The position numbers and the translations under genes are program-made. Of a stretch of DNA of 61,630 bases, positions 1 to 61,630 are shown one piece after another. The notes beneath the pieces are model-generated. The model was given only the letters and a program-made list of their open reading frames with translations, did not search any database and was not told the origin of the DNA. Positions within the stretch are counted from its first letter, which is position 1; every line of letters begins with the position of its first letter. This DNA comes from Blastococcus tunisiensis (GTDB lineage: Bacteria > Actinomycetota > Actinomycetes > Mycobacteriales > Geodermatophilaceae), in assembly GCF_900112815.1 (NCBI RefSeq), contig NZ_FOND01000025.1:1-61630 (forward strand). Reading direction: 5' to 3'.

Positions 1-404
1 TGCAGAACCAGCTTGGCCGGCTTCGGTCGACGGGCCCGTGCCTCGGCGCGGGCCTGGGCGACCGAGGCCCGGTAGCGGCCGCGCGGCCGGCGGTTCACGC
101 AGCCGCCGGCGATCTCCCGGCTGATCGTTGACGGGCTGCGCCCCAGCCGCCGGGCTATTTCTCGCACGCCCAGGCCGGCCGCCCGATCCAGGGCGATCTC
201 CTCCCGCTCGGCGAACGACAGATAGCGGCCACGGGGCTCGGCCAGACTCATCGGCGTCATGCCACCAGCCTCGGCGAACCACCTGCGTCCGGTGGCACCA
301 ACCACGCCGACGGCAGCAGCGGCATTCTCGGTCGAGCTTCCAGCGGCGACCAGCCGCCAGAACCGACGATGAACCTGCTTCGGCACATGCACGGTTCCAG
401 CCAT
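1..404 (-). CDS. IS30-family transposase, N-terminal part (cut by window edge)
   Basis: The reading frame starts at ATG 404 and runs off the left edge after 134 codons. The first part is a short helical region (WRLVAAGSSTENAAAAVGV), followed by a typical IS30 helix-turn-helix at about residues 60-100 (YLSFAEREEIALDRAAGLGV, then EIARRLGRSPSTISREI). It ends in an Arg/Ala-rich linker (RGRYRASVAQARAEARARR) that normally precedes the DDE catalytic core, which lies outside the window. The HTH binds the element's terminal repeats in this family. Whether the element is intact cannot be judged. Confidence 0.85.
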   Translation of the reverse strand, partial: MAGTVHVPKQVHRRFWRLVAAGSSTENAAAAVGVVGATGRRWFAEAGGMTPMSLAEPRGRYLSFAEREEIALDRAAGLGVREIARRLGRSPSTISREIAGGCVNRRPRGRYRASVAQARAEARARRPKPAKLVL

Positions 405-426
405 CGAGGTCACCTCGTCTCATCGA

Positions 427-452
427 GGTGTTGCGACGACTCCTAGAACCCA
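427..452. mobile_element. Possible terminal repeat of the IS30-type element
   Basis: The sequence GGTGTTGCGACGACTCC and the following bases lie about 25 bp upstream of the transposase start, where one end of an IS30 element is expected. The partner repeat is outside the window, so this end is only a positional guess. The octamer ATCGAGGT occurs twice just inside it (403-410 and 422-429). Confidence 0.3.
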
Positions 453-493
453 AGCGCTCGGAACCGGGCGTTCGCGCACAGCGTCGGGTGGGG

Positions 494-892
494 TCAGGAC
501 GTCGGCGGCTCGTCCTTGCCCTCCTCCTCGAGCCGGTCGGCCTCCTCCTTGGTCGCGTGCACCGCGCCGTCGGCGTGCTCCGGGGGGCCGTAGACGGTGT
601 AGAGGATCAGCGGGTTCTGGCCGGTGTTGAGGAAGTTGTGCTTCTTGCCGGCGGGCACGACGACGAGGTCGCCCTGGGCGAACGCCTTCTCCGACCCGGA
701 GATGATCGCCTTCCCCGTCCCGCTGACGAAGGTGAGGATCTGGTCCACCTCGTGGACCTCCTCGCCGATCTCGCCGCCCGGCGGGATGGTCATGATGACC
801 AGCTGGGTGTGCTCACCGGTCCAGAGCACACGGCGGAAGTCCGGGCTCTTCTCGGCCTCGGTGGCGATCGTGTAGTGGATGACGGACGCCAT
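494..892 (-). CDS. Small cupin-domain protein
   Basis: A 132-residue single cupin barrel. Motif 1 is visible around residues 38-60 (PGGEIGEEVHEVDQI, with the EExHExDQ metal-binding pattern) and motif 2 around 80-90 (PAGKKHNFLNTG). The C-terminus is charged (EEADRLEEEGKDEPP). The ATG at 892 is preceded by a GAGAGGAG ribosome site; a longer in-frame extension upstream has no such site and looks non-coding. Single-domain cupins of this type are usually metal-binding enzymes or sensors of unknown substrate, so no reaction is assigned. It has no operon partner in the window. Confidence 0.85.
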   Translation of the reverse strand: MASVIHYTIATEAEKSPDFRRVLWTGEHTQLVIMTIPPGGEIGEEVHEVDQILTFVSGTGKAIISGSEKAFAQGDLVVVPAGKKHNFLNTGQNPLILYTVYGPPEHADGAVHATKEEADRLEEEGKDEPPTS

Positions 893-1329
893 GGACGGCG
901 CTCCTCTCGTCGAGAACGGACGTGCCACCCGGGCGGCCGCCGGGTGGAGGGTGCACTGGTCCTGCCCGCCCCGGTCGGCGAGTAGTCGTCGCGGGCGCGC
1001 GGAGTCGATCACTCTCCGCCGACCCCACCGTCGAGCCGCCGCCGCGTACGCCCGATCGGGTGACATCCGGACGACGGAACTCTGCTGCGCACGGTGCACC
1101 TTCCGGGGATCCGGACCGCCGTTGCTGGTATCGGGCGGGTGAACGGGCTGCTCAGGGCTCCGGGCCGGCAGTCGCGCACTTGTGGCGCCGACCACGGCTG
1201 ATCTAGCTTCTGCGCCGGTACCACGCGGTACTGAACCGCGTCACCCGCGAGGTCGGGCTCCTTCCGGAAGACCGTGCACCTCTCCCGACGCCGCGCATCG
1301 CCGCGCGGCGCCATTCGATAGGAGTTCCA
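893..1329. other. Gene-free stretch of about 440 bp
   Basis: This divergent intergenic region must carry the promoters of the cupin gene (leftward) and the heptad-repeat gene (rightward). I see no convincing gene, structured RNA or repeat in it; open frames here lack ribosome sites and recognisable protein features. Confidence 0.6.
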
Positions 1330-2865
1330 TTGTTCAGAGAACGAGATGAGCGGGGTGGCCGGCGTCGGTTCGTCGGCCCGGCCGTCCTGCTCGGCGTCGC
1401 AGGAGCGTCCGTCGGCTTCCTGTGGCTGATGGGCACGGTGGCCGACGGCGCCGACGAGGTCGCCGACGGGGCCACCCGCATGAACGCCGGCCAGTCGGAG
1501 TTCGCGGAGGGCTTCGACCGGCTGTCCGCCGGCGTCGAGGACCTCGACGCCGGCGCCGGGCAGGCGGCGGACGGAATCGGCGAGTACGCCGCCGGCGTCC
1601 GGCAGTACAGCGCCGGCGTGGGCCAGTACGTCGACGGCGTCGCGCAGCTCGCCGACGGCTCCCGGGAACTCGCCGACGGATCGGGGGCCGCGGCCGCCGG
1701 GGCGGACCGGCTGGAGAGGGGCGCCCGGGACCTGAACGCCGGCCTGGGCACCCTGTCGAACGGATCGAGCCGGGTCGCCCAGGGGGCGCAGGACGTCGCC
1801 GGTGGCCTCGGCCGGCTCGGTGCCGCGACCGCGCCGGCCGGCGAGCTCCGGCAGGGTGCGGCGCGCCTGGCGGCCGGCGCGGCCGAGCTCGAGACCGGGG
1901 CGGGAACGATCAGCGCCGGCCTCGGGGAGGCCCAGGCCGGGGCGGCCTCCGCGGCCGGAGCGCTGGGCGTCGCCCGCACCGAGGCCACGGAGGCGCTGAC
2001 CGCCATCGGCGACGTGGGCACCGCCCTCGGGACCGCCGGCGCCAGTGCAACCCGGGTGACCGAGCTCTCGGCGAAGCTGCAGGGTGGCGAGCCGCTCACG
2101 GTGGCCGAGCAGAGCGAGCTGCTCACCCTGTTCGGCTCGGTCCTCGGCAACGTCCAGACCGCCGGCGCCCGGCTGGCGGACGCGGGCCTGGACGTGGGCA
2201 CCTCCCGTGCCTACGTGGACGGCGTCAGCGCGGGGGTGGTGGACCTGCGTGCCGGCCTCGACGAGCTCAAGGCAGGCGTCGACCAGCGGCTCCTGCCAGG
2301 GGCCGGCGAGCTCGCGGTCGGGGGCCGCACCCTGGCCGGTGGCATCGACACGCTGAACGCCGGTATCGGGCAGGCCTCCGCGGGGGCCGCCACGCTGGCG
2401 GCCGGAGCCGGCGAGCTCTCGGCCGGCGTGCGCACCGCCGCCTCGGGGTCGGGCACGCTCAGCGCGGGCGCCCGGGACCTGTCCGACGGTGCCGACCAGC
2501 TCGCCGCGGGCAGCACCAGGCTCCTGGACGGTGCCGGTCAGCTCACCGCGCGCAACGGCGAGCTGTCCGAGGGTGGCAGCCGGCTCGTCGCCGGTAGCGC
2601 CGAGCTGGAGTCGGGCCTGGGGGAGCTCTCCACCGGCACCGGTGACCTGGCCGAGGGTGTCCAGGAACTGGACGCCGGGATGCTCCGGCTCACGGCGGGT
2701 CAGGAGGAGCTCTCCGACGGCGCGACCCGGCTCGACGAGGGCGTCGCCCCCTTCGCGCCGGCCAGCCTGGCCCTCCCGCTCGGGATCGCCGTGGTGGTCA
2801 TCGCGCTGGCCATGGTGACCGTCCGGATGGCCCGCTCGGCGCGGGCGCGCCACTCGGCGGTCTGA
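1330..2865 (+). CDS. Membrane-anchored xxxLxxG heptad-repeat protein (YhgE/Pip-like repeats)
   Basis: A 511-residue protein with one transmembrane segment near the N-terminus (about 14-36, FVGPAVLLGVAGASVGFLWL) and one near the C-terminus (about 477-498, LALPLGIAVVVIALAMVTV). Nearly everything between is a seven-residue repeat of the pattern xxxLxxG (QLADGSRELADGSG, RLAAGAAELETGAG and many more), as in the extracellular part of YhgE/Pip proteins. It lacks the multi-span ABC-2-type membrane domain those proteins carry. A central stretch (about 215-290) departs from the repeat. The start is TTG at 1330, seven bases after an AGGAG; no ATG in frame fits as well. Role unknown; an envelope stalk or coiled rod is the simplest reading. 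Confidence 0.8.
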   Translation: MFRERDERGGRRRFVGPAVLLGVAGASVGFLWLMGTVADGADEVADGATRMNAGQSEFAEGFDRLSAGVEDLDAGAGQAADGIGEYAAGVRQYSAGVGQYVDGVAQLADGSRELADGSGAAAAGADRLERGARDLNAGLGTLSNGSSRVAQGAQDVAGGLGRLGAATAPAGELRQGAARLAAGAAELETGAGTISAGLGEAQAGAASAAGALGVARTEATEALTAIGDVGTALGTAGASATRVTELSAKLQGGEPLTVAEQSELLTLFGSVLGNVQTAGARLADAGLDVGTSRAYVDGVSAGVVDLRAGLDELKAGVDQRLLPGAGELAVGGRTLAGGIDTLNAGIGQASAGAATLAAGAGELSAGVRTAASGSGTLSAGARDLSDGADQLAAGSTRLLDGAGQLTARNGELSEGGSRLVAGSAELESGLGELSTGTGDLAEGVQELDAGMLRLTAGQEELSDGATRLDEGVAPFAPASLALPLGIAVVVIALAMVTVRMARSARARHSAV

Positions 2866-2879
2866 CCCCACCGCACGAC

Positions 2880-2919
2880 CACTGCGGCCCGCCGTCCTCC
2901 GGGACGGCGGGCCGCAGTG
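2880..2919. terminator. Bidirectional hairpin terminator
   Basis: A perfect 18-bp inverted repeat (CACTGCGGCCCGCCGTCC, 2880-2897, and its complement 2902-2919) with a 4-base loop. It sits between the converging heptad-repeat and TetR genes, so it can serve both strands. There is no U-tract, as is common in high-GC actinobacteria. Confidence 0.75.
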
Positions 2920-2944
2920 CGTCCGGGCACCGGCCGCGGTGCCG

Positions 2945-3574
2945 TCAGCGACGCTCGAGCAGCCCCACCACGACCGCCGTCGCCGCATCCACGTCCTCGG
3001 TGAGGTGCTCGGCGGCGCCCTGCTCGACCCGGGCCAGCAGCAGTTCGTTGATCCCGCCGACCGCGGCCACCACCAGCGGGCGCTCGACCTGCCGCACCTC
3101 GTCGGGGCACTGCGCGGCCAGCTCCGCGGCCAGGTCGGTGATCAGGTCGACGTAGCGGTCGATGATGCGGCGCCGCAGCGCCAGGGCCGGCCGGCCGGCG
3201 GCCTGGACCTCCACGAGGGCCGCCCAGGCGACCGCGGGCCCGTCCGCCAGCGTCCCCAGGTAGGCGCCGATGCCCGCGCGCAGCCGGTCCCGCCACGGCA
3301 GCCCCGCCGTCCGTGCCTCGGCCTGGGCCTCGTGCACCCGTGCGAGCACCGTGTCGTTGGCCCGCGAGTAGAGCTCGAGCAGGCACTCCTCCTTGTCGCG
3401 GAAGTGCGCGTAGACCATCGTCTTCGACACCCTGGCCGCGGCGGCGATGTCGGCGATGGTGGTGGCCTGGTAGCCCTTCGTCGCCATGCACGTGGCCAGG
3501 GCCCACAGGATGCGGCCGCGGCGGTGGGCGTCGTCCACCCCCGGGTCGTCGGTGGGGTCGACCAGGGTGCGCAT
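2945..3574 (-). CDS. TetR-family transcriptional regulator
   Basis: 209 residues with a TetR DNA-binding helix-turn-helix at about residues 32-65 (TIADIAAAARVSKTMVYAHF) and a helical ligand-binding C-terminal domain. The ATG at 3574 fits the usual TetR N-terminal length; a much longer upstream frame is not plausible coding sequence. It is divergent from the MFS exporter gene about 100 bp away, the standard arrangement of a TetR repressor with the efflux pump it controls. The ligand is unknown. Confidence 0.88.
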   Translation of the reverse strand: MRTLVDPTDDPGVDDAHRRGRILWALATCMATKGYQATTIADIAAAARVSKTMVYAHFRDKEECLLELYSRANDTVLARVHEAQAEARTAGLPWRDRLRAGIGAYLGTLADGPAVAWAALVEVQAAGRPALALRRRIIDRYVDLITDLAAELAAQCPDEVRQVERPLVVAAVGGINELLLARVEQGAAEHLTEDVDAATAVVVGLLERR

Positions 3575-3673
3575 CGGACCGGACTCTAGTGGGCACCGGG
3601 GGCCCGGGTGAGCGAACTCACCGCGGCGCCCCGGAAGCCCGGACGTCGGCGCGGTGTCCTCCTTGGGGTGACG

Positions 3674-5020
3674 ATGCAGCCGACCGGGAATCCGACGTCC
3701 GCCGGGGAGCGGCCACCGGCGCGGGCCTACGTCGTCTGGCTCGTCGCGCTGCTCGCCTACGCCGTCGCCGTGTTCCACCGCGCCTCCCTCGGGGTGGCCG
3801 CCGTGGAGGCGCAGGAACGGTTCTCCGCCGGCGCGTCCGTCGTCTCGCTGTTCCTCGTCGTCCAGCTGAGCGTGTACGCGGCGCTGCAGGTCCCCGTCGG
3901 GGTGGCCCTGGACCGGTTCGGGTCCCGGCGGATGATCCTCGTGGGAGCGGTCACGATGGCCGTGGGCCAGCTGCTGCTGGCGCTGGCCACCGCGGTGCCG
4001 GCGGCCGTGGCGGCCCGGGTGCTGGTCGGCGCGGGCGACGCCATGACCTTCATCAGCGTGCTGCGCGTGGTGTCCCTCTGGTTCCCGGGCCGGATCGTCC
4101 CGGTGATCACCCAGCTGACCGGGATCCTGGGCCAGCTCGGGTCGATCGTCGCGGCGTACCCGCTGGTCACGCTGCTGCACGGCACCAGCTGGCGGTCGAC
4201 CTTCCTGGGCGCCGCGGCCACCGGGATCGTCGTGGCGGTCCTGGTGCTGGTGGCCCTCCGGGACGCACCGGCCGGTACCGGGCCCGCGACCGCGGCCGGG
4301 CTGGCGGAGCTGCGCGGCAACCTGGCCGCGACGTGGCGCGAGCCCGGCACCCGGATCGGGCTGTACACCCACCTGGTCACCCAGTTCTCCGGCACGGTGT
4401 TCGCGCTGCTCTGGGGCTATCCGTTCCTCGTCGTCGGCCAGGGCCGCTCGCCGGCTGTCGCGGCCTCGCTGCTGACCCTGCTGGTGGTGGTCGGCATGGC
4501 GGTGGGGCCGCTGTTCGGCCGGCTGTGCGGGCGCTGGCCGCTGCGGCGGTCGGATCTGGTGTTCGGCATCCTGGCCCTGACCGCGACCATGTGGACCGTC
4601 GTCCTGCTCTGGCCCGGGCGGGCACCGCTCCCGCTGCTGATCGCCCTGGTCGTCGTCCTCGGCACCAACGGCCCCGGCTCGATGATCGGGTTCGACTTCG
4701 CCCGCACCGAGAACCCCGCCGAGCGGCTCGGCAGCGCCAGCGGCGTGGTCAACGTCGGCGGCTTCCTGGCCTCGCTGCTGACGATCCTGGCGATCGGCGT
4801 CGTCCTCGACGTCCTCACCCCGGGGGCGTCGACCGGCTACGACCTCGGTGCCTTCCGGGCCGCGTTCGCCGTGCAGTACGTGTTCTGGGCGGTGGGTCTG
4901 GTCGGCGTCCTCCGGCACCGGCGCGAGCTGCGCGGCCGGCTGGCGCGGGACGGGATCGTGCTCGCACCGCTCACGGTCGCGGTGCGCGCCCGGCTGCGGG
5001 GCGGCTCCGCATACGGCTGA
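3674..5020 (+). CDS. MFS transporter
   Basis: A 12-span major facilitator. The MFS loop 2-3 motif is visible as DRFGSRRMI, and strongly hydrophobic spans run through the whole protein. I chose ATG 3674, preceded by TTGGGGTG, giving 448 residues and a normal MFS N-terminus (ARAYVVWLVALLAYAVAVFH is the first span). A GTG at 3608 would add 22 residues and has a weaker ribosome site. It is divergent from the TetR gene and is probably its target. The FHRASLGVA sequence of span 1 is typical of the nitrate/sugar-phosphate-like actinobacterial MFS group, so direction and substrate remain open. Confidence 0.85.
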   Translation: MQPTGNPTSAGERPPARAYVVWLVALLAYAVAVFHRASLGVAAVEAQERFSAGASVVSLFLVVQLSVYAALQVPVGVALDRFGSRRMILVGAVTMAVGQLLLALATAVPAAVAARVLVGAGDAMTFISVLRVVSLWFPGRIVPVITQLTGILGQLGSIVAAYPLVTLLHGTSWRSTFLGAAATGIVVAVLVLVALRDAPAGTGPATAAGLAELRGNLAATWREPGTRIGLYTHLVTQFSGTVFALLWGYPFLVVGQGRSPAVAASLLTLLVVVGMAVGPLFGRLCGRWPLRRSDLVFGILALTATMWTVVLLWPGRAPLPLLIALVVVLGTNGPGSMIGFDFARTENPAERLGSASGVVNVGGFLASLLTILAIGVVLDVLTPGASTGYDLGAFRAAFAVQYVFWAVGLVGVLRHRRELRGRLARDGIVLAPLTVAVRARLRGGSAYG

Positions 5021-5087
5021 CCCGGCTCGCGTGGCGGGTGCTCCCGGAGGCGCGGAAGATCACGTCCCGAGACCGCTGGGAGGCGCC

Positions 5088-6566
5088 ATGACCGAGGTGG
5101 AACCGGCTCTGGGAGCCGGGCCGTTGCTGCTCATCGCCGCGGCGGCGGTGCTGGTGCTCCTGTTCCTCATCATGCGGCTGAAGCTGCACGCGTTCCTCGC
5201 GCTGATCCTGGTCAGCCTGCTCACCGCGCTGGCGACCCAGGTGCCGCTCGAGGACGTGGTGAGCACGCTGACCACCGGGTTCGGCTCCACGCTGGCCAGC
5301 GTGGCCCTGCTCGTGGGGCTCGGCGCGATGCTCGGACGGCTGCTGGAGTTCAGCGGCGGTGCGCAGGTCCTCGCGGACTCGCTGATCCGCCGCTTCGGGG
5401 AACAGCGCGCGCCGCTGGCGCTGGGCGTGGCGGCGTTGCTCTTCGGCTTCCCGATCTTCTTCGACGCCGGCCTGGTCGTCTTCCTGCCGATCGTGTTCAC
5501 CGTCGCCCTCCGGCTGGGCGGCTCGCTGCTGACCTACGGCCTGCCGGTCGCCGGAGCCTTCGCGGTGATGCACGCGTTCGTCCCGCCGCACCCGGGCCCG
5601 GTGGCCGCCGCCGAGCTCGTCGGCGCCGACATCGGCCTGGTGCTCGTCTTCGGGCTGCTGATCGGCCTCCCGACCTGGTTCCTGGGCGCCTACCTGTTCG
5701 GCACGTGGGCCGGCCGGCGCTACCAGGTGCCGGTCCCGGACATCCTGGGCTCCGGGGACGAGCCCACCGCGGACGGCGGGGGGAGCTCGGGGGCGCCGGA
5801 GCCGGCCGTGGAGGGCACCGCCCCGGCGGTCGCCGACCGCGGTGGGGACACCCGGACCGCGACGCGCGCGCCCGGGCCCCCGGCCTTCGGCACGGTCATC
5901 GCCCTGCTGCTGCTGCCCCTGCTGCTGATCTTCCTGAACACCGGGATGAGCACCCTGGCCACGGCCGGCGCCGTCGACGCGGACTCGACCCTGGTGCGGG
6001 CCGCGCAGCTGGTCGGCGCGACGCCGGTGGCCCTGCTGATCACCGTGCTGGTCGCCTCCTTCGTGCTCGGCAAGCACCGGGGCACCGACGCAGCGGAGAT
6101 CGAGTCGGTGGTCAACAGCGCGCTCGGGCCGGTCTGCGCGATCATCCTGATCACCGGCGCCGGCGGGATGTTCGGCGGCGTCCTGCGGGCCAGCGGGATC
6201 GGTGAGGCGCTCGCCGACGTGCTGTCCGACATCGGCCTCCCGGTCATCGTCGCCGCGTTCGTCATCTCCGTGCTGCTGCGGGTCGCGCAGGGCTCGGCCA
6301 CGGTGGCCCTGACCACCGCGGCGAGTCTGATCGCGCCGGTGGTCGAGGCGACCGACGGGCTCTCCGGCCCCGACCTGGCGCTGATCGTCATCGCCATCGC
6401 CGGCGGCGCGACGGTCCTCTCGCACGTCAACGACTCGGGGTTCTGGCTGGTCAGCCGGTTCTTCCAGATGGACGAGAAGACCACGCTCAAGACGTGGACG
6501 GTGATGGAGACGCTGCTGGGCACCATCGGCTTCCTGCTGGCCCTGGTGCTGAGCCTGCTGCTGTGA
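5088..6566 (+). CDS. GntP-family gluconate:H+ symporter-like permease
   Basis: 492 residues, about 12-14 membrane spans, with GntP family signatures: GFGSTLASVALLVGLGAMLG, FGFPIFFDAGLVVFLPIVF and HAFVPPHPGP in the first half, and RVAQGSATVALTTAASLIAP and LSHVNDSGFWLVSRFF in the second. A hydrophilic loop of about 60 residues around 215-275 separates the halves. The ATG at 5088 follows GGGAGG. GntP members import gluconate or related sugar acids with protons across the cytoplasmic membrane. No gluconate kinase is adjacent, so the substrate here is inferred at family level only. Confidence 0.88.
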   Translation: MTEVEPALGAGPLLLIAAAAVLVLLFLIMRLKLHAFLALILVSLLTALATQVPLEDVVSTLTTGFGSTLASVALLVGLGAMLGRLLEFSGGAQVLADSLIRRFGEQRAPLALGVAALLFGFPIFFDAGLVVFLPIVFTVALRLGGSLLTYGLPVAGAFAVMHAFVPPHPGPVAAAELVGADIGLVLVFGLLIGLPTWFLGAYLFGTWAGRRYQVPVPDILGSGDEPTADGGGSSGAPEPAVEGTAPAVADRGGDTRTATRAPGPPAFGTVIALLLLPLLLIFLNTGMSTLATAGAVDADSTLVRAAQLVGATPVALLITVLVASFVLGKHRGTDAAEIESVVNSALGPVCAIILITGAGGMFGGVLRASGIGEALADVLSDIGLPVIVAAFVISVLLRVAQGSATVALTTAASLIAPVVEATDGLSGPDLALIVIAIAGGATVLSHVNDSGFWLVSRFFQMDEKTTLKTWTVMETLLGTIGFLLALVLSLLL

Positions 6567-6621
6567 GCCCGTGCGCCCGGAGGACGGCTCCGACGGGCGC
6601 GGTGGAGGGGGAGGGACGGCC

Positions 6622-8196
6622 ATGAACCGTGTCGCTCGAGCGGCGGCAGCCGGCCTGTCGGCGGTGGCCGCCGTCGCCGCCCGGGACCTGCTCCAGCGCC
6701 AGCACTCGCTGCTGCGCAACTTCCCGGTGCTCGGCCATGCCCGGTACCTGCTGGAGTCCATCGGCCCCGAACTGCGGCAGTACCTGGTGGCCGGCGACAA
6801 CGAGGAGCGTCCGTTCACCCGGGACCAGCGGCGCTGGGTCTACGCGTCGGCGAAGGCGCAGAACAACTACTTCGGCTTCGGCACCGACAACGACCTCGAG
6901 TACACGGCGGGCTATCCGGTCATCAACCACCGCACGTTCGGCCGTGCGGTGCCGACATCGCACGTGCAGGCCGGGCAGCGGGTGGAGCTGCCCTGCGCCA
7001 AGGTCCTCGGCGCCGCCCGGGGGAGGGCGAAGGCGTTCCGGCCGGCATCGGTCGTGAACATCTCCGCGATGAGCTTCGGCTCGCTGTCCGGGCCGGCCGT
7101 CGAGGCGCTCAACCGGGGCGCCGCACTGGCCGACTGCCTGCACAACACGGGCGAGGGCGGGATCTCGGTCCACCACCGCCACGGCGGGGAGCTGGTGTTC
7201 CAGATCGGGACCGCCTACTTCGGGTGCCGGGACGACCGCGGCCGGTTCGACCTCGACCGGCTCAAGGAGCGCGTGGCCGACGCCCCGGTGCGGGCACTGG
7301 AGATCAAGCTCAGCCAGGGGGCCAAGCCGGGCCTCGGGGGTGTGCTGCCCGGTGCGAAGGTCTCGGCGGAGATCGCCGCGGCGCGGGGGGTGCCCGAGGG
7401 GGTCGACTGCGTGAGCCCGTCCCGGCACGCGGAGTTCGACGACGCCGACGGCCTGCTGGACTGGGTCGAGCTGCTGGCCGCCGAGACGGGGCTGCCGGTG
7501 GGCATCAAGGCGGCGGTCGGCGACATGCCCTTCTGGGCGGAGCTGACCGAACTCATGGTGGGCACCGGCCGTGGCGTGGACTTCGTGACGATCGACGGCG
7601 GGGAGGGCGGCACCGGCGCCGCACCGCTGCTGTTCACCGACTCGGTCTCGCTGCCGTTCCAGCTCGGCTTCAGCCGGGTCTACGCGGAGTTCGCGCGCAA
7701 GGGCCTGCACGACCGCGTGGTGTTCGTGGGTGGCGGCAAGCTCGGGCTGCCGGACAACGCGACCGTGGCGTTCGCGCTGGGATGCGACATGGTGAACGTC
7801 GCCCGCGAGGCGATGCTGGCCATCGGCTGCATCCAGGCCCAGAAGTGCCACACCGACACCTGCCCGGTCGGCGTCGCCACCCAGAACGACTGGCTCACCC
7901 GCGGGCTGGATCCGGCACTGAAGTCGGTGCGGACGGCCAACTACGTGCGCACCCTGCGCCGGGACCTGCTGCGGCTCGCCGAGGCGTGCGGGGTCGAGCA
8001 CCCCGGCCTCATCGACGCGGACGTGGTCGAGATCCTCACCGGGCGGACGGCGTCGCGGCCGCTGCGCGAGGTCTACGGCTACGAACCCGGCTGGGGCCTG
8101 CCGTCGGAGGCGGACCGGGCCGAGATCGCCCGCCTCATGGCGGGCGAGGCGCCCGAGGGCGGGTCGGCCCCGCCGTCCCCCGACGCCGTCGACTGA
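6622..8196 (+). CDS. FMN-binding glutamate-synthase-domain protein (GltB domain 2 family)
   Basis: 524 residues. After a short N-terminal hydrophobic helix the protein is a GltS FMN-binding TIM barrel: NNYFGFGTDND near 75-85, NISAMSFGSLSG near 147, the FMN-phosphate motif GGEGGTGAAP near 326, and three cysteines typical of the 3Fe-4S site near 402-415 (CIQAQKCHTDTCPVG). It lacks the amidotransferase and GXGXG domains of full glutamate synthase, so it is one of the stand-alone GltB-like flavoproteins whose reaction is unclear. The N-terminal hydrophobic segment suggests membrane association. The ATG at 6622 follows a purine-rich GGAGGGGGAGGG. Confidence 0.85.
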   Translation: MNRVARAAAAGLSAVAAVAARDLLQRQHSLLRNFPVLGHARYLLESIGPELRQYLVAGDNEERPFTRDQRRWVYASAKAQNNYFGFGTDNDLEYTAGYPVINHRTFGRAVPTSHVQAGQRVELPCAKVLGAARGRAKAFRPASVVNISAMSFGSLSGPAVEALNRGAALADCLHNTGEGGISVHHRHGGELVFQIGTAYFGCRDDRGRFDLDRLKERVADAPVRALEIKLSQGAKPGLGGVLPGAKVSAEIAAARGVPEGVDCVSPSRHAEFDDADGLLDWVELLAAETGLPVGIKAAVGDMPFWAELTELMVGTGRGVDFVTIDGGEGGTGAAPLLFTDSVSLPFQLGFSRVYAEFARKGLHDRVVFVGGGKLGLPDNATVAFALGCDMVNVAREAMLAIGCIQAQKCHTDTCPVGVATQNDWLTRGLDPALKSVRTANYVRTLRRDLLRLAEACGVEHPGLIDADVVEILTGRTASRPLREVYGYEPGWGLPSEADRAEIARLMAGEAPEGGSAPPSPDAVD

Positions 8197-8331
8197 ACCG
8201 ACGAGCACGGGGGAGGTCTGCGGGCCACGGGTTGGGAACGTCCGGATACGGGAACGGAGCGACGGCCGGGGGACAGCAGGGGAGGGCGTCCGCGCGCCCC
8301 GACCCCGGTCGGCCGTCCAGCAGGAGGAACC

Positions 8332-8505
8332 ATGAACCGCACGTCACTGCCCACCCGTCGCCTGCGCTCGGCCGCCGCCGGGATCGCGATCGTGGCGGCC
8401 TCGCTCACCATGACCGCCTGTGGTGGCGAGGAGGGCGGCGAGGAGGGCGGCATCGTCCAGGAAGAGGGCGGCGAGGACGACGGCGGCGAGGAAGAGGACG
8501 ACTGA
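8332..8505 (+). CDS. Tiny acidic lipoprotein (57 aa)
   Basis: The ATG at 8332 follows a strong AGGAGGAAC site. The product has a basic start (RTSLPTRRLRS), a hydrophobic core (AAAGIAIVAASL) and a lipobox ending in LTMTAC, with Cys30 as the predicted lipidated residue. The mature peptide is only 28 residues and almost entirely Gly, Glu and Asp (GGEEGGEEGG, then GGEDDGGEEEDD). Such a chain would form a polyanionic, perhaps cation-binding, tail on the outer face of the membrane. I do not recognise a family. It is small enough to be missed by length cut-offs, but start, signal and lipobox agree. Confidence 0.75.
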   Translation: MNRTSLPTRRLRSAAAGIAIVAASLTMTACGGEEGGEEGGIVQEEGGEDDGGEEEDD

Positions 8506-8532
8506 CCTCTTCCGCGGCCACCGGCCGATGCC

Positions 8533-8580
8533 GGGCGCAGGTACCGGTACCTGCGCCCTCGCAGGTACGGGTACCTGTGC
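8533..8580. repeat. Two tandem near-palindromes with a 24-bp period
   Basis: Two copies of GCAGGTACSGGTACCTGYGC start at 8537 and 8561. The first extends to a perfect 26-bp palindrome (8533-8558). The pair lies between the small lipoprotein stop and the stop of the leftward flavin reductase gene, so a double terminator is the simplest reading. The tandem spacing of about two helical turns would also suit a paired protein-binding site. Confidence 0.6.
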
Positions 8581-8590
8581 CGGGGTGGGG

Positions 8591-9220
8591 TCAGGTGCCG
8601 GAGCCGCGCAGGAGGTCCTCGAAGGAGGTCGTCGGATCGGCGAACGGGTCCACCGGCCGACCGGAGGCCGGCCGGCCGGACACCAGACCGGCGAGCTCAC
8701 CGGCGGCGCGGTCGATGCGGCCGGCCAGGGCCCGGTCGACGCCGCCGGCCCCGGCCCAGTCCTCAGTCGCCGCGAACACCGCGGTCGGGACCGAGATCGC
8801 CCGCAGGTAGGAGAACAGCGGCCGGACGGCGTGCTCGAGGGCCAGGGAGTGCCGGGCGGTGCCCGCCGTGGCACCCAGCAGCACCGGCCGGCCGGTCAGG
8901 GCATCGTTGTCCAGGACGTCGAAGAACGTCTTGAACAACCCGCTGTAGGACGCCGAGAAGATCGGCGTGACGGCGATCAGGCCGTCCGCGCCGGTGACCG
9001 TGTCGATGGCCGTCCGCAGGGGCCGGTTGGCGAAGCCGGTGACCAGGTGGTCGGCCAGGTCGCGGGCGTGCTCGCGCAGCTCCACGACCTCGACGGTGGC
9101 GCCCTCGCCCCGCTCCGCGAGGGCCGCCACCGTCGCGGCGGTCAGCCGGTCGGCGAGCAGCCGGGTGGACGACGGGGTGCCGAGTCCGCCGCTCACGACG
9201 GCGAGCGTCCGCGTGGTCAT
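8591..9220 (-). CDS. NADPH-dependent FMN reductase (CE1759/MsuE-like)
   Basis: 209 residues of flavodoxin-like fold. VVSGGLGTPSSTRLLAD at the N-terminus is the phosphate-binding loop, and TPIFSASYSGLFKTFFDVLD near 90-110 is the conserved family segment. It would reduce free FMN with NAD(P)H. Its ATG at 9220 overlaps the stop codon of the flavin-dependent monooxygenase gene by 4 bp, so the two are translationally coupled and probably form a two-component system in which this protein supplies reduced flavin. Confidence 0.87.
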   Translation of the reverse strand: MTTRTLAVVSGGLGTPSSTRLLADRLTAATVAALAERGEGATVEVVELREHARDLADHLVTGFANRPLRTAIDTVTGADGLIAVTPIFSASYSGLFKTFFDVLDNDALTGRPVLLGATAGTARHSLALEHAVRPLFSYLRAISVPTAVFAATEDWAGAGGVDRALAGRIDRAAGELAGLVSGRPASGRPVDPFADPTTSFEDLLRGSGT

Positions 9221-10347
9221 CGCGCCTGCCCGGTAACGGCGTCGGCGGGGGCGTGCACGGTCGGGTCGCTGCCGCCGCCGACCGCCGCGACCAGGGAGGC
9301 GTGGGTCGGCGCCTCGGGGACGTGCGCAGGCCTGCGGGCGGCGAACTCCTCGCGCAGCACCGGGACGACCTCCTCGCCGAGCAGGTCCAGCTGCTCCAGC
9401 ACGGTCTTCAGCGGAAGCCCCGCGTGGTCGATGAGGAACAGCTGCCGCTGGTAGTCCCCCACGTAGTCGCGGAAGCCCAGGGTGCGCTCGATGACCTGCT
9501 CGGGGCTGCCCACGGTCAGCGGCGTCTGGGAGGTGAACTCCTCCAGCGACGGGCCGTGGCCGTAGACGGGGGCGTTGTCGAAGTAGGGGCGGAACTCGGC
9601 GACGGCGTCCTGGCTGTTCCGGCGCATGAAGACCTGCCCGCCGAGGCCGACGATGGCCTGGTCGGCGCTGCCGTGGCCGTAGTGCTCGTAGCGGCGGCGG
9701 TAGAACTCGACCATCCGCTGGGTGTGCTCCGGCGGCCAGAAGATGTGGTTGTGGAAGAAGCCGTCGCCGTAGTACGCGGCCTGCTCGGCGATCTGCGGGG
9801 AGCGGATCGAGCCGTGCCACACGAACGGCGGCACCCCGTCCAGGGGCCGGGGGGTGGAGGTGAAGCCCTGCAGCGGAGTGCGGAACCTGCCCTCCCAGTT
9901 CACGACGTCCTCGCGCCAGAGCCGGCGCAGCAGGGCGTAGTTCTCGACGGCCAGCTCGATGCCGTCCCGGATGTCCTTGCCGAACCAGGGGTAGACCGGG
10001 CCGGTGTTGCCGCGGCCCATCATCAGGTCGACGCGCCCGCCGGACAGGTGCTGGAGCATCGCGTAGTCCTCGGCGATCTTCACCGGGTCGTTGGTGGTGA
10101 TCAGCGTCGTGGCGGTCGACAGCTGCAGGGTGGAGGTCTGCGCGGCCACGGAGGCCAGCGTCGTGGTGGGGGAGGAGGAGAAGAACGGCGGGTTGTGGTG
10201 CTCGCCGAGCGCGAAGACGTCGAGTCCGACCTCCTCCGCCTTGCGGGCGATGGCCAGGACCGCCTGGATCCGCTCCGCCTCGGTCGGGGTGCGACCGGTC
10301 GTCGGGTCCTGCGTGATGTCGCTGACCGTGAAGATGCCGAACTGCAT
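9217..10347 (-). CDS. LLM-class flavin-dependent oxidoreductase
   Basis: 376 residues of bacterial luciferase-like TIM barrel. Visible motifs are ALGEHHNPP near residue 47, LSGGRVDLMMGRGN near 100 and WHGSIRSP in the middle. These are typical of the CE1758-type family found with CE1759-type reductases. I chose ATG 10347, preceded by ACGGAGACGG; an upstream start would add ten residues without improvement. It uses reduced flavin from the partner reductase to oxygenate an organic substrate that cannot be named here. A dyad at 10363-10380 overlaps its promoter region. Confidence 0.87.
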   Translation of the reverse strand: MQFGIFTVSDITQDPTTGRTPTEAERIQAVLAIARKAEEVGLDVFALGEHHNPPFFSSSPTTTLASVAAQTSTLQLSTATTLITTNDPVKIAEDYAMLQHLSGGRVDLMMGRGNTGPVYPWFGKDIRDGIELAVENYALLRRLWREDVVNWEGRFRTPLQGFTSTPRPLDGVPPFVWHGSIRSPQIAEQAAYYGDGFFHNHIFWPPEHTQRMVEFYRRRYEHYGHGSADQAIVGLGGQVFMRRNSQDAVAEFRPYFDNAPVYGHGPSLEEFTSQTPLTVGSPEQVIERTLGFRDYVGDYQRQLFLIDHAGLPLKTVLEQLDLLGEEVVPVLREEFAARRPAHVPEAPTHASLVAAVGGGSDPTVHAPADAVTGQAR

Positions 10348-10362
10348 GACCGTCTCCGTTGC

Positions 10363-10380
10363 TAGTTGAGAGTGCAACTA
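10363..10380. promoter_or_regulatory. Dyad operator candidate upstream of the LLM/flavin reductase operon
   Basis: TAGTTG-AGAGTG-CAACTA is a perfect 6+6 inverted repeat with a 6-base spacer, 16 bp before the monooxygenase start codon. The position fits a repressor site. No regulator gene is adjacent, so the binding protein is unknown. Confidence 0.5.
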
Positions 10381-10587
10381 CTGTCCCGCACAACAGGCGG
10401 CACCCAGGATCTATGCCCGCGACCCCCGGTCGGACCGGGACGCCCGGCTCGTCGCGGAACGTGACCGGTCCCGCACGATGGGCCGAACTACGCCGGTGGC
10501 ATCTTCACGGTCCGGTCACGGCGCCCGGCCCCGGGCGTCCGGGTCTGGCACTGTCCGCCGTGGCAGCGGTGCGCGAGGGGGGAAACG

Positions 10588-11529
10588 ATGGTGCGGAGCG
10601 GATCCGGTGGTGCGGTGGTCGACGGGCGAGGGGCGCACGGGCGTCCACCCGGTGAGCAGCCGGAGGGGCCGAAGGCCCTCGGCGATCTCGAGGAGCTCAT
10701 GGACCACCGCCCGGTGTTCCGCGTGCGGCTGCAGGGCTACGACCGCCTCGAGGTGGACAACTACACGGCCTGGGCAGAGAGCGAGCTGGTCACGGTCCGC
10801 CGGCAGGTCGACCACCTGCTGAGCCGGTTCGGCGAGTGCTCCGCGGAGCTCGAGATCTCCCGCCGCCTGCTGGCCGCCGCACCCCGGGGCGCGGCGTCCT
10901 TCCCCGTCTCCGAGCGCGTGGAGGAGATGCTGCGGCTGGCCTCCGACGAGGCCGCCGCCCGCACCGAGGAAAGCGCCCGCGAGGCCGAGCGGATCGTGGC
11001 CGAGGCGCGCACCGAGGCCGACGCCCGGCTGCGCAAGGCCCACGAGATCAAGGAGATGGCGATCGAGGCGGCCGACGAGCTGGTCGAGCACGCCCGCCGG
11101 GAACGTGCCTCCGCCGCCCAGGCGGTCGAGCGTGCCGAGGTCGAGGCGGCGGAGATCCTGCGCCGGGCCGCGGCGGAACGGGACCGGCTGGCCGAGCTGG
11201 CCGCGGGGGAGCGCGAGCGGGCGGCGGCCGACGCCTCGGCCCGGCTGGCCGCGGTGCAGGCGGAGATCGACCGGGTCCGCGGCCAGCGCGACCAGTCGCG
11301 CCAGCTGCTCCGCGACCTGATCGACCGGATCGGCGACGCCCTGCAGGCGGTGGCGGGCACGGTCCCCGAGGACGCCCCGCGCACGCACGTGATCCGCGAC
11401 AACGTGGCCGCCGAGGGGCAGGGCCAGCGGGACGAGCCGCGTCCCGCTCCGGCCGGCGCGGTCCCCGACGCCCGCGAGGAGCCGAACATGGTCGTGCTGC
11501 TGGGCCGTCCCGCCCCCGTCCCGAACTGA
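10588..11529 (+). CDS. DivIVA-like coiled-coil protein
   Basis: 313 residues. About 35 variable residues precede a DivIVA-like segment (FRVRLQGYDRLEVDNYTAWA, about 44-63), in which the RGYDRxEVDxY pattern is the membrane-binding entry of DivIVA/Wag31. A long Ala/Glu/Arg-rich coiled coil follows from about 110 to 255 (EESAREAERIVAEARTEAD and similar), and the tail is Pro-rich. It probably works at the cell pole or in wall growth. It is not Wag31 itself, since no division-cluster genes are nearby and the N-terminal extension is unusual. The ATG at 10588 follows GAGGGGGGAA. Confidence 0.75.
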   Translation: MVRSGSGGAVVDGRGAHGRPPGEQPEGPKALGDLEELMDHRPVFRVRLQGYDRLEVDNYTAWAESELVTVRRQVDHLLSRFGECSAELEISRRLLAAAPRGAASFPVSERVEEMLRLASDEAAARTEESAREAERIVAEARTEADARLRKAHEIKEMAIEAADELVEHARRERASAAQAVERAEVEAAEILRRAAAERDRLAELAAGERERAAADASARLAAVQAEIDRVRGQRDQSRQLLRDLIDRIGDALQAVAGTVPEDAPRTHVIRDNVAAEGQGQRDEPRPAPAGAVPDAREEPNMVVLLGRPAPVPN

Positions 11530-11617
11530 GGCCGGAGGCCCGGGACCGGCGCCGGGGCGGCTGGTGAGAGGCTGGACCCAGGCACCGGAGCCGCAGGTGG
11601 GACCGAGGGAGGCAGCG

Positions 11618-12124
11618 ATGGACGACGTCTGTGAGGTCGTACGGGTCGAGGGCGGGATCGTCGTCGGGCACGACGGTTCCAAGTGTGCGCAGGAGGCGCT
11701 GGTCTGGGCCGGGCGGCTGGCCCGCCGCGCCGACCTCGAGCTCCACGTCGTCCGGGCGTGGGCGATGATGACCGCCCCCCAGCCGGCGAGCTGGACGCCG
11801 GGCTACGTGCCCCCGCTCCCGGAGTGGGAGAAGGCCGTGCACGACGAGCTCAGCGCGCACGTCAAGGCGGCCGGCCTCGACCCCGCCGTCCGGGTCACCT
11901 GCCACGTGGTGCACAAGGCGCCGGCGCAGGGCCTGATGACGGCGGCGGAGGGGGCGAACCTGCTCGTGATGGGCGCCCGGGGGCGGGGCGGCTTCCGCGG
12001 GCTGCTGCTCGGCTCGGTCAGCGACCAGCTCGTCCACCACTCGCCCTGCCCGGTGACCGTCGTCCGCACGGGTGCGACCGGGCGGGAGATCGAGGCGGCC
12101 GGCGGCAGCGCAGTCGCGGAGTGA
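11618..12124 (+). CDS. Universal stress protein (UspA family)
   Basis: 168 residues, one Usp domain. The strand-1 aspartate region reads GGIVVGHDGSKCAQEAL, and the ATP-binding pattern G-2x-G-9x-G(S) is present as MGARGRGGFRGLLLGSVSD near residues 119-137, followed by CPVTVVR. This makes it an ATP-binding Usp. The ATG at 11618 follows GAGGGAGG. Its stop overlaps the GTG start of the SMP-30 gene by 4 bp, indicating a two-gene operon. Confidence 0.9.
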   Translation: MDDVCEVVRVEGGIVVGHDGSKCAQEALVWAGRLARRADLELHVVRAWAMMTAPQPASWTPGYVPPLPEWEKAVHDELSAHVKAAGLDPAVRVTCHVVHKAPAQGLMTAAEGANLLVMGARGRGGFRGLLLGSVSDQLVHHSPCPVTVVRTGATGREIEAAGGSAVAE

Positions 12125-13071
12125 CGGCCTTCGCCGGCGCCCGGCTTGTCCCGGTGGGCGGCGAGGGGCCCGAGGACGTCCTGGTCGACCTCGCCGGCCG
12201 CGTGCTCACCGGGCTGGCCGACGGGCGGATCGTGCGGATCGAGCCCGGGACGGGCGCCGTCGAGACGGTCGGCCGCGTGCCCGGTAGGCCGCTCGGTCTC
12301 GAGCTGCTGGGCCCGGAGGAGCTGCTCGTCTGCGCCTCCGACGCCGGGCTGCTGTCGGTGTCGCTGTCGAGCGGCCGGGTGCGCACGCTCGTCGACCGGT
12401 TCGAGGGCCGGCCGCTCGGCGCGGTCAACAACGCGGCCGTCGGCGACGACGGAACGGTCTGGTTCACCGATTCCTCGACCCGCTTCCCGATCCCGCGCTG
12501 GCGGGACGACCTGCTGCAGCGGACCCGCTCGGGGCGGTTGCTCCGCCGCGACCCCGACGGTGCGGTCGTCGAGGTGCTCGGCGGCCTGGAGTTCGCCAAC
12601 GGCGTGGCGCTGGCCGCCGACGGCTCCTTCGTCGCCGTCGCCGAGACCGGGGCACGCCGCGTGCGGCGGCTGTGGCTGAGCGGCCCGCGCCGCGGCAGCA
12701 GCGACGTCCTCGCCGAGGACCTCTGGGGCTACCCGGACAACATCGCCCGCGGCTCCGACGGGCTGATCTGGGTCGCGCTGGCGAGCCCGCGCGTCCCCGC
12801 GCTGGACGCGGTCCTGCGGCCTCCCCCGGCCCTCCGCGCGCTGGTCCGCCGGCTGCCCGAGCGGCTCCAGCCGGCGCCCGTCCCCACCGTCGGGGTGGTG
12901 GCCCTCGACGGCACCGGCCGGGTCGTCTCCGAGCGCACCGGCACGCTGGAGGGCTTCGCGATGCTCACCGGCGTGCGCGAAGCGGGCGGGACGCTGTGGT
13001 TCGGCAGCCTCACCGGTGGATGCGTGGGCAGCATCGCGGCGGCGGGTCAGTCCACCGGCGACGCCCCGTAG
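12121..13071 (+). CDS. SMP-30/strictosidine-synthase-like beta-propeller protein
   Basis: 316 residues with beta-propeller blades. The blade motifs are AVNNAAVGDDGTVWFTDSST near 100-119, FANGVALAADG near 155 and YPDNIARGSDGLIWVAL near 205, all typical of SMP-30/gluconolactonase/strictosidine-synthase-like hydrolases. Members hydrolyse lactones or related esters with a bound divalent metal; the Asn in FANG and the Asp in YPDN are likely metal ligands. The GTG at 12121 overlaps the Usp stop codon. The 3' end overlaps that of the convergent ethR gene by 25 bp. Its substrate is unknown. Confidence 0.82.
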   Translation: MTAFAGARLVPVGGEGPEDVLVDLAGRVLTGLADGRIVRIEPGTGAVETVGRVPGRPLGLELLGPEELLVCASDAGLLSVSLSSGRVRTLVDRFEGRPLGAVNNAAVGDDGTVWFTDSSTRFPIPRWRDDLLQRTRSGRLLRRDPDGAVVEVLGGLEFANGVALAADGSFVAVAETGARRVRRLWLSGPRRGSSDVLAEDLWGYPDNIARGSDGLIWVALASPRVPALDAVLRPPPALRALVRRLPERLQPAPVPTVGVVALDGTGRVVSERTGTLEGFAMLTGVREAGGTLWFGSLTGGCVGSIAAAGQSTGDAP

Positions 13072-13691
13072 ATCGCCCGCAACCACACCTCGAGCAGCGC
13101 CTCGACGATCCCGGTCTCCTCGACGGCCGGCCCGTCGCCGCTGAAGGTCGCGTAGAGGGCGCGTTCGTTCATCGAGGTCAGCAGGATCGCGAGCTCCAGC
13201 GCGGGCGGCCCGGGAGGCGCCGTGCCGCGCGCCCGCTCGGCGTCGATGGCCACCGCGCACCGCTGCGTCCAGTCGGCGAACACCCGGGCCCAGAGCTCGC
13301 GGATCTCGGTGTTGGTCGCGCGCGCCTCCGCCCAGGCGCGGATGAGCGCCCGGCGGGCCCGGAAGGACTCGTAGTAGGTCGTGATCACGTGCCGCCAGCC
13401 CGCCCGCGGCCCCGCGGCCGGCAGGAGGGAGGGATCGAGACCGGCGGCGTCGGCCTCGGCCACCACGCGGTCGAGGAGGGTCAGCAGGACCGCGTCCTTG
13501 GACGCGAAGTAGAAGTAGAAGGTCGGCCGCGAGATCCCGGCGCCCCGGGCGAGGTCGTCGACGGAGATCGCGCTCAGCGGCTGCTCGGCGAGCAGGCGTT
13601 CCGCGGTGGCCAGGATGGCCAGTTCCCGGTCGTCCCCCGACGGCCGGGCCGTGCGCCGGCCCCGGGAGGGCTCGCCGGTCGCTGGGGTCAC
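13047..13691 (-). CDS. ethR: TetR-family repressor EthR
   Basis: 214 residues. The N-terminal half closely resembles mycobacterial EthR as I remember it: RGRRTARPSGDDRELAILAT, then ISVDDLARGAGISRPTFYFY and SKDAVLLTLLDRVV. The helix-turn-helix spans about residues 43-65, and the C-terminal half is the hydrophobic ligand tunnel domain. It is divergent from an EthA-like monooxygenase gene, the same arrangement as ethA-ethR in mycobacteria, where EthR represses ethA. The start is GTG at 13691. The intergenic region carries two dyads that are good operator candidates. Confidence 0.9.
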   Translation of the reverse strand: MTPATGEPSRGRRTARPSGDDRELAILATAERLLAEQPLSAISVDDLARGAGISRPTFYFYFASKDAVLLTLLDRVVAEADAAGLDPSLLPAAGPRAGWRHVITTYYESFRARRALIRAWAEARATNTEIRELWARVFADWTQRCAVAIDAERARGTAPPGPPALELAILLTSMNERALYATFSGDGPAVEETGIVEALLEVWLRAIYGASPVD

Positions 13692-13721
13692 CGCCGGAGA
13701 ATAGCCGCGCCGACCCGTTTC

Positions 13722-13756
13722 TCAACACCCTGTTGACTCGTTCGACACACCGTCGA
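13722..13756. promoter_or_regulatory. Probable EthR operator region between ethR and ethA
   Basis: Two dyads lie in the 139-bp divergent gap: TCAACA-CCC-TGTTGA (13722-13736, perfect) and TCGAC-ACACC-GTCGA (13742-13756, perfect). The second, continuing into TAGC, resembles the TCGACACTATCGACA-type sequence of the mycobacterial ethA-ethR operator. EthR binds cooperatively as several dimers, which fits two adjacent sites. Confidence 0.65.
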
Positions 13757-13830
13757 TAGCGTCCGGTGCTCCGAGTTCCGAGCGCCGGCCCCCTCACCGG
13801 CTCCGGCCGGCCCAGCACCGGGAGAACCGC

Positions 13831-15330
13831 ATGGCAGCCCCGCACCGCACCGTCGAGCACGTCGACGTCCTCATCGTGGGCGCGGGCCTGTCCGGCGTCG
13901 GTGCCGCCTGCCACCTGCAGACCGAGTGCCCGGACAGGTCCTACGCCGTCCTCGAGTCGCGCGGCGCGATCGGCGGCACCTGGGACCTGTTCCGCTACCC
14001 GGGGATCCGGTCGGACTCCGACATGTTCACCCTCGGCTACGCCTTCCGTCCGTGGACGGACTCGCAGGCCATCGCCGACGGCGCCGCGATCCGCGGCTAC
14101 ATCGAGGACACCGCCCGCGAGTACGGCGTCGCGGAGAGGATCCGCTTCCACCACCAGGTGCTCTCCGCCGAGTGGTCGAGCGGCGAGGCCCGGTGGACGG
14201 TGACCGCCCGCCGCACCGACACCGGCGAGACGGTGCGGCTCACCTGCTCCTGGCTCTCGACCTGCGCCGGCTACTACCGCTACGACGAGGGCTTCCGGCC
14301 GGAGTTCCCCGGCGAGGAGCGGTTCGGGGGCGAGCTGATCCACCCCCAGCACTGGCCGGAGGACTTCGACGCCACCGGCAAGCGCATCGTCGTCATCGGC
14401 AGCGGCGCCACCGCCGTGACCCTGGTGCCCAACCTGGCCGGCGCGGCCGCGCACGTGACGATGCTGCAGCGGACGCCCAGCTACGTCATGTCGCTGCCCG
14501 GGCGCGACCCGCTCGCCCAGTTCCTGCGCTCGAAGCTGCCGGTACGGCTGGCCTATCCGATCGTGCGCTGGAAGAACGTGCTGGTCTCCACGGCCTTCTA
14601 CCAGTTCAGCCGGCGCTGGCCCACCGCCGCCCGGACGGTGCTGCGCCGGATGACGCGGAAGCAGGTGCCCGACGTCGACGTCGACACCCACTTCAACCCG
14701 CCCTACGACCCGTGGGACCAGCGGCTGTGCCTGGTGCCGGACGGCGACCTGTTCCGCACCCTCCGGCGCGGGCAGGCGACCATCGCCACCGGGCGGATCG
14801 AGACGTTCACCCGGACCGGCGTGCAGCTGGAGTCCGGCGAGCACCTGGACGCCGACGTGATCGTCACCGCCACCGGGCTCAACCTGCTGGCCATGGGTGG
14901 CATGACGCTGTCCGTCGACGGGGCGCCGGTCGAGCTCGCCGAGACCGTCTCCTACAAGGGGATGATGCTCTCCGGCGTCCCGAACTTCTCGATGGTCATC
15001 GGCTACACCAACGCCTCCTGGACGCTCAAGGCCGACCTGGTCAACCGCTACGTCTGCCGGCTGATCGGCTTCCTCGACGCCCGGGGCTACGCCTCGGCCA
15101 CCCCGGTCGCCCCGCCGGAGGGCGCCGACCAGCCGTTCCTCGACCTCGCGTCGGGCTACGTGCAGCGCAGCCTCGCCGACCTGCCCAGGCAGGGGCGCCG
15201 CAGGCCCTGGAAGCTGCACCAGAACTACGTCCGCGACGTCCGGTTGATGCGGCGGGGCTCGCTCGAGGACGAGGGCATGACTTTCCAGCGGCGGGTGTCC
15301 GCTCCCACGAACGAGAAGGCGGTCGCCTGA
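13831..15330 (+). CDS. ethA: FAD-dependent Baeyer-Villiger monooxygenase EthA
   Basis: 499 residues. The FAD Rossmann motif VGAGLSGVGAACHL is at about 14-27, the sequence IGGTWDLFRYPGIRSDSDM follows near 49-67, and the Baeyer-Villiger fingerprint FxGxxxHxxxW is seen as FGGELIHPQHWP near 167. The NADPH Rossmann motif VVIGSGATAVT is near 187. These match EthA closely. EthA oxygenates ketones to esters and activates thioamide drugs in mycobacteria. The ATG at 13831 follows GGGAGAA. Its stop overlaps the start of the SDR gene, so the two are co-transcribed. Confidence 0.9.
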   Translation: MAAPHRTVEHVDVLIVGAGLSGVGAACHLQTECPDRSYAVLESRGAIGGTWDLFRYPGIRSDSDMFTLGYAFRPWTDSQAIADGAAIRGYIEDTAREYGVAERIRFHHQVLSAEWSSGEARWTVTARRTDTGETVRLTCSWLSTCAGYYRYDEGFRPEFPGEERFGGELIHPQHWPEDFDATGKRIVVIGSGATAVTLVPNLAGAAAHVTMLQRTPSYVMSLPGRDPLAQFLRSKLPVRLAYPIVRWKNVLVSTAFYQFSRRWPTAARTVLRRMTRKQVPDVDVDTHFNPPYDPWDQRLCLVPDGDLFRTLRRGQATIATGRIETFTRTGVQLESGEHLDADVIVTATGLNLLAMGGMTLSVDGAPVELAETVSYKGMMLSGVPNFSMVIGYTNASWTLKADLVNRYVCRLIGFLDARGYASATPVAPPEGADQPFLDLASGYVQRSLADLPRQGRRRPWKLHQNYVRDVRLMRRGSLEDEGMTFQRRVSAPTNEKAVA

Positions 15331-16172
15331 TGGGTCCGTACCAGTTCGCCGGCGGCACCGCCGTCGTCACCGGAGCAGCCAGCGGGATCGGGGAGGCGCT
15401 CGCGGTCCTGCTGGCCGCGCGGGGGAGTCACCTCGTCCTGGTGGACCGCGACGAGGCCCGGCTGGGCGACGTCGCCGACCGCATCCGGTCCGCCCACCCG
15501 GCGCTGGCCCTCACCACCCACGTCGCCGACCTGTCCGACGACGGGCAGACCGACGCGCTCGCCGCCACGCTGGCCGCCGAGCACCCGGGGACCACCCTGC
15601 TGGTCAACAACGCCGGCGTGGCCCTGGGCGGGCGCTTCGACCAGGTGACGCTCGAGGAGTTCGACTGGGTCATGGCGGTCAACTTCCGGGCCGTCGTCCG
15701 GTTGACCCACGCCCTGCTCCCGGTGCTCAAGGCGCACCCCGGCTCGCACCTGGTGAACGTCTCCAGCGTGTTCGGCATCTTCGCGCCGGCCGGCCAGGCC
15801 GCCTACTCGGCCAGCAAGTTCGCCGTCCGCGGGTTCTCCGAGGCGGTGCGGCACGAGCTGGCGGAGAACTCCGTCGGCGTCACCGTCGTGCACCCCGGCG
15901 GGATCAAGACGCGGATCGCCGAGAGCGCCCGCACCGGCTCCGGGGTCTCCGTCGAGGAGTACGAGGTGGGTCGCAAGCAGTTCGCCAAGCTGCTGACCAT
16001 GCCCCCGGAGAAGGCGGCGGCGATGATCGTGACGGCGATCGAGAAGCGCCGCCCCCGGCTGCTCATCGGCTGGAGCGCGAAGGTCCCCGACGTCCTCGTC
16101 CGGCTGCTGCCGGGCAGCTACTGGAGGCTGATCGCCCGCCGGGCGGCCCCGGCGAGGCCGCCCGCCGGCTGA
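15330..16172 (+). CDS. Short-chain dehydrogenase/reductase (SDR), partner of EthA
   Basis: 280 residues. The cofactor motif TGAASGIGEA is at the N-terminus, NNAG near residue 91, the catalytic Ser in NVSSVFG near 143, and the YxxxK pair as YSASKFAVRGF near 155-165. An aspartate after beta-2 (LVDRDEARL) suggests NAD(H) preference. The ATG at 15330 shares one base with the ethA stop codon (TGATG). SDRs paired with Baeyer-Villiger oxygenases commonly oxidise the alcohol to the ketone that the oxygenase then attacks, which is the likely role here. Confidence 0.9.
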   Translation: MGPYQFAGGTAVVTGAASGIGEALAVLLAARGSHLVLVDRDEARLGDVADRIRSAHPALALTTHVADLSDDGQTDALAATLAAEHPGTTLLVNNAGVALGGRFDQVTLEEFDWVMAVNFRAVVRLTHALLPVLKAHPGSHLVNVSSVFGIFAPAGQAAYSASKFAVRGFSEAVRHELAENSVGVTVVHPGGIKTRIAESARTGSGVSVEEYEVGRKQFAKLLTMPPEKAAAMIVTAIEKRRPRLLIGWSAKVPDVLVRLLPGSYWRLIARRAAPARPPAG

Positions 16173-16186
16173 GCGGAGATCCGGTT

Positions 16187-16333
16187 GTGCGGAGCAACAG
16201 GACGACAGCTGTGCAGCCCCGCGTGGTCGAGTTCGCTCCCGACGACCACCTCTTCGCCGACTGGTGCGCGGCCTGGGCGGCCGTCCAGCTGGTCGACCCG
16301 CCTGTGACGCCGGCCGGGGGAGGGTCGGGTTGA
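16187..16333 (+). CDS. 48-aa short ORF, possible upstream ORF or GNAT remnant
   Basis: The GTG at 16187 follows GCGGAGATCC, and the frame ends with a TGA at 16331-16333 that overlaps the TTG start of the methyltransferase (TTGA). The middle (VVEFAPDDHLFADWCAAWAA) weakly resembles the first helix of actinobacterial GNAT acetyltransferases, after which the similarity stops. It may be a decayed gene start, or a translated leader that couples translation to the next gene. Support is limited to the ribosome site and the overlap. Confidence 0.3.
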   Translation: MRSNRTTAVQPRVVEFAPDDHLFADWCAAWAAVQLVDPPVTPAGGGSG

Positions 16334-17013
16334 CTGGGCCGGTGCCGGCCGACCGTCCCGCTCCGCCCGTCTCCCCGTCGTTCGTGCGCGCCCACACCCG
16401 TCCCGCCCGGCCGTCGCTGGTGCCCGAGGTGGTGCTGCACGTGGCCGCGGACGTGGTCGCCCTGTGGGAGGCCATCGAGGTCGAACGCGGCACGCCGCCC
16501 ACCGAGCCGCCGTTCTGGGCCGCGGCCTGGCCGGGCGGTCAGGCGCTCGCCCGCCACGTCCTCGACACCCCCGCGACCGTGCGCGGGCGCTCGGTGCTCG
16601 ACCTGGGGTCGGGCAGCGGGCTGGTGGCGGTGGCCGCGGCGCTCGCCGGGGCCGACCGGGTGACCGCCAGCGACGTCGACCCCTTCTCGCACGCCGCGGT
16701 CGCGGTCAACGCGGCCGAGAACGGGGTCGCACCGATCGGCCTCCTGGGCGACGTGCTGGGGGAGGAGCCGCCCGCCGTCGACGTCGTCCTGGCCGGTGAC
16801 GTCTGCTATGACCGGCTGATGAGCGAGCGGGTGCTGCCCTGGCTCGAGACGGCCCGTGCCCGCGGCGCCGACGTCTACCTGGGTGACCCCGGGCGGCCGT
16901 ACGTGCCCACCGACCGGCTGGAACAGGTTGCCGCCTTCGACGTGCCGGACACCGAGTCGGCGCCCGACCTGCCCGTCCGGCTCCGGCGGACCACGGTCTG
17001 GCGGCTCCCGTGA
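16330..17013 (+). CDS. Class I SAM-dependent methyltransferase (ETFB-lysine-methyltransferase/Nnt1-like)
   Basis: 227 residues from TTG 16330, which is preceded by GGGGGAGGG. The SAM-binding motif I is LDLGSGSGLVAVAAALAGA near 96-114, motif II is TASDVDPFSHAAVAVNA, and motif post-II is VDVVLAGDVCYD. The N-terminal PPFWAAAWPGGQALARHVLD segment is characteristic of the Nnt1/ETFB-lysine methyltransferase group, which modifies proteins. The target cannot be read from sequence. A GTG at 16342 is an alternative start. The TTG overlaps the stop of a 48-codon frame. Confidence 0.85.
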   Translation: MTGPVPADRPAPPVSPSFVRAHTRPARPSLVPEVVLHVAADVVALWEAIEVERGTPPTEPPFWAAAWPGGQALARHVLDTPATVRGRSVLDLGSGSGLVAVAAALAGADRVTASDVDPFSHAAVAVNAAENGVAPIGLLGDVLGEEPPAVDVVLAGDVCYDRLMSERVLPWLETARARGADVYLGDPGRPYVPTDRLEQVAAFDVPDTESAPDLPVRLRRTTVWRLP

Positions 17014-17058
17014 CCGGCCGGGGCGAGATGGATCACGCCCCCGATGTCCGCCATGGGA

Positions 17059-17088
17059 TTGTCACGTAACGGTAACGACGGCTACGTT
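17059..17088 (+). promoter_or_regulatory. Sigma-70-type promoter of the riboswitch/lysin transcript
   Basis: TTGTCA (17059-17064) and TACGTT (17083-17088) are separated by 18 bp. The spacer contains GTAACGGTAACG, a short direct repeat that could bind a regulator. Transcription would begin about 40 bp before the riboswitch. Confidence 0.55.
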
Positions 17089-17131
17089 GGCTCGGTCCGG
17101 CCGGAACGTCTCGCCCCATCCGGGGCGGCTG

Positions 17132-17305
17132 CGCCGGACGCCGCCGAGTCGCCCGAGGCGCGGGCCCAGCACGGGACCGAGCCGACGGCGAGCCGGGGAC
17201 CCACCGCAGTACTGGGGTGAATCCTGCGCCGAGCTCCGCTCGGAGCGGGTAGGGCCGCTTCCCGCCCGAACCCGTCAGCTAACTCGGTAGGCGGCCACGG
17301 AGAAG
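17132..17305 (+). ncRNA. Cyclic di-AMP riboswitch (ydaO/yuaA type)
   Basis: The leader carries the conserved blocks of this class in order: CCGCCGAGTC (17141-17150), GGGGACCCACCG, GGGGTGAATCC (17214-17224), GGGTAGGGC (17247-17255) and CCGAACCCGTCAGCTAAC (17266-17283), closing with GGTAGGCGGCC. The end helix GCCGCC (17140-17145) pairs with GGCGGC (17290-17295). In actinobacteria this riboswitch is known to sit before genes for resuscitation-promoting factors and other wall hydrolases, and binding of c-di-AMP turns expression off. Here it precedes a secreted lysin by about 210 bp. That downstream leader may hold the expression platform; I could not identify a single clear terminator in it. Confidence 0.92.
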
Positions 17306-17516
17306 ACCGAAGAAGGAGAGCCGCAGCACGGCGTGCCCCCGGGGCCCGTCGCGCACGCAGCAGACCGGACCGATCGCCGGGCGGACCCGCCCGCACCGGT
17401 CCGTCCCGCCGGGCGCCGAGCCCGCGGTGCTGCCCCCTCGACCCGCAGTGGTGGATCGCCCGCGTCCCGAGCGCCGGCCGGACCCCACGCCCCGTCATCC
17501 GGAGCAACCGCACCTC

Positions 17517-18290
17517 ATGAACCTGCGCACTCTCACGTCCTCGCACGCCTCCCGTCGTGGACACCGCCCGCCCCTCGCCGGCCGCCGCCCGGCGATGTAC
17601 CTGGCCACCGCCGCCGCCGGGGCGGTCCTCGTCGGCGTGGTCACTGCCGGCGAGCCGCCCGCCGAGGCCGCCCAGCTGGAATCGGTGAGCGTCGCCGAGC
17701 AGCTCGGGATCGAGGCGCAGGCCGCCCCCGTGGCCGAGGACGAGCTCCTGGCCCCGCTGGAGCAGCTCGCCGCCAGCCGCAGCGAGCGCGACGCCGAGCG
17801 CGCCGCGGCCGCGGCGGCCCAGGCCGCCGCGGACCAGGCCGAGGCCGAGCGCCTGGCCGCCGAGGAGGCCGCCCGCGTCGCCGCGGAGGAGGCCGCCCGC
17901 GTCGCGGCCGAGGAGGCCGCCCGCGCCGAGGCCGCCCGCGCCGCCGAGGCCGCCGCGGCCGCCGCGCGCCCCGGCCGGGCCACCGCTGCGCCCACGGCCC
18001 CCGCCGGCTCCTACAAGGAGTACGCCATGGGCAAGGTCGGCAGCGCGAGCGAGTTCAGCTGCCTGGAGAGCCTGTGGGGCAAGGAGAGCGGCTGGAACCC
18101 GAACGCGCAGAACCCGACCAGCACCGCGTACGGGATCGCCCAGTTCCTCGACTCCACCTGGGCCGGCACCGGGATCGCCAAGACCTCCGACGGCTACCGG
18201 CAGATCGACGCCGGCCTGATCTACATCCAGAACCGGTTCGGCTCGCCCTGCGGCGCGTGGAGCCACTCCCAGGCGAAGGGCTGGTACTGA
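17517..18290 (+). CDS. Secreted transglycosylase-like (SLT/Rpf-type) cell-wall lysin
   Basis: 257 residues. A long basic N-region leads to a hydrophobic core (MYLATAAAGAVLVGVVTAG) and a likely cleavage site at AEAAQ near residue 52. An Ala/Glu-rich helical stalk at about 90-155 includes repeats of EEAARVAA. The C-terminal domain (about 165-257) is lysozyme-like: ESLWGKESGWNPNAQNPTST with the likely catalytic Glu, then AYGIAQFLDSTWAGTG and FGSPCGAWSH. It should cleave peptidoglycan glycan strands outside the cell. The ATG at 17517 has a GGAG about 14 bases upstream. Expression is governed by the c-di-AMP riboswitch in its leader. Confidence 0.9.
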   Translation: MNLRTLTSSHASRRGHRPPLAGRRPAMYLATAAAGAVLVGVVTAGEPPAEAAQLESVSVAEQLGIEAQAAPVAEDELLAPLEQLAASRSERDAERAAAAAAQAAADQAEAERLAAEEAARVAAEEAARVAAEEAARAEAARAAEAAAAAARPGRATAAPTAPAGSYKEYAMGKVGSASEFSCLESLWGKESGWNPNAQNPTSTAYGIAQFLDSTWAGTGIAKTSDGYRQIDAGLIYIQNRFGSPCGAWSHSQAKGWY

Positions 18291-18363
18291 GCAGGGGGGG
18301 GCGTCCGGCCCTCCGCGCCGCCCGCACGTCGCCGAGCCCCCCGAACGGGCCGGTGATCCCGGC

Positions 18364-18390
18364 CCGTCCCGCCTCGCGCGGGGCGGGACG
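18364..18390 (+). terminator. Hairpin terminator after the lysin gene
   Basis: CCGTCCCGCC (18364-18373) and its exact complement (18381-18390) form a 10-bp stem with a 7-base loop, about 75 bp after the lysin stop and before the arsR promoter. Confidence 0.65.
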
Positions 18391-18426
18391 GCGCCGTTCG
18401 TGGCGAACGACACTCCTCCTGAGTGA

Positions 18427-18444
18427 CTTGATGAATCGATGAAG
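18427..18444. promoter_or_regulatory. AT-richer imperfect dyad, candidate ArsR operator
   Basis: CTTGATGAATCGATGAAG lies 17 bp before the arsR start in otherwise very GC-rich DNA. The ATGA/TGAA arrangement resembles ArsR/SmtB-type autoregulatory sites, but the symmetry is imperfect. Confidence 0.4.
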
Positions 18445-18461
18445 CCACTAGGTTGGGTGTC

Positions 18462-18842
18462 ATGCCGTTCACGCCTGGCCGCCCCGTCGCCGAGGCGAAG
18501 GCCGACCTGTTCAAGGCGCTCGCACACCCGGCACGCGTCCGGGTGCTGGAGCTGCTGGCCGACCGAGAGCGCACCATCGGCGAGCTGGCCGACGAGACCG
18601 GGCTGGAGCTCTCCCACCTCTCGCAGCAGGTGAGCGTCCTGCGCCGGGCCGGCATCGTCGACAGCCGCCGGGTGAAGAGCAACGTGATCTGCGCGCTCCG
18701 CGATCCGCAGACCGCCGAGCTGCTGGGCGTCGCCCGCCGGATGCTCAGCAGCAACCTCCGGCACGCGCAGGTGCTGCTGGACGCCCTCGACGACGCCGAC
18801 GACGCCGTCGCGGCGGCGGCACCCGCACGGGGTGGGGCGTGA
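18462..18842 (+). CDS. ArsR-family transcriptional regulator
   Basis: 126 residues. The winged helix-turn-helix covers about residues 15-85: FKALAHPARVRVLELLADRE, then LSHLSQQVSVLRRAGIVDSR. The classical metal-binding ELCVCD motif of helix 3 is absent, so it probably does not sense arsenic or zinc. Its stop overlaps the GTG of the SulP permease by 4 bp, so it probably regulates its own operon including the permease. This ArsR-SulP pairing is common in actinobacteria. Confidence 0.9.
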   Translation: MPFTPGRPVAEAKADLFKALAHPARVRVLELLADRERTIGELADETGLELSHLSQQVSVLRRAGIVDSRRVKSNVICALRDPQTAELLGVARRMLSSNLRHAQVLLDALDDADDAVAAAAPARGGA

Positions 18843-20512
18843 GCGCGCCGCCCGCGGTGCGGCCGGGCGGGCCGGCCCTGCGGTCGCTGCTCCCCGGCCG
18901 CGCGGACTACGCGGGGCTGGCCCGTTCCTGGCCGCGGGACCTGGCCGCAGGGGTCACCGTCGCCGTCGTCGCCCTGCCGCTGGCCCTCGCCTTCGGCGTC
19001 GCGACCGGGGTCGGCGCGGCACCCGGGCTGGTGACCGCGGTGGTCGCGGGAGCCGTCGCGGCGGTCCTCGGCGGGTCGTCGGTGCAGGTCTCGGGTCCGA
19101 CCGGCGCGATGACCGTCGTCCTCGTTCCCCTGGTCGCCGCCCACGGGCCGGACGTGGTCTACCCGTTGGCCGTCCTCGCCGGGATCGTCGTCGTCGCCGC
19201 GGCGCTGCTGCGGCTCGGCCGCCTGCTCGCCTACGTGCCCTGGCCGCTCGTCGAGGGCTTCACGTTCGGCATCGCGGTCGTCATCGCGGCACAGCAGGTG
19301 CCGCACGCGCTCGGGGTCGGCGGGCCGGCGGGGGAGAGCGCCCTGAGCGCGGCGGCGCAGGCGGTCGGCGAGTTCGCCGCCGCACCGCACTGGGCCGTCC
19401 TCGGCCTGCTCGTGCTCGCGGTGCTGCTCACCGCGGGTGCGCCGAGGGTCCACCGCGCCCTGCCCGGCAGCCTGCTCGCGGTCGTCGGGGTCACCCTCGT
19501 GACCGAGTCGGCCGGGCTCGATGTCGCCGTCATCGGTGCGCTGCCGGACGGGCTGCCGCTGCCGTCGCTGCCCGACCTCGCTCTGCTGCCGGACCTGGCC
19601 GGCGCGGCGCTCGTCGTCGCGTTCCTCGCCGCGCTGGAGAGCCTGCTCTCGGCGCGGGTGGCCGACGGCATGAGCGACGTGCGGAGGTCCGACCCCGACC
19701 GCGAGCTCTTCGGGCAGGGCGTGGCGAACATCGCCTCGGGCCTCTGCGGCGGCATGCCGGCCACCGGCGCGATCGCCCGCACGGCCGTCAACGCCCGCGC
19801 CGGCGCGCGCACCCGCGTGGCCGCGCTCGTCCACGCACTCGTGCTGGCGGCCATCGTCCTCGGCGCCTCCGGCCTGGTCGGCCGCATCCCGCTGGTCGCC
19901 CTGGCCGGGGTGCTGCTGGTGACCGCCTACCGGATGGTCGAGCGGCACACCGTGCGTGCCGTCCTGCGGTCGACGCGGGGCGACGCGGTCGTCTTCGCGC
20001 TCACCGCGGTGGCCACGGTGGCGCTGGACCTGGTCACGGCGGTCGGCCTCGGCATGGCGCTGGCGGTCGTCATCGCGCTGGTCCGGTTCGCCCGCACCGC
20101 CGGCGCCGTCCCCGAGGCGATCGAGCCCCGGGAGCTCGACGACGACGAGGAGCGGGAACTGCTCGACCGGCACGTGCTGGCCTACCGGCTCGACGGCCCG
20201 CTGATCTTCGCCGCCGCGGCCCACTTCCTCGCGGCCTGCACCGCGACCGCCGACGTGCGGGTCGTCATCCTGCGGCTCGGGTCGGTCACCGCCCTCGACG
20301 CCACCGGTGCGCGCACGCTCGGGGAGGTCGTCGCGCAGCTGGAGGAGCGCGGCATCACCGTGCTGGTGAAGTGCGCGAGCGGGGAGCACCTGCGCGTCCT
20401 GGGCGCGGTCGGCACGCTGGGGCCGCTGCTCGACCGCGGGCACGTCTTCGCCGAGCTGGCCGACGCCGTGCGGCACGCCGTCGGACACGCGGCGGCCGCC
20501 CCCGCCCGCTGA
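18839..20512 (+). CDS. SulP-family anion permease with C-terminal STAS domain
   Basis: 557 residues. The membrane part has about 10-14 spans with the SulP signatures DLAAGVTVAVVALPLALAFG near 34-53, VQVSGPTGAMTVVL near 81 and a later GGMPATGAIARTAVN near 305. A C-terminal STAS domain (about 440-550) contains VVILRLGSVTALDATGARTL. Members transport sulfate, bicarbonate or dicarboxylates; the substrate here is not fixed by sequence. The GTG at 18839 overlaps the arsR stop. Its TGA abuts the stop of the convergent GH3 gene to form TGATCA. Confidence 0.9.
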   Translation: MSAPPAVRPGGPALRSLLPGRADYAGLARSWPRDLAAGVTVAVVALPLALAFGVATGVGAAPGLVTAVVAGAVAAVLGGSSVQVSGPTGAMTVVLVPLVAAHGPDVVYPLAVLAGIVVVAAALLRLGRLLAYVPWPLVEGFTFGIAVVIAAQQVPHALGVGGPAGESALSAAAQAVGEFAAAPHWAVLGLLVLAVLLTAGAPRVHRALPGSLLAVVGVTLVTESAGLDVAVIGALPDGLPLPSLPDLALLPDLAGAALVVAFLAALESLLSARVADGMSDVRRSDPDRELFGQGVANIASGLCGGMPATGAIARTAVNARAGARTRVAALVHALVLAAIVLGASGLVGRIPLVALAGVLLVTAYRMVERHTVRAVLRSTRGDAVVFALTAVATVALDLVTAVGLGMALAVVIALVRFARTAGAVPEAIEPRELDDDEERELLDRHVLAYRLDGPLIFAAAAHFLAACTATADVRVVILRLGSVTALDATGARTLGEVVAQLEERGITVLVKCASGEHLRVLGAVGTLGPLLDRGHVFAELADAVRHAVGHAAAAPAR

Positions 20513-21742
20513 TCAGCCCTGCAGGAGCCCGGCGCCGTCCTTGGCGAGGAGGGCGGTGCGCACCGCGTCGTCGACCGTGGCCGCGAACTGCGGATCGGTG
20601 CTCTCGCGGGCGAGGACGGCGTCGATCATCTCCGGCACGAGCGCCGGGTCCACGGTGAGCACCAGCGTGCCGCCGGCGGCGAGGAACCGGACGGCGCGCT
20701 CGCCGGGCGGGAGGTCGAGGACGGCGCGGGCGTTGCCCAGGTCGTCGGAGATGACCACGCCGTCGAAGCGCAGCCGCTCCCGGAGCAGGTCGCCGATGAC
20801 GACCGGGGAGAAGGCCGCCTGCGCGGCGGGGTCGATCCGCGGATAGGTGGCCGAGGACACCATGACGAACGGGTCGGCGGGGGAGCGCGCCAGCTCGCCG
20901 AAGAGCGTCACCTGGGGGTCGTCGGCGCCGGTGACCGAATCGGTCACGCCGGTGCTGGTGTCGGTGTTCTGCCGCACCGCGCCCAGGCCGGGGAAGTGCT
21001 TGAGGGTCGCCGTGACGCCGGCGCGGGACAGCCCGTCCACGATCGTCGCGACCGCTGCCGCCACGGCGTGGGGCGTGCTGCCGTACTGGCGGTCGTACGC
21101 GCCGATCGGCTCGTTGCCCGCCGCGGTGCCCGCCGGGACGACGTCGGCGACCGGAGCCAGGTCGAGGTTGATGCCGGCCGCGGACAGCGACGCGCCCATG
21201 CCCTCGGCCAGCGCGGCGAGCTCGGCCTGCGGCAGGGCGCCCTGCGCCGTCGCCGGGGGGAGCCGGTCGAAGCCGGGTCCCTGGAGCGACTGGACCGCGC
21301 CACCCTCCTGGTCGACCGCCACCCACAGCCCGGGACCGGGGGAGAGGGCCTGCCAGCGGGCGGCGGTCGCCGCGAGCTCGCCGGCCGGGGCCTGCGAGCG
21401 GCCGGCCATGAAGAGCCCGCCCACCCCCTGCTGCGCCAGGGCGTCCCCGGCGGCGAGGTCGTCGAGCGGGACACCGGCGACGAACAGCTGGGCCACCTGC
21501 GCGCGACGGTCGAGCCCGGCCAGGACGTCGTCCACGCGGTCGTCGGGACCGGGCGGTGCGCTGGTGGGCGCCGCGCTCGTCGTGGTCGCCGCTGCGCCTG
21601 GCGCGGGCGCGGGCGCGCCGCCCGAGCCGCAGGCGCCCAGCAGCAGGAGAGCGCAGAGGAGGGCCGGTGCGCGTGCCGGGCGTCCGGCGGTCGGCGTCGC
21701 GCTCCCGGGCATCGCGTTCCAGGCCATCGCGCTCACAGGCAT
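20513..21742 (-). CDS. Glycoside hydrolase family 3 (beta-N-acetylhexosaminidase-like) lipoprotein
   Basis: 409 residues from ATG 21742. A signal segment ends in the lipobox LLLLGAC, followed by a Pro/Ala/Thr linker. The GH3 barrel includes GVGGLFMAGRSQ, VAVDQEGGAVQSL, INLDLAPVADV and TLKHFPGLGA; the KHFPG sequence is the NagZ-type signature. The dipeptide-loop region shows SSATYPRID in place of the usual SHxxxP, so the catalytic His is not obvious. The nucleophile candidate is the Asp in VVISDDLG. It probably trims exposed wall sugars. The start is uncertain; methionines at 21727 and 21712 are alternatives. Confidence 0.85.
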   Translation of the reverse strand: MPVSAMAWNAMPGSATPTAGRPARAPALLCALLLLGACGSGGAPAPAPGAAATTTSAAPTSAPPGPDDRVDDVLAGLDRRAQVAQLFVAGVPLDDLAAGDALAQQGVGGLFMAGRSQAPAGELAATAARWQALSPGPGLWVAVDQEGGAVQSLQGPGFDRLPPATAQGALPQAELAALAEGMGASLSAAGINLDLAPVADVVPAGTAAGNEPIGAYDRQYGSTPHAVAAAVATIVDGLSRAGVTATLKHFPGLGAVRQNTDTSTGVTDSVTGADDPQVTLFGELARSPADPFVMVSSATYPRIDPAAQAAFSPVVIGDLLRERLRFDGVVISDDLGNARAVLDLPPGERAVRFLAAGGTLVLTVDPALVPEMIDAVLARESTDPQFAATVDDAVRTALLAKDGAGLLQG

Positions 21743-21890
21743 CCGCTCACGGGTATGGCCCTCCTCGAGCGATCGCGGGTTCGACGGCGGGTGGCGCACC
21801 CGCCGCCAGTGTCCCCGGCCGGTGTGCGCCCGGCGTTCCCCGGCCGCGGCGCCGGGGCGGTGAGCTCCCGGCGGAGGAGTCCGCGGGCCG

Positions 21891-22274
21891 TCACCGGGTG
21901 TCGCGACGGAGGGGGTGGTCGGCGGGCACCTCGACGAGGGCGATGCGAACGCCGTCGGGGTCCTCGATCCACATCTCGACCAGGCCCCACGGCTCCAGCC
22001 GGGGCGGCCGGGTAACCGGCACGCCGGTCGACCGCAGCCGGGCCTGCTCGGCGGCCACGTCGCGCACCTGGACCCACAGCGCCAGGCCGCGCGGCGGCTC
22101 GTCGGCCTGCCCGGACACCTCCAGCAGGCCGTTGCCCAGGAAGTAGACGACGCCGCGGTGCTCGGGCGGCCCGAACTCCCGGTACACCGCGAGCCCGAGC
22201 ACGTCGCCGTAGAACGCCCGCGACCGCTCGGGGTCGGTCGGGCGCAGCAACACCCGGCTGCTCAGCACCTCCAT
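21891..22274 (-). CDS. VOC-family (glyoxalase/dioxygenase fold) protein
   Basis: 127 residues with the two beta-alpha-beta-beta-beta modules of the vicinal oxygen chelate fold. Module 1 includes LLRPTDPERSRAFYGDVLGL and module 2 includes MWIEDPDGVRIALVEVP. It could be a lyase, isomerase, dioxygenase or binding protein; the family does not allow a choice. The ATG at 22274 gives the standard length. Confidence 0.85.
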   Translation of the reverse strand: MEVLSSRVLLRPTDPERSRAFYGDVLGLAVYREFGPPEHRGVVYFLGNGLLEVSGQADEPPRGLALWVQVRDVAAEQARLRSTGVPVTRPPRLEPWGLVEMWIEDPDGVRIALVEVPADHPLRRDTR

Positions 22275-22362
22275 GGGCCCATCCTCGCGCACGGCCGCGA
22301 CGACGTGCTGCCGCGGTCCGGCGGCACTCGCCGTCCCCGGGCGCGGGTAATACGGTCGGGGC

Positions 22363-22761
22363 ATGGGCGGCGAGCAGGAGCGACCAGAATCCCGGACGGC
22401 GACCGGCAACCTGGTGAGCCGGTCGATCGACGAGTTCGTGGGCCAGCTGCGCGGGTTCACCGATCGCGCCCGCAACCTCGCCGGCGCCGTCCCCTCGAGG
22501 CTGCACCTGCCCGCGCTCCCCAGCCCGCCCGGAGCGATGTCGGCGGCGCAGGTCGGGGCGGTGGCCGCGACGGTCAGGGCGCAGCGGTCGTCGATCGCGG
22601 CGATGCGCTCCCAGCTCGACGCCTTCGACCAGCAGCTGGCCGTCTTCGAGCGGATCCTGGACCCGCTGGAGGAGTGGAGCGCCACCTGGGCCCAGCTCGA
22701 GAAGGCCGTCGGCGACTTCGTCCGGCCCGCCGACGACGGCCCGACGCCGCCGACGGCCTAA
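22363..22761 (+). CDS. Small helical protein of unknown function
   Basis: 132 residues, soluble, mainly helical, with Gln/Arg/Leu-rich amphipathic stretches (SIDEFVGQLRGFTDRARNLA near 20-39; AAMRSQLDAFDQQLAVFERI near 79-98). The pattern recalls small polymer-granule- or membrane-binding helical proteins, but I do not recognise a family. TAATAC 12-17 bp before the ATG could be a -10 box, which would leave a very short leader. Its stop codon overlaps that of the next, convergent gene (CTAA), which encodes another amphipathic helical protein; the two may be functionally linked. Confidence 0.6.
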   Translation: MGGEQERPESRTATGNLVSRSIDEFVGQLRGFTDRARNLAGAVPSRLHLPALPSPPGAMSAAQVGAVAATVRAQRSSIAAMRSQLDAFDQQLAVFERILDPLEEWSATWAQLEKAVGDFVRPADDGPTPPTA

Positions 22762-23165
22762 CCGTCCTCGTCGCCGTCCCGGGGCCTGCGGCGCAGCAGC
22801 CCGGTGACCGAGCCCACCCGGTCCTGAGCCACCCGCAGCCCGTGGATCAGCGGCACCAGGTCCTGCTGGATGCGGCGCAGCGTGTCCGGCACCGTGTCGA
22901 CGACCGGGTCGTCGAGCACCCGGCCCACCCGCTCGATGCCCGGCTTGAGCGCGCGCACGGGTTCCTCCAGCTCGTCGACGAGGTCCTCCAGCCGCTCGGC
23001 GATCCGCTGCGCCGAGGCGATCGTCGCGTGCGCCTTCGTGGTGGCCTCGGTCAGCTCCCGGACGGTGCCGTTGAGGTCGCTCAGCGTGCGCGGCAGCTGG
23101 GCCAGCGCCTCCGTCTGGGTCTGCAGCAGGCTCAGCAGCTCGCCGAACCCGGGGATGCGGGGCAT
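22758..23165 (-). CDS. Amphipathic helical protein, phasin-like, unknown function
   Basis: 135 residues from ATG 23165 (an in-frame GTG at 23189 is possible). It consists of long amphipathic helices (LLSLLQTQTEALAQLPRTL; IASAQRIAERLEDLVDELEE) and ends in a basic/acidic tail (RRRPRDGDEDG). This composition is like actinobacterial phasin-type or apolipoprotein-like proteins, but no motif settles it. It is convergent with the preceding helical protein, sharing 4 bp. Confidence 0.6.
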   Translation of the reverse strand: MPRIPGFGELLSLLQTQTEALAQLPRTLSDLNGTVRELTEATTKAHATIASAQRIAERLEDLVDELEEPVRALKPGIERVGRVLDDPVVDTVPDTLRRIQQDLVPLIHGLRVAQDRVGSVTGLLRRRPRDGDEDG

Positions 23166-23252
23166 GCCCAGCCCGCGGAGAGGATCCACGTCAGCAACCG
23201 TCGGTGACGGGGGCGGGCCGCGCAACCCCACCGGCCCGGCCCCCGCGACCGG

Positions 23253-23978
23253 TCACGCCGACGGGAACTCCCCGGACTGCACGAACCGCTCGGCGACCTC
23301 GCGGACCTTGGTGTTGGTCTCCATCGAGATCCGGGCCAGGGCCTGGAACGCCTGGTCCGCGGTCAGCTTGAACCGCTCCATCAGGATGCCCTTGGCCTGG
23401 TCGATCACGGCCCGCGAGTCCAGCGCGGCCTCGAGGTGCTCGGCCCGCTCCACGGCGGTCTCGTACAGGTACATGTTCGAGACCGGGACGACGGCATAGC
23501 TGGCGAACCGGGACACCAGCTCCCGGGTGCGGTCGACCGGGGCCGTCGACGCCCGGCCGTACACGTTGAGGGCCCCCTGCACCCGCTCCTGCACCGGCAG
23601 CGGGATCGACAGGACGGTGTCGCAGCCCCGCGCGGCGGCCGCGGCGGCGAGCTCGGCCCACGCGGTGGCCGCCCGCGTGTCGGGGATCGCGGCGGGCACG
23701 CCCGTCCGCGCCGCCGAGAGGCAGGGGCCGTCGCCCAGGCGGTACTGCTCCTGGTCCAGGTCGTCGGCCAGCCGCCCGCTGGCCGCGACCGTGGCCGGGC
23801 CGCGCTCGCGCAGGATCGTCACCGAGGTGACCGGCTCGCCGGGGAGGACCCGGCCGGCCAGCGCGGTCACGGTCTGCAGCACCGAGTCGAGGGAGTGCTC
23901 GGCGAACGACAGCCGCCCGAGCTCGTCGAAGGCCGACTGGACAGCCGCCGCCGAAGGGTCGTTCTGAGGGCGAGTCAC
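23253..23978 (-). CDS. GAF and ANTAR domain RNA-binding antitermination regulator
   Basis: 241 residues. A GAF sensor domain covers about 15-165 (RLGDGPCLSAARTGVPAAIP; LSIPLPVQERVQGALNVYGR). A C-terminal ANTAR domain covers about 175-235 (LDSRAVIDQAKGILMERFKL, then ADQAFQALARISMETNTKVR). ANTAR domains bind paired hairpins in nascent RNA and prevent termination. The GTG at 23978 follows GGAGAAC. It is followed upstream by genes for a MEDS-HATPase protein and a STAS protein, so the three may form one stress-signalling set. Confidence 0.9.
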   Translation of the reverse strand: MTRPQNDPSAAAVQSAFDELGRLSFAEHSLDSVLQTVTALAGRVLPGEPVTSVTILRERGPATVAASGRLADDLDQEQYRLGDGPCLSAARTGVPAAIPDTRAATAWAELAAAAAARGCDTVLSIPLPVQERVQGALNVYGRASTAPVDRTRELVSRFASYAVVPVSNMYLYETAVERAEHLEAALDSRAVIDQAKGILMERFKLTADQAFQALARISMETNTKVREVAERFVQSGEFPSA

Positions 23979-24029
23979 GCGTGGTTCTCCGTGTCGGTGG
24001 CACCGGACGAATCGCCGCCGGCGGTCAGT

Positions 24030-24060
24030 GACGAGACCCCGTGGGTTCCAGGGTCTCGTC
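24030..24060 (-). terminator. Hairpin between the MEDS-HATPase and GAF-ANTAR genes
   Basis: GACGAGACCC (24030-24039) pairs exactly with GGGTCTCGTC (24051-24060) around an 11-base loop. It lies downstream of the MEDS-HATPase stop and 52 bp before the GAF-ANTAR start. It can terminate the first transcript; control by the ANTAR protein is conceivable but the loop is not the usual hexaloop. Confidence 0.5.
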
Positions 24061-24182
24061 GACGCGGGGCGGTGGCCCCGGCTGCACGCCGGCTGTGTGA
24101 CGTGCTCTGCCCGCGAGCATAGCCACCGCCGTCGCGGGGGAGCGGGAGGCCCGCTGCCCGTCGCCGGGCTCCTGACCTGGGA

Positions 24183-25127
24183 TCACACCCAGGTGGTGAC
24201 CCGGATCGTGGTGCCCTCCTCGGAGGAGCGCAGCTGCACGAGGTCGCAGAGCTGGTTGACCAGGAAGACCCCCCGCCCGCACTCCTGCTCCAGCGACGGC
24301 ACGAGCCGGCCGGTCAGGGGGTCGGTCACCTGCCCCGGGTCGACGAACTCCACGACCGCCGCGTCCTGCGTGACCCACATGGCCACCGTGCCGCTGCCGC
24401 CGCCGTGCCGCACGCTGTTGGTGGCCAGCTCGGAGGCCGCCAGCTGCAGGGCCTCCACCTTCTCCTCCGGGAGCCCGACGGTGCGGGCGAACTGCGCGAC
24501 GGTCCGGCGGGTGGCGGGGAGATCGGCGGGGCCGTAGATGCCCCGCAGGACGGCGTCGGTCGGGCGGGGCAGCACGGTCCGGAACATGGCGTCCGCCTCG
24601 CCCGGGGCGTACTCCCGGCTGCGCCGGGGGCCGGCCGCCGTCGACCGGAGGGGGTGCGTGTGCAGCGCGCCCCGGGTGACCGAACGGGGGAGGTGCGCCT
24701 CGTCGTAGGGGCACAGCAGCCGCCACGACGGCCCGTCGTCGAAGGCCCGGTTGAGCAGCAGCTCGTGCAGCCGGCACTCGGTCAGCTCGGCGGTGCGCCG
24801 CCCGGGGTACGCGGGCTCGCCGATGCCGCGCAGCCCCCGCCCGGCGGCCGCGTGCTCGCGGACGGCACGGTCCCAGACCGCGATGATCTGCGCCGGGTTG
24901 CCCCCGATCTCGGCCATGTCGAGGAACTCCACCGTCGCGGCGTCGTCGCCGAGGGCGGTGCGGAGCAGGTCCAGCCCGGGCCGTGGCAGGGCGACCACCA
25001 CCGACTCCCCGAGGCCCATCCCCTCGCGCACGTAGGGGAGCAGCCCGGCGAGGAGGTCGTCGTCCCCCCGGTAGAACAGCGCCTCGTGGCCGAAGCCGGG
25101 TGCCGGGTGGTCCAGGACGGGAGTCAT
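24183..25127 (-). CDS. MEDS-domain sensor with HATPase (RsbW-like anti-sigma/kinase) domain
   Basis: 314 residues. The N-terminal MEDS domain covers about 12-175 (FYRGDDDLLAGLLPYVREGM; ALPRPGLDLL). The C-terminal HATPase_c domain covers about 215-314, with the N box LAASELATNSVRHGGG, the DPG loop and the G box CGRGVFLVNQLCDLV. There is no histidine phospho-acceptor domain, which fits an RsbW-type serine kinase or anti-sigma factor. Its ATG overlaps the stop of the STAS gene by 4 bp, the classical layout of an antagonist with its kinase. Confidence 0.87.
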   Translation of the reverse strand: MTPVLDHPAPGFGHEALFYRGDDDLLAGLLPYVREGMGLGESVVVALPRPGLDLLRTALGDDAATVEFLDMAEIGGNPAQIIAVWDRAVREHAAAGRGLRGIGEPAYPGRRTAELTECRLHELLLNRAFDDGPSWRLLCPYDEAHLPRSVTRGALHTHPLRSTAAGPRRSREYAPGEADAMFRTVLPRPTDAVLRGIYGPADLPATRRTVAQFARTVGLPEEKVEALQLAASELATNSVRHGGGSGTVAMWVTQDAAVVEFVDPGQVTDPLTGRLVPSLEQECGRGVFLVNQLCDLVQLRSSEEGTTIRVTTWV

Positions 25128-25549
25128 GCGACGGCCGCCGCGAAGCGGACCGGGGCCAGCCGGTCGAGGGCCAGGGAGTGCCACATCCGGCGCAGCAGCG
25201 CCGACGCGCCCCGCACCTCCAGCTCGATGGAGCGCGCGCCCAGCTCCCGGGCCCACCGGGCGATGGTCCGGGCGCCGGCGACATCGACGAAGTCGGCGCG
25301 GCCGAGGTCGAGCACCACGACGCGTCCGTCGACCGGGGAGGAGGTGAGCACGCGGGCGAGCCGGTCGGCGCCGAAGGTGTCGATGGTGCCCGCGAGGACG
25401 ACACGCCCCTCGTCGAGGAAGACCTGGAAGGGCGGGACGCCACTGCCCGGCGCGCGGTCGACGGCGGGGTCCTCCGCGTCGTCCACCCGGCAGATGTGGT
25501 CGGAGGTGCCCGCCGGGGGGATGTCGCTCAGTGATCCGTGTGCGCGCAC
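25124..25549 (-). CDS. STAS-domain anti-sigma-factor antagonist
   Basis: 141 residues. The STAS domain occupies about 40-135 (LAGTIDTFGADRLARVL; VVVLDLGRADFVDVAGARTI). The position that is normally the phosphorylated Ser/Thr reads VDVAGAR, where the canonical motif is D-S-x-G, so there is an Ala at the usual phospho-site. That may mean constitutive binding or a different control. The GTG at 25549 is the only upstream start of reasonable length; its ribosome site is weak. It overlaps the downstream kinase gene by 4 bp. Confidence 0.78.
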   Translation of the reverse strand: MRAHGSLSDIPPAGTSDHICRVDDAEDPAVDRAPGSGVPPFQVFLDEGRVVLAGTIDTFGADRLARVLTSSPVDGRVVVLDLGRADFVDVAGARTIARWARELGARSIELEVRGASALLRRMWHSLALDRLAPVRFAAAVA

Positions 25550-25592
25550 CTACTGACCGTAGGCCCCTTCACCGACAGAAGACAGGGACGAC

Positions 25593-25614
25593 GGATACCG
25601 CACAGGCGGTGTCC
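25593..25614 (-). terminator. Hairpin after pntB
   Basis: GGATACCGC (25593-25601) pairs with GCGGTGTCC (25606-25614), one T-G pair, loop of four. It follows pntB on the minus strand and precedes the STAS gene. Confidence 0.45.
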
Positions 25615-25623
25615 ATCCCCGGC

Positions 25624-27033
25624 TCAGAGCGCCCGCAGGATGTCCTCGACCCGTTCGCGGGCGTCGCCGAAGAGCATCCGGCTGTTGTCGCGGAAGAAGA
25701 GGGGGTTCTGGACGCCGGCGTAGCCGGTGTTCATGGACCGCTTGAAGACGACGACCTGCCCGGCCTCCCACACCTTGAGCACGGGCATGCCGGCGATCGG
25801 GCTGCCGGGGTCCTCGGTGGCGGCGGGGTTGACGGTGTCGTTGGCGCCGATGACCAGGACGACGTCGGTGGCGGCGAGGTCGTCGTTGATCTCGTCCATC
25901 TCCAGGACGACGTCGTAGGGCACCTTGGCCTCGGCCAGCAGCACGTTCATGTGGCCGGGCAGGCGCCCGGCGACCGGGTGGATGCCGAACCGCACGTCGA
26001 CGTCCTTGGCGCGCAGTTTCCGGACCAGCTCGGCCACGGCGCCCTGGGCCTGGGCGACGGCCATGCCGTACCCCGGGGTGATGACCACGGACCTCGCCTC
26101 GCGCAGCAGGTCGGCGGTGTCCTCGGCGGTGATCTCGGTGTGCTCGCCGTAGTCGACGTCGGAGGAGCCGACGCTGCCCTCGTTGCCGAAGCCGCCGGCG
26201 ATGACCGAGATGAAGGAGCGGTTCATCGCCTTGCACATGATGTAGGACAGGTAGGCACCGGAGGAGCCGACCAGCGCGCCGGTGATGATCAGCAGGTCGT
26301 TGCCCAGCAGGAACCCCGAGGCGGCCGCGGCCCAGCCGGAGTAGCTGTTGAGCATGGAGACGACGACGGGCATGTCGCCGCCGCCGATCGAGGCGACGAG
26401 GTGCCAGCCGAGCGCGAGGGCGATGACCGTGACGACGGCGAGCACCAGCAGGTTCGGCTCGATCACGAACACCGCGGTGAGGGCGACGAAGACGACCAGG
26501 GCGGCGAGGTTGAGCAGGTTGTGCGCCGGCAGCATCAGCGGGTTGCTGGGGACCCGCCCGGACAGCTTGAGGAACGCGACGACGGAGCCGGTGAAGGTGA
26601 CCGCCCCGATGAACACGCCGATGGCGACCTCGGCGGAGTGGATGCCCAGCAGGTTGCCGGCGACCTCGGTCTGCTCGTCGAGATCCGCCTCGACCGAGAG
26701 GTAGCCGTTCCAGCCGACCAGCACGGCGGCCAGGCCGACGAAGCTGTGCAGCAGGGCGATGAGCTCGGGCATGCCGGTCATCTGCACCTGGCGGGCCCGC
26801 CAGAGGCCGATGACGGCCCCGGCCGCCACGGCGACGAGCAGCAGGACCAGGCCGGAGGTGCTGATGCTGCGGGAGGCCAGGCCGACGGTGGCGGCCAGGG
26901 CGATGGCCATCCCGGCGATGCCGTAGACGATCCCGGACTTGGCGGTCTCGTGCTTCGAGAGCCCGGCCAGGCTCAGGATGAACAGCAGCCCGGCGACGAT
27001 GTAGGCCGCGGACGCGGCGGTGGTGGCGGTCAT
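25624..27033 (-). CDS. pntB: Proton-translocating NAD(P) transhydrogenase, beta subunit
   Basis: 469 residues. The first 260 or so are about nine membrane spans ([40 protein letters not shown] is the conserved segment). The C-terminal dIII domain binds [24 protein letters not shown], then [20 protein letters not shown] and [12 protein letters not shown]. Together with PntA it moves hydride from NADH to NADP+ driven by proton entry, supplying NADPH. It lies six bases after pntA in the same operon. The oxygenases and reductases of this window are heavy NAD(P)H users, but a direct link is not shown. Confidence 0.95.
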
Positions 27034-27038
27034 GTCGG

Positions 27039-28574
27039 TCAGCTCCTGGTGAACATGCCGAGCATGCGGCGGGTCACGGCGAAGCCGCCGAAGACGTTGA
27101 TGCTGGCCACCAGGATCGCGAGGAACGCCAGCGTGCTGACCACGGCGTCGCCGTGGCCGATCTGCAGCAGGGCGCCGACGACGATGATCCCGGAGATCGC
27201 GTTGGTCACCGACATCAGCGGCGTGTGCAGGGCGTGGTGCACGTGCCCGATCACGTAGAAGCCGACGACGACGGCGAGCGCGAAGACCGTGACGTGCTGG
27301 ATCAGCTCGTCGGGGGAGAAGGCGGTCAGGCCGAACAGTGCCGCGGCACCGAGGCCGACGAGCGCGAACCGCCGGCCCGGGGTGGCCGGCTTCGGGGGCG
27401 GCGCCGGCTCGGCGGGTGGCACCGGCACGGCGGCGACCGGTGCGGCCGACACCTGCACCGGCGGCGGGGGCCAGGTCTTCTCCCCGGCCCGCACCACGGT
27501 GATCGCCCGCTGGACGACGTCGTCGAGGTCCAGGGCCAGCTGCCCGTCCTTGGCCGGGGTCAGCAGGGTGAGGAGGCTGACCAGGTTCTGGCCGTACAGC
27601 TGGGAGGCCTGCGCCGGCAGCCGGCCGGGCAGGTCGGTGTAGCCGATGATCGACACGCCGCCGGGCGTCACCACGATCTCGTCGGGCACCGAGCCGGCCA
27701 CGTTGCCGCCCTGCGCGGCGGCCATGTCCACGATCACGCTGCCGGACCTCATGGAGGCGACCATCTCCTCGGTGATCAGCCTCGGCGCCGGGCGGCCGGG
27801 GATCAGCGCGGTGGTGATGATGATGTCGACGTCGCCGGCCTGCTCGGCGTACATCTGCGCGGCCCGGCGGTTGAAGTCCTCGCTCATCTCCCGCGCGTAG
27901 CCGTCCGAACTCACCTGCTGCTCGGCGTCGGGGACGGCCACGTACTCCCCGCCCAGCGACCGCACCTGCTCGGCCACCTCGGGGCGGACGTCGGTGGCCC
28001 GCACGATCGCGCCCAGGCTGCTGGCCGCGCCGATCGCGGCCAGCCCGGCCACGCCGGCGCCCACCACGAGCACCTTCGCCGGAGGCACCTTGCCCGCGGC
28101 GGTCACCTGGCCGGTGAAGAACCGGCCGAAGGTGTGCGCGGCCTCGATCACCGCCCGGTAGCCGGCGATGTTGGCCATCGAGGACAGCACGTCCATCGAC
28201 TGCGCGCGGGAGATGCGGGGGACCGCGTCCACCGCGAGCGCGGTGATGGGCCGGGCGGCCAGGGCGTCGACCAGATCGGGGTTCAGGCCCGGGCTCAGCA
28301 GGCCGACCAGCGTGGCGCCGTCCCGCAGCCTGCCGATCTCCTCTCCCGCCGGGGCGTTCACCCGCAGCACCACGTCGGCCCGCCACGCCTCCTCCGCCGT
28401 CGTGACGGTCGCTCCGGCGGCGGCGTAGGCGTCGTCCGGGAAGCTGGCGGCAGCACCCGCACCGGCCTCGACGACCACGTCGTAACCCAGCCCGATCAGC
28501 TTGCCGACCGTGGCCGGCGTGGCGGCCACCCGTGTCTCCCGGGCGCGGGTCTCCCGCGGAACTCCGATTCGCAA
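27039..28574 (-). CDS. pntA: Proton-translocating NAD(P) transhydrogenase, alpha subunit (single chain)
   Basis: 511 residues, about the length of E. coli PntA. It starts [20 protein letters not shown], has the NAD Rossmann motif [20 protein letters not shown] near 167 and the segment [15 protein letters not shown] near 250. A Pro/Ala-rich linker leads to three or four C-terminal spans including [17 protein letters not shown]. In several actinobacteria alpha is split into PntAa and PntAb; here it is one polypeptide. The start is TTG at 28574, with GGAG eight bases before it. Confidence 0.93.
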
Positions 28575-28973
28575 CGTGGCGCTCCATTCCTCGCGAGGGA
28601 GGCTCCGTCGCCTGCCCTCGGTGGCTGTCGTACGCGGTGCGGTCGTGCCGGTGCCGGTGTCGGCGCTGTCGATCCCGAGGGATCATGCCGGGCCAACGGC
28701 TCGGCGCACCGTCAGGATCCGCCGAAGTGACCTGTTCCACACTGCCGCACCGCGGGACCGGCGCGGACCGGCCGGACGACCGCGCCCGGTAGCGGGACCC
28801 CGTGTCCCCCCATCGGGGGAGCCGGGCGCGTTCGGGTGCAGGAAGGGGGGTGCACGCGCCGATCCCCTCCTCAGCGGCACCTCGAACCGCCTGCACGGTC
28901 TTCCGACGGCGGGCGGCTCGGGCCCGTCAGCTGGAACAGACCGGCGACGCATCGCACCACCGGAGGGAGGACC
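28575..28973. other. Gene-free divergent promoter region of about 400 bp
   Basis: It separates pntA (leftward) from the GGDEF-EAL gene (rightward). I see no supported gene. One small perfect hairpin is present, TCCCCC-CATC-GGGGGA at 28805-28820. I looked for c-di-GMP riboswitch consensus blocks because of the downstream gene and did not find them. Confidence 0.5.
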
Positions 28974-31049
28974 GTGTCCGCCTGGATCAGCGCGCCCGAG
29001 GACGACATGGTGCCGCCGGAGATCATCTCGACGGTCTTCTACAGCGCAACCGTGAGCGACAGCCTCGCCATCCTCGTCGCCGAGACCGTGGGCGGGACGC
29101 AGCGCCTCACCTGGGGCAACGAGGGTGCGATGCAGCTGCTGGGCTACGGCCTGGAGGACCTGCGCACGTTGCCGGCCGCGCACCTGTTCCCGACCCTGGG
29201 CGGCGGCGAGCTGAAGCTGCTGCTGCGCCGCGAGCGCACCGCCCGGATGACGCTGCCGGTCCGCATGGCCAGCGGGGCCACCGTCGACGCCGTCGTCATC
29301 ACCACGCCCGCGCCGGGCGGCCGGATGTGGGCGATGCGGATCCTCGACACGACCAACGAGCAGGAGCGCGCGCTGCGCGCCACCGCCGACGCGCACGAAC
29401 GCCGCTTCTCCGCCCTCACCGAGCGCTCGCCCATCCCGACCCTGCTCTCCGAGCAGGGCATGCGGCTGGCCCACGTCAACGACGCGTTCTGCACCCTCGT
29501 CGGGCTGCGGGCCGAGCAGCTGCTCGGCACCGGCTGGATCGAGACCATCCACGAGGACGACCTGGACGGCGTCATCGAGCAGGTCTCCGCCGCACTGGAG
29601 GGGGCCGAGGTCGAGACGCAGGCCCGCCTGCTCCGGGCCGACGGCACCGTCCGGACGACGGTCATCCGCTTCGCCCACCTGTTCACCCCGGGCATGGGCG
29701 CGGGATTCGTCGGCACGATCGAGGACATCACCGACCGGCTGGCGTTCGAGGCGAAGCTCGCCCACCAGGCCAACCACGACCCCCTCACCGGGCTGCCCAA
29801 CCGCACCCTGCTCGCCCAGTACGTCGCCGAGAAGTTCCGCGCCGGCACCAGCGGGCTGGCCTGCCTCTTCCTCGACCTGGACAACTTCAAGGTCGTCAAC
29901 GACTCCCTCGGCCACACGGCCGGGGACGAGCTGCTCGTCGAGGTGGCCGGCCGGCTGGGCGCCACGGTGCGCCCGGGCGACCTGGTCGCTCGGTTCGGCG
30001 GCGACGAGTTCGTCGTCGTCTGCGAGAACGTGGACGAGGAGACGGCGGTCGCGCTGGCGGGCCGGGTCTCGGAGGCGCTGGCCCGCCCGATGCGCCTGGG
30101 CGGCGTCGACATCCGGCCCTACGCGAGCGTCGGCGTCACGGTGCAGACCGTCGAGCACGCCGCCGCCGAGGAGCTCATCCGCGACTGCGACATCGCCATG
30201 TACCAGGCGAAGGCCAGCGGGAAGGGGCGGATCACCGTCCTCGACCAGGAGGCGCGTGCCCAGGCCCGCGACAAGCTGCGGCTGGTCGCCGAGCTCCGCG
30301 ACGCAATCGAGCACCGCGAGATCGCGATGTACTACCAGCCCATCTTCAGCACCCGTGACGGCCAGCCGGTCGCCGTCGAGTCCCTGGCCCGCTGGGACCA
30401 CCCCGAGCGCGGCGCGGTCAGCCCGGCGGTGTTCGTGCCGCTGGCCGAGGAGAGCGGCCTCATCACCGGGCTGGGCCGGTTCGTCCTCGACGAGACCTGC
30501 CGCCAGCTGGCGGAGTGGGACCACCTGCTGGGCACCGGCGTGGTGGGCCGGGCCAACGTCAACGTCTCCGCGCTCCAGCTGGACGACAACCTGGCCGCGC
30601 AGGTCGCCGACGCCCTCGACCGCCACTCCCTGGCGCCGTCCCGGATCTCGGTGGAGATCACCGAATCGGCGCTGATGAAGGACCCGGCGTCGGCCCGTGC
30701 GGTGCTGCAGCAGCTGCGCGACCTCGGCGTGGAGCTGGCCATCGACGACTTCGGCACCGGCTACTCCTCGCTGGCCTACCTGCGGCACCTGCCGGTCGAC
30801 TGCCTCAAGGTCGACCGCTCGTTCGTCGCCGAGCTGGCCGACGGCCACTCCGAGATCGCCTCCGCGGTCATCGCGATGGCCCGCAACCTGAACCTGTGCA
30901 CCGTGGCCGAGGGGGTGGAGACCGTCGAGCAGGCCGAGGAGCTGACAAGGCTCGGCGCGACCTACCTCCAGGGCTTCAGCCTGGCCGAGCCGATGAGCGG
31001 CGGGCACGCCGCCGCCTGGTTCGCCGCCCACTCGGAGGACATCTCGTGA
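28974..31049 (+). CDS. PAS-PAS-GGDEF-EAL cyclic di-GMP turnover protein
   Basis: 691 residues. Two PAS-like sensor domains (about 15-135 and 140-260) are followed by GGDEF (about 265-425) and EAL (about 440-690). The synthase motif RFGGDEF near 339-345 is intact. In the EAL domain the first motif reads ESLARW, keeping the catalytic Glu, and EITES, DDFGTGYSSLAYL and KVDRSF are present. Both activities therefore look possible. The inhibitory RxxD site five residues before GGDEF reads RPGDLVARF. The GTG at 28974 follows GGAGGGAGG. A 26-codon ORF and an HDOD gene follow with 4-bp overlaps. Confidence 0.93.
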   Translation: MSAWISAPEDDMVPPEIISTVFYSATVSDSLAILVAETVGGTQRLTWGNEGAMQLLGYGLEDLRTLPAAHLFPTLGGGELKLLLRRERTARMTLPVRMASGATVDAVVITTPAPGGRMWAMRILDTTNEQERALRATADAHERRFSALTERSPIPTLLSEQGMRLAHVNDAFCTLVGLRAEQLLGTGWIETIHEDDLDGVIEQVSAALEGAEVETQARLLRADGTVRTTVIRFAHLFTPGMGAGFVGTIEDITDRLAFEAKLAHQANHDPLTGLPNRTLLAQYVAEKFRAGTSGLACLFLDLDNFKVVNDSLGHTAGDELLVEVAGRLGATVRPGDLVARFGGDEFVVVCENVDEETAVALAGRVSEALARPMRLGGVDIRPYASVGVTVQTVEHAAAEELIRDCDIAMYQAKASGKGRITVLDQEARAQARDKLRLVAELRDAIEHREIAMYYQPIFSTRDGQPVAVESLARWDHPERGAVSPAVFVPLAEESGLITGLGRFVLDETCRQLAEWDHLLGTGVVGRANVNVSALQLDDNLAAQVADALDRHSLAPSRISVEITESALMKDPASARAVLQQLRDLGVELAIDDFGTGYSSLAYLRHLPVDCLKVDRSFVAELADGHSEIASAVIAMARNLNLCTVAEGVETVEQAEELTRLGATYLQGFSLAEPMSGGHAAAWFAAHSEDIS

Positions 31050-31126
31050 CCGAGCTCGCGAGGGCACGCAGAGACACAGCACCGGCGGCCACCTGGCCGA
31101 CGAGCGCCGGCGAGGAGGACCTGTGA
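31046..31126 (+). CDS. 26-aa mini-ORF linking the GGDEF-EAL and HDOD genes
   Basis: A GTG at 31046 overlaps the GGDEF-EAL stop codon by 4 bp (GTGA) and is preceded by a GGAGGA site with seven bases between. After 26 codons its TGA overlaps the GTG of the HDOD gene, again as GTGA. The product (starting VTELARARRDTAPAATW) is hydrophilic and matches nothing I know. It may act mainly as a translational relay that couples the two flanking genes, or be a real micropeptide. Confidence 0.5.
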   Translation: MTELARARRDTAPAATWPTSAGEEDL

Positions 31127-32001
31127 CCGTCACCCCGTTCCCCGGGGCGGACATCCCGGCGCCGGTCTTCGACATCGAGGTCATCCTGGCCGGGATCGAC
31201 ACGATGGCCGTCCAGAAGCCGGTCGCCGCCCAGATCATCTCCGTCGCCAACTCCGACGACACCGACGCGAAGACGCTCGCCCGGATCCTGTCGTCGGACA
31301 TCGCGCTGGCCGGCCGGGTGATGAAGCTGGCGAACTCGGCCTACTTCGGCATGCGCGGTCGGGTCACATCGCTCCAGTTCGCCGTCACCGTCGTCGGCTT
31401 CACCACGGTCCGCACCATGGCCACGGTGGCGCTCACCGACCTCGACGACGAGTCCCGCCTGCCCGGCAACTTCTGGGACCTCACGACCAGCCTGGCTCTG
31501 GGTGCCTCGACCCTGGCTCCCCGGTTCGGCGAGCGACCGCCGGACTCGCTCTGCCTGGGGCTGCTCGCGCAGCTGGGCGCGGCGCTGCTGCACCACAACG
31601 ATCCCGAGGGGTACGCCGAGATCGTGGCCGCCCACCCGACGTTCCGCAGCCGGCGGGCGGCGGAGACCCGTCGGTACGGCATCAACAGCCTGCGGCTCAC
31701 CGCCGTCGCGCTCGAACAGTGGGGCTTCCCGGCGGCGATGACCACCCCGCTCAAGGAGATCGACGACTACCAGACGATGGACGGCGCGTTGCTGCGCGCC
31801 GCGTTCGAGGTGGCCGCGCGACTGACCATCGACGACTACGAGGACATCCCGATCGCGCGGTTGACCCTGGGACGGCTCCGCGAGGACGACCTCGTGCCCA
31901 TCCTGGACCTGGTGCGGAGCGAGGCCGCGGAGCTCAAGTACGCGATGCTCGGCCAGCCCGTCGACGATCCGGAGGGGAACCCGGACGGCTGGGTCTTCTG
32001 A
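31123..32001 (+). CDS. HDOD-domain signalling protein
   Basis: 292 residues, essentially one HDOD domain (LARILSSDIALAGRVMKLAN near 53-72, then SLQFAVTVVGFTTVRTMATV). HDOD domains are HD-like helical folds without the full metal-dependent phosphodiesterase His-Asp set and are usually signalling adaptors. It is coupled to the upstream GGDEF-EAL gene through a 26-codon ORF, suggesting a role in the same c-di-GMP circuit. The GTG at 31123 follows GAGGAGGACC. Confidence 0.87.
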   Translation: MTVTPFPGADIPAPVFDIEVILAGIDTMAVQKPVAAQIISVANSDDTDAKTLARILSSDIALAGRVMKLANSAYFGMRGRVTSLQFAVTVVGFTTVRTMATVALTDLDDESRLPGNFWDLTTSLALGASTLAPRFGERPPDSLCLGLLAQLGAALLHHNDPEGYAEIVAAHPTFRSRRAAETRRYGINSLRLTAVALEQWGFPAAMTTPLKEIDDYQTMDGALLRAAFEVAARLTIDDYEDIPIARLTLGRLREDDLVPILDLVRSEAAELKYAMLGQPVDDPEGNPDGWVF

Positions 32002-32028
32002 GGGGGCCGCGTCTTCTGAGGGGGCCGG
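31993..32028. repeat. Tandem 18-bp duplication across the HDOD stop codon
   Basis: GTCTTCTGAGGGGGCCGC (31993-32010) is followed directly by the same 18 bases with one change at the end (32011-32028). The first copy includes the last codons and TGA of the HDOD gene. It is a recent local duplication with no effect on the protein. Confidence 0.85.
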
Positions 32029-32071
32029 CCCCGGCACGACGGCTGCCCGGGCGGTCGGTCAGAGTGACCGG

Positions 32072-32848
32072 ATGACGCCGCCCCGGAGCATCCTGATCAG
32101 CGGAGCCGCCCGCGGCATCGGCCGCGCCACTGCCGAGCTCTTCCTCGCCCGCGGCTGGCGGGTCGGCATGTACGACGTCGACGCCCCGGCGGTCGCCGCG
32201 GCCGCGGCGGGTTCCGAGCGGGCCCGCCACGGTGCGCTCGACGTCCGGGACGCCGACCAGTGGGAGGCGGTGCTGCGCGACTTCTGCGGGGAGCAGGGTC
32301 TCGACGTCCTGGTCAACAACGCCGGCGTGCTGTCCTCGGGACCCTTCGCCGGCAAGGATCCGGGCACCCACCGCCGCACGGTCGACGTCAACGTGGCCGG
32401 CGTGGTCAACGGCGCCCTCACCGGGCACCCGTATCTGCGGCGGGCACCGCAGGGTCTGCTGCTCAACCTGTGCTCGGCGTCGGCCCTCTACGGGCAGCCC
32501 ACCCTGGCGACGTACGGCGCCACGAAGGCGGCGGTCAAGTCGCTCACCGAGGCCCTCGACCTGGAGTGGCGTGCCGACGGGATCCGGGTGCGCAGCCTGC
32601 TGCCGCTGTTCGTGGACACCGAGATGGTCACCCGGGACGGGCAGGGCATGGCCCCGCTGAAGCGCCTCGGCGTGCGGCTCACCGCGGAGGACGTCGCAGC
32701 CGCCGCCTGGCGGGTGGTGCACGAGCCCCGGCGCCCGCTGCGCTCGCCGCACCGCCCCGTGGGCCGGCAGACGAAGGCCTTGGCGGCGCTGTCGTCGGTC
32801 ACCCCCGACTGGGCCAACCGCCTCGTCGTGGCCCGCCTCGCCCGCTGA
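32072..32848 (+). CDS. Short-chain dehydrogenase/reductase
   Basis: 258 residues. The cofactor motif SGAARGIGRATAE is at 10-22, MYDVD after beta-2 points to NAD(H), NNAG is near 85, the catalytic Ser lies in LCSASALYG, and YGATKAAVKSL gives the YxxxK pair. This N-terminal form (SILISGAARGIGRATAELFL) is typical of actinobacterial SDRs of unknown substrate. It stands alone and ends at a strong hairpin shared with the convergent acyl-CoA dehydrogenase operon. Confidence 0.88.
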   Translation: MTPPRSILISGAARGIGRATAELFLARGWRVGMYDVDAPAVAAAAAGSERARHGALDVRDADQWEAVLRDFCGEQGLDVLVNNAGVLSSGPFAGKDPGTHRRTVDVNVAGVVNGALTGHPYLRRAPQGLLLNLCSASALYGQPTLATYGATKAAVKSLTEALDLEWRADGIRVRSLLPLFVDTEMVTRDGQGMAPLKRLGVRLTAEDVAAAAWRVVHEPRRPLRSPHRPVGRQTKALAALSSVTPDWANRLVVARLAR

Positions 32849-32855
32849 GAAAGGA

Positions 32856-32904
32856 CCCCGTCCTCCCCACCGCTCGCAAGCTCGCGGCGGTGCCCTGGAC
32901 GGGG
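32856..32904. terminator. Long hairpin between converging SDR and acyl-CoA dehydrogenase genes
   Basis: The outer stem is CCCCGTCC (32856-32863) with GGACGGGG (32897-32904); the inner stem is CACCGC (32868-32873) with GCGGTG (32887-32892). Being symmetrical it can end both transcripts. Confidence 0.65.
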
Positions 32905-32938
32905 CCGGCCGCGAGCCTGCGAGGGCAGGACGCCGTGG

Positions 32939-34084
32939 TCAGGAGGAGTACGGGGCGCCCAGCGGGTCGACCGTCTCGTGGTCCGCCACGGTGGCGGCCA
33001 GCCGGTCGGCGGCCCAGTCGCCGTCGCCGAGCAGGTGGTCGATCGCGGTGAGCCGGCTGGTGTAGTGCCCGACGGAGTACTCCGCGGTCACGCCGATGCC
33101 ACCGTGCAGCTGGATCGCCTCCTTGCCGATGTGCCGGCCGGCGCGGCTGGTCTGCAGCCGGGCGCGGTCGGCGGCCGCGACGACGTCGCCGCCGGCGTCG
33201 GCCACCATCGACGCCCACAGCGCGGTGCTGCGGGCCAGCTCCAGGGACACGTACATGTCCGCGGCGCGGAAGGTGAGCGCCTGGAACTTGTTCAGGGTGA
33301 CGCCGAACTGCTTGCGGGTCTTCAGGTACTCCGCGGTGGTGCGCAGCGCGGTGTCCATGGCGCCGATGGCCTCGTGGCCGTAGGCGATGCGGGCCTCGGC
33401 CAGCGCCCGCTCGATCGCGGCCGTCCGGTCGCCGCTCCCGAGAGCGACGGCGGGGGTGCCCTCGAGCCGCACGTTGGCCGCCCACGTGCCGTCGTGCGTG
33501 CGATACCCGGTGCGGGTGAGCCCCGCGGCGTCCCCCTGCACCAGGAAGAGGCCGGTGCCGCCGTCGATCGCCGCGGACACGACCAGCACGTCGGCGCGTG
33601 CGCCGCTGGGCACCGGCTCCTTGACGCCGGTCAGCGTCCAGCCGTCTCCGGCCTGCGTGGCGGTGACGCCCTCGGCCGTCGCCGTCCAGCGGGTGCCCGG
33701 CTCGGCGTGGGCGAAGACGGCGATCGTCGTCCCCTCGGAGATGGCCCCGATGAGCTCCCCCTTCTGCTCCGCGGTGCCGACGGCGGCGATCAGGCCGCCG
33801 GCCAGGACGACGGTCTCGATGAAGGGCTCGGGGGCGAGGACGCGCCCGATCTCCTCGGCGACGATGGCCACCTCGATCGGCCCGGCGCCCATGCCGCCGT
33901 CCTCCTCGGCGAAGGGCAGGCCCAGCAGGCCCATCTCGGCCAGCCGCGACCAGGTCTTCTCGTCGAAGCCCGGGTCGGTCTTCGTCACCGTGCGGCGCTG
34001 CTCGCTGTCGGAGTAGGCCCGGGCCAGCAGGCCGCGCACGGCCTCCCGCAGGTCGTTCTGCTCGCTGTCGTAGTCGAAGTTCAC
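32939..34084 (-). CDS. Acyl-CoA dehydrogenase, small-type subunit of a heteromeric pair
   Basis: 381 residues. N-terminal and middle ACAD domains are followed by a C-terminal four-helix domain containing RKQFGVTLNKFQALTFRAAD and GGIGVTAEYSVGHYTSRLTA. The substrate-binding middle domain is short and divergent (GEPGTRW-type SxSE motif not found; it reads FAHAEPGTRW). This looks like the smaller partner of an alpha2beta2 FadE-type enzyme, like PimD or the paired mycobacterial FadE proteins. It lies seven bases after the larger subunit gene. Such enzymes oxidise ring-containing or dicarboxylic acyl-CoAs. Confidence 0.88.
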   Translation of the reverse strand: MNFDYDSEQNDLREAVRGLLARAYSDSEQRRTVTKTDPGFDEKTWSRLAEMGLLGLPFAEEDGGMGAGPIEVAIVAEEIGRVLAPEPFIETVVLAGGLIAAVGTAEQKGELIGAISEGTTIAVFAHAEPGTRWTATAEGVTATQAGDGWTLTGVKEPVPSGARADVLVVSAAIDGGTGLFLVQGDAAGLTRTGYRTHDGTWAANVRLEGTPAVALGSGDRTAAIERALAEARIAYGHEAIGAMDTALRTTAEYLKTRKQFGVTLNKFQALTFRAADMYVSLELARSTALWASMVADAGGDVVAAADRARLQTSRAGRHIGKEAIQLHGGIGVTAEYSVGHYTSRLTAIDHLLGDGDWAADRLAATVADHETVDPLGAPYSS

Positions 34085-34091
34085 GGTTGTC

Positions 34092-35267
34092 TCACAACCC
34101 CAGGATCGAGCCGGCGATGATGGTGCGCTGCACCTCGTTGGAGCCCCCGTAGATGGAGACCTTGCGGTAGTTCAGGTACGACGGCGTCGCGACGCGCGCC
34201 CAGTCGGGGACGTCGGACCCGTCCTCCGCGAAGGAGGCCAGCGAGAGCGGCCCGGCGATGTCCACCACGAGTTCGGTGGCCGCCTGCTGCAGCTCCGAGC
34301 CGCGGAGCTTGAGCACCGACGAGGCGGGGTGCGGCTTGCCGTCGGCGGAGTTGGCGACGACGCGCAGGGCGGTCAGCTCCAGCGCGACGAGCTCGTTCTC
34401 CAGCTCGGCGATCCGGGCGGCCATGCGCGGGTCCTCGGCCAGCGGGCGCCCGCCGGACGTGATCGCCTGCGCGTGCTCCTTCGCCTGCGCGATGAGCCGC
34501 TTGGTGGCGCCCACCCGCGCGATGCCGACGCGCTCGTTGCCGAGCAGGAACTTGGCGTAGTCCCAGCCCCGGTTCTCCTCGCCGATGAGGTTCTCGGCGG
34601 GCACGCGCACGTCCTCGAAGAAGACCTCGTTGACCTCGAAGCCGCCGTCGAGCAGCTCGATCGGCCGGAGCGTGACGCCGGGGGAGTCCATCGGGAAGAC
34701 CAGCATCGAGATGCCGCGCTGCTTCTTCTCCGCGGTCGGGTCGGTGCGGACCAGGCAGAAGATCCAGTCGGCGTACTGGCCGAGCGTGGTCCAGGTCTTC
34801 TGCCCGTTGACCACCCAGTCGTCGCCGTCGCGGACGGCGGTGGTGCGCAGCGAGGCGAGGTCGGAGCCGGCGTCGGGCTCGGAGAAGCCCTGGCACCACC
34901 AGATGTCGAGGTTGGCGGTCTTCGGCAGGAAGCGCTCCTTCTGCTCCTGGTTGCCGAACGCGGCGATGACCGGGCCGATCATGCTGGCGTTGAAGGCCAG
35001 CGGCTCGGGCACCGACGCCAGCTGCATCTCCTCGCGCCAGATGTGGCGCTGCAGCGGCGTCCAGTCCCGCCCGCCCCACTCCACCGGCCAGTGCGGCACG
35101 GCCAGGCCGGCGGCGTTGAGCACCTGCTGGGCCTCGACGTACTGCGCCTTGGTGGGGTGGCGGTGGGCCGCGACGGTGTCGCGGATCTCCTGCGGCACCT
35201 GCGTGGTGAAGAAGGTCCGCATCTCCTCCCGGAAGGCTTCGAGCTCCGGGGACAGCTGCAACCGCAT
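34092..35267 (-). CDS. Acyl-CoA dehydrogenase, large-type subunit of a heteromeric pair
   Basis: 391 residues. FAD and substrate motifs are clear: WWCQGFSEPDAGSDLASLRT near 125-144, WVVNGQKTWTTLGQYADWIF near 155 and YGGSNEVQRTIIAGSILGL at the C-terminus. The position usually filled by the catalytic Glu in IYEGT reads IYGGS, so the base must come from elsewhere, as in isovaleryl-CoA-type and PimC-type enzymes. The ATG at 35267 begins MRLQLSPELEAFREEMRTFF, a typical start. It forms a two-gene operon with the small subunit, just upstream of the aromatic island. Confidence 0.9.
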   Translation of the reverse strand: MRLQLSPELEAFREEMRTFFTTQVPQEIRDTVAAHRHPTKAQYVEAQQVLNAAGLAVPHWPVEWGGRDWTPLQRHIWREEMQLASVPEPLAFNASMIGPVIAAFGNQEQKERFLPKTANLDIWWCQGFSEPDAGSDLASLRTTAVRDGDDWVVNGQKTWTTLGQYADWIFCLVRTDPTAEKKQRGISMLVFPMDSPGVTLRPIELLDGGFEVNEVFFEDVRVPAENLIGEENRGWDYAKFLLGNERVGIARVGATKRLIAQAKEHAQAITSGGRPLAEDPRMAARIAELENELVALELTALRVVANSADGKPHPASSVLKLRGSELQQAATELVVDIAGPLSLASFAEDGSDVPDWARVATPSYLNYRKVSIYGGSNEVQRTIIAGSILGL

Positions 35268-35342
35268 CGGTCCTCATTCCTGACGGCGGCGCTACGGGTC
35301 GCGCGTTGCCGTCTCGACGTGTACTCGCGACGATCCCACATC

Positions 35343-35360
35343 GGCTACCGGCCGGTAGCC
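35343..35360. promoter_or_regulatory. Perfect 18-bp palindrome upstream of the acyl-CoA dehydrogenase operon
   Basis: GGCTACCGG-CCGGTAGCC is an uninterrupted palindrome 76 bp before the large-subunit start codon and about 125 bp after the pobA stop. With no loop it is more like a dimeric protein-binding site than a terminator. The region 35268-35485 holds no gene. Confidence 0.45.
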
Positions 35361-35485
35361 CTGGCCTCGGGACGGTCGTCCGCGCCGTCGCGGACCGCAC
35401 AACGACGGCGTCGGCCGGTGCAGCGCAGCGCACAACCACCGGCCCCGTGCCCGGGACGAGCGGCCGGCGGATCCGGCCCGGCCGG

Positions 35486-36658
35486 TCAGGCGTCGAGCGG
35501 CAGGCCGGTGTAGTTCTCGGCCAGCTCGCGGGCCGCGGGCTCGGAGGAGCACACCCGGCGCAGCTGGGAGAGCTGCAGCTCGGCGTCGAAGTCGTCGCCG
35601 GAGCGGTGCAGCATCGAGGTCATGTACCAGGAGAAGTGGGTGCACCGCCAGACGCGGGCGAGGGCGCGGTCGGAGTAGCTGTCGACCAGGTCGGACCGCT
35701 GCTCCGTCAGCAGCCGGACGAGGGCGGAGGCCAGCAGGGTCACGTCGGCCACGGCGAGGTTGAGCCCCTTGGCCCCGGTGGGCGGCACGATGTGGGCGGC
35801 GTCGCCGGCCAGGAAGAGTCGTCCCCGGCGCATCGGCGCGCTGACGAAGGAGCGCATCGGCAGCACCGACTTCTCGGTGATGGTGCCGGTGCTGATCTCC
35901 CAGCCGTCGAGGGCGAAGCGCGTCGCGAGGTTCGCCCAGATCCGGTCGTCGGACCAGTCCTCGATCTTCTCCGAGGGGTCGACCTGCAGGTACAGCCGGG
36001 AGACCTTCGGCGAGCGCATCGAGTAGAGCGCGAACCCGTCGGGGTGCCAGGAGTAGATGAGCTCGTCGGTGGCCGGGGCGGCGTCGGCCAGGATGCCGAG
36101 CCACGCGTAGGGGTAGGTGCGCTCCCAGACCCGACCGGCCCGGGCCTGCTGGACGACGGGGCGCGACGGGCCGTGGAAGCCGTCGGTACCGGCGATCACC
36201 GCGCACTCGAGCACCTGCGGCGTGCCGTCGGCGTCGGTGAAGTGGATCCGCGGGTGCTGGGTGTCGACGTCCTGGAGCACGACCCCGGAGACGTCGAAGA
36301 GCAGCGGCGGGCCGCCGTCCAGCTGCGCCGCGATGAGGTCCTTGGTGACCTCGGTCTGCCCGTAGACCCAGACGGTGCGGCCGCACAGCTCCGGGAAGTC
36401 CAGCTTGTGCCGGGTGCCGGGGTACTGCAGGTAGATGCCGGAGTGCTCCAGCCCCTCGCGGCGCAGCCGGTCGCCCAGGCCGACGTCGGTCAGCGTGTCG
36501 ACCGTGTGCTGCTCGAGGATGCCGGCCCGGATCCGGGCCTCGACGTACTCCCGCGAACGGCTCTCGAGGACGACGTTGTCGATGCCCTGCAGCGTCAGGA
36601 GCCGGGACAGGAGGAGACCGGCCGGACCGGCCCCGATGATGCCTACCTGGGTGCGCAC
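35486..36658 (-). CDS. pobA: 4-hydroxybenzoate 3-monooxygenase
   Basis: 390 residues, the usual PHBH length. The FAD motif IIGAGPAGLLLSRLL is at 7-21, the flavin hydroxylase motif IAGTDGFHGPSRPVV is near 155-169, and LAGDAAHIVPPTGAKGLNLA is near 280-299. YPYAWLGILAD near 185 is the conserved substrate-pocket stretch. It converts 4-hydroxybenzoate plus NAD(P)H and O2 to protocatechuate in the cytoplasm. The GTG at 36658 gives the normal MRTQVGIIGAG start and has only a weak ribosome site. A palindromic IclR-type site lies 45 bp upstream, overlapping the iclR stop codon. Confidence 0.95.
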   Translation of the reverse strand: MRTQVGIIGAGPAGLLLSRLLTLQGIDNVVLESRSREYVEARIRAGILEQHTVDTLTDVGLGDRLRREGLEHSGIYLQYPGTRHKLDFPELCGRTVWVYGQTEVTKDLIAAQLDGGPPLLFDVSGVVLQDVDTQHPRIHFTDADGTPQVLECAVIAGTDGFHGPSRPVVQQARAGRVWERTYPYAWLGILADAAPATDELIYSWHPDGFALYSMRSPKVSRLYLQVDPSEKIEDWSDDRIWANLATRFALDGWEISTGTITEKSVLPMRSFVSAPMRRGRLFLAGDAAHIVPPTGAKGLNLAVADVTLLASALVRLLTEQRSDLVDSYSDRALARVWRCTHFSWYMTSMLHRSGDDFDAELQLSQLRRVCSSEPAARELAENYTGLPLDA

Positions 36659-36702
36659 GTACCGAGTGTGACCGCCACGACGGCCGGCTGGGAACGCCGA
36701 GC

Positions 36703-36717
36703 TTCCGCTCAGTGGAA
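36703..36717. promoter_or_regulatory. IclR-type operator upstream of pobA
   Basis: TTCC-GCTCAGT-GGAA. It differs from the site at 37495-37509 at only two of 15 positions and overlaps the stop codon of the iclR gene, 45 bp before the pobA start. The TTCC/GGAA arms are typical of IclR-family sites. Confidence 0.65.
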
Positions 36718-37485
36718 ATCGTGCGCGCGGGCCAGCTCCCGGCCGATGCCCCGGGCGGCGACCTGCAGCACCGGGACGAGGCGGGGCAGGTCCCGGCGGT
36801 GCGGCGGCACGACGATGCCCAGCGCCGCGACGACGACGGGGCCACCGCGTCGCTCGACCTGCACCGGCACCGCAAGCGACGCCGCCCCCGCGGACATCTC
36901 CTCCGACGTCCGGGCGTACTGCCGGCGGCGGACCTCGGTCAGCTCCCGGCGCAGCCGGCCGGGCTCGACCAGCGTGTGCCGCGTCTGGCGGGCGGGGGAG
37001 CGCAGCGCGAGCTCCACGACCTCGGGAGGGGCCGCGGCCAGCAGCACCTTGCCCACCCCGGTCGCGTGCAGCGGCAGCCGGCTGCCCACCTGGCTGACGA
37101 TGGGCACCGACTCGCGGCCGGAGATGCGTTCGACGTACAGCGCCTGCAGGCCCTCCCGGACGGCGAGGTGCACGGTGTCGCGGATCGTGGTGTGCAGGTC
37201 CTGCAGGAAGGGCGCGGCCACCTGGCGCAGCTCCATCTGCACCGGTGCCAGCAGGCCCAGGTCCCAGAGCTTGCGGCCGATCTCGTAGCGGCCGTCGGGC
37301 CGCCGGATCAGCGCCCCCCAGTCGGCCAGCTCGCCGAGCAGCCGGTGGGCCGTGGCGAGCGGGGTGCCCGACCGCTCCGCGATCTCGGAGAGGGACAGCC
37401 GCGGGGCGGCGCTGTCGAACGCGTCGAGGATCCCCAGGGCGCGCGAGGTCACCGAGCGACCGGGCGTGCCGCTGTGGCCGGCCAT
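36709..37485 (-). CDS. IclR-family regulator of pobA and pca genes
   Basis: 258 residues. The N-terminal winged helix covers about 10-75 (LSLSEIAERSGTPLATAHRL), and the C-terminal effector domain about 85-250 (TVHLAVREGLQALYVERISG; SRLPLHATGVGKVLLA). It is divergent from pcaHGBDC and lies immediately upstream of pobA on its own strand. IclR proteins of this position (PcaR, PcaU, PobR types) respond to protocatechuate, 4-hydroxybenzoate or beta-ketoadipate. The ATG at 37485 follows AAGGAG. It is flanked on both sides by copies of the same palindrome, its likely binding site. Confidence 0.9.
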   Translation of the reverse strand: MAGHSGTPGRSVTSRALGILDAFDSAAPRLSLSEIAERSGTPLATAHRLLGELADWGALIRRPDGRYEIGRKLWDLGLLAPVQMELRQVAAPFLQDLHTTIRDTVHLAVREGLQALYVERISGRESVPIVSQVGSRLPLHATGVGKVLLAAAPPEVVELALRSPARQTRHTLVEPGRLRRELTEVRRRQYARTSEEMSAGAASLAVPVQVERRGGPVVVAALGIVVPPHRRDLPRLVPVLQVAARGIGRELARAHDFH

Positions 37486-37494
37486 CGACACTCC

Positions 37495-37509
37495 TTCCGA
37501 CCAGTGGAA
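37495..37509. promoter_or_regulatory. IclR-type operator in the iclR/pcaH divergent promoter
   Basis: TTCC-GACCAGT-GGAA, 10 bp upstream of the iclR start codon and 45 bp before pcaH. A possible pcaH promoter follows: TTGGGG (37518-37523), 18 bp, TACCGT (37542-37547). The site sits where it could control both directions. Confidence 0.65.
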
Positions 37510-37554
37510 GTCTGGACTTGGGGCAGCGTAGCCGCCCGCCGTACCGTCCGGGGC

Positions 37555-38301
37555 ATGACCGGGACCACCTCCGGTAGTCGGCTGCACCTGCCGCGCTACC
37601 TGCGCGAGGACGACTCGCTGCGCACCCCCGTCGGGTTCCCCGACTACAAGAGCACCGGCCTCCGCGCCCCGCTGCGGACGCCGGTCGACCTGCCGCAACG
37701 GCTGACCGAGGTCACCGGACCGGTGCTCGGCGAGGACCGGGTGAAGGCCGAGGACGCCGACCTGACGCTGCGCAACGGTGGCGAGGCGGTCGGCCAGCGC
37801 ATCCTCGTGTACGGGCGGGTGCTCGACAGCGACGGCCGCCCGGTGCCCGACGCGCTGGTCGAGGTGTGGCAGGCCAACGCGGGCGGGCGCTACCGGCACG
37901 TCGTGGACGTCTTCCCGGCGCCGCTGGACCCGCACTTCGACGGGCTGGGCCGGGTGATGACCGACAGCCTCGGCCGGTACGAGTTCATGACGATCAAGCC
38001 CGGCGCCTACCCGTGGGGCAACCACCACAACGCCTGGCGGCCGGCGCACATCCACTTCTCGCTGTTCGGGCGGGCGTTCACCCAGCGCCTGGTCACCCAG
38101 ATGTACTTCCCGGACGACCAGCTGTTCGGTCAGGACCCGATCTTCAACGCGATCCCGGCCGCGGCGCGGCACCGCGCGATCAGCCAGTTCAGCCTCGAGC
38201 GGACCGTGGACAACTGGGCGCTGGCCTTCGAGTGGAACATCGTGCTGCGCGGCACCGACCAGACCCCGTTCGAGACCGAGGACGACGGAGACGTGGCGTG
38301 A
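37555..38301 (+). CDS. pcaH: Protocatechuate 3,4-dioxygenase, beta subunit
   Basis: 248 residues. The dioxygenase core carries the ferric-ion ligands: a Tyr in GGRYRHVVD near 113, a Tyr in GAYPWGN near 152 and two His in PAHIHFSLFG near 165 and 167. VEVWQANAGG is the family signature. The enzyme cleaves protocatechuate between the hydroxyls to 3-carboxy-cis,cis-muconate, with PcaG as partner. The ATG at 37555 begins the pca operon; its stop overlaps the pcaG start by one base. Confidence 0.96.
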   Translation: MTGTTSGSRLHLPRYLREDDSLRTPVGFPDYKSTGLRAPLRTPVDLPQRLTEVTGPVLGEDRVKAEDADLTLRNGGEAVGQRILVYGRVLDSDGRPVPDALVEVWQANAGGRYRHVVDVFPAPLDPHFDGLGRVMTDSLGRYEFMTIKPGAYPWGNHHNAWRPAHIHFSLFGRAFTQRLVTQMYFPDDQLFGQDPIFNAIPAAARHRAISQFSLERTVDNWALAFEWNIVLRGTDQTPFETEDDGDVA

Positions 38302-38951
38302 TGACGACGGACCCGCTGCACGTCCCGGACGTCTCCGAGCCCTACCAGCCGCTGCCCGGGCGCACCCGGCACACCGGCTTCCTGACCGGCCCGCTGCGGC
38401 TCGGCACCAGCCCGAGCGCGACCGTCGGGCCGTACCTGGCCATCGGCCTGACCTGGCCGGACGGCATCTGGGCCGCGGAGGAGGGCACCGAGGGCGGCGT
38501 GTGGCTCCGCGGCCGGGTGTTCGACGGGGCGGGTGACGTCGTCCCCGACGCCATGGTGGAGACGTGGCAGGCCGACCCGGACGGCGGCTTCCCCTCGCCC
38601 GAGGACCCGCGCGGTGCGGCGACCTACCCCGGCTTCCGCGGCTTCGCCCGCGCGCAGACCCTCACCGGTGAGTTCGGCATCTTCACCCTCAAGCCGGGCC
38701 GGGTGCCCGACGGCGAGGGTGGGTTGCAGGCGCCGCACGTCGACGTCTCGATCTTCGCCCGGGGCATCCTCGACCGGGTGGTCACCCGGATCTACTTCGC
38801 CGACGAGGCCGACGCCAACGCCGAGGACGTCGTCCTGCGCGGGCTGCCCGAGGACCGGCGGCGCACGCTGGTCGCCGAGCGGACCGACGACGGCTACCGG
38901 TTCGACGTCCACCTCCAGGGCGATCAGGAGACGGTGTTCTTCGCGGTATGA
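38301..38951 (+). CDS. pcaG: Protocatechuate 3,4-dioxygenase, alpha subunit
   Basis: 216 residues of the same fold as PcaH (VWLRGRVFDGAGDVVPDAMV; VETWQADPDGGFPSPEDP; APHVDVSIFARGILDRVVTR). The His ligands of the beta subunit are replaced, as HVDVSIF, so it is the non-catalytic alpha chain that helps form the substrate pocket. The ATG at 38301 overlaps the pcaH TGA (TGATG), suggesting coupled synthesis of equal amounts. Confidence 0.95.
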   Translation: MTTDPLHVPDVSEPYQPLPGRTRHTGFLTGPLRLGTSPSATVGPYLAIGLTWPDGIWAAEEGTEGGVWLRGRVFDGAGDVVPDAMVETWQADPDGGFPSPEDPRGAATYPGFRGFARAQTLTGEFGIFTLKPGRVPDGEGGLQAPHVDVSIFARGILDRVVTRIYFADEADANAEDVVLRGLPEDRRRTLVAERTDDGYRFDVHLQGDQETVFFAV

Positions 38952-38994
38952 CGCTGCGGGCACGGTATGAAGTCCTCGTGACCGGGACCCACGC

Positions 38995-40317
38995 GTGAGC
39001 GGACTGTTCGACGGGACCTTCGCGCGGGGCGGCGCGGCCGCGGCCGTGTCCGACCCGGCGTGGATCGACGCGCTGCTCGACGTCGAGGCGGCGCTGGCCC
39101 GGGCGGCGGCCCGCACGGGCCTGGTCCCGGCGACGGCCGCCGACGCCGTCACCCGGGCGTGCGCCGAACCGGCCGGGCTGGACCTCGCCACGGTCGTGGC
39201 ACGGGCCGCCGACGCCGGGAACCCGGTGCCGCCGCTGGTGCGGGTGCTGCAGGACGCCGTCGGGCCCGACGCGGCCCGGGCGGTGCACGTCGGTGCGACC
39301 AGCCAGGACGTGCTCGACACCGCCCTGGTCCTCGTCGCCCGCCGTGCGGTGTCGGCGATCGACCGGGACCTCGCCGTGGCGGCCGAGGCCGCCGCGGAGC
39401 TGGCCCGGGCACACCGCGACGACGTCGTCATGGGCCGCACGCTCCTGCAGCAGGCGCTGCCGACGACCTTCGGCCTCAAGGCCGCCGGCTGGCTGACCGG
39501 CCTCGAGGGCGCCCGTGCCCGCCTGCTCGCCGTGGACGCGTCCCTGCCGGTGCAGTACGGGGGCGCCGTCGGCACGCTCGCCGCGAGCGAGGGCTCCGGC
39601 GTGGACCTGCGCGGCGCGCTGGCCGCCGAGCTGGGGCTGGCCACCACCCCGCTGGCCTGGCACACCGTGCGCCTGCCCGTCGCCGACCTCGCCGGCGCCC
39701 TCGGGACGGCGGCGGGGGTGCTGGCCACCGTGGCCGTCGACGTCGTCCTCATGGCCCAGACGGAGGTGGGCGAGGTCAGCGAGGGCGGCGCCCGCGGCGG
39801 CTCCTCGGCGATGCCGCACAAGCACAACCCGGTGGCCGCGATCTCGGCCCGTGCCTGCGCGCGGCGGGCCCCCGGCCTGGTCGCGACCCTGCTCGGCGCC
39901 ATGGAGCAGGAGCACGAGCGCTCCGCCGGCGCCTGGCACAGCGAGTGGCCGACCCTCGGCGACCTGCTGGCCACCGTCGGCTCGGCCGCCGCGTGGCTGG
40001 GGGAGTGCCTGGCCGACCTCCGCCCCGACACCGCCCGGATGGCCGAGAACGTCGCGGCCGCGCGGGACCCGGAGCTGGCCGGAGCCGTGGCCGACGCCCT
40101 CACCGCCTCCCTCGGCCGGGGAGCCGCGCACGACGCGGCGGCCGAGGCGGTCCGCGAGGCCCGTCGCACCCGGCGGCCGCTGGCCGAGGTGCTCGCCGAC
40201 CGACCGGACGTCGACGTCCGATCCCTCCTCCCGGGCGCACCGGACGTCGGCGAGGCGCCGGCCCAGGTGGACGCCGTGCTCGCCGACTACGACCGCCGTA
40301 CGGGAAGGACGTCGTGA
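38995..40317 (+). CDS. pcaB: 3-carboxy-cis,cis-muconate cycloisomerase
   Basis: 440 residues of the fumarase/aspartase superfamily. The signature GGSSAMPHKHNPVAAI lies near 266-281 and contains the catalytic Ser loop; HVGATSQDVLDTALVL is near 98, and WHSEWPTLGDLLA later. It converts 3-carboxymuconate to gamma-carboxymuconolactone. The GTG at 38995 gives the normal start MSGLFDGTF. A gap of 43 bp separates it from pcaG, and its stop overlaps the pcaD start by 4 bp. Confidence 0.95.
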   Translation: MSGLFDGTFARGGAAAAVSDPAWIDALLDVEAALARAAARTGLVPATAADAVTRACAEPAGLDLATVVARAADAGNPVPPLVRVLQDAVGPDAARAVHVGATSQDVLDTALVLVARRAVSAIDRDLAVAAEAAAELARAHRDDVVMGRTLLQQALPTTFGLKAAGWLTGLEGARARLLAVDASLPVQYGGAVGTLAASEGSGVDLRGALAAELGLATTPLAWHTVRLPVADLAGALGTAAGVLATVAVDVVLMAQTEVGEVSEGGARGGSSAMPHKHNPVAAISARACARRAPGLVATLLGAMEQEHERSAGAWHSEWPTLGDLLATVGSAAAWLGECLADLRPDTARMAENVAAARDPELAGAVADALTASLGRGAAHDAAAEAVREARRTRRPLAEVLADRPDVDVRSLLPGAPDVGEAPAQVDAVLADYDRRTGRTS

Positions 40318-41090
40318 CCGCCGTCGAGGTCTCCTGGTCCGAGGCGGGGCCGGCCGACGCGCCGGTCGTCGTCCTCTCCAACTCCCTCGGCGCGAGCCGG
40401 GCCATGTGGGACCCGCAGGTGCCGGCCCTGGCCGAGCGGTTCCGGGTCATCACCTACGACACCCGCGGGCACGGCGCGTCGCCGGTGCCGCCGGGCCCGT
40501 ACTCCCTCGACGACCTGGTCGACGACGTGCTGGCCCTGCTCGACCGGCTCGGCGTCGAGCGGGCGCACCTCGCCGGCCTGTCCCTCGGCGGGATGATCGG
40601 CATGCGGCTGGCCGCGCGCGAGCCCGGTCGGCTGGATCGGCTGGCGCTGCTGTGCACGTCGGCGCTGCTCGGGCCGCGGCAGAACTGGCTGGACCGCGCG
40701 CGGACCGCCCGCAGCGAGGGCACCGCGTCGCTGGCCCCCGTCGTCGTCAGCCGGTGGTTCACCCCCGGGTTCGCGGCCACCGACCCGGCGACGGTCGACC
40801 GGATGCAGGCGATGATCGCTGCCCAGCCCGGCGAGGGCTACGCCGGCTGTTGCGAGGCGATCGCCGACATGGATCTGCTCGCCGACCTGCCGTCGATCAG
40901 CGCCCCGACCCTGGTGATCAGCGCCCGCGAGGACCCGGCGACGCCGCCCGAGCACCAGCAGGCGATCGCCGAGGGCATCCCGGGCGCCGAGCTCCTGACG
41001 GTCAGCCCGGGCGCGCACCTGGCCAACGTCGAGCAGCCGCTGCGGGTGACCGGGGCGCTGCTCGAGCACTTCGACGGAGGAACCCGATGA
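40314..41090 (+). CDS. pcaD: 3-oxoadipate enol-lactonase
   Basis: 258 residues of alpha/beta-hydrolase fold. The nucleophile elbow is GLSLGG near 87-92, the oxyanion region is SNSLGASRAMWDPQVPAL near 22-39, the acid is in ISAREDPATPPE, and the catalytic His in SPGAHLANVEQP. It opens 3-oxoadipate enol-lactone to 3-oxoadipate. In many actinobacteria PcaD is fused with PcaC as PcaL; here they are separate but overlap by 4 bp. The GTG at 40314 follows GGAAGGA. Confidence 0.94.
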   Translation: MTAVEVSWSEAGPADAPVVVLSNSLGASRAMWDPQVPALAERFRVITYDTRGHGASPVPPGPYSLDDLVDDVLALLDRLGVERAHLAGLSLGGMIGMRLAAREPGRLDRLALLCTSALLGPRQNWLDRARTARSEGTASLAPVVVSRWFTPGFAATDPATVDRMQAMIAAQPGEGYAGCCEAIADMDLLADLPSISAPTLVISAREDPATPPEHQQAIAEGIPGAELLTVSPGAHLANVEQPLRVTGALLEHFDGGTR

Positions 41091-41488
41091 GCGAGCCGAC
41101 CACGGACGACGCCCGCCGCGAGGCCGGGATGCGGACCCGGCGGGAGGTGCTCGGCGACGCGTGGGTGGACCGCGCCGTCGCGGGCACGACGCCGTTCACC
41201 GCCGCCTTCCAGGACTTCATCACCCGCACCGCCTGGGGTGATCTCTGGCAGCGCCCGGGCCTCGCCCGCCGCGACCGCAGCCTGATGACGCTGTCGATCA
41301 CCATCGCGCTGCGGCACTGGGAGGAGTTCGCACTGCACGTGCGGGCGGCGAAGAACAACGGGCTCACCGACGAGGAGATCGCCGAGGTCATCCAGCACGC
41401 GGCGATCTACGCCGGCGTCCCGGCGGCCAACCACGCGTTCAAGGTGGCCGCGCCCATCCTCGAGGAGCTCCGCGGCACCACCGCCTGA
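41087..41488 (+). CDS. pcaC: 4-carboxymuconolactone decarboxylase
   Basis: 133 residues of the carboxymuconolactone decarboxylase/AhpD fold. AGMRTRREVLGDAWVDRAV begins the family pattern, and EFALHVRAAKNNGLTDEEIA then EVIQHAAIYAGVPAANHAFK hold the conserved Glu and His residues. It removes CO2 from gamma-carboxymuconolactone to give 3-oxoadipate enol-lactone, the PcaD substrate. The ATG at 41087 overlaps the pcaD stop and follows GGAGG. It is the last gene of the pcaHGBDC operon and is followed by a hairpin. Confidence 0.95.
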   Translation: MSEPTTDDARREAGMRTRREVLGDAWVDRAVAGTTPFTAAFQDFITRTAWGDLWQRPGLARRDRSLMTLSITIALRHWEEFALHVRAAKNNGLTDEEIAEVIQHAAIYAGVPAANHAFKVAAPILEELRGTTA

Positions 41489-41490
41489 AC

Positions 41491-41526
41491 CGGGCCCGCG
41501 ACGACGGTCCCCGACGGGTCGGCCCG
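41491..41526. terminator. Hairpin between converging pcaC and P450 genes
   Basis: CGGGCC (41491-41496) pairs with GGCCCG (41521-41526), with further partial pairing inside. It lies three bases after the pcaC stop and 38 bp before the P450 stop. Confidence 0.4.
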
Positions 41527-41563
41527 CCGCCATGGCGACGGTCCGCGGCTCGTCGGCAGCCCG

Positions 41564-42775
41564 TCAGTCCACGTGGAGCCGCAGGGGGATGCTCTCCCAG
41601 GAGCGCAGGGTGTTGTTGAGGTGCCGCGCGGTCGGGCCGGCCAGCTCGATGGAGCGGACCCGGCGGGCCAGTGCCGTGAGCAGGGCCTCGGACTCCAGCC
41701 GGGCCACGTGCTGCCCGGCGCACTGGTGGATGCCCATGCCGAAGCCGACATGGCCGGACGGGTCGCGGGACAGGTCGAAGGAGTCCGGGTCGTCCCACCG
41801 CCGCGGGTCGCGGTTGGCCGCACCCAGGAACATCAGGATCTTGCTGCCGTCGGGGACGACGTGGTCACCCACCCGCACGTCGGTGGTGGCGGTGCGGAAG
41901 AAGGTCTGCACCGGCGACTCCCAGCGCACCGCCTCGTCGAACGCCACCCGCGCCAGCGAGGGCTGCTCGCGCAGCCGTTCCCACTGGCCGGGGTGGGTGG
42001 CGAAGGCGTAGAGGACGGCGGACAGCCCGTGCACCGTGGTGTCCACCCCGGCGGTGAGCAGCGAGCGGACGATCAGCGGTGCCTGCTCCGGGGTGATCTC
42101 GCCGCGGTCGCTGGCCGCCCAGATGGAGGCGCCGAACCCCTCGGGCGCCAGGGCCTCCCGGCGGCACACCGACGCCACCCAGCCGGACAGCTCGGCGACG
42201 CGGGGTGCGCCCCTGGCGACGAGGTCGTTGTCCGGACCGAAGGCGTTGAACGCGTGGTCGCCGTAGGGGAGGAGGTTCTCCCGGCCCTCCTGGGGCAGCC
42301 CGACCGCGTCCGGGAAGACGCGGAGCGGGAAGGCCGACGTCAGGACGGGGACGGCGTCGAACTCCGTGCCGGCGGACAGCACCTCGTCCACCAGTACCTC
42401 GGCGTCGGCGATCCAGCGGTCGCGCAGCCTGCGCAGCGCCCGCGGGCTGAGCACCGAGGTCAGCACGCGGCGCGGGGCGTCGTGCTTCGGCGGATCGGCC
42501 TCCAGCAGCAGGCTCGGCGGTCGCCAGGGCTTCTCGAACCGGAAGTTGGACAGCCCCACCCCGGCGCCCGACTGGAACTCCTGCCAGTCGACGAGCGCGG
42601 CGTGCACCTCCGCGTACCGGGCCATCGCGTACACGTCGTACCTGCTCAGGTGGACCATCGGGCCGGCCTCGCGCAGGGCGGCCTGCAGCGGGAGCGGGTC
42701 CTCGAGCACGGCGTGGTCGAAGGGGTCGGCGTCGCTCGTCGGGAGGCCGGTGCTCGAGCCCAGGGTGGCGGTCAT
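41564..42775 (-). CDS. Cytochrome P450, CYP199A-like (para-substituted benzoate oxygenase)
   Basis: 403 residues. P450 motifs are intact: AGVDTT in helix I near 242, EAVR (ExxR), and the heme loop FGMGIHQCAGQ with Cys near 351. Long stretches resemble CYP199A enzymes as I remember them: EKPWRPPSLLLEADPPKHD, VFPDAVGLPQEGRENLLPY, FNAFGPDNDL and ESPVQTFFRTATTDV. CYP199A proteins O-demethylate 4-methoxybenzoate and oxidise other para-substituted benzoates. Here it sits between the pca operon and its own reductase, so 4-hydroxybenzoate for PobA is the expected product. The ATG at 42775 follows AGGAGC. Confidence 0.9.
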   Translation of the reverse strand: MTATLGSSTGLPTSDADPFDHAVLEDPLPLQAALREAGPMVHLSRYDVYAMARYAEVHAALVDWQEFQSGAGVGLSNFRFEKPWRPPSLLLEADPPKHDAPRRVLTSVLSPRALRRLRDRWIADAEVLVDEVLSAGTEFDAVPVLTSAFPLRVFPDAVGLPQEGRENLLPYGDHAFNAFGPDNDLVARGAPRVAELSGWVASVCRREALAPEGFGASIWAASDRGEITPEQAPLIVRSLLTAGVDTTVHGLSAVLYAFATHPGQWERLREQPSLARVAFDEAVRWESPVQTFFRTATTDVRVGDHVVPDGSKILMFLGAANRDPRRWDDPDSFDLSRDPSGHVGFGMGIHQCAGQHVARLESEALLTALARRVRSIELAGPTARHLNNTLRSWESIPLRLHVD

Positions 42776-42800
42776 GGGAGCTCCTCGGGAGGGTGGGGGT

Positions 42801-43814
42801 TCACAGGTCGAGGACGAGCCGGTCACTCCGGGACCGGGAGACGCAGATGTACATCGTGTCGCCGGCGGCGCGTTCCTCGTCGTCCAGGAGCGAGTCGCGG
42901 TGGTCGGGGTCGCCGGCGAGCACACCGCACTCGCAGGTGCCGCAGATGCCCTGCCGGCACGAGGACAGGACCTCGACGCCGGCCTCGCCGACCGCGTCGA
43001 GCACCGACACGCCGGGCGGCACCGTGACGGTGACCCCGGTACGGGCCAGCTCGACCTCGAAGGGCGTGGTCCGCACCGGAGCGCCGCGCTCCTCGGCGAG
43101 GAAGCGCTCGGTGCGCAGCGCGTAGCGCGGCCAGCCGGCCGTGACCGTCTCCATGGCCGCCAGGAGGGGGGCGGGGCCGCAGGAGTAGAGCCGGACGCCG
43201 GGGCGGGGGTCCCCGAGGAACCCGGCGAGGTCGAGCAGCCCGAACTCCTCCTCCGGCCGCACCAGCACCCGGTCGCCGTACGCGGCGAGGTCGTCGAGGA
43301 ACGCCATGGAGGCGCGACGGCGGCCGCCGTACAGGAGCCGCCAGTCCGCACCGAGCAGCTCGGCCTGGTGCACCATCGGCAGCAGCGGCGTGATGCCGAT
43401 CCCACCGGCGACGAACAGGTAGCTGTCCGAGGGGACGAGCGGGAAGTTGTTGCGCGGGCCGCCCACGCCGACGACGTCACCGACGGCCAGCTCGTCGTGC
43501 ACGAAGGCCGAGCCACCTCGCCCGACCGGCTCCCGGAGCACGCCGACCCGGTAGGTGAAGGGGTCCCAGCGGTCACCGCAGAGGGAGTACTGGCGGGTCA
43601 GCCCGTTCGGCAGGGCCAGGTCGACGTGGGCACCGGGTGTCCAGTCGCGCAGCCGCCCGCCGCTCGGTGCGGCGAGCTCCAGGGTGAGGACGCCGTCGGC
43701 CACGGGTGTCTTCCGGACGACGCGCAGCTCGGCCACGTCCGGCGTGGCCGGGACCTTCCGGTGTCCTCCGGCCGTGGCGGTACCGCGGTCGTCGTCGATC
43801 CTGCTGCCCAGCAC
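42801..43814 (-). CDS. Phthalate-dioxygenase-reductase-type protein (flavin, NAD, C-terminal 2Fe-2S)
   Basis: 337 residues. A flavin domain with RQYS at 74-77, an NAD domain with AGGIGITPLLPMV near 146 and a C-terminal plant-type ferredoxin domain: CRQGICGTCECG near 286-297 plus a fourth Cys in MYICVS near 324. This is the VanB/phthalate dioxygenase reductase order. It lies 25 bp upstream of the P450 gene in the same operon and so is probably its electron donor, in place of the separate ferredoxin and ferredoxin reductase used by known CYP199A enzymes. The GTG at 43814 follows GAGGAGG. Confidence 0.9.
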   Translation of the reverse strand: MLGSRIDDDRGTATAGGHRKVPATPDVAELRVVRKTPVADGVLTLELAAPSGGRLRDWTPGAHVDLALPNGLTRQYSLCGDRWDPFTYRVGVLREPVGRGGSAFVHDELAVGDVVGVGGPRNNFPLVPSDSYLFVAGGIGITPLLPMVHQAELLGADWRLLYGGRRRASMAFLDDLAAYGDRVLVRPEEEFGLLDLAGFLGDPRPGVRLYSCGPAPLLAAMETVTAGWPRYALRTERFLAEERGAPVRTTPFEVELARTGVTVTVPPGVSVLDAVGEAGVEVLSSCRQGICGTCECGVLAGDPDHRDSLLDDEERAAGDTMYICVSRSRSDRLVLDL

Positions 43815-43873
43815 GTGGCCTCCTCGTCGCTCGACCCGAGGATGCGGGCGGTTCGAGCCCGGGCGAAGCGTAT

Positions 43874-43888
43874 TCTCGCTCAATGAGA
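43874..43888. promoter_or_regulatory. Diverged IclR-type operator between the reductase and second iclR gene
   Basis: TCTC-GCTCAAT-GAGA has the same 4-7-4 architecture and the same GCTCA core as the pobA-side site at 36703-36717, differing at four of 15 positions. It lies midway between the two divergent start codons. Confidence 0.55.
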
Positions 43889-43926
43889 CGGGGGCCACAG
43901 TTCCCGGCGCGGGAGGGGGACGCGGC

Positions 43927-44694
43927 GTGGCGCGGAGCAGCGCGGGGGAGTCGGTCCTCACGCGCGCCGTCCGGATCTTCGAGGCGTTCGGTCCGGACGC
44001 CACCACGCTCCAGGTCACCGAGCTCGCCCGGCGGGCGGACCTGCACGTCGCCACCGCCTCCCGGCTGGTCGCCGAACTGGTCTCGCACGGCCTGCTCGAG
44101 CGCGGGCCCGAGCGGGAGGTGCGGATCGGGGTGCGGATGTGGGAGCTCGCCTCGCGGGCCTCGCCGACGCTCTCGCTGCGCGAGGCGGCGATGCCCTTCC
44201 TGGAGGACCTGCACGCCGTGGTGGGGCACTCCGTGCAGCTCGGCGTGCTCGACGGCGACGAGGTGCTCTTCGTCGAGCGGCTCACCGCGCGCGACGCCGT
44301 GGTGAACTACTCGCGCATCGCCGGCCGGCTGCCGCCGCACATCACCTCCTCGGGCCACGTGCTGCTGGCCTACGGCGCCCCGGACCTGCTCGAGCGTGTC
44401 CTCGCCCGGCCGCTGGAGCGGTACACGCCGCACACCGTGGGCACGCCGGAGGAGCTGCGGGCCTCGCTCGCGCAGGTGCGACGGCAGGGCTTCGCGCTGC
44501 TCGCCGGGCACGTCCACGAGGACGCCACCGGCATCGCCGTCCCGGTGCGCAACGGGCTCGGGGAGGTCGTCGCCACGATGTCGGTCGTCGTCCCGAACGA
44601 CGACCGGGCGACGGCGCAGGTCCCGGCCCTCATGGCCGCCGCCCGGGGCGTCACCCGCGCGCTGTGCGGCCCGCGCGCGGACCGGCCGCACTGA
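43927..44694 (+). CDS. IclR-family regulator, probably of the P450-reductase operon
   Basis: 255 residues. Winged helix at about 10-70 (LQVTELARRADLHVATASRL) and effector domain to the end (HSVQLGVLDGDEVLFVERLT; RLPPHITSSGHVLLAYGAPD). The GTG at 43927 follows GGGAGGGGGA. It is divergent from the reductase-P450 operon across a 112-bp gap with one palindrome, so local control of para-substituted benzoate use is the likely role. It is clearly distinct from the other IclR at 36.7-37.5 kb. Confidence 0.9.
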   Translation: MARSSAGESVLTRAVRIFEAFGPDATTLQVTELARRADLHVATASRLVAELVSHGLLERGPEREVRIGVRMWELASRASPTLSLREAAMPFLEDLHAVVGHSVQLGVLDGDEVLFVERLTARDAVVNYSRIAGRLPPHITSSGHVLLAYGAPDLLERVLARPLERYTPHTVGTPEELRASLAQVRRQGFALLAGHVHEDATGIAVPVRNGLGEVVATMSVVVPNDDRATAQVPALMAAARGVTRALCGPRADRPH

Positions 44695-44699
44695 CCGCG

Positions 44700-44711
44700 C
44701 CCGCGCGCGGG
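44700..44711. terminator. GC palindrome between converging iclR and MaoC genes
   Basis: CCCGCG-CGCGGG, an uninterrupted 12-bp palindrome in the 38-bp gap between the two stop codons. It may contribute to termination for both strands; its length is modest for this base composition. Confidence 0.3.
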
Positions 44712-44732
44712 TGACGCCATCCGGGACGCGGG

Positions 44733-45191
44733 TCAGCCGCCGTACATGCGGAAGACCGGCTCGGCGATGCACACCGGCTTGGCGGCCCCGTCGGCCTCGA
44801 TGACCGCGGCGACGGTGACCTGCAGGCCGCCGGCGACCTCCTCGACGTCCTGCAGCGTCGCGGTCAGCCGGATCCTCGACCCGACCGGCACCGGCGCCGG
44901 GAAGCGCACCTTGTTGAGCCCGTAGTTCACCCCCATGGTGGCGTCGGTGACCGTGAGGACCTCCGACCACATCGGGATGAGCAGCGAGAGGGTCAGGTAC
45001 CCGTGCCCGATCGGGCCGCCGAAGGGGCTCTCGGCCGTGGCGCGCTCGACGTCGACGTGGATCCACTGGTGGTCGCCGGTGGCGTCGGCGAAGGTGTTCA
45101 CGCGTTCCTGGGTGACCTCGACCCAGGAGCTCCGGCCGAGCTCCTGGCCCTTCAAGGACGGCAGTTCGGCGAGCGTGGTGGTGGTGCTCAT
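44733..45191 (-). CDS. MaoC-family dehydratase (R-hydratase-like)
   Basis: 152 residues, a single hot-dog fold. The catalytic segment is FADATGDHQWIHVDVERATA near 34-53, with the Asp-His pair, and FGGPIGHGYLTLSLL follows. Single-domain MaoC proteins of the NodN type hydrate trans-2-enoyl-CoA to 3-hydroxyacyl-CoA. It is the last gene of the long leftward operon and overlaps the acyl-CoA ligase gene by 4 bp. Confidence 0.9.
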   Translation of the reverse strand: MSTTTTLAELPSLKGQELGRSSWVEVTQERVNTFADATGDHQWIHVDVERATAESPFGGPIGHGYLTLSLLIPMWSEVLTVTDATMGVNYGLNKVRFPAPVPVGSRIRLTATLQDVEEVAGGLQVTVAAVIEADGAAKPVCIAEPVFRMYGG

Positions 45192-46735
45192 GCGGGGGAC
45201 TCCTCCTGGGGGACGTACTGGGAGCGCAGATCGGGCTTGCGCACCTTGCCGGTGGCGGTCTTCGGGAGCTCGTCGGCGAACTCCACGTGCTTGGGCACCT
45301 TGAACGCGGCCAGGCGCGTGCGCAGCTCGGCGCGCAGCCGGTCCGGGTCCGGGTCGCTGCCCGGGGCCGGGACGACGACGGCCAGGCCGACCTCGCCCCA
45401 GTGCGGGTCGGGCACCCCGATGACGGCGACCTCGAGGACCTCCGGCAGCTCCAGCAGCGCGGACTCGACCTCGGCCGGGTAGACGTTCTCGCCACCGGAG
45501 ATGATCATGTCCTTGTAGCGGTCGCGGATGTAGAGGTAGCCGTCCTCGTCGGTGGAGCCGGCGTCGCCGGAGTGGTACCAGCCGTCGACGATCGCCGCGG
45601 CGGTCGCCTCCGGCTCGTTCCAGTAGCCGGCCATGATGTTCGGCCCCGACAGCACCACCTCGCCGACCTCGTGCGGATCGCACTCGGTGCCGTCGGGGCG
45701 CACCACCCGGACGTCGACGAAGAACTGGGGCTTGCCGGCCGAGCCCACCTTGGCCACCGCGTCGACGCTGTCCAGCATCGTCCCGGCGGGCGCCGACTCG
45801 GTCATCCCGTACGCCTGCTGGACGGTGATCCCGCGGTCGAGCCAGGTGCGCAGCAGGGGCAGCGGCAGGGGTGCGCCGGCCGCACCGATGGTCCGCAGCG
45901 CCGACAGGTCGACGGCGCCGAAGTCCGGCCGGCGGCTGAGCGCGTCGAGCATCGTCGGGACGGCGAAGAACGACGTGACCCGCTGATCGACGATGACGGC
46001 GAGCGTCGCCGGCGGGTCGAAACCGCGGACGAGGACGGCGCAGCCCCCGCGCAGCAGGGTCGGGTTCACGGTCCCGTTGAGCCCGCCGATGTGGAACAGC
46101 GGCGCCAGCCCCAGGGTGCGCTCGTCGGGGGTGACGTCGAGCCCGAACGCCTGGTTGATGCAGGACCACGTCATGTTGCCGTGGGTCAGCACGGCGCCCT
46201 TGGGCCGGCCGGTGGTGCCGGAGGTGTACATGATCAGGCACGGGTCGTCGGGGGTGACCGGCTCGTCGCGGGGCTGCGGCTCGGCGTCGGCGAGCAGCTG
46301 CTGCCAGTCGAGGGAGTCCGCGCCCCCGGCGAGCGGCGTCTCACCGGCCACCCAGGTCCGCACCGCGGGCAGCTCGGCCCGCAGCGTGTCCGCCGTCGTC
46401 CCGTGCTCCCGGCCGTGCACGACGAGGCTCGTGCCGGAGTGCTCGAGGACGTACCGCACCTCCGGCGGCGTGAGCCGGGCGTTGACCGGTACCCAGACGG
46501 CGCCGAGCTGCCCGCACGCGTAGAGCGTCTCCAGCGCGGCGGGGTGGTTGGCGCCCAGCCACGCGACCCGGTCGCCCCGCCCGACGCCCAGCGCGCTCAG
46601 GGCCGCGGCGGCGCGCCGGACCCGGTGCGCGAACTCCCCGTGGGTCGTCGTCGCCCCCTCGAACCAGATCGCCGGGCGGTTCGGGGAGATCCGCAGCCGC
46701 CGCTCGGGCCACGAGCCCAGGCCGGCGTTCCTCAT
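45188..46735 (-). CDS. Acyl-CoA synthetase (class I adenylate-forming, FadD-like)
   Basis: 515 residues. AMP-binding motifs are intact: MYTSGTTGRPKGAVLTH near 165, YGMTESAPAG near 300, GWYHSGDAGSTDEDGYLYI and DMIISGGENVYPAEVE, and the catalytic Lys in KTATGKVRKPDL near the end. It activates a carboxylic acid with ATP and CoA. This is one of two such ligases in the operon; they are not close copies. The ATG at 46735 overlaps the amidohydrolase stop codon. Confidence 0.92.
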   Translation of the reverse strand: MRNAGLGSWPERRLRISPNRPAIWFEGATTTHGEFAHRVRRAAAALSALGVGRGDRVAWLGANHPAALETLYACGQLGAVWVPVNARLTPPEVRYVLEHSGTSLVVHGREHGTTADTLRAELPAVRTWVAGETPLAGGADSLDWQQLLADAEPQPRDEPVTPDDPCLIMYTSGTTGRPKGAVLTHGNMTWSCINQAFGLDVTPDERTLGLAPLFHIGGLNGTVNPTLLRGGCAVLVRGFDPPATLAVIVDQRVTSFFAVPTMLDALSRRPDFGAVDLSALRTIGAAGAPLPLPLLRTWLDRGITVQQAYGMTESAPAGTMLDSVDAVAKVGSAGKPQFFVDVRVVRPDGTECDPHEVGEVVLSGPNIMAGYWNEPEATAAAIVDGWYHSGDAGSTDEDGYLYIRDRYKDMIISGGENVYPAEVESALLELPEVLEVAVIGVPDPHWGEVGLAVVVPAPGSDPDPDRLRAELRTRLAAFKVPKHVEFADELPKTATGKVRKPDLRSQYVPQEESPA

Positions 46736-47616
46736 CGCAGCGCCAGCGCGCGGACGGCGTTCTCCTTCATGATCAGCGGCTTGACCTCGGGCTTGATCTC
46801 GAGCTGGTCGAAGTCGCGGATCCAGCGCTCCGGGCGGAGCAGCGGGTAGTCGGAGCCGAACAGGACCTTCTCCTTCAGCATCGTGTTGGCGGCCCGGACC
46901 AGCTGCGGCGGGAAGTACTTCGGCGACCACCCCGACAGGTCGATGTAGACGTTGGCCTTGTGGGTGGCCACCGAGATGGCGGCGTCCTGCCAGGGGACCG
47001 ACGGGTGCGCCATGATGACCGTCAGGCCGGGGAAGTCGGCGGCGACGTCGTCGAGCAGCATCGGGTCGGAGTAGCGCAGCTTGATGCCGCGCCCGCCCGG
47101 CAGCCCGGAGCCGATGCCGGTCTGCCCGGTGTGGAACAGCGCGGGCACCCCGAGGGCCTCCAGCTCGGCGTAGAGCGGGTAGTGCCGGCGGTCGTTGGGC
47201 TCGAAGCCCTGCAGGCTCGGGTGGAACTTGAAGCCGCGGACGCCGTGCTGCTCGACCAGCCGGCGGGCGGCGCGGATGCCGGCCGCGCCGCGCGCCGGAT
47301 CGATGGAGCCGAACGGGATGAGCACGTCGGGGTACTGCGCGGCGGCGTCGGCGATCTCCTCGTTCGACAGCGTCATCTGCCCGGTCGCCGCCTCCGCGTC
47401 GACGGTGAAGACGACCGCGGCCATCCGCGTGCCGCGGTAGTCGGCGGCGATCTCGTGCACCGTCGGGTTGTACGGGTCGCCCTTGAAGTACTTCGCCGCC
47501 GCCGCGTTCAGCTCGTCGTCCAGGGCCAGGTGCCCGGAGGCGTCGGCGTGCACGTGGACGTGCACGTCGATCGCGTCCAGGGCGTCGAGGTCCAGACCTG
47601 CCGGGACGCCGCTCAT
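46732..47616 (-). CDS. Amidohydrolase-family (amidohydrolase 2) metal-dependent hydrolase or decarboxylase
   Basis: 294 residues, TIM barrel. Metal-site residues are visible: HVHVHAD near 18-24, FKFHPSLQGF near 130, LFHTGQTGIGSG near 155, IMAHPSVPWQDAA near 205 and FGSDYPLLRPERW near 255. Members include decarboxylases (ACMSD, gamma-resorcylate type) and C-C or C-N hydrolases. Between an SDR and a CoA ligase it probably acts on a ring or side-chain intermediate. The ATG at 47616 overlaps the SDR stop by 4 bp. Confidence 0.88.
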   Translation of the reverse strand: MSGVPAGLDLDALDAIDVHVHVHADASGHLALDDELNAAAAKYFKGDPYNPTVHEIAADYRGTRMAAVVFTVDAEAATGQMTLSNEEIADAAAQYPDVLIPFGSIDPARGAAGIRAARRLVEQHGVRGFKFHPSLQGFEPNDRRHYPLYAELEALGVPALFHTGQTGIGSGLPGGRGIKLRYSDPMLLDDVAADFPGLTVIMAHPSVPWQDAAISVATHKANVYIDLSGWSPKYFPPQLVRAANTMLKEKVLFGSDYPLLRPERWIRDFDQLEIKPEVKPLIMKENAVRALALR

Positions 47617-48521
47617 GCCGGTGGCTCCGGCAGCTGCTGGCCCACGGTCTGCTGGGCGGGCGCGAAGGTGCCCGGCCAGATCCCGGCGATCGCCTCGGCC
47701 GACCAGCCGGTGCCGTCGGCGAACTCCACGACGGCCTCGGTCGGGTGGCTCCACAGCGCCAGCCGGTCGCCACCGATGCCCACGGCCTGGCCGGTCACGT
47801 CGGCGGCGGCGTCGGAGGCGAGGAAGGCGACCAGACCGGCGGCGTCCTCGGGAGAGCCGAAGCCCAGCTGCTGGCGGGCGAAGGGGGGAAGGGGTTCCCC
47901 GGCCTGCAGCGCGTCGACGTAGGGCTTGAGGAAGGGCACGGTCTCGGTCATCGCGGTGGCGGCGACCGGGACGATCGCGTTGACGGTGATCCCGGCCCGG
48001 GCCAGCTCCATCGCCCAGGTCCGCACCATGCCGACGATGCCGGCCTTCGCCGCGGCGTAGTTGGTCTGCCCGAAGTTGCCGACCTGACCGGTGGGGGAGC
48101 CGACGCAGATGATCCGGCCGCCCTCGCCCTGCTCCCGCATGCGGACGGCCGCGGCGCGGGTGCAGGTGAACGTGCCGCGCAGGTGCGTGGTGATCACCGC
48201 GTCGAAGTCCTCGTCGCTCATCTTCCACAGCGTCGTGTCGCGCAGGATGCCGGCGTTGTTGACCAGCACGTCGAGCCGGCCGAACTCGGTGACGGCCCGG
48301 TCGACCAGGGCCTGGGCGGCGTCGCTGGAGCCCACCGGCACCACCTCGGCGACGGCCGAGCCGCCGGCGGCGGCGATGGCTCCGACCGCGTCCTCGGCGA
48401 CGGCCGGGTCGACGTCGTTGACCACGACGGCGGCGCCCCTGCGGGCGAGTTCGGTCGCGTAGGCGAGGCCGAGGCCCCGGCCACTCCCGGTGACGATGGC
48501 CACCTTGCCGGAGAGATCCAC
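47613..48521 (-). CDS. SDR of the 17-beta-HSD type 4 / MFE-like 3-hydroxyacyl-CoA dehydrogenase group
   Basis: 302 residues, longer than a FabG. Motifs: VTGSGRGLGLAYATELARRG near 10-29, VVVNDVDPAVAED for NAD binding, LVNNAGILRDTTLWKMSDED near 85, and YAAAKAGIVGM for the YxxxK pair near 155. The ILRDTTLWKM sequence and extra C-terminal region are typical of peroxisomal-MFE-type dehydrogenases. It would oxidise the 3-hydroxyacyl-CoA made by a MaoC hydratase, whose gene is in the same operon. The GTG at 48521 follows GAGGAG. Confidence 0.9.
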   Translation of the reverse strand: MDLSGKVAIVTGSGRGLGLAYATELARRGAAVVVNDVDPAVAEDAVGAIAAAGGSAVAEVVPVGSSDAAQALVDRAVTEFGRLDVLVNNAGILRDTTLWKMSDEDFDAVITTHLRGTFTCTRAAAVRMREQGEGGRIICVGSPTGQVGNFGQTNYAAAKAGIVGMVRTWAMELARAGITVNAIVPVAATAMTETVPFLKPYVDALQAGEPLPPFARQQLGFGSPEDAAGLVAFLASDAAADVTGQAVGIGGDRLALWSHPTEAVVEFADGTGWSAEAIAGIWPGTFAPAQQTVGQQLPEPPA

Positions 48522-48598
48522 TGCAGTACTCCTCTGGGTGCGGTGCGGCCCGCCGGGAGGCGGCCGCGGGGGGAACGTGCGCTCGGTGGCGCCGGAGG

Positions 48599-50215
48599 TC
48601 AGGGACGTGCCGGCCCGCCGGCGGGGTGCAGCTCCGGGTCGGCGGCGGCCATCCGGCGCAGCTCGGCCCGCTGGATCTTGGTGGAGGCGGTCATCGGCAG
48701 GTCGTCGACGATCCGCCACGCCCGCGGCACCTTGAACGGCGAGAGCCGGTCCCGGCAGTGCCGCTCGAGCTCGACGGGATCGACGTCCGCCCCGGCCGAG
48801 GGGACGACGAAGGCGACGACGAGCTCGCCCCAGCGCTCGCTGGGCGTGCCGACGACGGCCGTCCGGGCGACCGAGGGGTGGCCGGCGACGGCCTCCTCGA
48901 CCTCCTCCGGCGACACGTTCTCGCCGCCGGTCTTGATCATGTCCTTGAGCCGGCCGACGATCCGGCAGGCGCCGGTGGCGTCCATGACGGCCAGGTCGCC
49001 GGTGTGCAGCCAGCCCTCGCGGTCGATCGCCTCGGCGGTCGCCACCGGGTCCTGGTGGTAGCCGGGGGTCAGCCGTGCCCCGCGCACCCACAGCTCGCCG
49101 GGCTCACCCGGCACCGCGGGGGTGCCGTCCGGTGAGGCGATCCGCACATCGGTGCCGGCCAGCGGCCGGCCGACGGTCGTCCGGCGCACCTCGTCGGGGT
49201 CCGTGGGCGCGGAGAGCAGGGCCGAGCCGCAGGTCTCGGTCATGCCGAACGTGGTGATCAGCGGCGCCCCGAAGACCGACTCGACCCGGTCGACGAAGCC
49301 GGGCCGCACGGTCTGCCCGCCGGTGAACACGACCTGCAGGCTGCTCAGGTCGGCGTCCTGGATCTCCGGACGGGTCATGAGCAGGTCGAGCAGGGTGGGC
49401 GCCGCCGACAGCAGCGTGGCGCGCCGCTCGGCGAGCAGGGCTAGCACCCGGGCCGGCTCGAAGGCCACCACCACGTGCTCGGCGCGCTGCCACAGCGCAC
49501 CCATGGTGCCCAGCACGTTGCCGGCGGTGTGGAAGAGCGGCATCGGGTTGATCCAGACCCCGCCCTCGGGCAGCCCGATCCGCTCCCGGAAGGCGTGCGA
49601 GGTGGCCACCATGCCCGCGTGGGTGATCAGCACGCCCTTGGCGCGGCCCGTCGTGCCGGAGGTGAACTGGATCTGCGCGAGGGCGTCCGGCGCGACCGTG
49701 GGCAGCTGAGCGGGACGCCCGGCGAGCAGCGCCCGCCAGTCCCCGGTGCACCGGTGCACCTCGGTCAGGGCGGGCAGCCCGTCGCGCAGCTCCTCGGCGA
49801 CGTCGGCGGCCGGGTTGCCCGCGGCGTCCTCGGCGGCGTAGATCGCGGCCGCGCCGGAGAGCCGCAGGGCGTGCTCGAGCTCGGGGGGACGCGACCGCGG
49901 GTTGACCGGGACCAGGACCATGCCGGCCAGCGCCACCCCGAGCTGCAGCAGGACTGCCTCGGGCCCGTTGACCAGGCAGGTGGCGATCCGGGACCCCGGG
50001 TCGTGGCGGGCCAGCAGCCCCGCGGCCACCCGCTCGGCGTCGGCGAGCAGCTCGGCCGCGGTCCAGCCTGCCTCGTCGGCGGCGGTGACCGTGCGGAGCA
50101 GCGGATCGGCCGGGCCGAGCCCCGCGGCCCGGCGGAGCACGTCACCCACGACGCGCTCCGCCGGACCGGCGGCTGGAGGTGCGAGGAGCTCGCAGCGCTC
50201 CAGGGGGTCGGGCAC
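48599..50215 (-). CDS. Acyl-CoA synthetase (class I adenylate-forming)
   Basis: 538 residues. Motifs: IQFTSGTTGRAKGVLITH near 185, FGMTETCGSAL near 315, GWLHTGDLAVMD near 415, GRLKDMIKTGGENVSPEEVE and TASTKIQRAELR with the catalytic Lys. The N-terminal part is more divergent than in the other ligase of this operon. It probably activates the acid imported by the adjoining Liv-type transporter. The GTG at 50215 is three bases after the stop of the substrate-binding protein gene; 77 bp separate it from the SDR downstream. Confidence 0.9.
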   Translation of the reverse strand: MPDPLERCELLAPPAAGPAERVVGDVLRRAAGLGPADPLLRTVTAADEAGWTAAELLADAERVAAGLLARHDPGSRIATCLVNGPEAVLLQLGVALAGMVLVPVNPRSRPPELEHALRLSGAAAIYAAEDAAGNPAADVAEELRDGLPALTEVHRCTGDWRALLAGRPAQLPTVAPDALAQIQFTSGTTGRAKGVLITHAGMVATSHAFRERIGLPEGGVWINPMPLFHTAGNVLGTMGALWQRAEHVVVAFEPARVLALLAERRATLLSAAPTLLDLLMTRPEIQDADLSSLQVVFTGGQTVRPGFVDRVESVFGAPLITTFGMTETCGSALLSAPTDPDEVRRTTVGRPLAGTDVRIASPDGTPAVPGEPGELWVRGARLTPGYHQDPVATAEAIDREGWLHTGDLAVMDATGACRIVGRLKDMIKTGGENVSPEEVEEAVAGHPSVARTAVVGTPSERWGELVVAFVVPSAGADVDPVELERHCRDRLSPFKVPRAWRIVDDLPMTASTKIQRAELRRMAAADPELHPAGGPARP

Positions 50216-50218
50216 GGG

Positions 50219-51475
50219 TCAGCCGAAGGTGTAGCTCTGGGCGCTCGGGCCCTCGACCGTGCCCAGGACCTCGAGCCCGCCCGGGGCGTCGGCCGAGGCG
50301 CGGGAGACGTAGACGGTGCGGGTCGGCGGCTCGGTCACCTCGGTGTAGTCCAGCGGCGTGGCGAACAGGCCCTCGGTGTCGAGGTCAGAGGTCTGCCGCA
50401 TGGCCGCGACCACGCCCTCCGGCGTCAGGTCGCCCTCCTCGCAGGCCCGCTCCAGCGCGGTGGTGAGCAGCCGGGCCTGGGCGGACGCGAGCGGCACCTC
50501 CCAGCCGAGCTCACCGTCGGGGTCGGCGGCCTCGTAGAGCTCGCGGGCCTCCTCGACCCCCGGCTCGTCGAGGCTGTAGGGCGCGATGCTGGTGACCGTG
50601 TAGAAGTTCTCCAGCAGCGCCGGGCCGGCCGTGGTCTCCAGCAGCGACGGGCCGAAGGTGGGGGTGTTGCCGACGATCGGCACGTCCATCCCCTGCGAGG
50701 CCATGACGCCGGCCAGCGAGGCCAGCTGCGCGGGTGCGGCGGCCAGGATCACTCCCGACACCCCGGCCTGCTGCAGCGCGGAGACCTGGGCCGAGAGGTC
50801 GGTGTCCCGCGGGGTGATCTCCTGCGGCACGATCTCCAGTCCGCGCTCCTCGGCGGCGTGCTGCGCGCCCTCCAGGGAGTTGCTGCCGTAGTCGCCGACG
50901 AAGTAGACGACGCCGATCTTGTCGCCCTCGGCCAGGCCCAGCTCGTCGACGAGGTAGTCGACCGCGTTGGCGCCCTCGATGCTGTACGTCGTCCCCGGGA
51001 TCTGGGCGTTCTCGTACTCCAGCGCGACGCCCGCCCAGCCGTGCCCGCCGAGGTACATGCCGTCGGCCTCGGCCAGCGGCAGCACCGCCGCGGACGTCGG
51101 CCCGCCCAGCACCTGCTGGAGGGCGACGATGTTGGGGGCCATGCTCCGGTACAGCGAGACCGCGCGCTGCGGGTCGTAGCCGTGGTCCTGGACCTCCACC
51201 TCGACGTCGCGGCCGCAGACGCCGCCCTCCTCGTTGAGCCGGTCGTAGAACGCCTGGGTCTGGGTGACCTGGACCGCCGCGCCGGCGGCGAACGGGCCGG
51301 AGAGGTCGGTCAGCATGCCGACGGTGATGGTGTCGTCGGTGACGCCGCTGCCCGTCTCGACGTCGCCCTCCGCGCTGCCCCCGCCGCCGCCGGCGTCGGG
51401 GTCCTCGGTGGAGCAGGCGGCGAGGAGGGCGATGGTGCCGGCCAGGGCCAGCGTGGTGCGGGTCCGGTGCTTCAT
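50219..51475 (-). CDS. Liv-type ABC transporter substrate-binding lipoprotein
   Basis: 418 residues. A signal peptide ends in the lipobox IALLAAC near 20, followed by an Asp/Gly-rich linker. The mature part is a periplasmic-binding type I fold: TITVGMLTDLSGPFAAGAAV near 50, GPTSAAVLPLAE near 128 and VYFVGDYGSNSLEGAQHAAE near 195. It should capture an organic acid or amino acid outside the membrane and deliver it to the permeases. Its ATG overlaps the second permease stop by 4 bp. Confidence 0.9.
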   Translation of the reverse strand: MKHRTRTTLALAGTIALLAACSTEDPDAGGGGGSAEGDVETGSGVTDDTITVGMLTDLSGPFAAGAAVQVTQTQAFYDRLNEEGGVCGRDVEVEVQDHGYDPQRAVSLYRSMAPNIVALQQVLGGPTSAAVLPLAEADGMYLGGHGWAGVALEYENAQIPGTTYSIEGANAVDYLVDELGLAEGDKIGVVYFVGDYGSNSLEGAQHAAEERGLEIVPQEITPRDTDLSAQVSALQQAGVSGVILAAAPAQLASLAGVMASQGMDVPIVGNTPTFGPSLLETTAGPALLENFYTVTSIAPYSLDEPGVEEARELYEAADPDGELGWEVPLASAQARLLTTALERACEEGDLTPEGVVAAMRQTSDLDTEGLFATPLDYTEVTEPPTRTVYVSRASADAPGGLEVLGTVEGPSAQSYTFG

Positions 51476-52629
51476 GAGGTGGTCTCCTTCGACCTGGGAG
51501 GGACGCCGGGGTGCGCGGGTGCGGGGTCGGTGCTGTCGGGGGGAGGGACGGGTGGGGGGCCGCCGGTGTCCGGCGGGGAGTGGTCCCGCCGGTGCCGGAG
51601 GCGGCTCGCCGCGCCGGCCAGGCCGCCGCGGAGGAACAGGAGGACGGCGATGATCGCCGCCGCGTAGAGCAGCCGGGCCAGGGTGGCCGCCTCCAGGCCA
51701 CCGGAGCCGGGGCTGGCGAGGAACGGCAGCTCCGAGCTGTACTGGACGAGCACCAGCGGGAGCAGGACGACGAACGTGGCGCCGGCCGCGGCGCCGGCGA
51801 TGGACCCGACCCCACCGAGCACGATCATGATCAGGAAGTCGATCGACAACTGGAGGCCGAAGAGGTCCGGCGCGATCCGGCCGTAGGCGAGGGCCATGAG
51901 CGCACCGGCGATGCCGGCGTAGGCGGAGGAGAGGACGAACGCCGTCACCTTGGCGCGGGCCACGTGGACGCCCATGGCCGCCGCGGCGGCCTCGCTGTCC
52001 CGGACGTTGGCCAGCGCCCGGCCGGTGCGGCTGGCCTTGAGGTTGCGGCCGAGCCAGGCGGCGAGCAGGACGACGGCGAGGAACAGGTACCAGAGCCGGT
52101 GCAACCCCTCGAACTCCACGCCGGCCACGGCCACGTAGTCGGGGTCGCTGTTGCTGAAGCTGAAGCCGGGGACGGCGAAGGGGGCCACCGTGCGGCCGTT
52201 GAAGCCGCCGGTCACCGTCTCGAGGTTGACCATCAGGTGACGGGCGAGGAAGACCAGCCCGACGGTGGCCAGGCCGAGGTAGATGCCGCGCAGCCGGCCG
52301 GAGATCGGGCTGAACAGCGCCCCGGCGAGCGCGGCGACCACGCCGGCGAGCACGAGGGCCAGGACCGGGGGCAGCCCCAGCCCGGCGGCCCGGCCACCGA
52401 TCTCGCCCGCCGTCCAGGCGTAGGTGTAGGCGCCGAGCGCGGCGAAGAACGCATGGCCCAGCGACAGCTGCCCGGCCACGCCGACGAGCAGGGTCAGCCC
52501 GATGGCCCCGACGACGGCGGCCATCGCGAACAGCCCGGCCTGCAGCCAGAAGTCGGTGGCCAGCAGCGGCAGCAGCGCCGCGACGAGCACGCCGAGCGCC
52601 AGCGGGAGCCGGCGGAGGAGGTCAGACAC
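51472..52629 (-). CDS. Liv-type ABC transporter permease (LivM family)
   Basis: 385 residues with about ten spans. Family signatures are LLVGVAGQLSLGHAFFAALG near 47-66, GLATVGLVFLARHLM near 122 and VLGGVGSIAGAAAGATFVVL near 280. The C-terminus carries a 50-residue Pro-rich cytoplasmic tail not usual in LivM. The GTG at 52629 overlaps the LivH gene by 8 bp. Confidence 0.92.
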   Translation of the reverse strand: MSDLLRRLPLALGVLVAALLPLLATDFWLQAGLFAMAAVVGAIGLTLLVGVAGQLSLGHAFFAALGAYTYAWTAGEIGGRAAGLGLPPVLALVLAGVVAALAGALFSPISGRLRGIYLGLATVGLVFLARHLMVNLETVTGGFNGRTVAPFAVPGFSFSNSDPDYVAVAGVEFEGLHRLWYLFLAVVLLAAWLGRNLKASRTGRALANVRDSEAAAAAMGVHVARAKVTAFVLSSAYAGIAGALMALAYGRIAPDLFGLQLSIDFLIMIVLGGVGSIAGAAAGATFVVLLPLVLVQYSSELPFLASPGSGGLEAATLARLLYAAAIIAVLLFLRGGLAGAASRLRHRRDHSPPDTGGPPPVPPPDSTDPAPAHPGVPPRSKETTS

Positions 52630-53512
52630 GGACGGCCTCCTGGCGACCGAAGAGCCCGGAGGGCCGCACGAGCAGGACGAGGATCATGACGGCGTAGGGG
52701 ACGACCTCGCCGAGGCCGCGGCCGAGGAAGTGCAGGTCGGACTCGTAGCCGACGGCCAGCGCGGTGACGACGCCGATGATCAGGCCCCCGACGATCGCCC
52801 CCACCACCGAGTCGAAGCCGCCCAGCACCCAGGCCGGGATGGCGGCGAAGGCGGTGAGCGCGAGCGTCGGCGCGATGCCGGGGGAGGGGAAGGAGGCGAG
52901 GAAGATCCCGGCGATGGCCGCGAGCGCGCCGGCCAGCGCCCAGCCGGCCGCGCCGGTGCGGGTGAGCCGGATGCCCATCAGCGACGCGGTGTCGCCGTCG
53001 GCCGCGGCGGCGCGCATGGCGACCCCTGCGCCGGTGCGCGCGAACAGGAACCACAGCACCCCGAAGACGACCACGGCCAGACCGGCCGCGATCGCCCGGC
53101 TGGTCGGCAGCGTGATCCCGCCGAACGTCACCACATCGGCGCCCCAGGGGGCGCCGATGGGCAGCACCCGGTTGCCGATCCGCCGGGTCAGCTCGGTGAG
53201 CAGCAGGATGTCCACGCCGAGCATGAGGATCGCGGCGGTGCCCGGATTGGCCTCGGCCAGGTTGCGCACCAGGACGGCGTTGATCAGCACGCCCAGCAGC
53301 GCCGCCCCCGCGATGCCCACCAGGACGGCCGCCCAGAAGCCGATCGGGTCCTGCAGGACCGCGACGAGGTAGGCGCCGGTCAGGAGGACCGAGCCGTGGG
53401 CGAAGTTGAGCACGCCGGTGGAGGTGAACACGATGACGAAGCCGACGGCGATCAGGCCCAGGATCAGGCCGTAGGACAGCCCGTTGGCCAGCTGGGTGAG
53501 GAAGTAGCTCAT
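52622..53512 (-). CDS. Liv-type ABC transporter permease (LivH family)
   Basis: 296 residues, about eight spans. Signatures: LANGLSYGLILGLIAVGFVI at the N-terminus, GVLNFAHGSVLLTGAYLV near 33-50 and ALTAFAAIPAWVLGGFDSVV near 220. It forms the membrane channel with the LivM-type partner. Its ATG overlaps the fused ATPase stop codon by 4 bp. Confidence 0.92.
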   Translation of the reverse strand: MSYFLTQLANGLSYGLILGLIAVGFVIVFTSTGVLNFAHGSVLLTGAYLVAVLQDPIGFWAAVLVGIAGAALLGVLINAVLVRNLAEANPGTAAILMLGVDILLLTELTRRIGNRVLPIGAPWGADVVTFGGITLPTSRAIAAGLAVVVFGVLWFLFARTGAGVAMRAAAADGDTASLMGIRLTRTGAAGWALAGALAAIAGIFLASFPSPGIAPTLALTAFAAIPAWVLGGFDSVVGAIVGGLIIGVVTALAVGYESDLHFLGRGLGEVVPYAVMILVLLVRPSGLFGRQEAVRV

Positions 53513-55092
53513 GCCGCCGCCGTTCCGAGGTAGGCCCGCAGGACCTCCGGGTCGCGCTGCACGTCCTGCGGGGTCCCTTCCGCGATGTGCTTGCCGAAGT
53601 CGAGGACCGTGACCCGTTCGGCCAGGCCCATGACGAAGGGCATGTCGTGCTCGACCAGGAGGACGGACAGGCCGAGCTCCTGCTGGACCGCGCGGATCGC
53701 GTCGGCCATGACCGTCGACTCGCCGTGGGTCATGCCGGCGACCGGCTCGTCCAGCAGCAGCAGCGTCGGCTCGGCGGCCAGGGCCCGGCCCATCTCCACC
53801 CGCTTGCGGTCGCCGTAGGACAGCGTGTGCACCGAGCGGTCGAGCAGGTCCTCGATGCCGAGCAGGGCGGCGATGCGGCGGACGGCCTCCCGCTCCGCGC
53901 GCTCCTCCCGCCGCGCCCGCGGCAGCCGGAGCGCCTGCGACACCGTCCCCGTGCGCATGAGCCGGTGCCGCCCCACGAGCAGGTTGTCCTCGACGCTGGC
54001 CTCCAGCGACAGCGAGATGTTCTGGAAGGTCCGGGCGACCCCGAGGTCGGCGATCCGGTGCGACGGGAGCGCGCTGAGCACCGCGTCGCCGTAGTGGACC
54101 GTGCCGCTGGTGGCCCGGTAGGCCCCGCCCAGGACGTTGATGCAGGTGGACTTGCCGGCCCCGTTGGGTCCGATGAGGGCGTGGATGGTGCCCGCCTCGA
54201 CGGTGAAGGAGACGTCCGAGAGAGCCGTGATGCCGCCGAACCGGACGGTGAGGTCCTCGACGCGGAGCTGCTGCGCCCGCGCCGTGGAGGACCGCTGGAG
54301 ACCGGTCGTGGTCTCGGCCCGTTCCTCGCCGGGCGCGGTCGGGGCCGGCTCGGAGGTGCCCACGCCGAGGTAGCGGTCCCGGATGTCGTCGGTCGCCGAC
54401 AGCTCGGCGGAGGAGCCCTCGGCGGTGACCGCGCCGACCTCCAGGACGTAGGCCCGGTCCGCCACGCGCAGGCCCATCGCCGCGTTCTGCTCGATCAGCA
54501 GCACCGAGGTCCCCTGGGCGTGGATCTGCGCGATGATGTCGCCGATCTGCTCGACGAGCTGGGGCGCGAGGCCGAGGGACGGCTCGTCGAGGAGGAGGAG
54601 CTTGGGCGAGGTCATGAGCGCCCGGCCCATCGCCAGCATCTGCTGCTGCCCGCCGGACAGCAGGCCGCCGCGCTGGCTGCGCCGCTCGGCGAGGATGGGG
54701 AAGAGGTCGTAGACCCGCTCGGAGGCCTCCTTGCGGGCCGCGGCGTCGCGGACGGTGTAGCCGCCGGCGCGCAGGTTCTCCTCCACGGTGAGGTCGCGGA
54801 AGATGCGCCGCCCCTCGGGCGCCTGCACGAGCCCCGCCCGGACGACCCACGAGGTGTCGCGCCGCGCGAGGTCCTCGCCCTCGAAGCGGATGGTGCCCGC
54901 GGTGACCGCGCCGCCGACGCTGCCGAGCGAGCGGGAGATGGCCCGCAGCAGCGTGGTCTTGCCGGCGCCGTTGCTGCCGAGGACGGCCACGACGGAACCG
55001 GTGTCGACGCGCAGGGAGACCCCGCGCAGCGCCTGCACCGCGCCGTCGTAGGCGACGGCGAGATCGTCGACGATCAGGATCGGATCGGGCAC
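53509..55092 (-). CDS. Fused LivF-LivG ABC transporter ATPase (two nucleotide-binding domains in one chain)
   Basis: 527 residues. The first half (about 1-235) is LivF-like: Walker A GSNGAGKTT, APEGRRIFRDLTVEENL, signature LSGGQQQ and Walker B LLLLDEPSLGLAP. A linker of about 45 residues follows. The second half (about 280-527) is LivG-like: Walker A GPNGAGKST, signature LSYGDRK and Walker B LLLLDEPVAGMTH. These are normally separate proteins. Both domains look functional. The GTG at 55092 follows GGAAGG and is the first gene of the ten-gene-scale operon running left from the PaaX-side promoter. Confidence 0.93.
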   Translation of the reverse strand: MPDPILIVDDLAVAYDGAVQALRGVSLRVDTGSVVAVLGSNGAGKTTLLRAISRSLGSVGGAVTAGTIRFEGEDLARRDTSWVVRAGLVQAPEGRRIFRDLTVEENLRAGGYTVRDAAARKEASERVYDLFPILAERRSQRGGLLSGGQQQMLAMGRALMTSPKLLLLDEPSLGLAPQLVEQIGDIIAQIHAQGTSVLLIEQNAAMGLRVADRAYVLEVGAVTAEGSSAELSATDDIRDRYLGVGTSEPAPTAPGEERAETTTGLQRSSTARAQQLRVEDLTVRFGGITALSDVSFTVEAGTIHALIGPNGAGKSTCINVLGGAYRATSGTVHYGDAVLSALPSHRIADLGVARTFQNISLSLEASVEDNLLVGRHRLMRTGTVSQALRLPRARREERAEREAVRRIAALLGIEDLLDRSVHTLSYGDRKRVEMGRALAAEPTLLLLDEPVAGMTHGESTVMADAIRAVQQELGLSVLLVEHDMPFVMGLAERVTVLDFGKHIAEGTPQDVQRDPEVLRAYLGTAAA

Positions 55093-55168
55093 GGAGACCT
55101 TCCAGCCGGTGGTACGGACGGCCCGCGTGCGCGGGCACGACACCCCCGTCGTGGTGGGAGTCACAGGA

Positions 55169-55197
55169 AAGGTAGAAGCAGTAGTGACGTACGTCAA
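55169..55197 (-). promoter_or_regulatory. Promoter of the Liv/CoA-ligase operon
   Basis: On the minus strand, TTGACG (55197-55192) and TACCTT (55174-55169) are separated by 17 bp. The -35 box is one half of the palindrome at 55185-55196. Transcription would start about 70 bp before the fused ATPase gene. Confidence 0.6.
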
Positions 55198-55212
55198 TGA
55201 CTTGTCTAATAT
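55184..55212 (+). promoter_or_regulatory. Promoter of the PaaX-family gene, with shared operator palindrome TGACGTACGTCA
   Basis: GTGACG (55184-55189), 17 bp, TAATAT (55207-55212). The perfect 12-bp palindrome TGACGTACGTCA (55185-55196) supplies the -35 box for this promoter with one half and for the opposite promoter with the other. A repressor bound there would shut both. Confidence 0.6.
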
Positions 55213-55248
55213 TCGCGCCGAGGCCCGGCGCCTCGACAGGAGGCGGGC

Positions 55249-56136
55249 ATGACGGCAGTGGACGATCTCGCGGCGGACGGCGCCGGGAGCGACGAGGAAC
55301 GCGTCCCGGCAGCGGAGGGCCCGCCCGGCGGGCACCGCCCGCAGGAGCTGCTCTTCAGCTTCTTCGGCGGGGTCGTGCTGGAACGCGGGGACACCGATCC
55401 CATCCCGTCGGCGGTGTTCCTGCGCCTGCTCAGCAGCCTCGGGGTGGCCGAGGCGGCGGGCCGGGCCACGCTGGCCCGGATGACCCGGAAGGGACTGCTG
55501 GACCGGACGCAGGTCGGCCGGACGGCCTACTACCGGCTCAGCGACGAGGCCACGACGGTGGTGCGGAAGGCGGCGGAGCGGGTCCGGGCGGCGGCACCCT
55601 TCGAGCACCCCGACGGCGAGTGGACGCTGTTGAGCTACTCCATGCCCGAGAGCCGCCGCGACCTGCGCCACCGGGTGCGCGCCACGCTCACCTGGGCCGG
55701 TTTCGGCGGGCTGCGCGACGGCGTGTGGATCGCGCCGGGGACGGTCGACGTGGGCGAGGTGCTGGCCGACGCCGGGCTCGACGAGGTGGGGGAGCTCGCC
55801 GAGTGGTTCGCCGCCTCGGCGCTGCCGGGCGTGCGGGTGGACGCGTTCATCCGCCGGGCCTGGCCGGTCGACCGGATCCGCGAACGGCACGAGGCGTTCA
55901 TCAACGCCTGGTGGGCCGGGCCGGCCGGCGGCGAGGACCCGCTCGGCGAGATCACCCTGCTCGGCGCGGACTGGCTCCAGCTCCTGCGGGCCGACCCCGG
56001 GCTCCCCGCGCGCTACCTGTCCGCGGACTGGCCGGCGGCGCAGAGCGCCGCGGTCTACCGCCGCTGCTACGACACGCTGCTGCCGGCGGCCGAACGGAGC
56101 CTGGACCTCGAGCTGGGTCGCGTCGTGGCCGGCTGA
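55249..56136 (+). CDS. PaaX-family transcriptional regulator
   Basis: 295 residues. The N-terminal PaaX winged-helix domain includes PQELLFSFFGGVVLERG near 31-47 and FLRLLSSLGVAEAAGRATLA near 58-77, then GRTAYYRLSDEA. The central and C-terminal PaaX domains follow (WTLLSYSMPESRRDLRHRVR; GFGGLRDGVWIAPG). PaaX proteins are repressors of acid-catabolism operons that are relieved by the CoA thioester of the substrate. It is divergent from the Liv/ligase operon and almost certainly its regulator. The ATG at 55249 follows AGGAGG. Confidence 0.92.
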   Translation: MTAVDDLAADGAGSDEERVPAAEGPPGGHRPQELLFSFFGGVVLERGDTDPIPSAVFLRLLSSLGVAEAAGRATLARMTRKGLLDRTQVGRTAYYRLSDEATTVVRKAAERVRAAAPFEHPDGEWTLLSYSMPESRRDLRHRVRATLTWAGFGGLRDGVWIAPGTVDVGEVLADAGLDEVGELAEWFAASALPGVRVDAFIRRAWPVDRIRERHEAFINAWWAGPAGGEDPLGEITLLGADWLQLLRADPGLPARYLSADWPAAQSAAVYRRCYDTLLPAAERSLDLELGRVVAG

Positions 56137-56200
56137 GACCCCGATCGCTTCGGCATCCGCGTGACGGCCGTCATGCTCGGTTCCAGCATCCGGTCGGCTG

Positions 56201-57346
56201 TTACCGCAGCGGTCGGAAGAACTCCCGGACGTCTCCGACGAGCAGGTCCGGCTGCTCCATGGCGGCGAAGTGCCCCCCGCGCTCGTGCTCGCGCCACAGC
56301 CTCAGGTCGGTGTACTGGCCGCGGGCCCACTCCTCGGTGGGCTGCAGGATGTCGTGGGGGAAGAGCGAGACGCCGGTGGGGACCGCCACGACCGGGGCCC
56401 GGGAGGCGGGGCTGCGGGCCATCTCCCAGTACATCCGCGCCGAGGAGCCGGCCGAGTCGGTGAACCAGTAGGTGGACACCTGGTCGAGGATCCGGTCGGC
56501 ACCCAGGGCCGCCACCGGGTCGCCGGCGCAGTCGGACCAGGACCAGAACTTCTCCAGGATCCACGCGCACTGGCCGGCCGGGGAGTCGGCCAGCCCGTAG
56601 GCGAGGGTCTGCGGCCGGGTGCGCTGCTGCATGTTGTAGGCGGAGTCGACGGTGCGGAAGTGCTGCTCGGCGCGCCGGCCCCGCTCCTCCCGGTCGGTGA
56701 ACTCCGTCCGGTCGGCCGGGGGCGGGCTGACCACCATGTTCAGGTGGATGCCGGCCAGCCGGTCGGGGTGCCGGGCGGCCAGGTTGGCCGACACGAACGA
56801 ACCCAGGTCGCCCCCCTGGGCACCGAAGCGCTGGTGGCCCAGCCGGGTCATCAGCTCGGCCCAGGCGTCGGCGACCCGCTCGAGCCCCCAGCCCGGCGCG
56901 GTCGGCTTGCCGCTCCAGCCGAAGCCGGGCAGCGACGGCACCACCACGGTGAAGGCGTCCGCCGGATCCCCGCCGTGGGCCGCCGGGTCGGTCAGCGGGC
57001 CCAGCACGTCGAGGAACTCCGCCACGGAGCCGGGCCAGCCGTGCGTGAGCAGCAGCGGGAGCGCACCAGGGTGCGGCGACCGCGCGTGCAGGAAGTGGAT
57101 CGGCAGCCCGTCCAGCTCGGTCGTGAACTGCTCGACCCCGTTCAGGCGTGCCTGACGGGCGGACCAGTCGTACTCGTCGGCCCAGTACCGGCAGAGCTCC
57201 TGCAGGTAGTCCAGCGGGACGCCTTGCGACCAGTCGCCGACGGTGGCCCGGTCCGGCCACCGGGTGGCGCGCAGCCGGCGCCGCAGGTCGTCGAGGTCCT
57301 CGTCGGGGACGGAGATCGAGAAGGGAGTCACACCGGGAACGGGCAT
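56201..57346 (-). CDS. Epoxide hydrolase (EHN-domain alpha/beta hydrolase)
   Basis: 381 residues. The N-terminal epoxide-hydrolase domain covers about 5-110 (SVPDEDLDDLRRRLRATRWP; DYLQELCRYWADEYDW). The core has the oxyanion motif HGWPGSVAEF near 126, the nucleophile Asp in GAQGGDLGSFVS near 185, candidate ring-opening Tyr residues in the lid, and the general-base His in ERGGHFAAME near 360. It resembles bacterial homologues of microsomal/juvenile-hormone epoxide hydrolase. The substrate is unknown, and it is not in an evident operon. Confidence 0.9.
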   Translation of the reverse strand: MPVPGVTPFSISVPDEDLDDLRRRLRATRWPDRATVGDWSQGVPLDYLQELCRYWADEYDWSARQARLNGVEQFTTELDGLPIHFLHARSPHPGALPLLLTHGWPGSVAEFLDVLGPLTDPAAHGGDPADAFTVVVPSLPGFGWSGKPTAPGWGLERVADAWAELMTRLGHQRFGAQGGDLGSFVSANLAARHPDRLAGIHLNMVVSPPPADRTEFTDREERGRRAEQHFRTVDSAYNMQQRTRPQTLAYGLADSPAGQCAWILEKFWSWSDCAGDPVAALGADRILDQVSTYWFTDSAGSSARMYWEMARSPASRAPVVAVPTGVSLFPHDILQPTEEWARGQYTDLRLWREHERGGHFAAMEQPDLLVGDVREFFRPLR

Positions 57347-57405
57347 CGGCCCACCGTAGCCAGGCCGCTCGCGGCGCACCGTCCACCACAGGAGATGCTG
57401 GCCGG

Positions 57406-58593
57406 GTGGACGGGGAGGCTGGTCGGGGGAACGGTCTCCTGCTGGTCGCCGTCCTGCTCGCCGCGCTGAACCTGCGGGGAGCGATCGCGGCGGTCGCGCC
57501 GGTCCTGCCGGAGCTGCGGGCCGAACTCGGCCTGACGCCGACCACGGCCGGCCTGCTGACGACGCTCCCGGTGCTCTGCTTCGCGGCGCTCGCGCCGGCG
57601 GCGGCGTGGCTGGGCCGCGTCGTCGGCACCCGCACCGCGGTCCTCGCCGGGTTGGTGGCGATCGCCGTCGGCTCGGTCGTGCGGGTCCTCGGCGGCCCGG
57701 TCGTGCTGCTCGCGGGCACCTTCGTCGTCGGCGCCGCCATGACCGTGGGCAACGTGCTGCTGCCCGTGGTCGTCAAGGCCCGGTTCGCCGCCCGGGCCGG
57801 GACGGTCACCGGGCTCTACACCGGCACCCTGGCCGGTGGCGCGGGCCTCACCATCGCGCTGACCGCGCCCGTCGCCGCCGTGTGGGGATGGCGGACCGGG
57901 CTGGGCGTCTGGTCGCTGCTGGCCGTCGTCTCCGCGGCCGTCTGGCTGGCCGCGACCGGGCGGTTCCCGCCACCGGGCGACCCGCGGCCGGACGACCGCG
58001 CAGCCGGCCCCGGGGTTGCGTCGGTCTGGCGCTCCCCGGTCGCCTGGGCGGCCTCGGTGGTGCTGGCCACGCAGTCGGTCCTCTACTACGCGTTCACCAC
58101 GTGGCTGCCGAGCGTGCTGGTCGAGGACGCGGGGCTGGGCCTGTCCGCGGCCGCGGCCGCCGCGTCGGTGTTCCAGCTGCTCGGCATCCCCGGGGCCCTG
58201 CTCGTCCCGCTCGCCCTGGCCCGGCTGCGCGCGCAGCGCGGCCTGGCCCTCGGCGTCGCCACCGCCTGGGCGCTCACGCCGCTGGGACTGCTCCTCCAGC
58301 CGGGCCTGTGGCCGGTCTGGGTGGGTCTCGGCGGCCTGGTGCAGGGGGCCGGGATCTCGCTGGCCTTCGCGCTCGTGGCGCTGCGCGGCGCCGACGAGGA
58401 CGCGGTGCGCCGGCTGTCGGCCATGACCCAGTTGGTCGGCTACGCGCTGGGCGCCGTCGGGCCGCTCGTCGTCGGGGCGCTCTACGCGGCCACCGGGTCC
58501 TGGTCGGCCCCGCTGGCCCTGCTGGTGCTGGTCGCCGCCGTCCAGGCCGTCGCGGGCACGGTGGCCGGGCGCCCGGTGCTCGTCGGCCGCTGA
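57406..58593 (+). CDS. CynX/NimT-type MFS transporter
   Basis: 395 residues, 12 spans. ALNLRGAIAAVAPVLPELRA near 20-39 and GLTPTTAGLLTTLPVLCFAA are hallmarks of the CynX/NimT (cyanate/2-nitroimidazole) MFS group. The GTG at 57406 has AGGAG eleven bases before it; other starts upstream extend into the divergent epoxide hydrolase promoter. Its substrate is not defined. A 57-bp palindromic repeat follows nine bases after the stop. Confidence 0.88.
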   Translation: MDGEAGRGNGLLLVAVLLAALNLRGAIAAVAPVLPELRAELGLTPTTAGLLTTLPVLCFAALAPAAAWLGRVVGTRTAVLAGLVAIAVGSVVRVLGGPVVLLAGTFVVGAAMTVGNVLLPVVVKARFAARAGTVTGLYTGTLAGGAGLTIALTAPVAAVWGWRTGLGVWSLLAVVSAAVWLAATGRFPPPGDPRPDDRAAGPGVASVWRSPVAWAASVVLATQSVLYYAFTTWLPSVLVEDAGLGLSAAAAAASVFQLLGIPGALLVPLALARLRAQRGLALGVATAWALTPLGLLLQPGLWPVWVGLGGLVQGAGISLAFALVALRGADEDAVRRLSAMTQLVGYALGAVGPLVVGALYAATGSWSAPLALLVLVAAVQAVAGTVAGRPVLVGR

Positions 58594-58601
58594 CGCCCAC
58601 G

Positions 58602-58658
58602 CGGGTGTCGGCCGACGGCTGCCTCCCGGACCCGGAGGCAGCCGCACGCCGACACCCG
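58602..58658. repeat. 57-bp palindromic repeat, copy 1
   Basis: Two nested stems: outer CGGGTGTCGG (58602-58611) with CCGACACCCG (58649-58658), inner GGCTGCCTCC (58617-58626) with GGAGGCAGCC (58634-58643). It matches copy 2 at 59589-59645 at 54 of 57 positions. It follows the MFS stop by eight bases and could act as its terminator. Confidence 0.9.
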
Positions 58659-58714
58659 GCGCGCTCCTGTGGACGGCGCCGGCCCGCCGGTGCCGGTCCG
58701 GCCAGGCTGCCGGG

Positions 58715-59586
58715 GTGCCCGCAGTCCCGCGTCGACCGGCCGTGCTGCGGGGGAGGGTGTTCCGCGGCTCGGCCGTCCTCGCCGCGGGCGTCCTCACCCG
58801 GGGCGAGCTGCGCGGGCCGGCTTGGCGCCGGCTCTTCCGGGACGTCTACGCGTGCGCCGAGCTCCCCGTGACCCACGTGCTGCGCGCGCGGGCCGCCGGC
58901 CTGCTCGTACCGGGCGCCGTCGTCACGGGGACCAGCGCGGGCGTCGTGTGGGACCTGCCCACCGCGGGGCCGGAGGACGAGGTGGAGCTGACCGTCCCGC
59001 CGGGGTCCACGGTCTGCCGGGTCCCGGGGGTGCGGGTCCGGCGCCGGACCCTCGATCCCGCGGCGGTGGTGGTGCGCAAGGGGGTGCGCACGACGACGGC
59101 GGAGGTCACCGCCATCGAGCTGGCGCGCTCGGGGCCCCTCGACGAGGCCGTCGTCCTGGTCGATCGGCTGGTCGCCGACGGCACCGGCTGGCCCGGGTGC
59201 GGGCGGCAGCGGCGCGGGTGACCGGATCCGGATGCCGGCAAGCCCGGCGGGCGGTGGCGCTCGCCGACGGGCTGGCCGGATCACCGCAGGAGACCCGGCT
59301 GCGGCTCCTGCTGCACCGGTCGGAGCTGCCTCGACCGGTGGCCCAGTTCGTCGTCCGGACCGGTGACGGCTTCGTCGCGCGGGTGGACTTCGGGTGGCCG
59401 GACCGGAAGGTCGCCGTGGAGTACGAGGGCGTGTGGCACGGGCGACGACCTCAGCAGGTGGCCGCGGACCGGCGGCGTCTCAACCGGCTGCGTGAGGCGG
59501 GCTGGATCGTGGTCTTCGTGACCGCGGAGGACCTCCACCAGCCCGGACTGCTGGTCGCGCGGGTCGCGAGCGCGCTCGCCCCCTGA
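58715..59586 (+). pseudogene. Frameshifted DUF559 (Vsr-like nuclease fold) gene
   Basis: The first part (GTG 58715 to about 59185) encodes an AbiEi-like N-terminal region (FRGSAVLAAGVLTRGELRG; RLFRDVYACAELPVTHVLRA). The second part, in the -1 frame, continues with RLARVRAAAARVTGSGCRQA and the DUF559 domain (FVARVDFGWPDRKVAVEYEG and DRRRLNRLREAGWIVVFVTA), ending at 59586. Joined, they make a normal-length protein of about 290 residues. The break falls near 59180-59190 in GC-rich sequence; a one-base deletion, a sequencing error or programmed -1 shifting are all possible. The nuclease-like residues (D-F-x-W, E-Y-E-G) are intact. Confidence 0.8.
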
Positions 59587-59588
59587 GC

Positions 59589-59645
59589 CGGGTGTCGTCC
59601 GGTGGCTGCCTCCCGGACCCGGAGGCAGCCGCACGCCGACACCCG
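59589..59645. repeat. 57-bp palindromic repeat, copy 2
   Basis: The same structure as copy 1: inner stem 59604-59613 with 59621-59630, outer arms 59589-59597 and 59636-59645, with three substitutions (one weakening the outer stem by one pair). It starts two bases after the DUF559 stop and ends 14 bp before the scoB stop, so it can terminate both. Confidence 0.9.
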
Positions 59646-59659
59646 GCGCGGGGCGGGGC

Positions 59660-60328
59660 TCAGACGGTCGCGGGGAGCGGCATCGTGCCGACGTCGTCGG
59701 CGACGGTCAGCGGTGCGCCGGTGGCGGCCACGACCTCGTCGACGGTGACCCCCGGAGCGGTCTCGCGGAGGACGAGGCCGTCCTCGGTGACGTCGATGAC
59801 GGCGAGATCGGTGACGATCCGGTCGACGCACGCCTTGCCGGTCAGCGGCAGGGTGCACTCCTCGACGACCTTCGGTGACCCGTCGCGCGCGACGTGCTCC
59901 ATCATGATGATCACCCGGCGGGCGCCGTGGACGAGGTCCATCGCACCGCCCATCCCGTTGACCATCTTCCCGGGGATCAGCCAGTTGGCCAGGTCGCCGC
60001 GGACGTTGACCTGCATGGCACCGAGGATCGCCACGTCGAGGTGCTTGCCGCGGATCATCCCGAAGGACAGGCCGGAGTCGAAGAAGCTCGCCCCCGGGAG
60101 GACCGTCACGGTCTCCTTGCCGGCGTTGATGAGGTCCGCGTCCTCCTCGCCCTCGTACGGGTAGGGGCCGACCCCGAGGACTCCGTTCTCCGAGTGCAGG
60201 ACGACGTGGACGCCCTCGGGCACGAAGTTCGGAACCAAGGTCGGCATCCCGATCCCCAGGTTGACGTACTGGCCGTCCTCGAGCTCCAGGGCGACCCGGG
60301 CGGCGAGCTGTTCGCGGGTGAGTGCCAT
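59660..60328 (-). CDS. scoB: 3-oxoacid CoA-transferase, subunit B
   Basis: 222 residues. [20 protein letters not shown] near 16-35 and the catalytic Glu in [13 protein letters not shown] near 46 are the family signatures; [19 protein letters not shown] is further on. It pairs with subunit A to move CoA from succinyl-CoA to a 3-oxoacid. ScoB and PcaJ cannot be separated with certainty by eye; with pcaHGBDC 18 kb away, activity on 3-oxoadipate is possible. The ATG at 60328 shares one base with the subunit A stop (TGATG). Confidence 0.9.
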
Positions 60329-61125
60329 CAGGGGGAAGCCTCCTCGCCGGCGGCGGCCGGGGTGTCGCCGCGGTCGCTGCGCGGACGGGTCTTGCGGATC
60401 TCGATCTTCTTGCCCTCGGGGCCGACGGGCACGACCCGGTCGACGAACACCCCCGGCAGGTGGACGTGCTCCGGCGGGATCTCGCCGGGCTCGACCAGCT
60501 CCTCGACCTCGGCGATCGTGATCCGACCGGCCATGCCGGCCGGACCGTTGAAGTTTCCTGCGGTCTCGCGGAACACCAGGTTCCCGTGCCGGTCGCCGAC
60601 CGCGGCGCGGACCAGCGCGTAGTCGGCGGTCAGCGACGTCTCCAGGACGAACTGCTGGCCGTCGAAGACGCGGACCTCCTTCGGCTCGCTGGTCCGCACG
60701 ACGTTCCCGTCGGCGTCGTAGCGGATCGGGATGCCGCCCTCGGCCACCATCGTGCCGACGCCGGTCGGCGTGTAGAAGGCGGGGATGCCGGTGCCTCCGG
60801 CGCGCAGCCGTTCCGCGAGCGTCCCCTGCGGGGTCAGCTCGACCTCGAGCTCGCCCGACAGGTAGAGCCGGGCCAGTTCCTTGTTGCCGCCCACGAAGGA
60901 GCTGATCGTCTTGGCGATCCGGCCCGCGTAGAGCAGGACCCCCAGCGCCTGGTCGTCCACCCCGCAGTTGTTGGAGATGGTCGTCAGGCCGCGCGTCCCC
61001 TGCCCGAGGAGAGCGTCGATGAGGGCGATCGGGACGCCGCAGAGCCCGAACCCGCCGACGGCGAGCGTGGCGCCGTCGGGGATGTCGGCGACGGCGTCCC
61101 GGGGGGAGTCGATGACCTTGTCCAC
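60328..61125 (-). CDS. scoA: 3-oxoacid CoA-transferase, subunit A
   Basis: 265 residues. [20 protein letters not shown] near 21-40 holds the CoA-binding GGFG loop; [34 protein letters not shown] and [13 protein letters not shown] follow. The sequence is nearer to actinobacterial ScoA than to proteobacterial PcaI in my reading. About 20 extra polar residues end the protein. The GTG at 61125 follows GGGGAGGG. The two subunits form a two-gene operon with no beta-ketothiolase (pcaF) beside it. Confidence 0.9.
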
Positions 61126-61274
61126 GGCTCAGCCCTCCCCGGCGCGGGGAACGGCCGGCGGGACGACGTCCCGCATCCGGTCGGTACGCGTTCGGTCCAC
61201 CAGCGTGCTCCCATCGGTCAGGACTGCGGTCGGCGCCAGTATCCCCGGTGTGCCGTCCCGTCCCGACCGGCGGC

Positions 61275-61290
61275 CCTCCCGGCCGGGAGG
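61275..61290. promoter_or_regulatory. Perfect 16-bp palindrome upstream of scoA
   Basis: CCTCCCGG-CCGGGAGG, 150 bp upstream of the scoA start. It may be an operator for scoAB or may belong to the target region of the neighbouring IS element. The gap 61126-61308 holds no gene. Confidence 0.35.
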
Positions 61291-61308
61291 TAGCCGCTCA
61301 GACGGTAT

Positions 61309-61420
61309 GACCCGACCGATCCCGTGGGGAGCGGTTGCGGGTCGGGGCCTTCCACACCAGAAACGTGGGTTACCGGGGAGGAGCCCCTGCCCGGCCTATC
61401 CGACATGTGTGGGAGGCCCC
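61309..61420 (+). ncRNA. Candidate IS110 bridge RNA
   Basis: The 110 bp before the transposase fold into two strong elements. The first is GACCCG (61309-61314) with CGGGTC (61338-61343), with inner stems CCG/CGG and TCCC/GGGA. The second is a 14-bp pairing of GGGGCCTTCCACAC (61344-61357) with GTGTGGGAGGCCCC (61407-61420, one G-T pair), enclosing about 50 bases with a GGGG-AGGAG-CCCC hairpin. A 5' stem-loop followed by looped stems, between the left end and the transposase start, is the known layout of IS110-group bridge RNAs. The loops that would pair with target and donor are not assigned. Confidence 0.6.
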
Positions 61421-61421
61421 G

Positions 61422-61630
61422 ATGGGTGTGGAGCGTACGAGCGTCGGGCTGGACGTGCACGCACGATCGGTGTCCGCGGCGGCGATCGACGGCGTCACGG
61501 GCGAGTTGATCAAGAAGCGGCTGGTACCCACGACCGACACCGTGATCGAGTGGGTGCGTGGCCTGCCGGGTCCGGCGGCGGTCACCTACGAGGCCGGGCC
61601 GACCGGGTTCGGGCTGGCCCGGGCACTGGC
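61422..61630 (+). CDS. IS110-family transposase, N-terminal part (cut by window edge)
   Basis: The ATG at 61422 opens a frame running off the right edge after 69 codons. It begins with the DEDD RuvC-like domain: SVGLDVHARSVSAAAIDGVT (first catalytic Asp near residue 10) and VTYEAGPTGFGLARAL (catalytic Glu near 58). The C-terminal serine transposase domain is outside the window. A GGGAGG lies within the structured leader 8-13 bases upstream, so the start may be partly masked by RNA structure. Completeness cannot be judged. Confidence 0.9.
   Translation, partial: MGVERTSVGLDVHARSVSAAAIDGVTGELIKKRLVPTTDTVIEWVRGLPGPAAVTYEAGPTGFGLARAL

Follow-up and report, generated by a model that had tools for sequence, protein, structure and literature searches.

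Does the structured leader of an IS110-type transposase gene in Blastococcus tunisiensis encode the RNA that selects the element's target and donor, or does it act on the gene that it precedes? A first-pass annotation had proposed that this leader is a bridge RNA programming both choices, and the left non-coding end is the usual RNA site of IS110-group elements in the available text of PMC11208160. The window analysed here is a contig of 61,630 nucleotides (C9, one of 43 contigs), and since it stops at position 61630, inside the transposase gene, this copy of the element is cut by the assembly. The features on which the argument draws are as follows.

61298..61299, + strand: TC (chromosomal), the final dinucleotide of the left target, present before AGACGG in six of six left ends
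61300..61309, + strand: left terminus AGACGGTATG, identical in six copies, made up of AG, the right-donor half and a candidate -10 element
61309..61343, + strand: stem-loop 1, predicted from the fold with mixed covariation, weakly supported and missing from one branch of relatives
61343..61421, + strand: stem-loop 2, with a base stem, an internal loop (61358-61364 / 61400-61406) and an apical stem, from a 61-row alignment
61411..61416, + strand: Shine-Dalgarno (SD)-like GGGAGG in stem-loop 2 (3' arm), separated from the ATG by 5 nt, read from the sequence
61422..61630, + strand: first 69 codons of the IS110-family transposase gene, from profile matches, with the 3' part lost at the contig end
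About L174:62-250, outside the window: guide RNA of the window's copy, whose placement on contig C7 is probable

The element and its two ends

The 69-residue fragment encoded in the window (P0001) matched profile NF033542 with an E-value of 3.1e-5, yet on its own it lies under the family cut-off. The DEDD_Tnp_IS110 and Transposase_20 domains by which IS110 membership is judged were found in the complete homologue of the nearest relative, Blastococcus mobilis (L092, 362 aa), which scored 201.8 bits against NF033542 (cut-off 140) and carries PF01548 (47 bits) and PF02371 (57.5 bits), both above cut-off. By these profile matches, the window gene is an IS110-type transposase gene. The same genome holds four other IS110-family transposase genes (L001-L004 on contigs C26, C35, C27 and C22), with open reading frames of 395-589 aa.

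There are six left ends of the element in the genome, identical from AGACGG (window 61300) onward, each with a different sequence farther left of the shared TC. The assembly contains no complete copy, and neither a protein search nor a PF02371 search of the genome found the right half of the element. When right-end DNA from B. mobilis was used as the query, six right ends were recovered, all at contig ends and all continuing with AGCCCA. One further copy (L008, contig C28, around 94455-94900) enters a run of 10 Ns, probably a scaffolding gap, and is followed there by sequence other than the right end of the element.

Contig C7 probably begins with the right end of the window's own copy (L174:1-352), since the two flanks adjoin in relatives: in 9 of the 12 compared, what follows the counterpart of the window's left flank resembles the sequence past the C7 right end, with scores of 200-244 versus at most 64 for reversed controls. 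The assembly could therefore be joined in the order C9, element, C7. Upon alignment of the joined C9 and C7 flanks to L189 and L190, we found TCAG once in each, in alignments of this single insertion that are gapped near the junction, where the left flank is poorly conserved. As in other IS110 elements, there is a short shared core and no long target duplication at this one insertion, with AG at both junctions. The AG of AGACGGTATG, common to target and donor, is the likely core, and the adjoining GACGG is the right-donor half.

We collected at least 80 related loci from genome contigs, together with three plasmid loci (L078, L080 and L081). A Pseudomonas sp. BYT-5 plasmid, pBYT5-4 (L077, NZ_CP097493.1), has nine places that resemble the left end of this actinobacterial element. 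In the relatives, about 180 nt are conserved downstream of the gene, followed by a terminator-like inverted repeat, recognised by eye, and then by TTGACA, which stops 16-17 nt before the terminal ATATC; the chromosome past ATATC usually starts with AG. In a circular form of the element, the abutted ends would create a promoter, with TTGACA from the right end and GACGGT from the left end, the latter being a candidate -10 element. In all 52 distinct end pairs, the left-end hexamer is GNNNNT (with A at position 2 in 50 of them) and lies 17-18 nt from TTGACA across the predicted circle junction, a pattern that is partly built in by construction, as loci were picked with at most two changes in AGACGGTATG plus TTGAC[AG]. 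A consensus scan of both strands of 61130-61630, of a kind that is weak in G+C-rich DNA, found no promoter-like or terminator-like site.

A conserved hairpin at the transposase start codon

The minimum free energy (MFE) fold of 61309-61421 has a predicted energy of -73.2 kcal/mol (shuffles: -50.2 ± 3.65 kcal/mol; z -6.3), and none of 200 shuffled sequences folded as well. It places stem-loop 1 at 61309-61343, followed by a 14-bp long-range stem that pairs 61344-61357 with 61407-61420, so the two stacked stems described in the first-pass annotation were recovered, as was a right arm ending one base before the ATG at 61422. The second hairpin persists when folded in a 241-nt context. An Rfam search of 61000-61630 returned three matches with E-values up to 10, all far under their gathering scores.

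The annotation had called for compensatory changes in both stems; comparison with relatives upheld this for stem-loop 2 and gave a mixed result for stem-loop 1. We aligned stem-loop 2 of the window with that of 60 distinct relatives, leaving aside eight truncated loci and identical rows. Its consensus has 20 pairs, 13 of which show compensatory changes, a count that none of 500 shuffles reached, and 98.4% of cells are paired (shuffles, 91.7%; structures slid along the alignment, 37.6-48.4%). In one locus (L168), double changes occur at two adjacent pairs of the base stem. The comparison also adds a pair, 61343-61421, which is C-G in 49 and U-A in 12 of the 61 rows; with it, the conserved stem extends right up to the start codon. 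For stem-loop 1 (45 rows, the window and 44 relatives, with L149 and L171 removed by hand), 90.0% of cells are paired compared to 86.7% in shuffles, and both this pairing and the covariation score were reached by only 3 of 500 shuffles; two-sided changes are limited to 2 of 6 pairs, however, as many as in 153 of 500 shuffles, and 9 of the 58 loci examined lack room for this stem-loop.

As the 3' arm of stem-loop 2 contains the SD-like sequence, we computed the probability that this sequence is unpaired on predicted mRNAs. It averaged 0.057 in native leaders and 0.398 when the upstream part was shuffled, and was lower in the native form in 59 of 59 leaders, on predicted mRNA starts and with the start codon misread by its anchor in four of the 59. 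In the window's element, GGAGG had a value of 0.00 in the native leader and 0.43 with the upstream part shuffled, whereas pairing of the start codon did not differ between native and upstream-shuffled leaders (p 0.15). Because the shuffling removes the 5' arm, these values measure the effect of the hairpin and not selection on it. We conclude from the comparison among relatives that the SD sequence lies within a conserved RNA hairpin placed immediately before the start codon, as in leaders that sequester a ribosome-binding site. The earlier suggestion that the 3' arm covers the ribosome site and that folding could limit transposase synthesis thus gains support from comparison, predicted energetics and the example of ISPpu9 (see below), and the likeliest role of the leader hairpin is to limit transposase translation.

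Stem-loop 2 may do more than this, since its consensus leaves four columns (30 and 35-37) without a partner, each conserved at 90% or above, which goes beyond the needs of simply burying an SD sequence; column 35 is paired in the MFE fold of the window. These bases could serve as a receptor at which the transposase, with or without its guide RNA, binds the internal loop and shuts or opens translation as feedback. We regard such a receptor as possible but less likely than not, and as compatible with a translation-limiting hairpin. Speaking against it, the 47 covarying Watson-Crick column pairs returned by a scan of leader against right end come from a statistic that ignores kinship and runs of neighbours, and changes on one side of a complementary stretch seen by eye are not matched on the other.

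Two other roles for the leader fared worse. The inverted repeat might work as DNA, as a binding site or a cruciform for end recognition, given that it lies near the element's end and close to the donor half-site. This is improbable, as the stems use G-U alternatives (pair 32-72 is UG in 38 rows and UA in 19; pair 45-58 is AU in 45 and GU in 12), and the position of the stem is fixed relative to the start codon while the predicted leader length varies by about 25-30 nt between branches. Still less probable is a role as the precursor of a small RNA with effects elsewhere, for which the available portion of PMC12594629 reports a precedent in Salmonella, the 5' end of IS200 tnpA. The leader is compact, stable and at the 5' end of the mRNA, but the scan described above found no promoter-like or terminator-like site, with the weakness noted for G+C-rich DNA.

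The right end: target guides and candidate donor guides

In contrast to the leader, the right end of the element carries sequences that follow the target. All five of the B. tunisiensis right ends that reach far enough contain the RNA UUGGGCUGUGAGC, whose TGGGCTG is complementary to CAGCCCA. More generally, the bases just before UGAGC are complementary to those that follow the usual AG in the chromosome beyond ATATC, and constitute a right-target guide. We scored this pairing in 68 of 84 loci (seven lacked a right end, eight had a contig end too near and one had no anchor), with the guide anchored by a pattern around TGAGC that allows one change. Locus ends, like the guide, were located by motif patterns, and the agreement between AG and CU is therefore partly built in; target positions 3-6 fall outside every search pattern. 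Across 39 distinct guides, these four positions pair at a mean of 3.62 of 4, compared to 1.36 after permutation, and 0 of 5000 permutations reached the observed mean. Position by position, the paired fractions were 0.82, 0.97, 1.00 and 0.82 (permuted: 0.26-0.48), and positions 7-9 showed no clear departure from chance in the same 39 guides. When counted by locus, with the window's element entered once, all four positions pair in 46 of 68, three in 19 and fewer in three. L105, L120 and L149 pair poorly with their right targets, and the right end of L143 departs from the usual ATATC.

The right flank of L149 is AGATGTGGGAGGCCCCAGTG, a piece of another copy's leader hairpin, and the left flanks of L123 and L125 are of the same kind; such flanks suggest that a related element was the insertion target, or else that the assembly is faulty there.

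An unbiased mutual-information scan (39 right-end and 36 left-end representatives) identified four consecutive right-end columns that run antiparallel to the right target, with z of 10.2-18.9 and 79-100% pairing. It also identified two right-end columns whose bases are the same as those at the final two positions of the left flank (94%; z 15.0 and 17.3). By direct count, the left target and the RNA have the same dinucleotide, which in the RNA precedes AGA, in 54 of 60 loci and, with each distinct right end entered once, in 45 of 49 (one further locus lacks the motif), and the final base of the right guide pairs with the final base of the left flank in 52 of 54.

The right-end consensus fold has 34 pairs, of which 15 show double changes, as a raw count over 43 rows; the 43 rows are those kept from 53 distinct sequences after 10, some of them diverged, were removed by hand. 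This fold sets the two target guides face to face, with a stem on either side, and draws them as paired with one another at three bases, which match opposite strands of the same core. The right-end RNA of the window's element, folded alone, was not better than shuffles (z 0.19). We conclude from covariation that both target guides are located in the first stem-loop of the right-end RNA, the right-target guide being 5' of the left-target guide.

In L092, L067 and L155/L156, the gene and the guide RNA are separated by additional sequence that includes an inverted repeat. In L092, the repeat that follows the coding sequence is GGTCAAGG...CCTTGACC, and sequence resembling the insert of L067 also occurs in the left flanks of L078 and L113. 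A pairing between GGUUACC of the leader and GGUAACC of the right end, seen by eye, was set aside because the middle base on the right-end side varies while the leader base is constant.

The second part of the right-end RNA contains candidates for the donor guides. CCGUC is complementary to the GACGG of the left end, and position 5 of the right donor covaries with the RNA (97% Watson-Crick, z 10.2), which makes CCGUC a candidate right-donor guide by covariation at one position. Changes in donor and RNA are matched in L120, L152 and L163, and right-donor variants are incompletely matched by the RNA in L081, L104, L147, L148, L155 and L171. A second motif, (A/C)AUAUCAG, resembles the right terminus plus AG (seven of eight bases in the window's own element) and is a candidate left-donor guide. 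Both left-donor sequences are nearly invariant, and the match is consequently one of identity only. Among the eight best columns listed in each left-donor scan, the highest z was 15.1 for leader and right-end columns alike, with pairing of 0-56% and 3-74%, respectively; we read these high values as relatedness. The donor guides would be followed by the terminator-like repeat and then by a -35 box near the very end of the element, both recognised by eye.

That the leader itself is the bridge RNA, its internal loops pairing with target and donor, is now highly improbable. The fold of the leader is strong and conserved, and one leader column tracks position 6 of the right donor (z 9.9, 94% Watson-Crick, MI 0.25), but this column stands alone, with no neighbours listed. 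The first-pass annotation had named a match between leader loops and insertion flanks as its test, and the leader failed it: the scan of the leader against the right target gave no diagonal of the kind that the guides of an IS110/IS621-type left-end bridge RNA would produce, and the best column had z 5.6 and 34% Watson-Crick pairing. Near-identical leader loops occur with different right targets (R. koreensis, L155/156, AGGTAGC; P. parietis, L158-160, AGRTCAG; Mycobacterium sp., L165-167, L169 and L170, AAAGCG), and the leader forms one hairpin with an internal loop and not two binding loops. The target guides and the donor guide candidates are located in the right end instead. As for the left target, the best leader column (z 6.7, 89% Watson-Crick) has index 2 and falls within the terminus itself.

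Relation to known elements and the likely division of roles

A leader that buries its ribosome-binding site has a counterpart in this family. The available text of PMC8450116 describes ISPpu9 of Pseudomonas putida (IS110/IS492 family), in which the 5' untranslated region (UTR) likely buries the ribosome-binding site and weakening mutations raise a reporter 26-fold. By its features, the element described here resembles ISPpu9 in this burial, in the AG at the insertion point and in a sense RNA of about 180 nt downstream. In contrast, ISPpu9 has a 5' UTR of 244 nt overlapped by an antisense RNA, Asr9, and inserts in REP sequences, according to the same text, whereas the leader here spans 82-116 nt from its predicted start and the simple promoter scan of both strands found none. 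In a full-text literature search on IS110-family leaders, the ISPpu9 paper stood alone among the matches listed, and a search of PMC11208160 for the term "ribosome" gave no hit.

The right-end RNA resembles the seekRNA of IS1111-type elements in the parts of PMC11187229 and PMC11208160 available, in that it lies downstream of the gene, with the top-strand match 5' of the bottom-strand match, and places donor-matching bases in a multiloop, as seekRNA and bridge RNA do. The order of guides is that of IS1111 members and opposite to that of ISEc21 (PMC11187229, in part), a text that also reports downstream non-coding regions for some IS110-group elements. Unlike IS1111 elements, which have subterminal inverted repeats of 7-17 bp (PMC11208160, in part), the ends here share about five of six subterminal bases (GGTATG / CATATC, by eye). 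IS621 belongs to the same family of RNA-guided recombinases, and in it, as here, left guides pair with the bottom strand and right guides with the top strand (PMC11208158, in part). Its RNA, however, comes from the left end, and the left guide precedes the right one (PMC11208160 and PMC11208158, in part); here the RNA lies in the right end, and the order of the guides is the reverse. For ISKrh6, an IS110 element of Kocuria, the available portion of PMC12500396 cites the upstream region as the seekRNA source. The pairing of parts in the present element is unusual.

Together, these comparisons make it probable, with good confidence, that the leader is a translation-limiting 5' UTR of the transposase mRNA and that target choice belongs to another RNA, some 180 nt long and located downstream of the gene. 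A transcript from the circle junction would pass through the leader, then the gene and then the guide RNA, and the hairpin would keep translation low both on such transcripts and on those that read through from outside. A more elaborate scheme, with a division of labour between two conserved RNAs, is conceivable but rather unlikely: the downstream RNA would pick target and donor, and the conserved internal-loop bases of the leader would detect the complex of transposase and guide RNA, thereby coupling translation of the transposase to the amount of guide available.

For this lineage, these analyses correct the location of the guide RNA, as a search upstream of the gene only would yield the wrong RNA. 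Natural variation supplies target guides shown by covariation, and candidate donor guides, across many genomes, and the leader makes translational control open to experiment in a mobile element that is guided by RNA.
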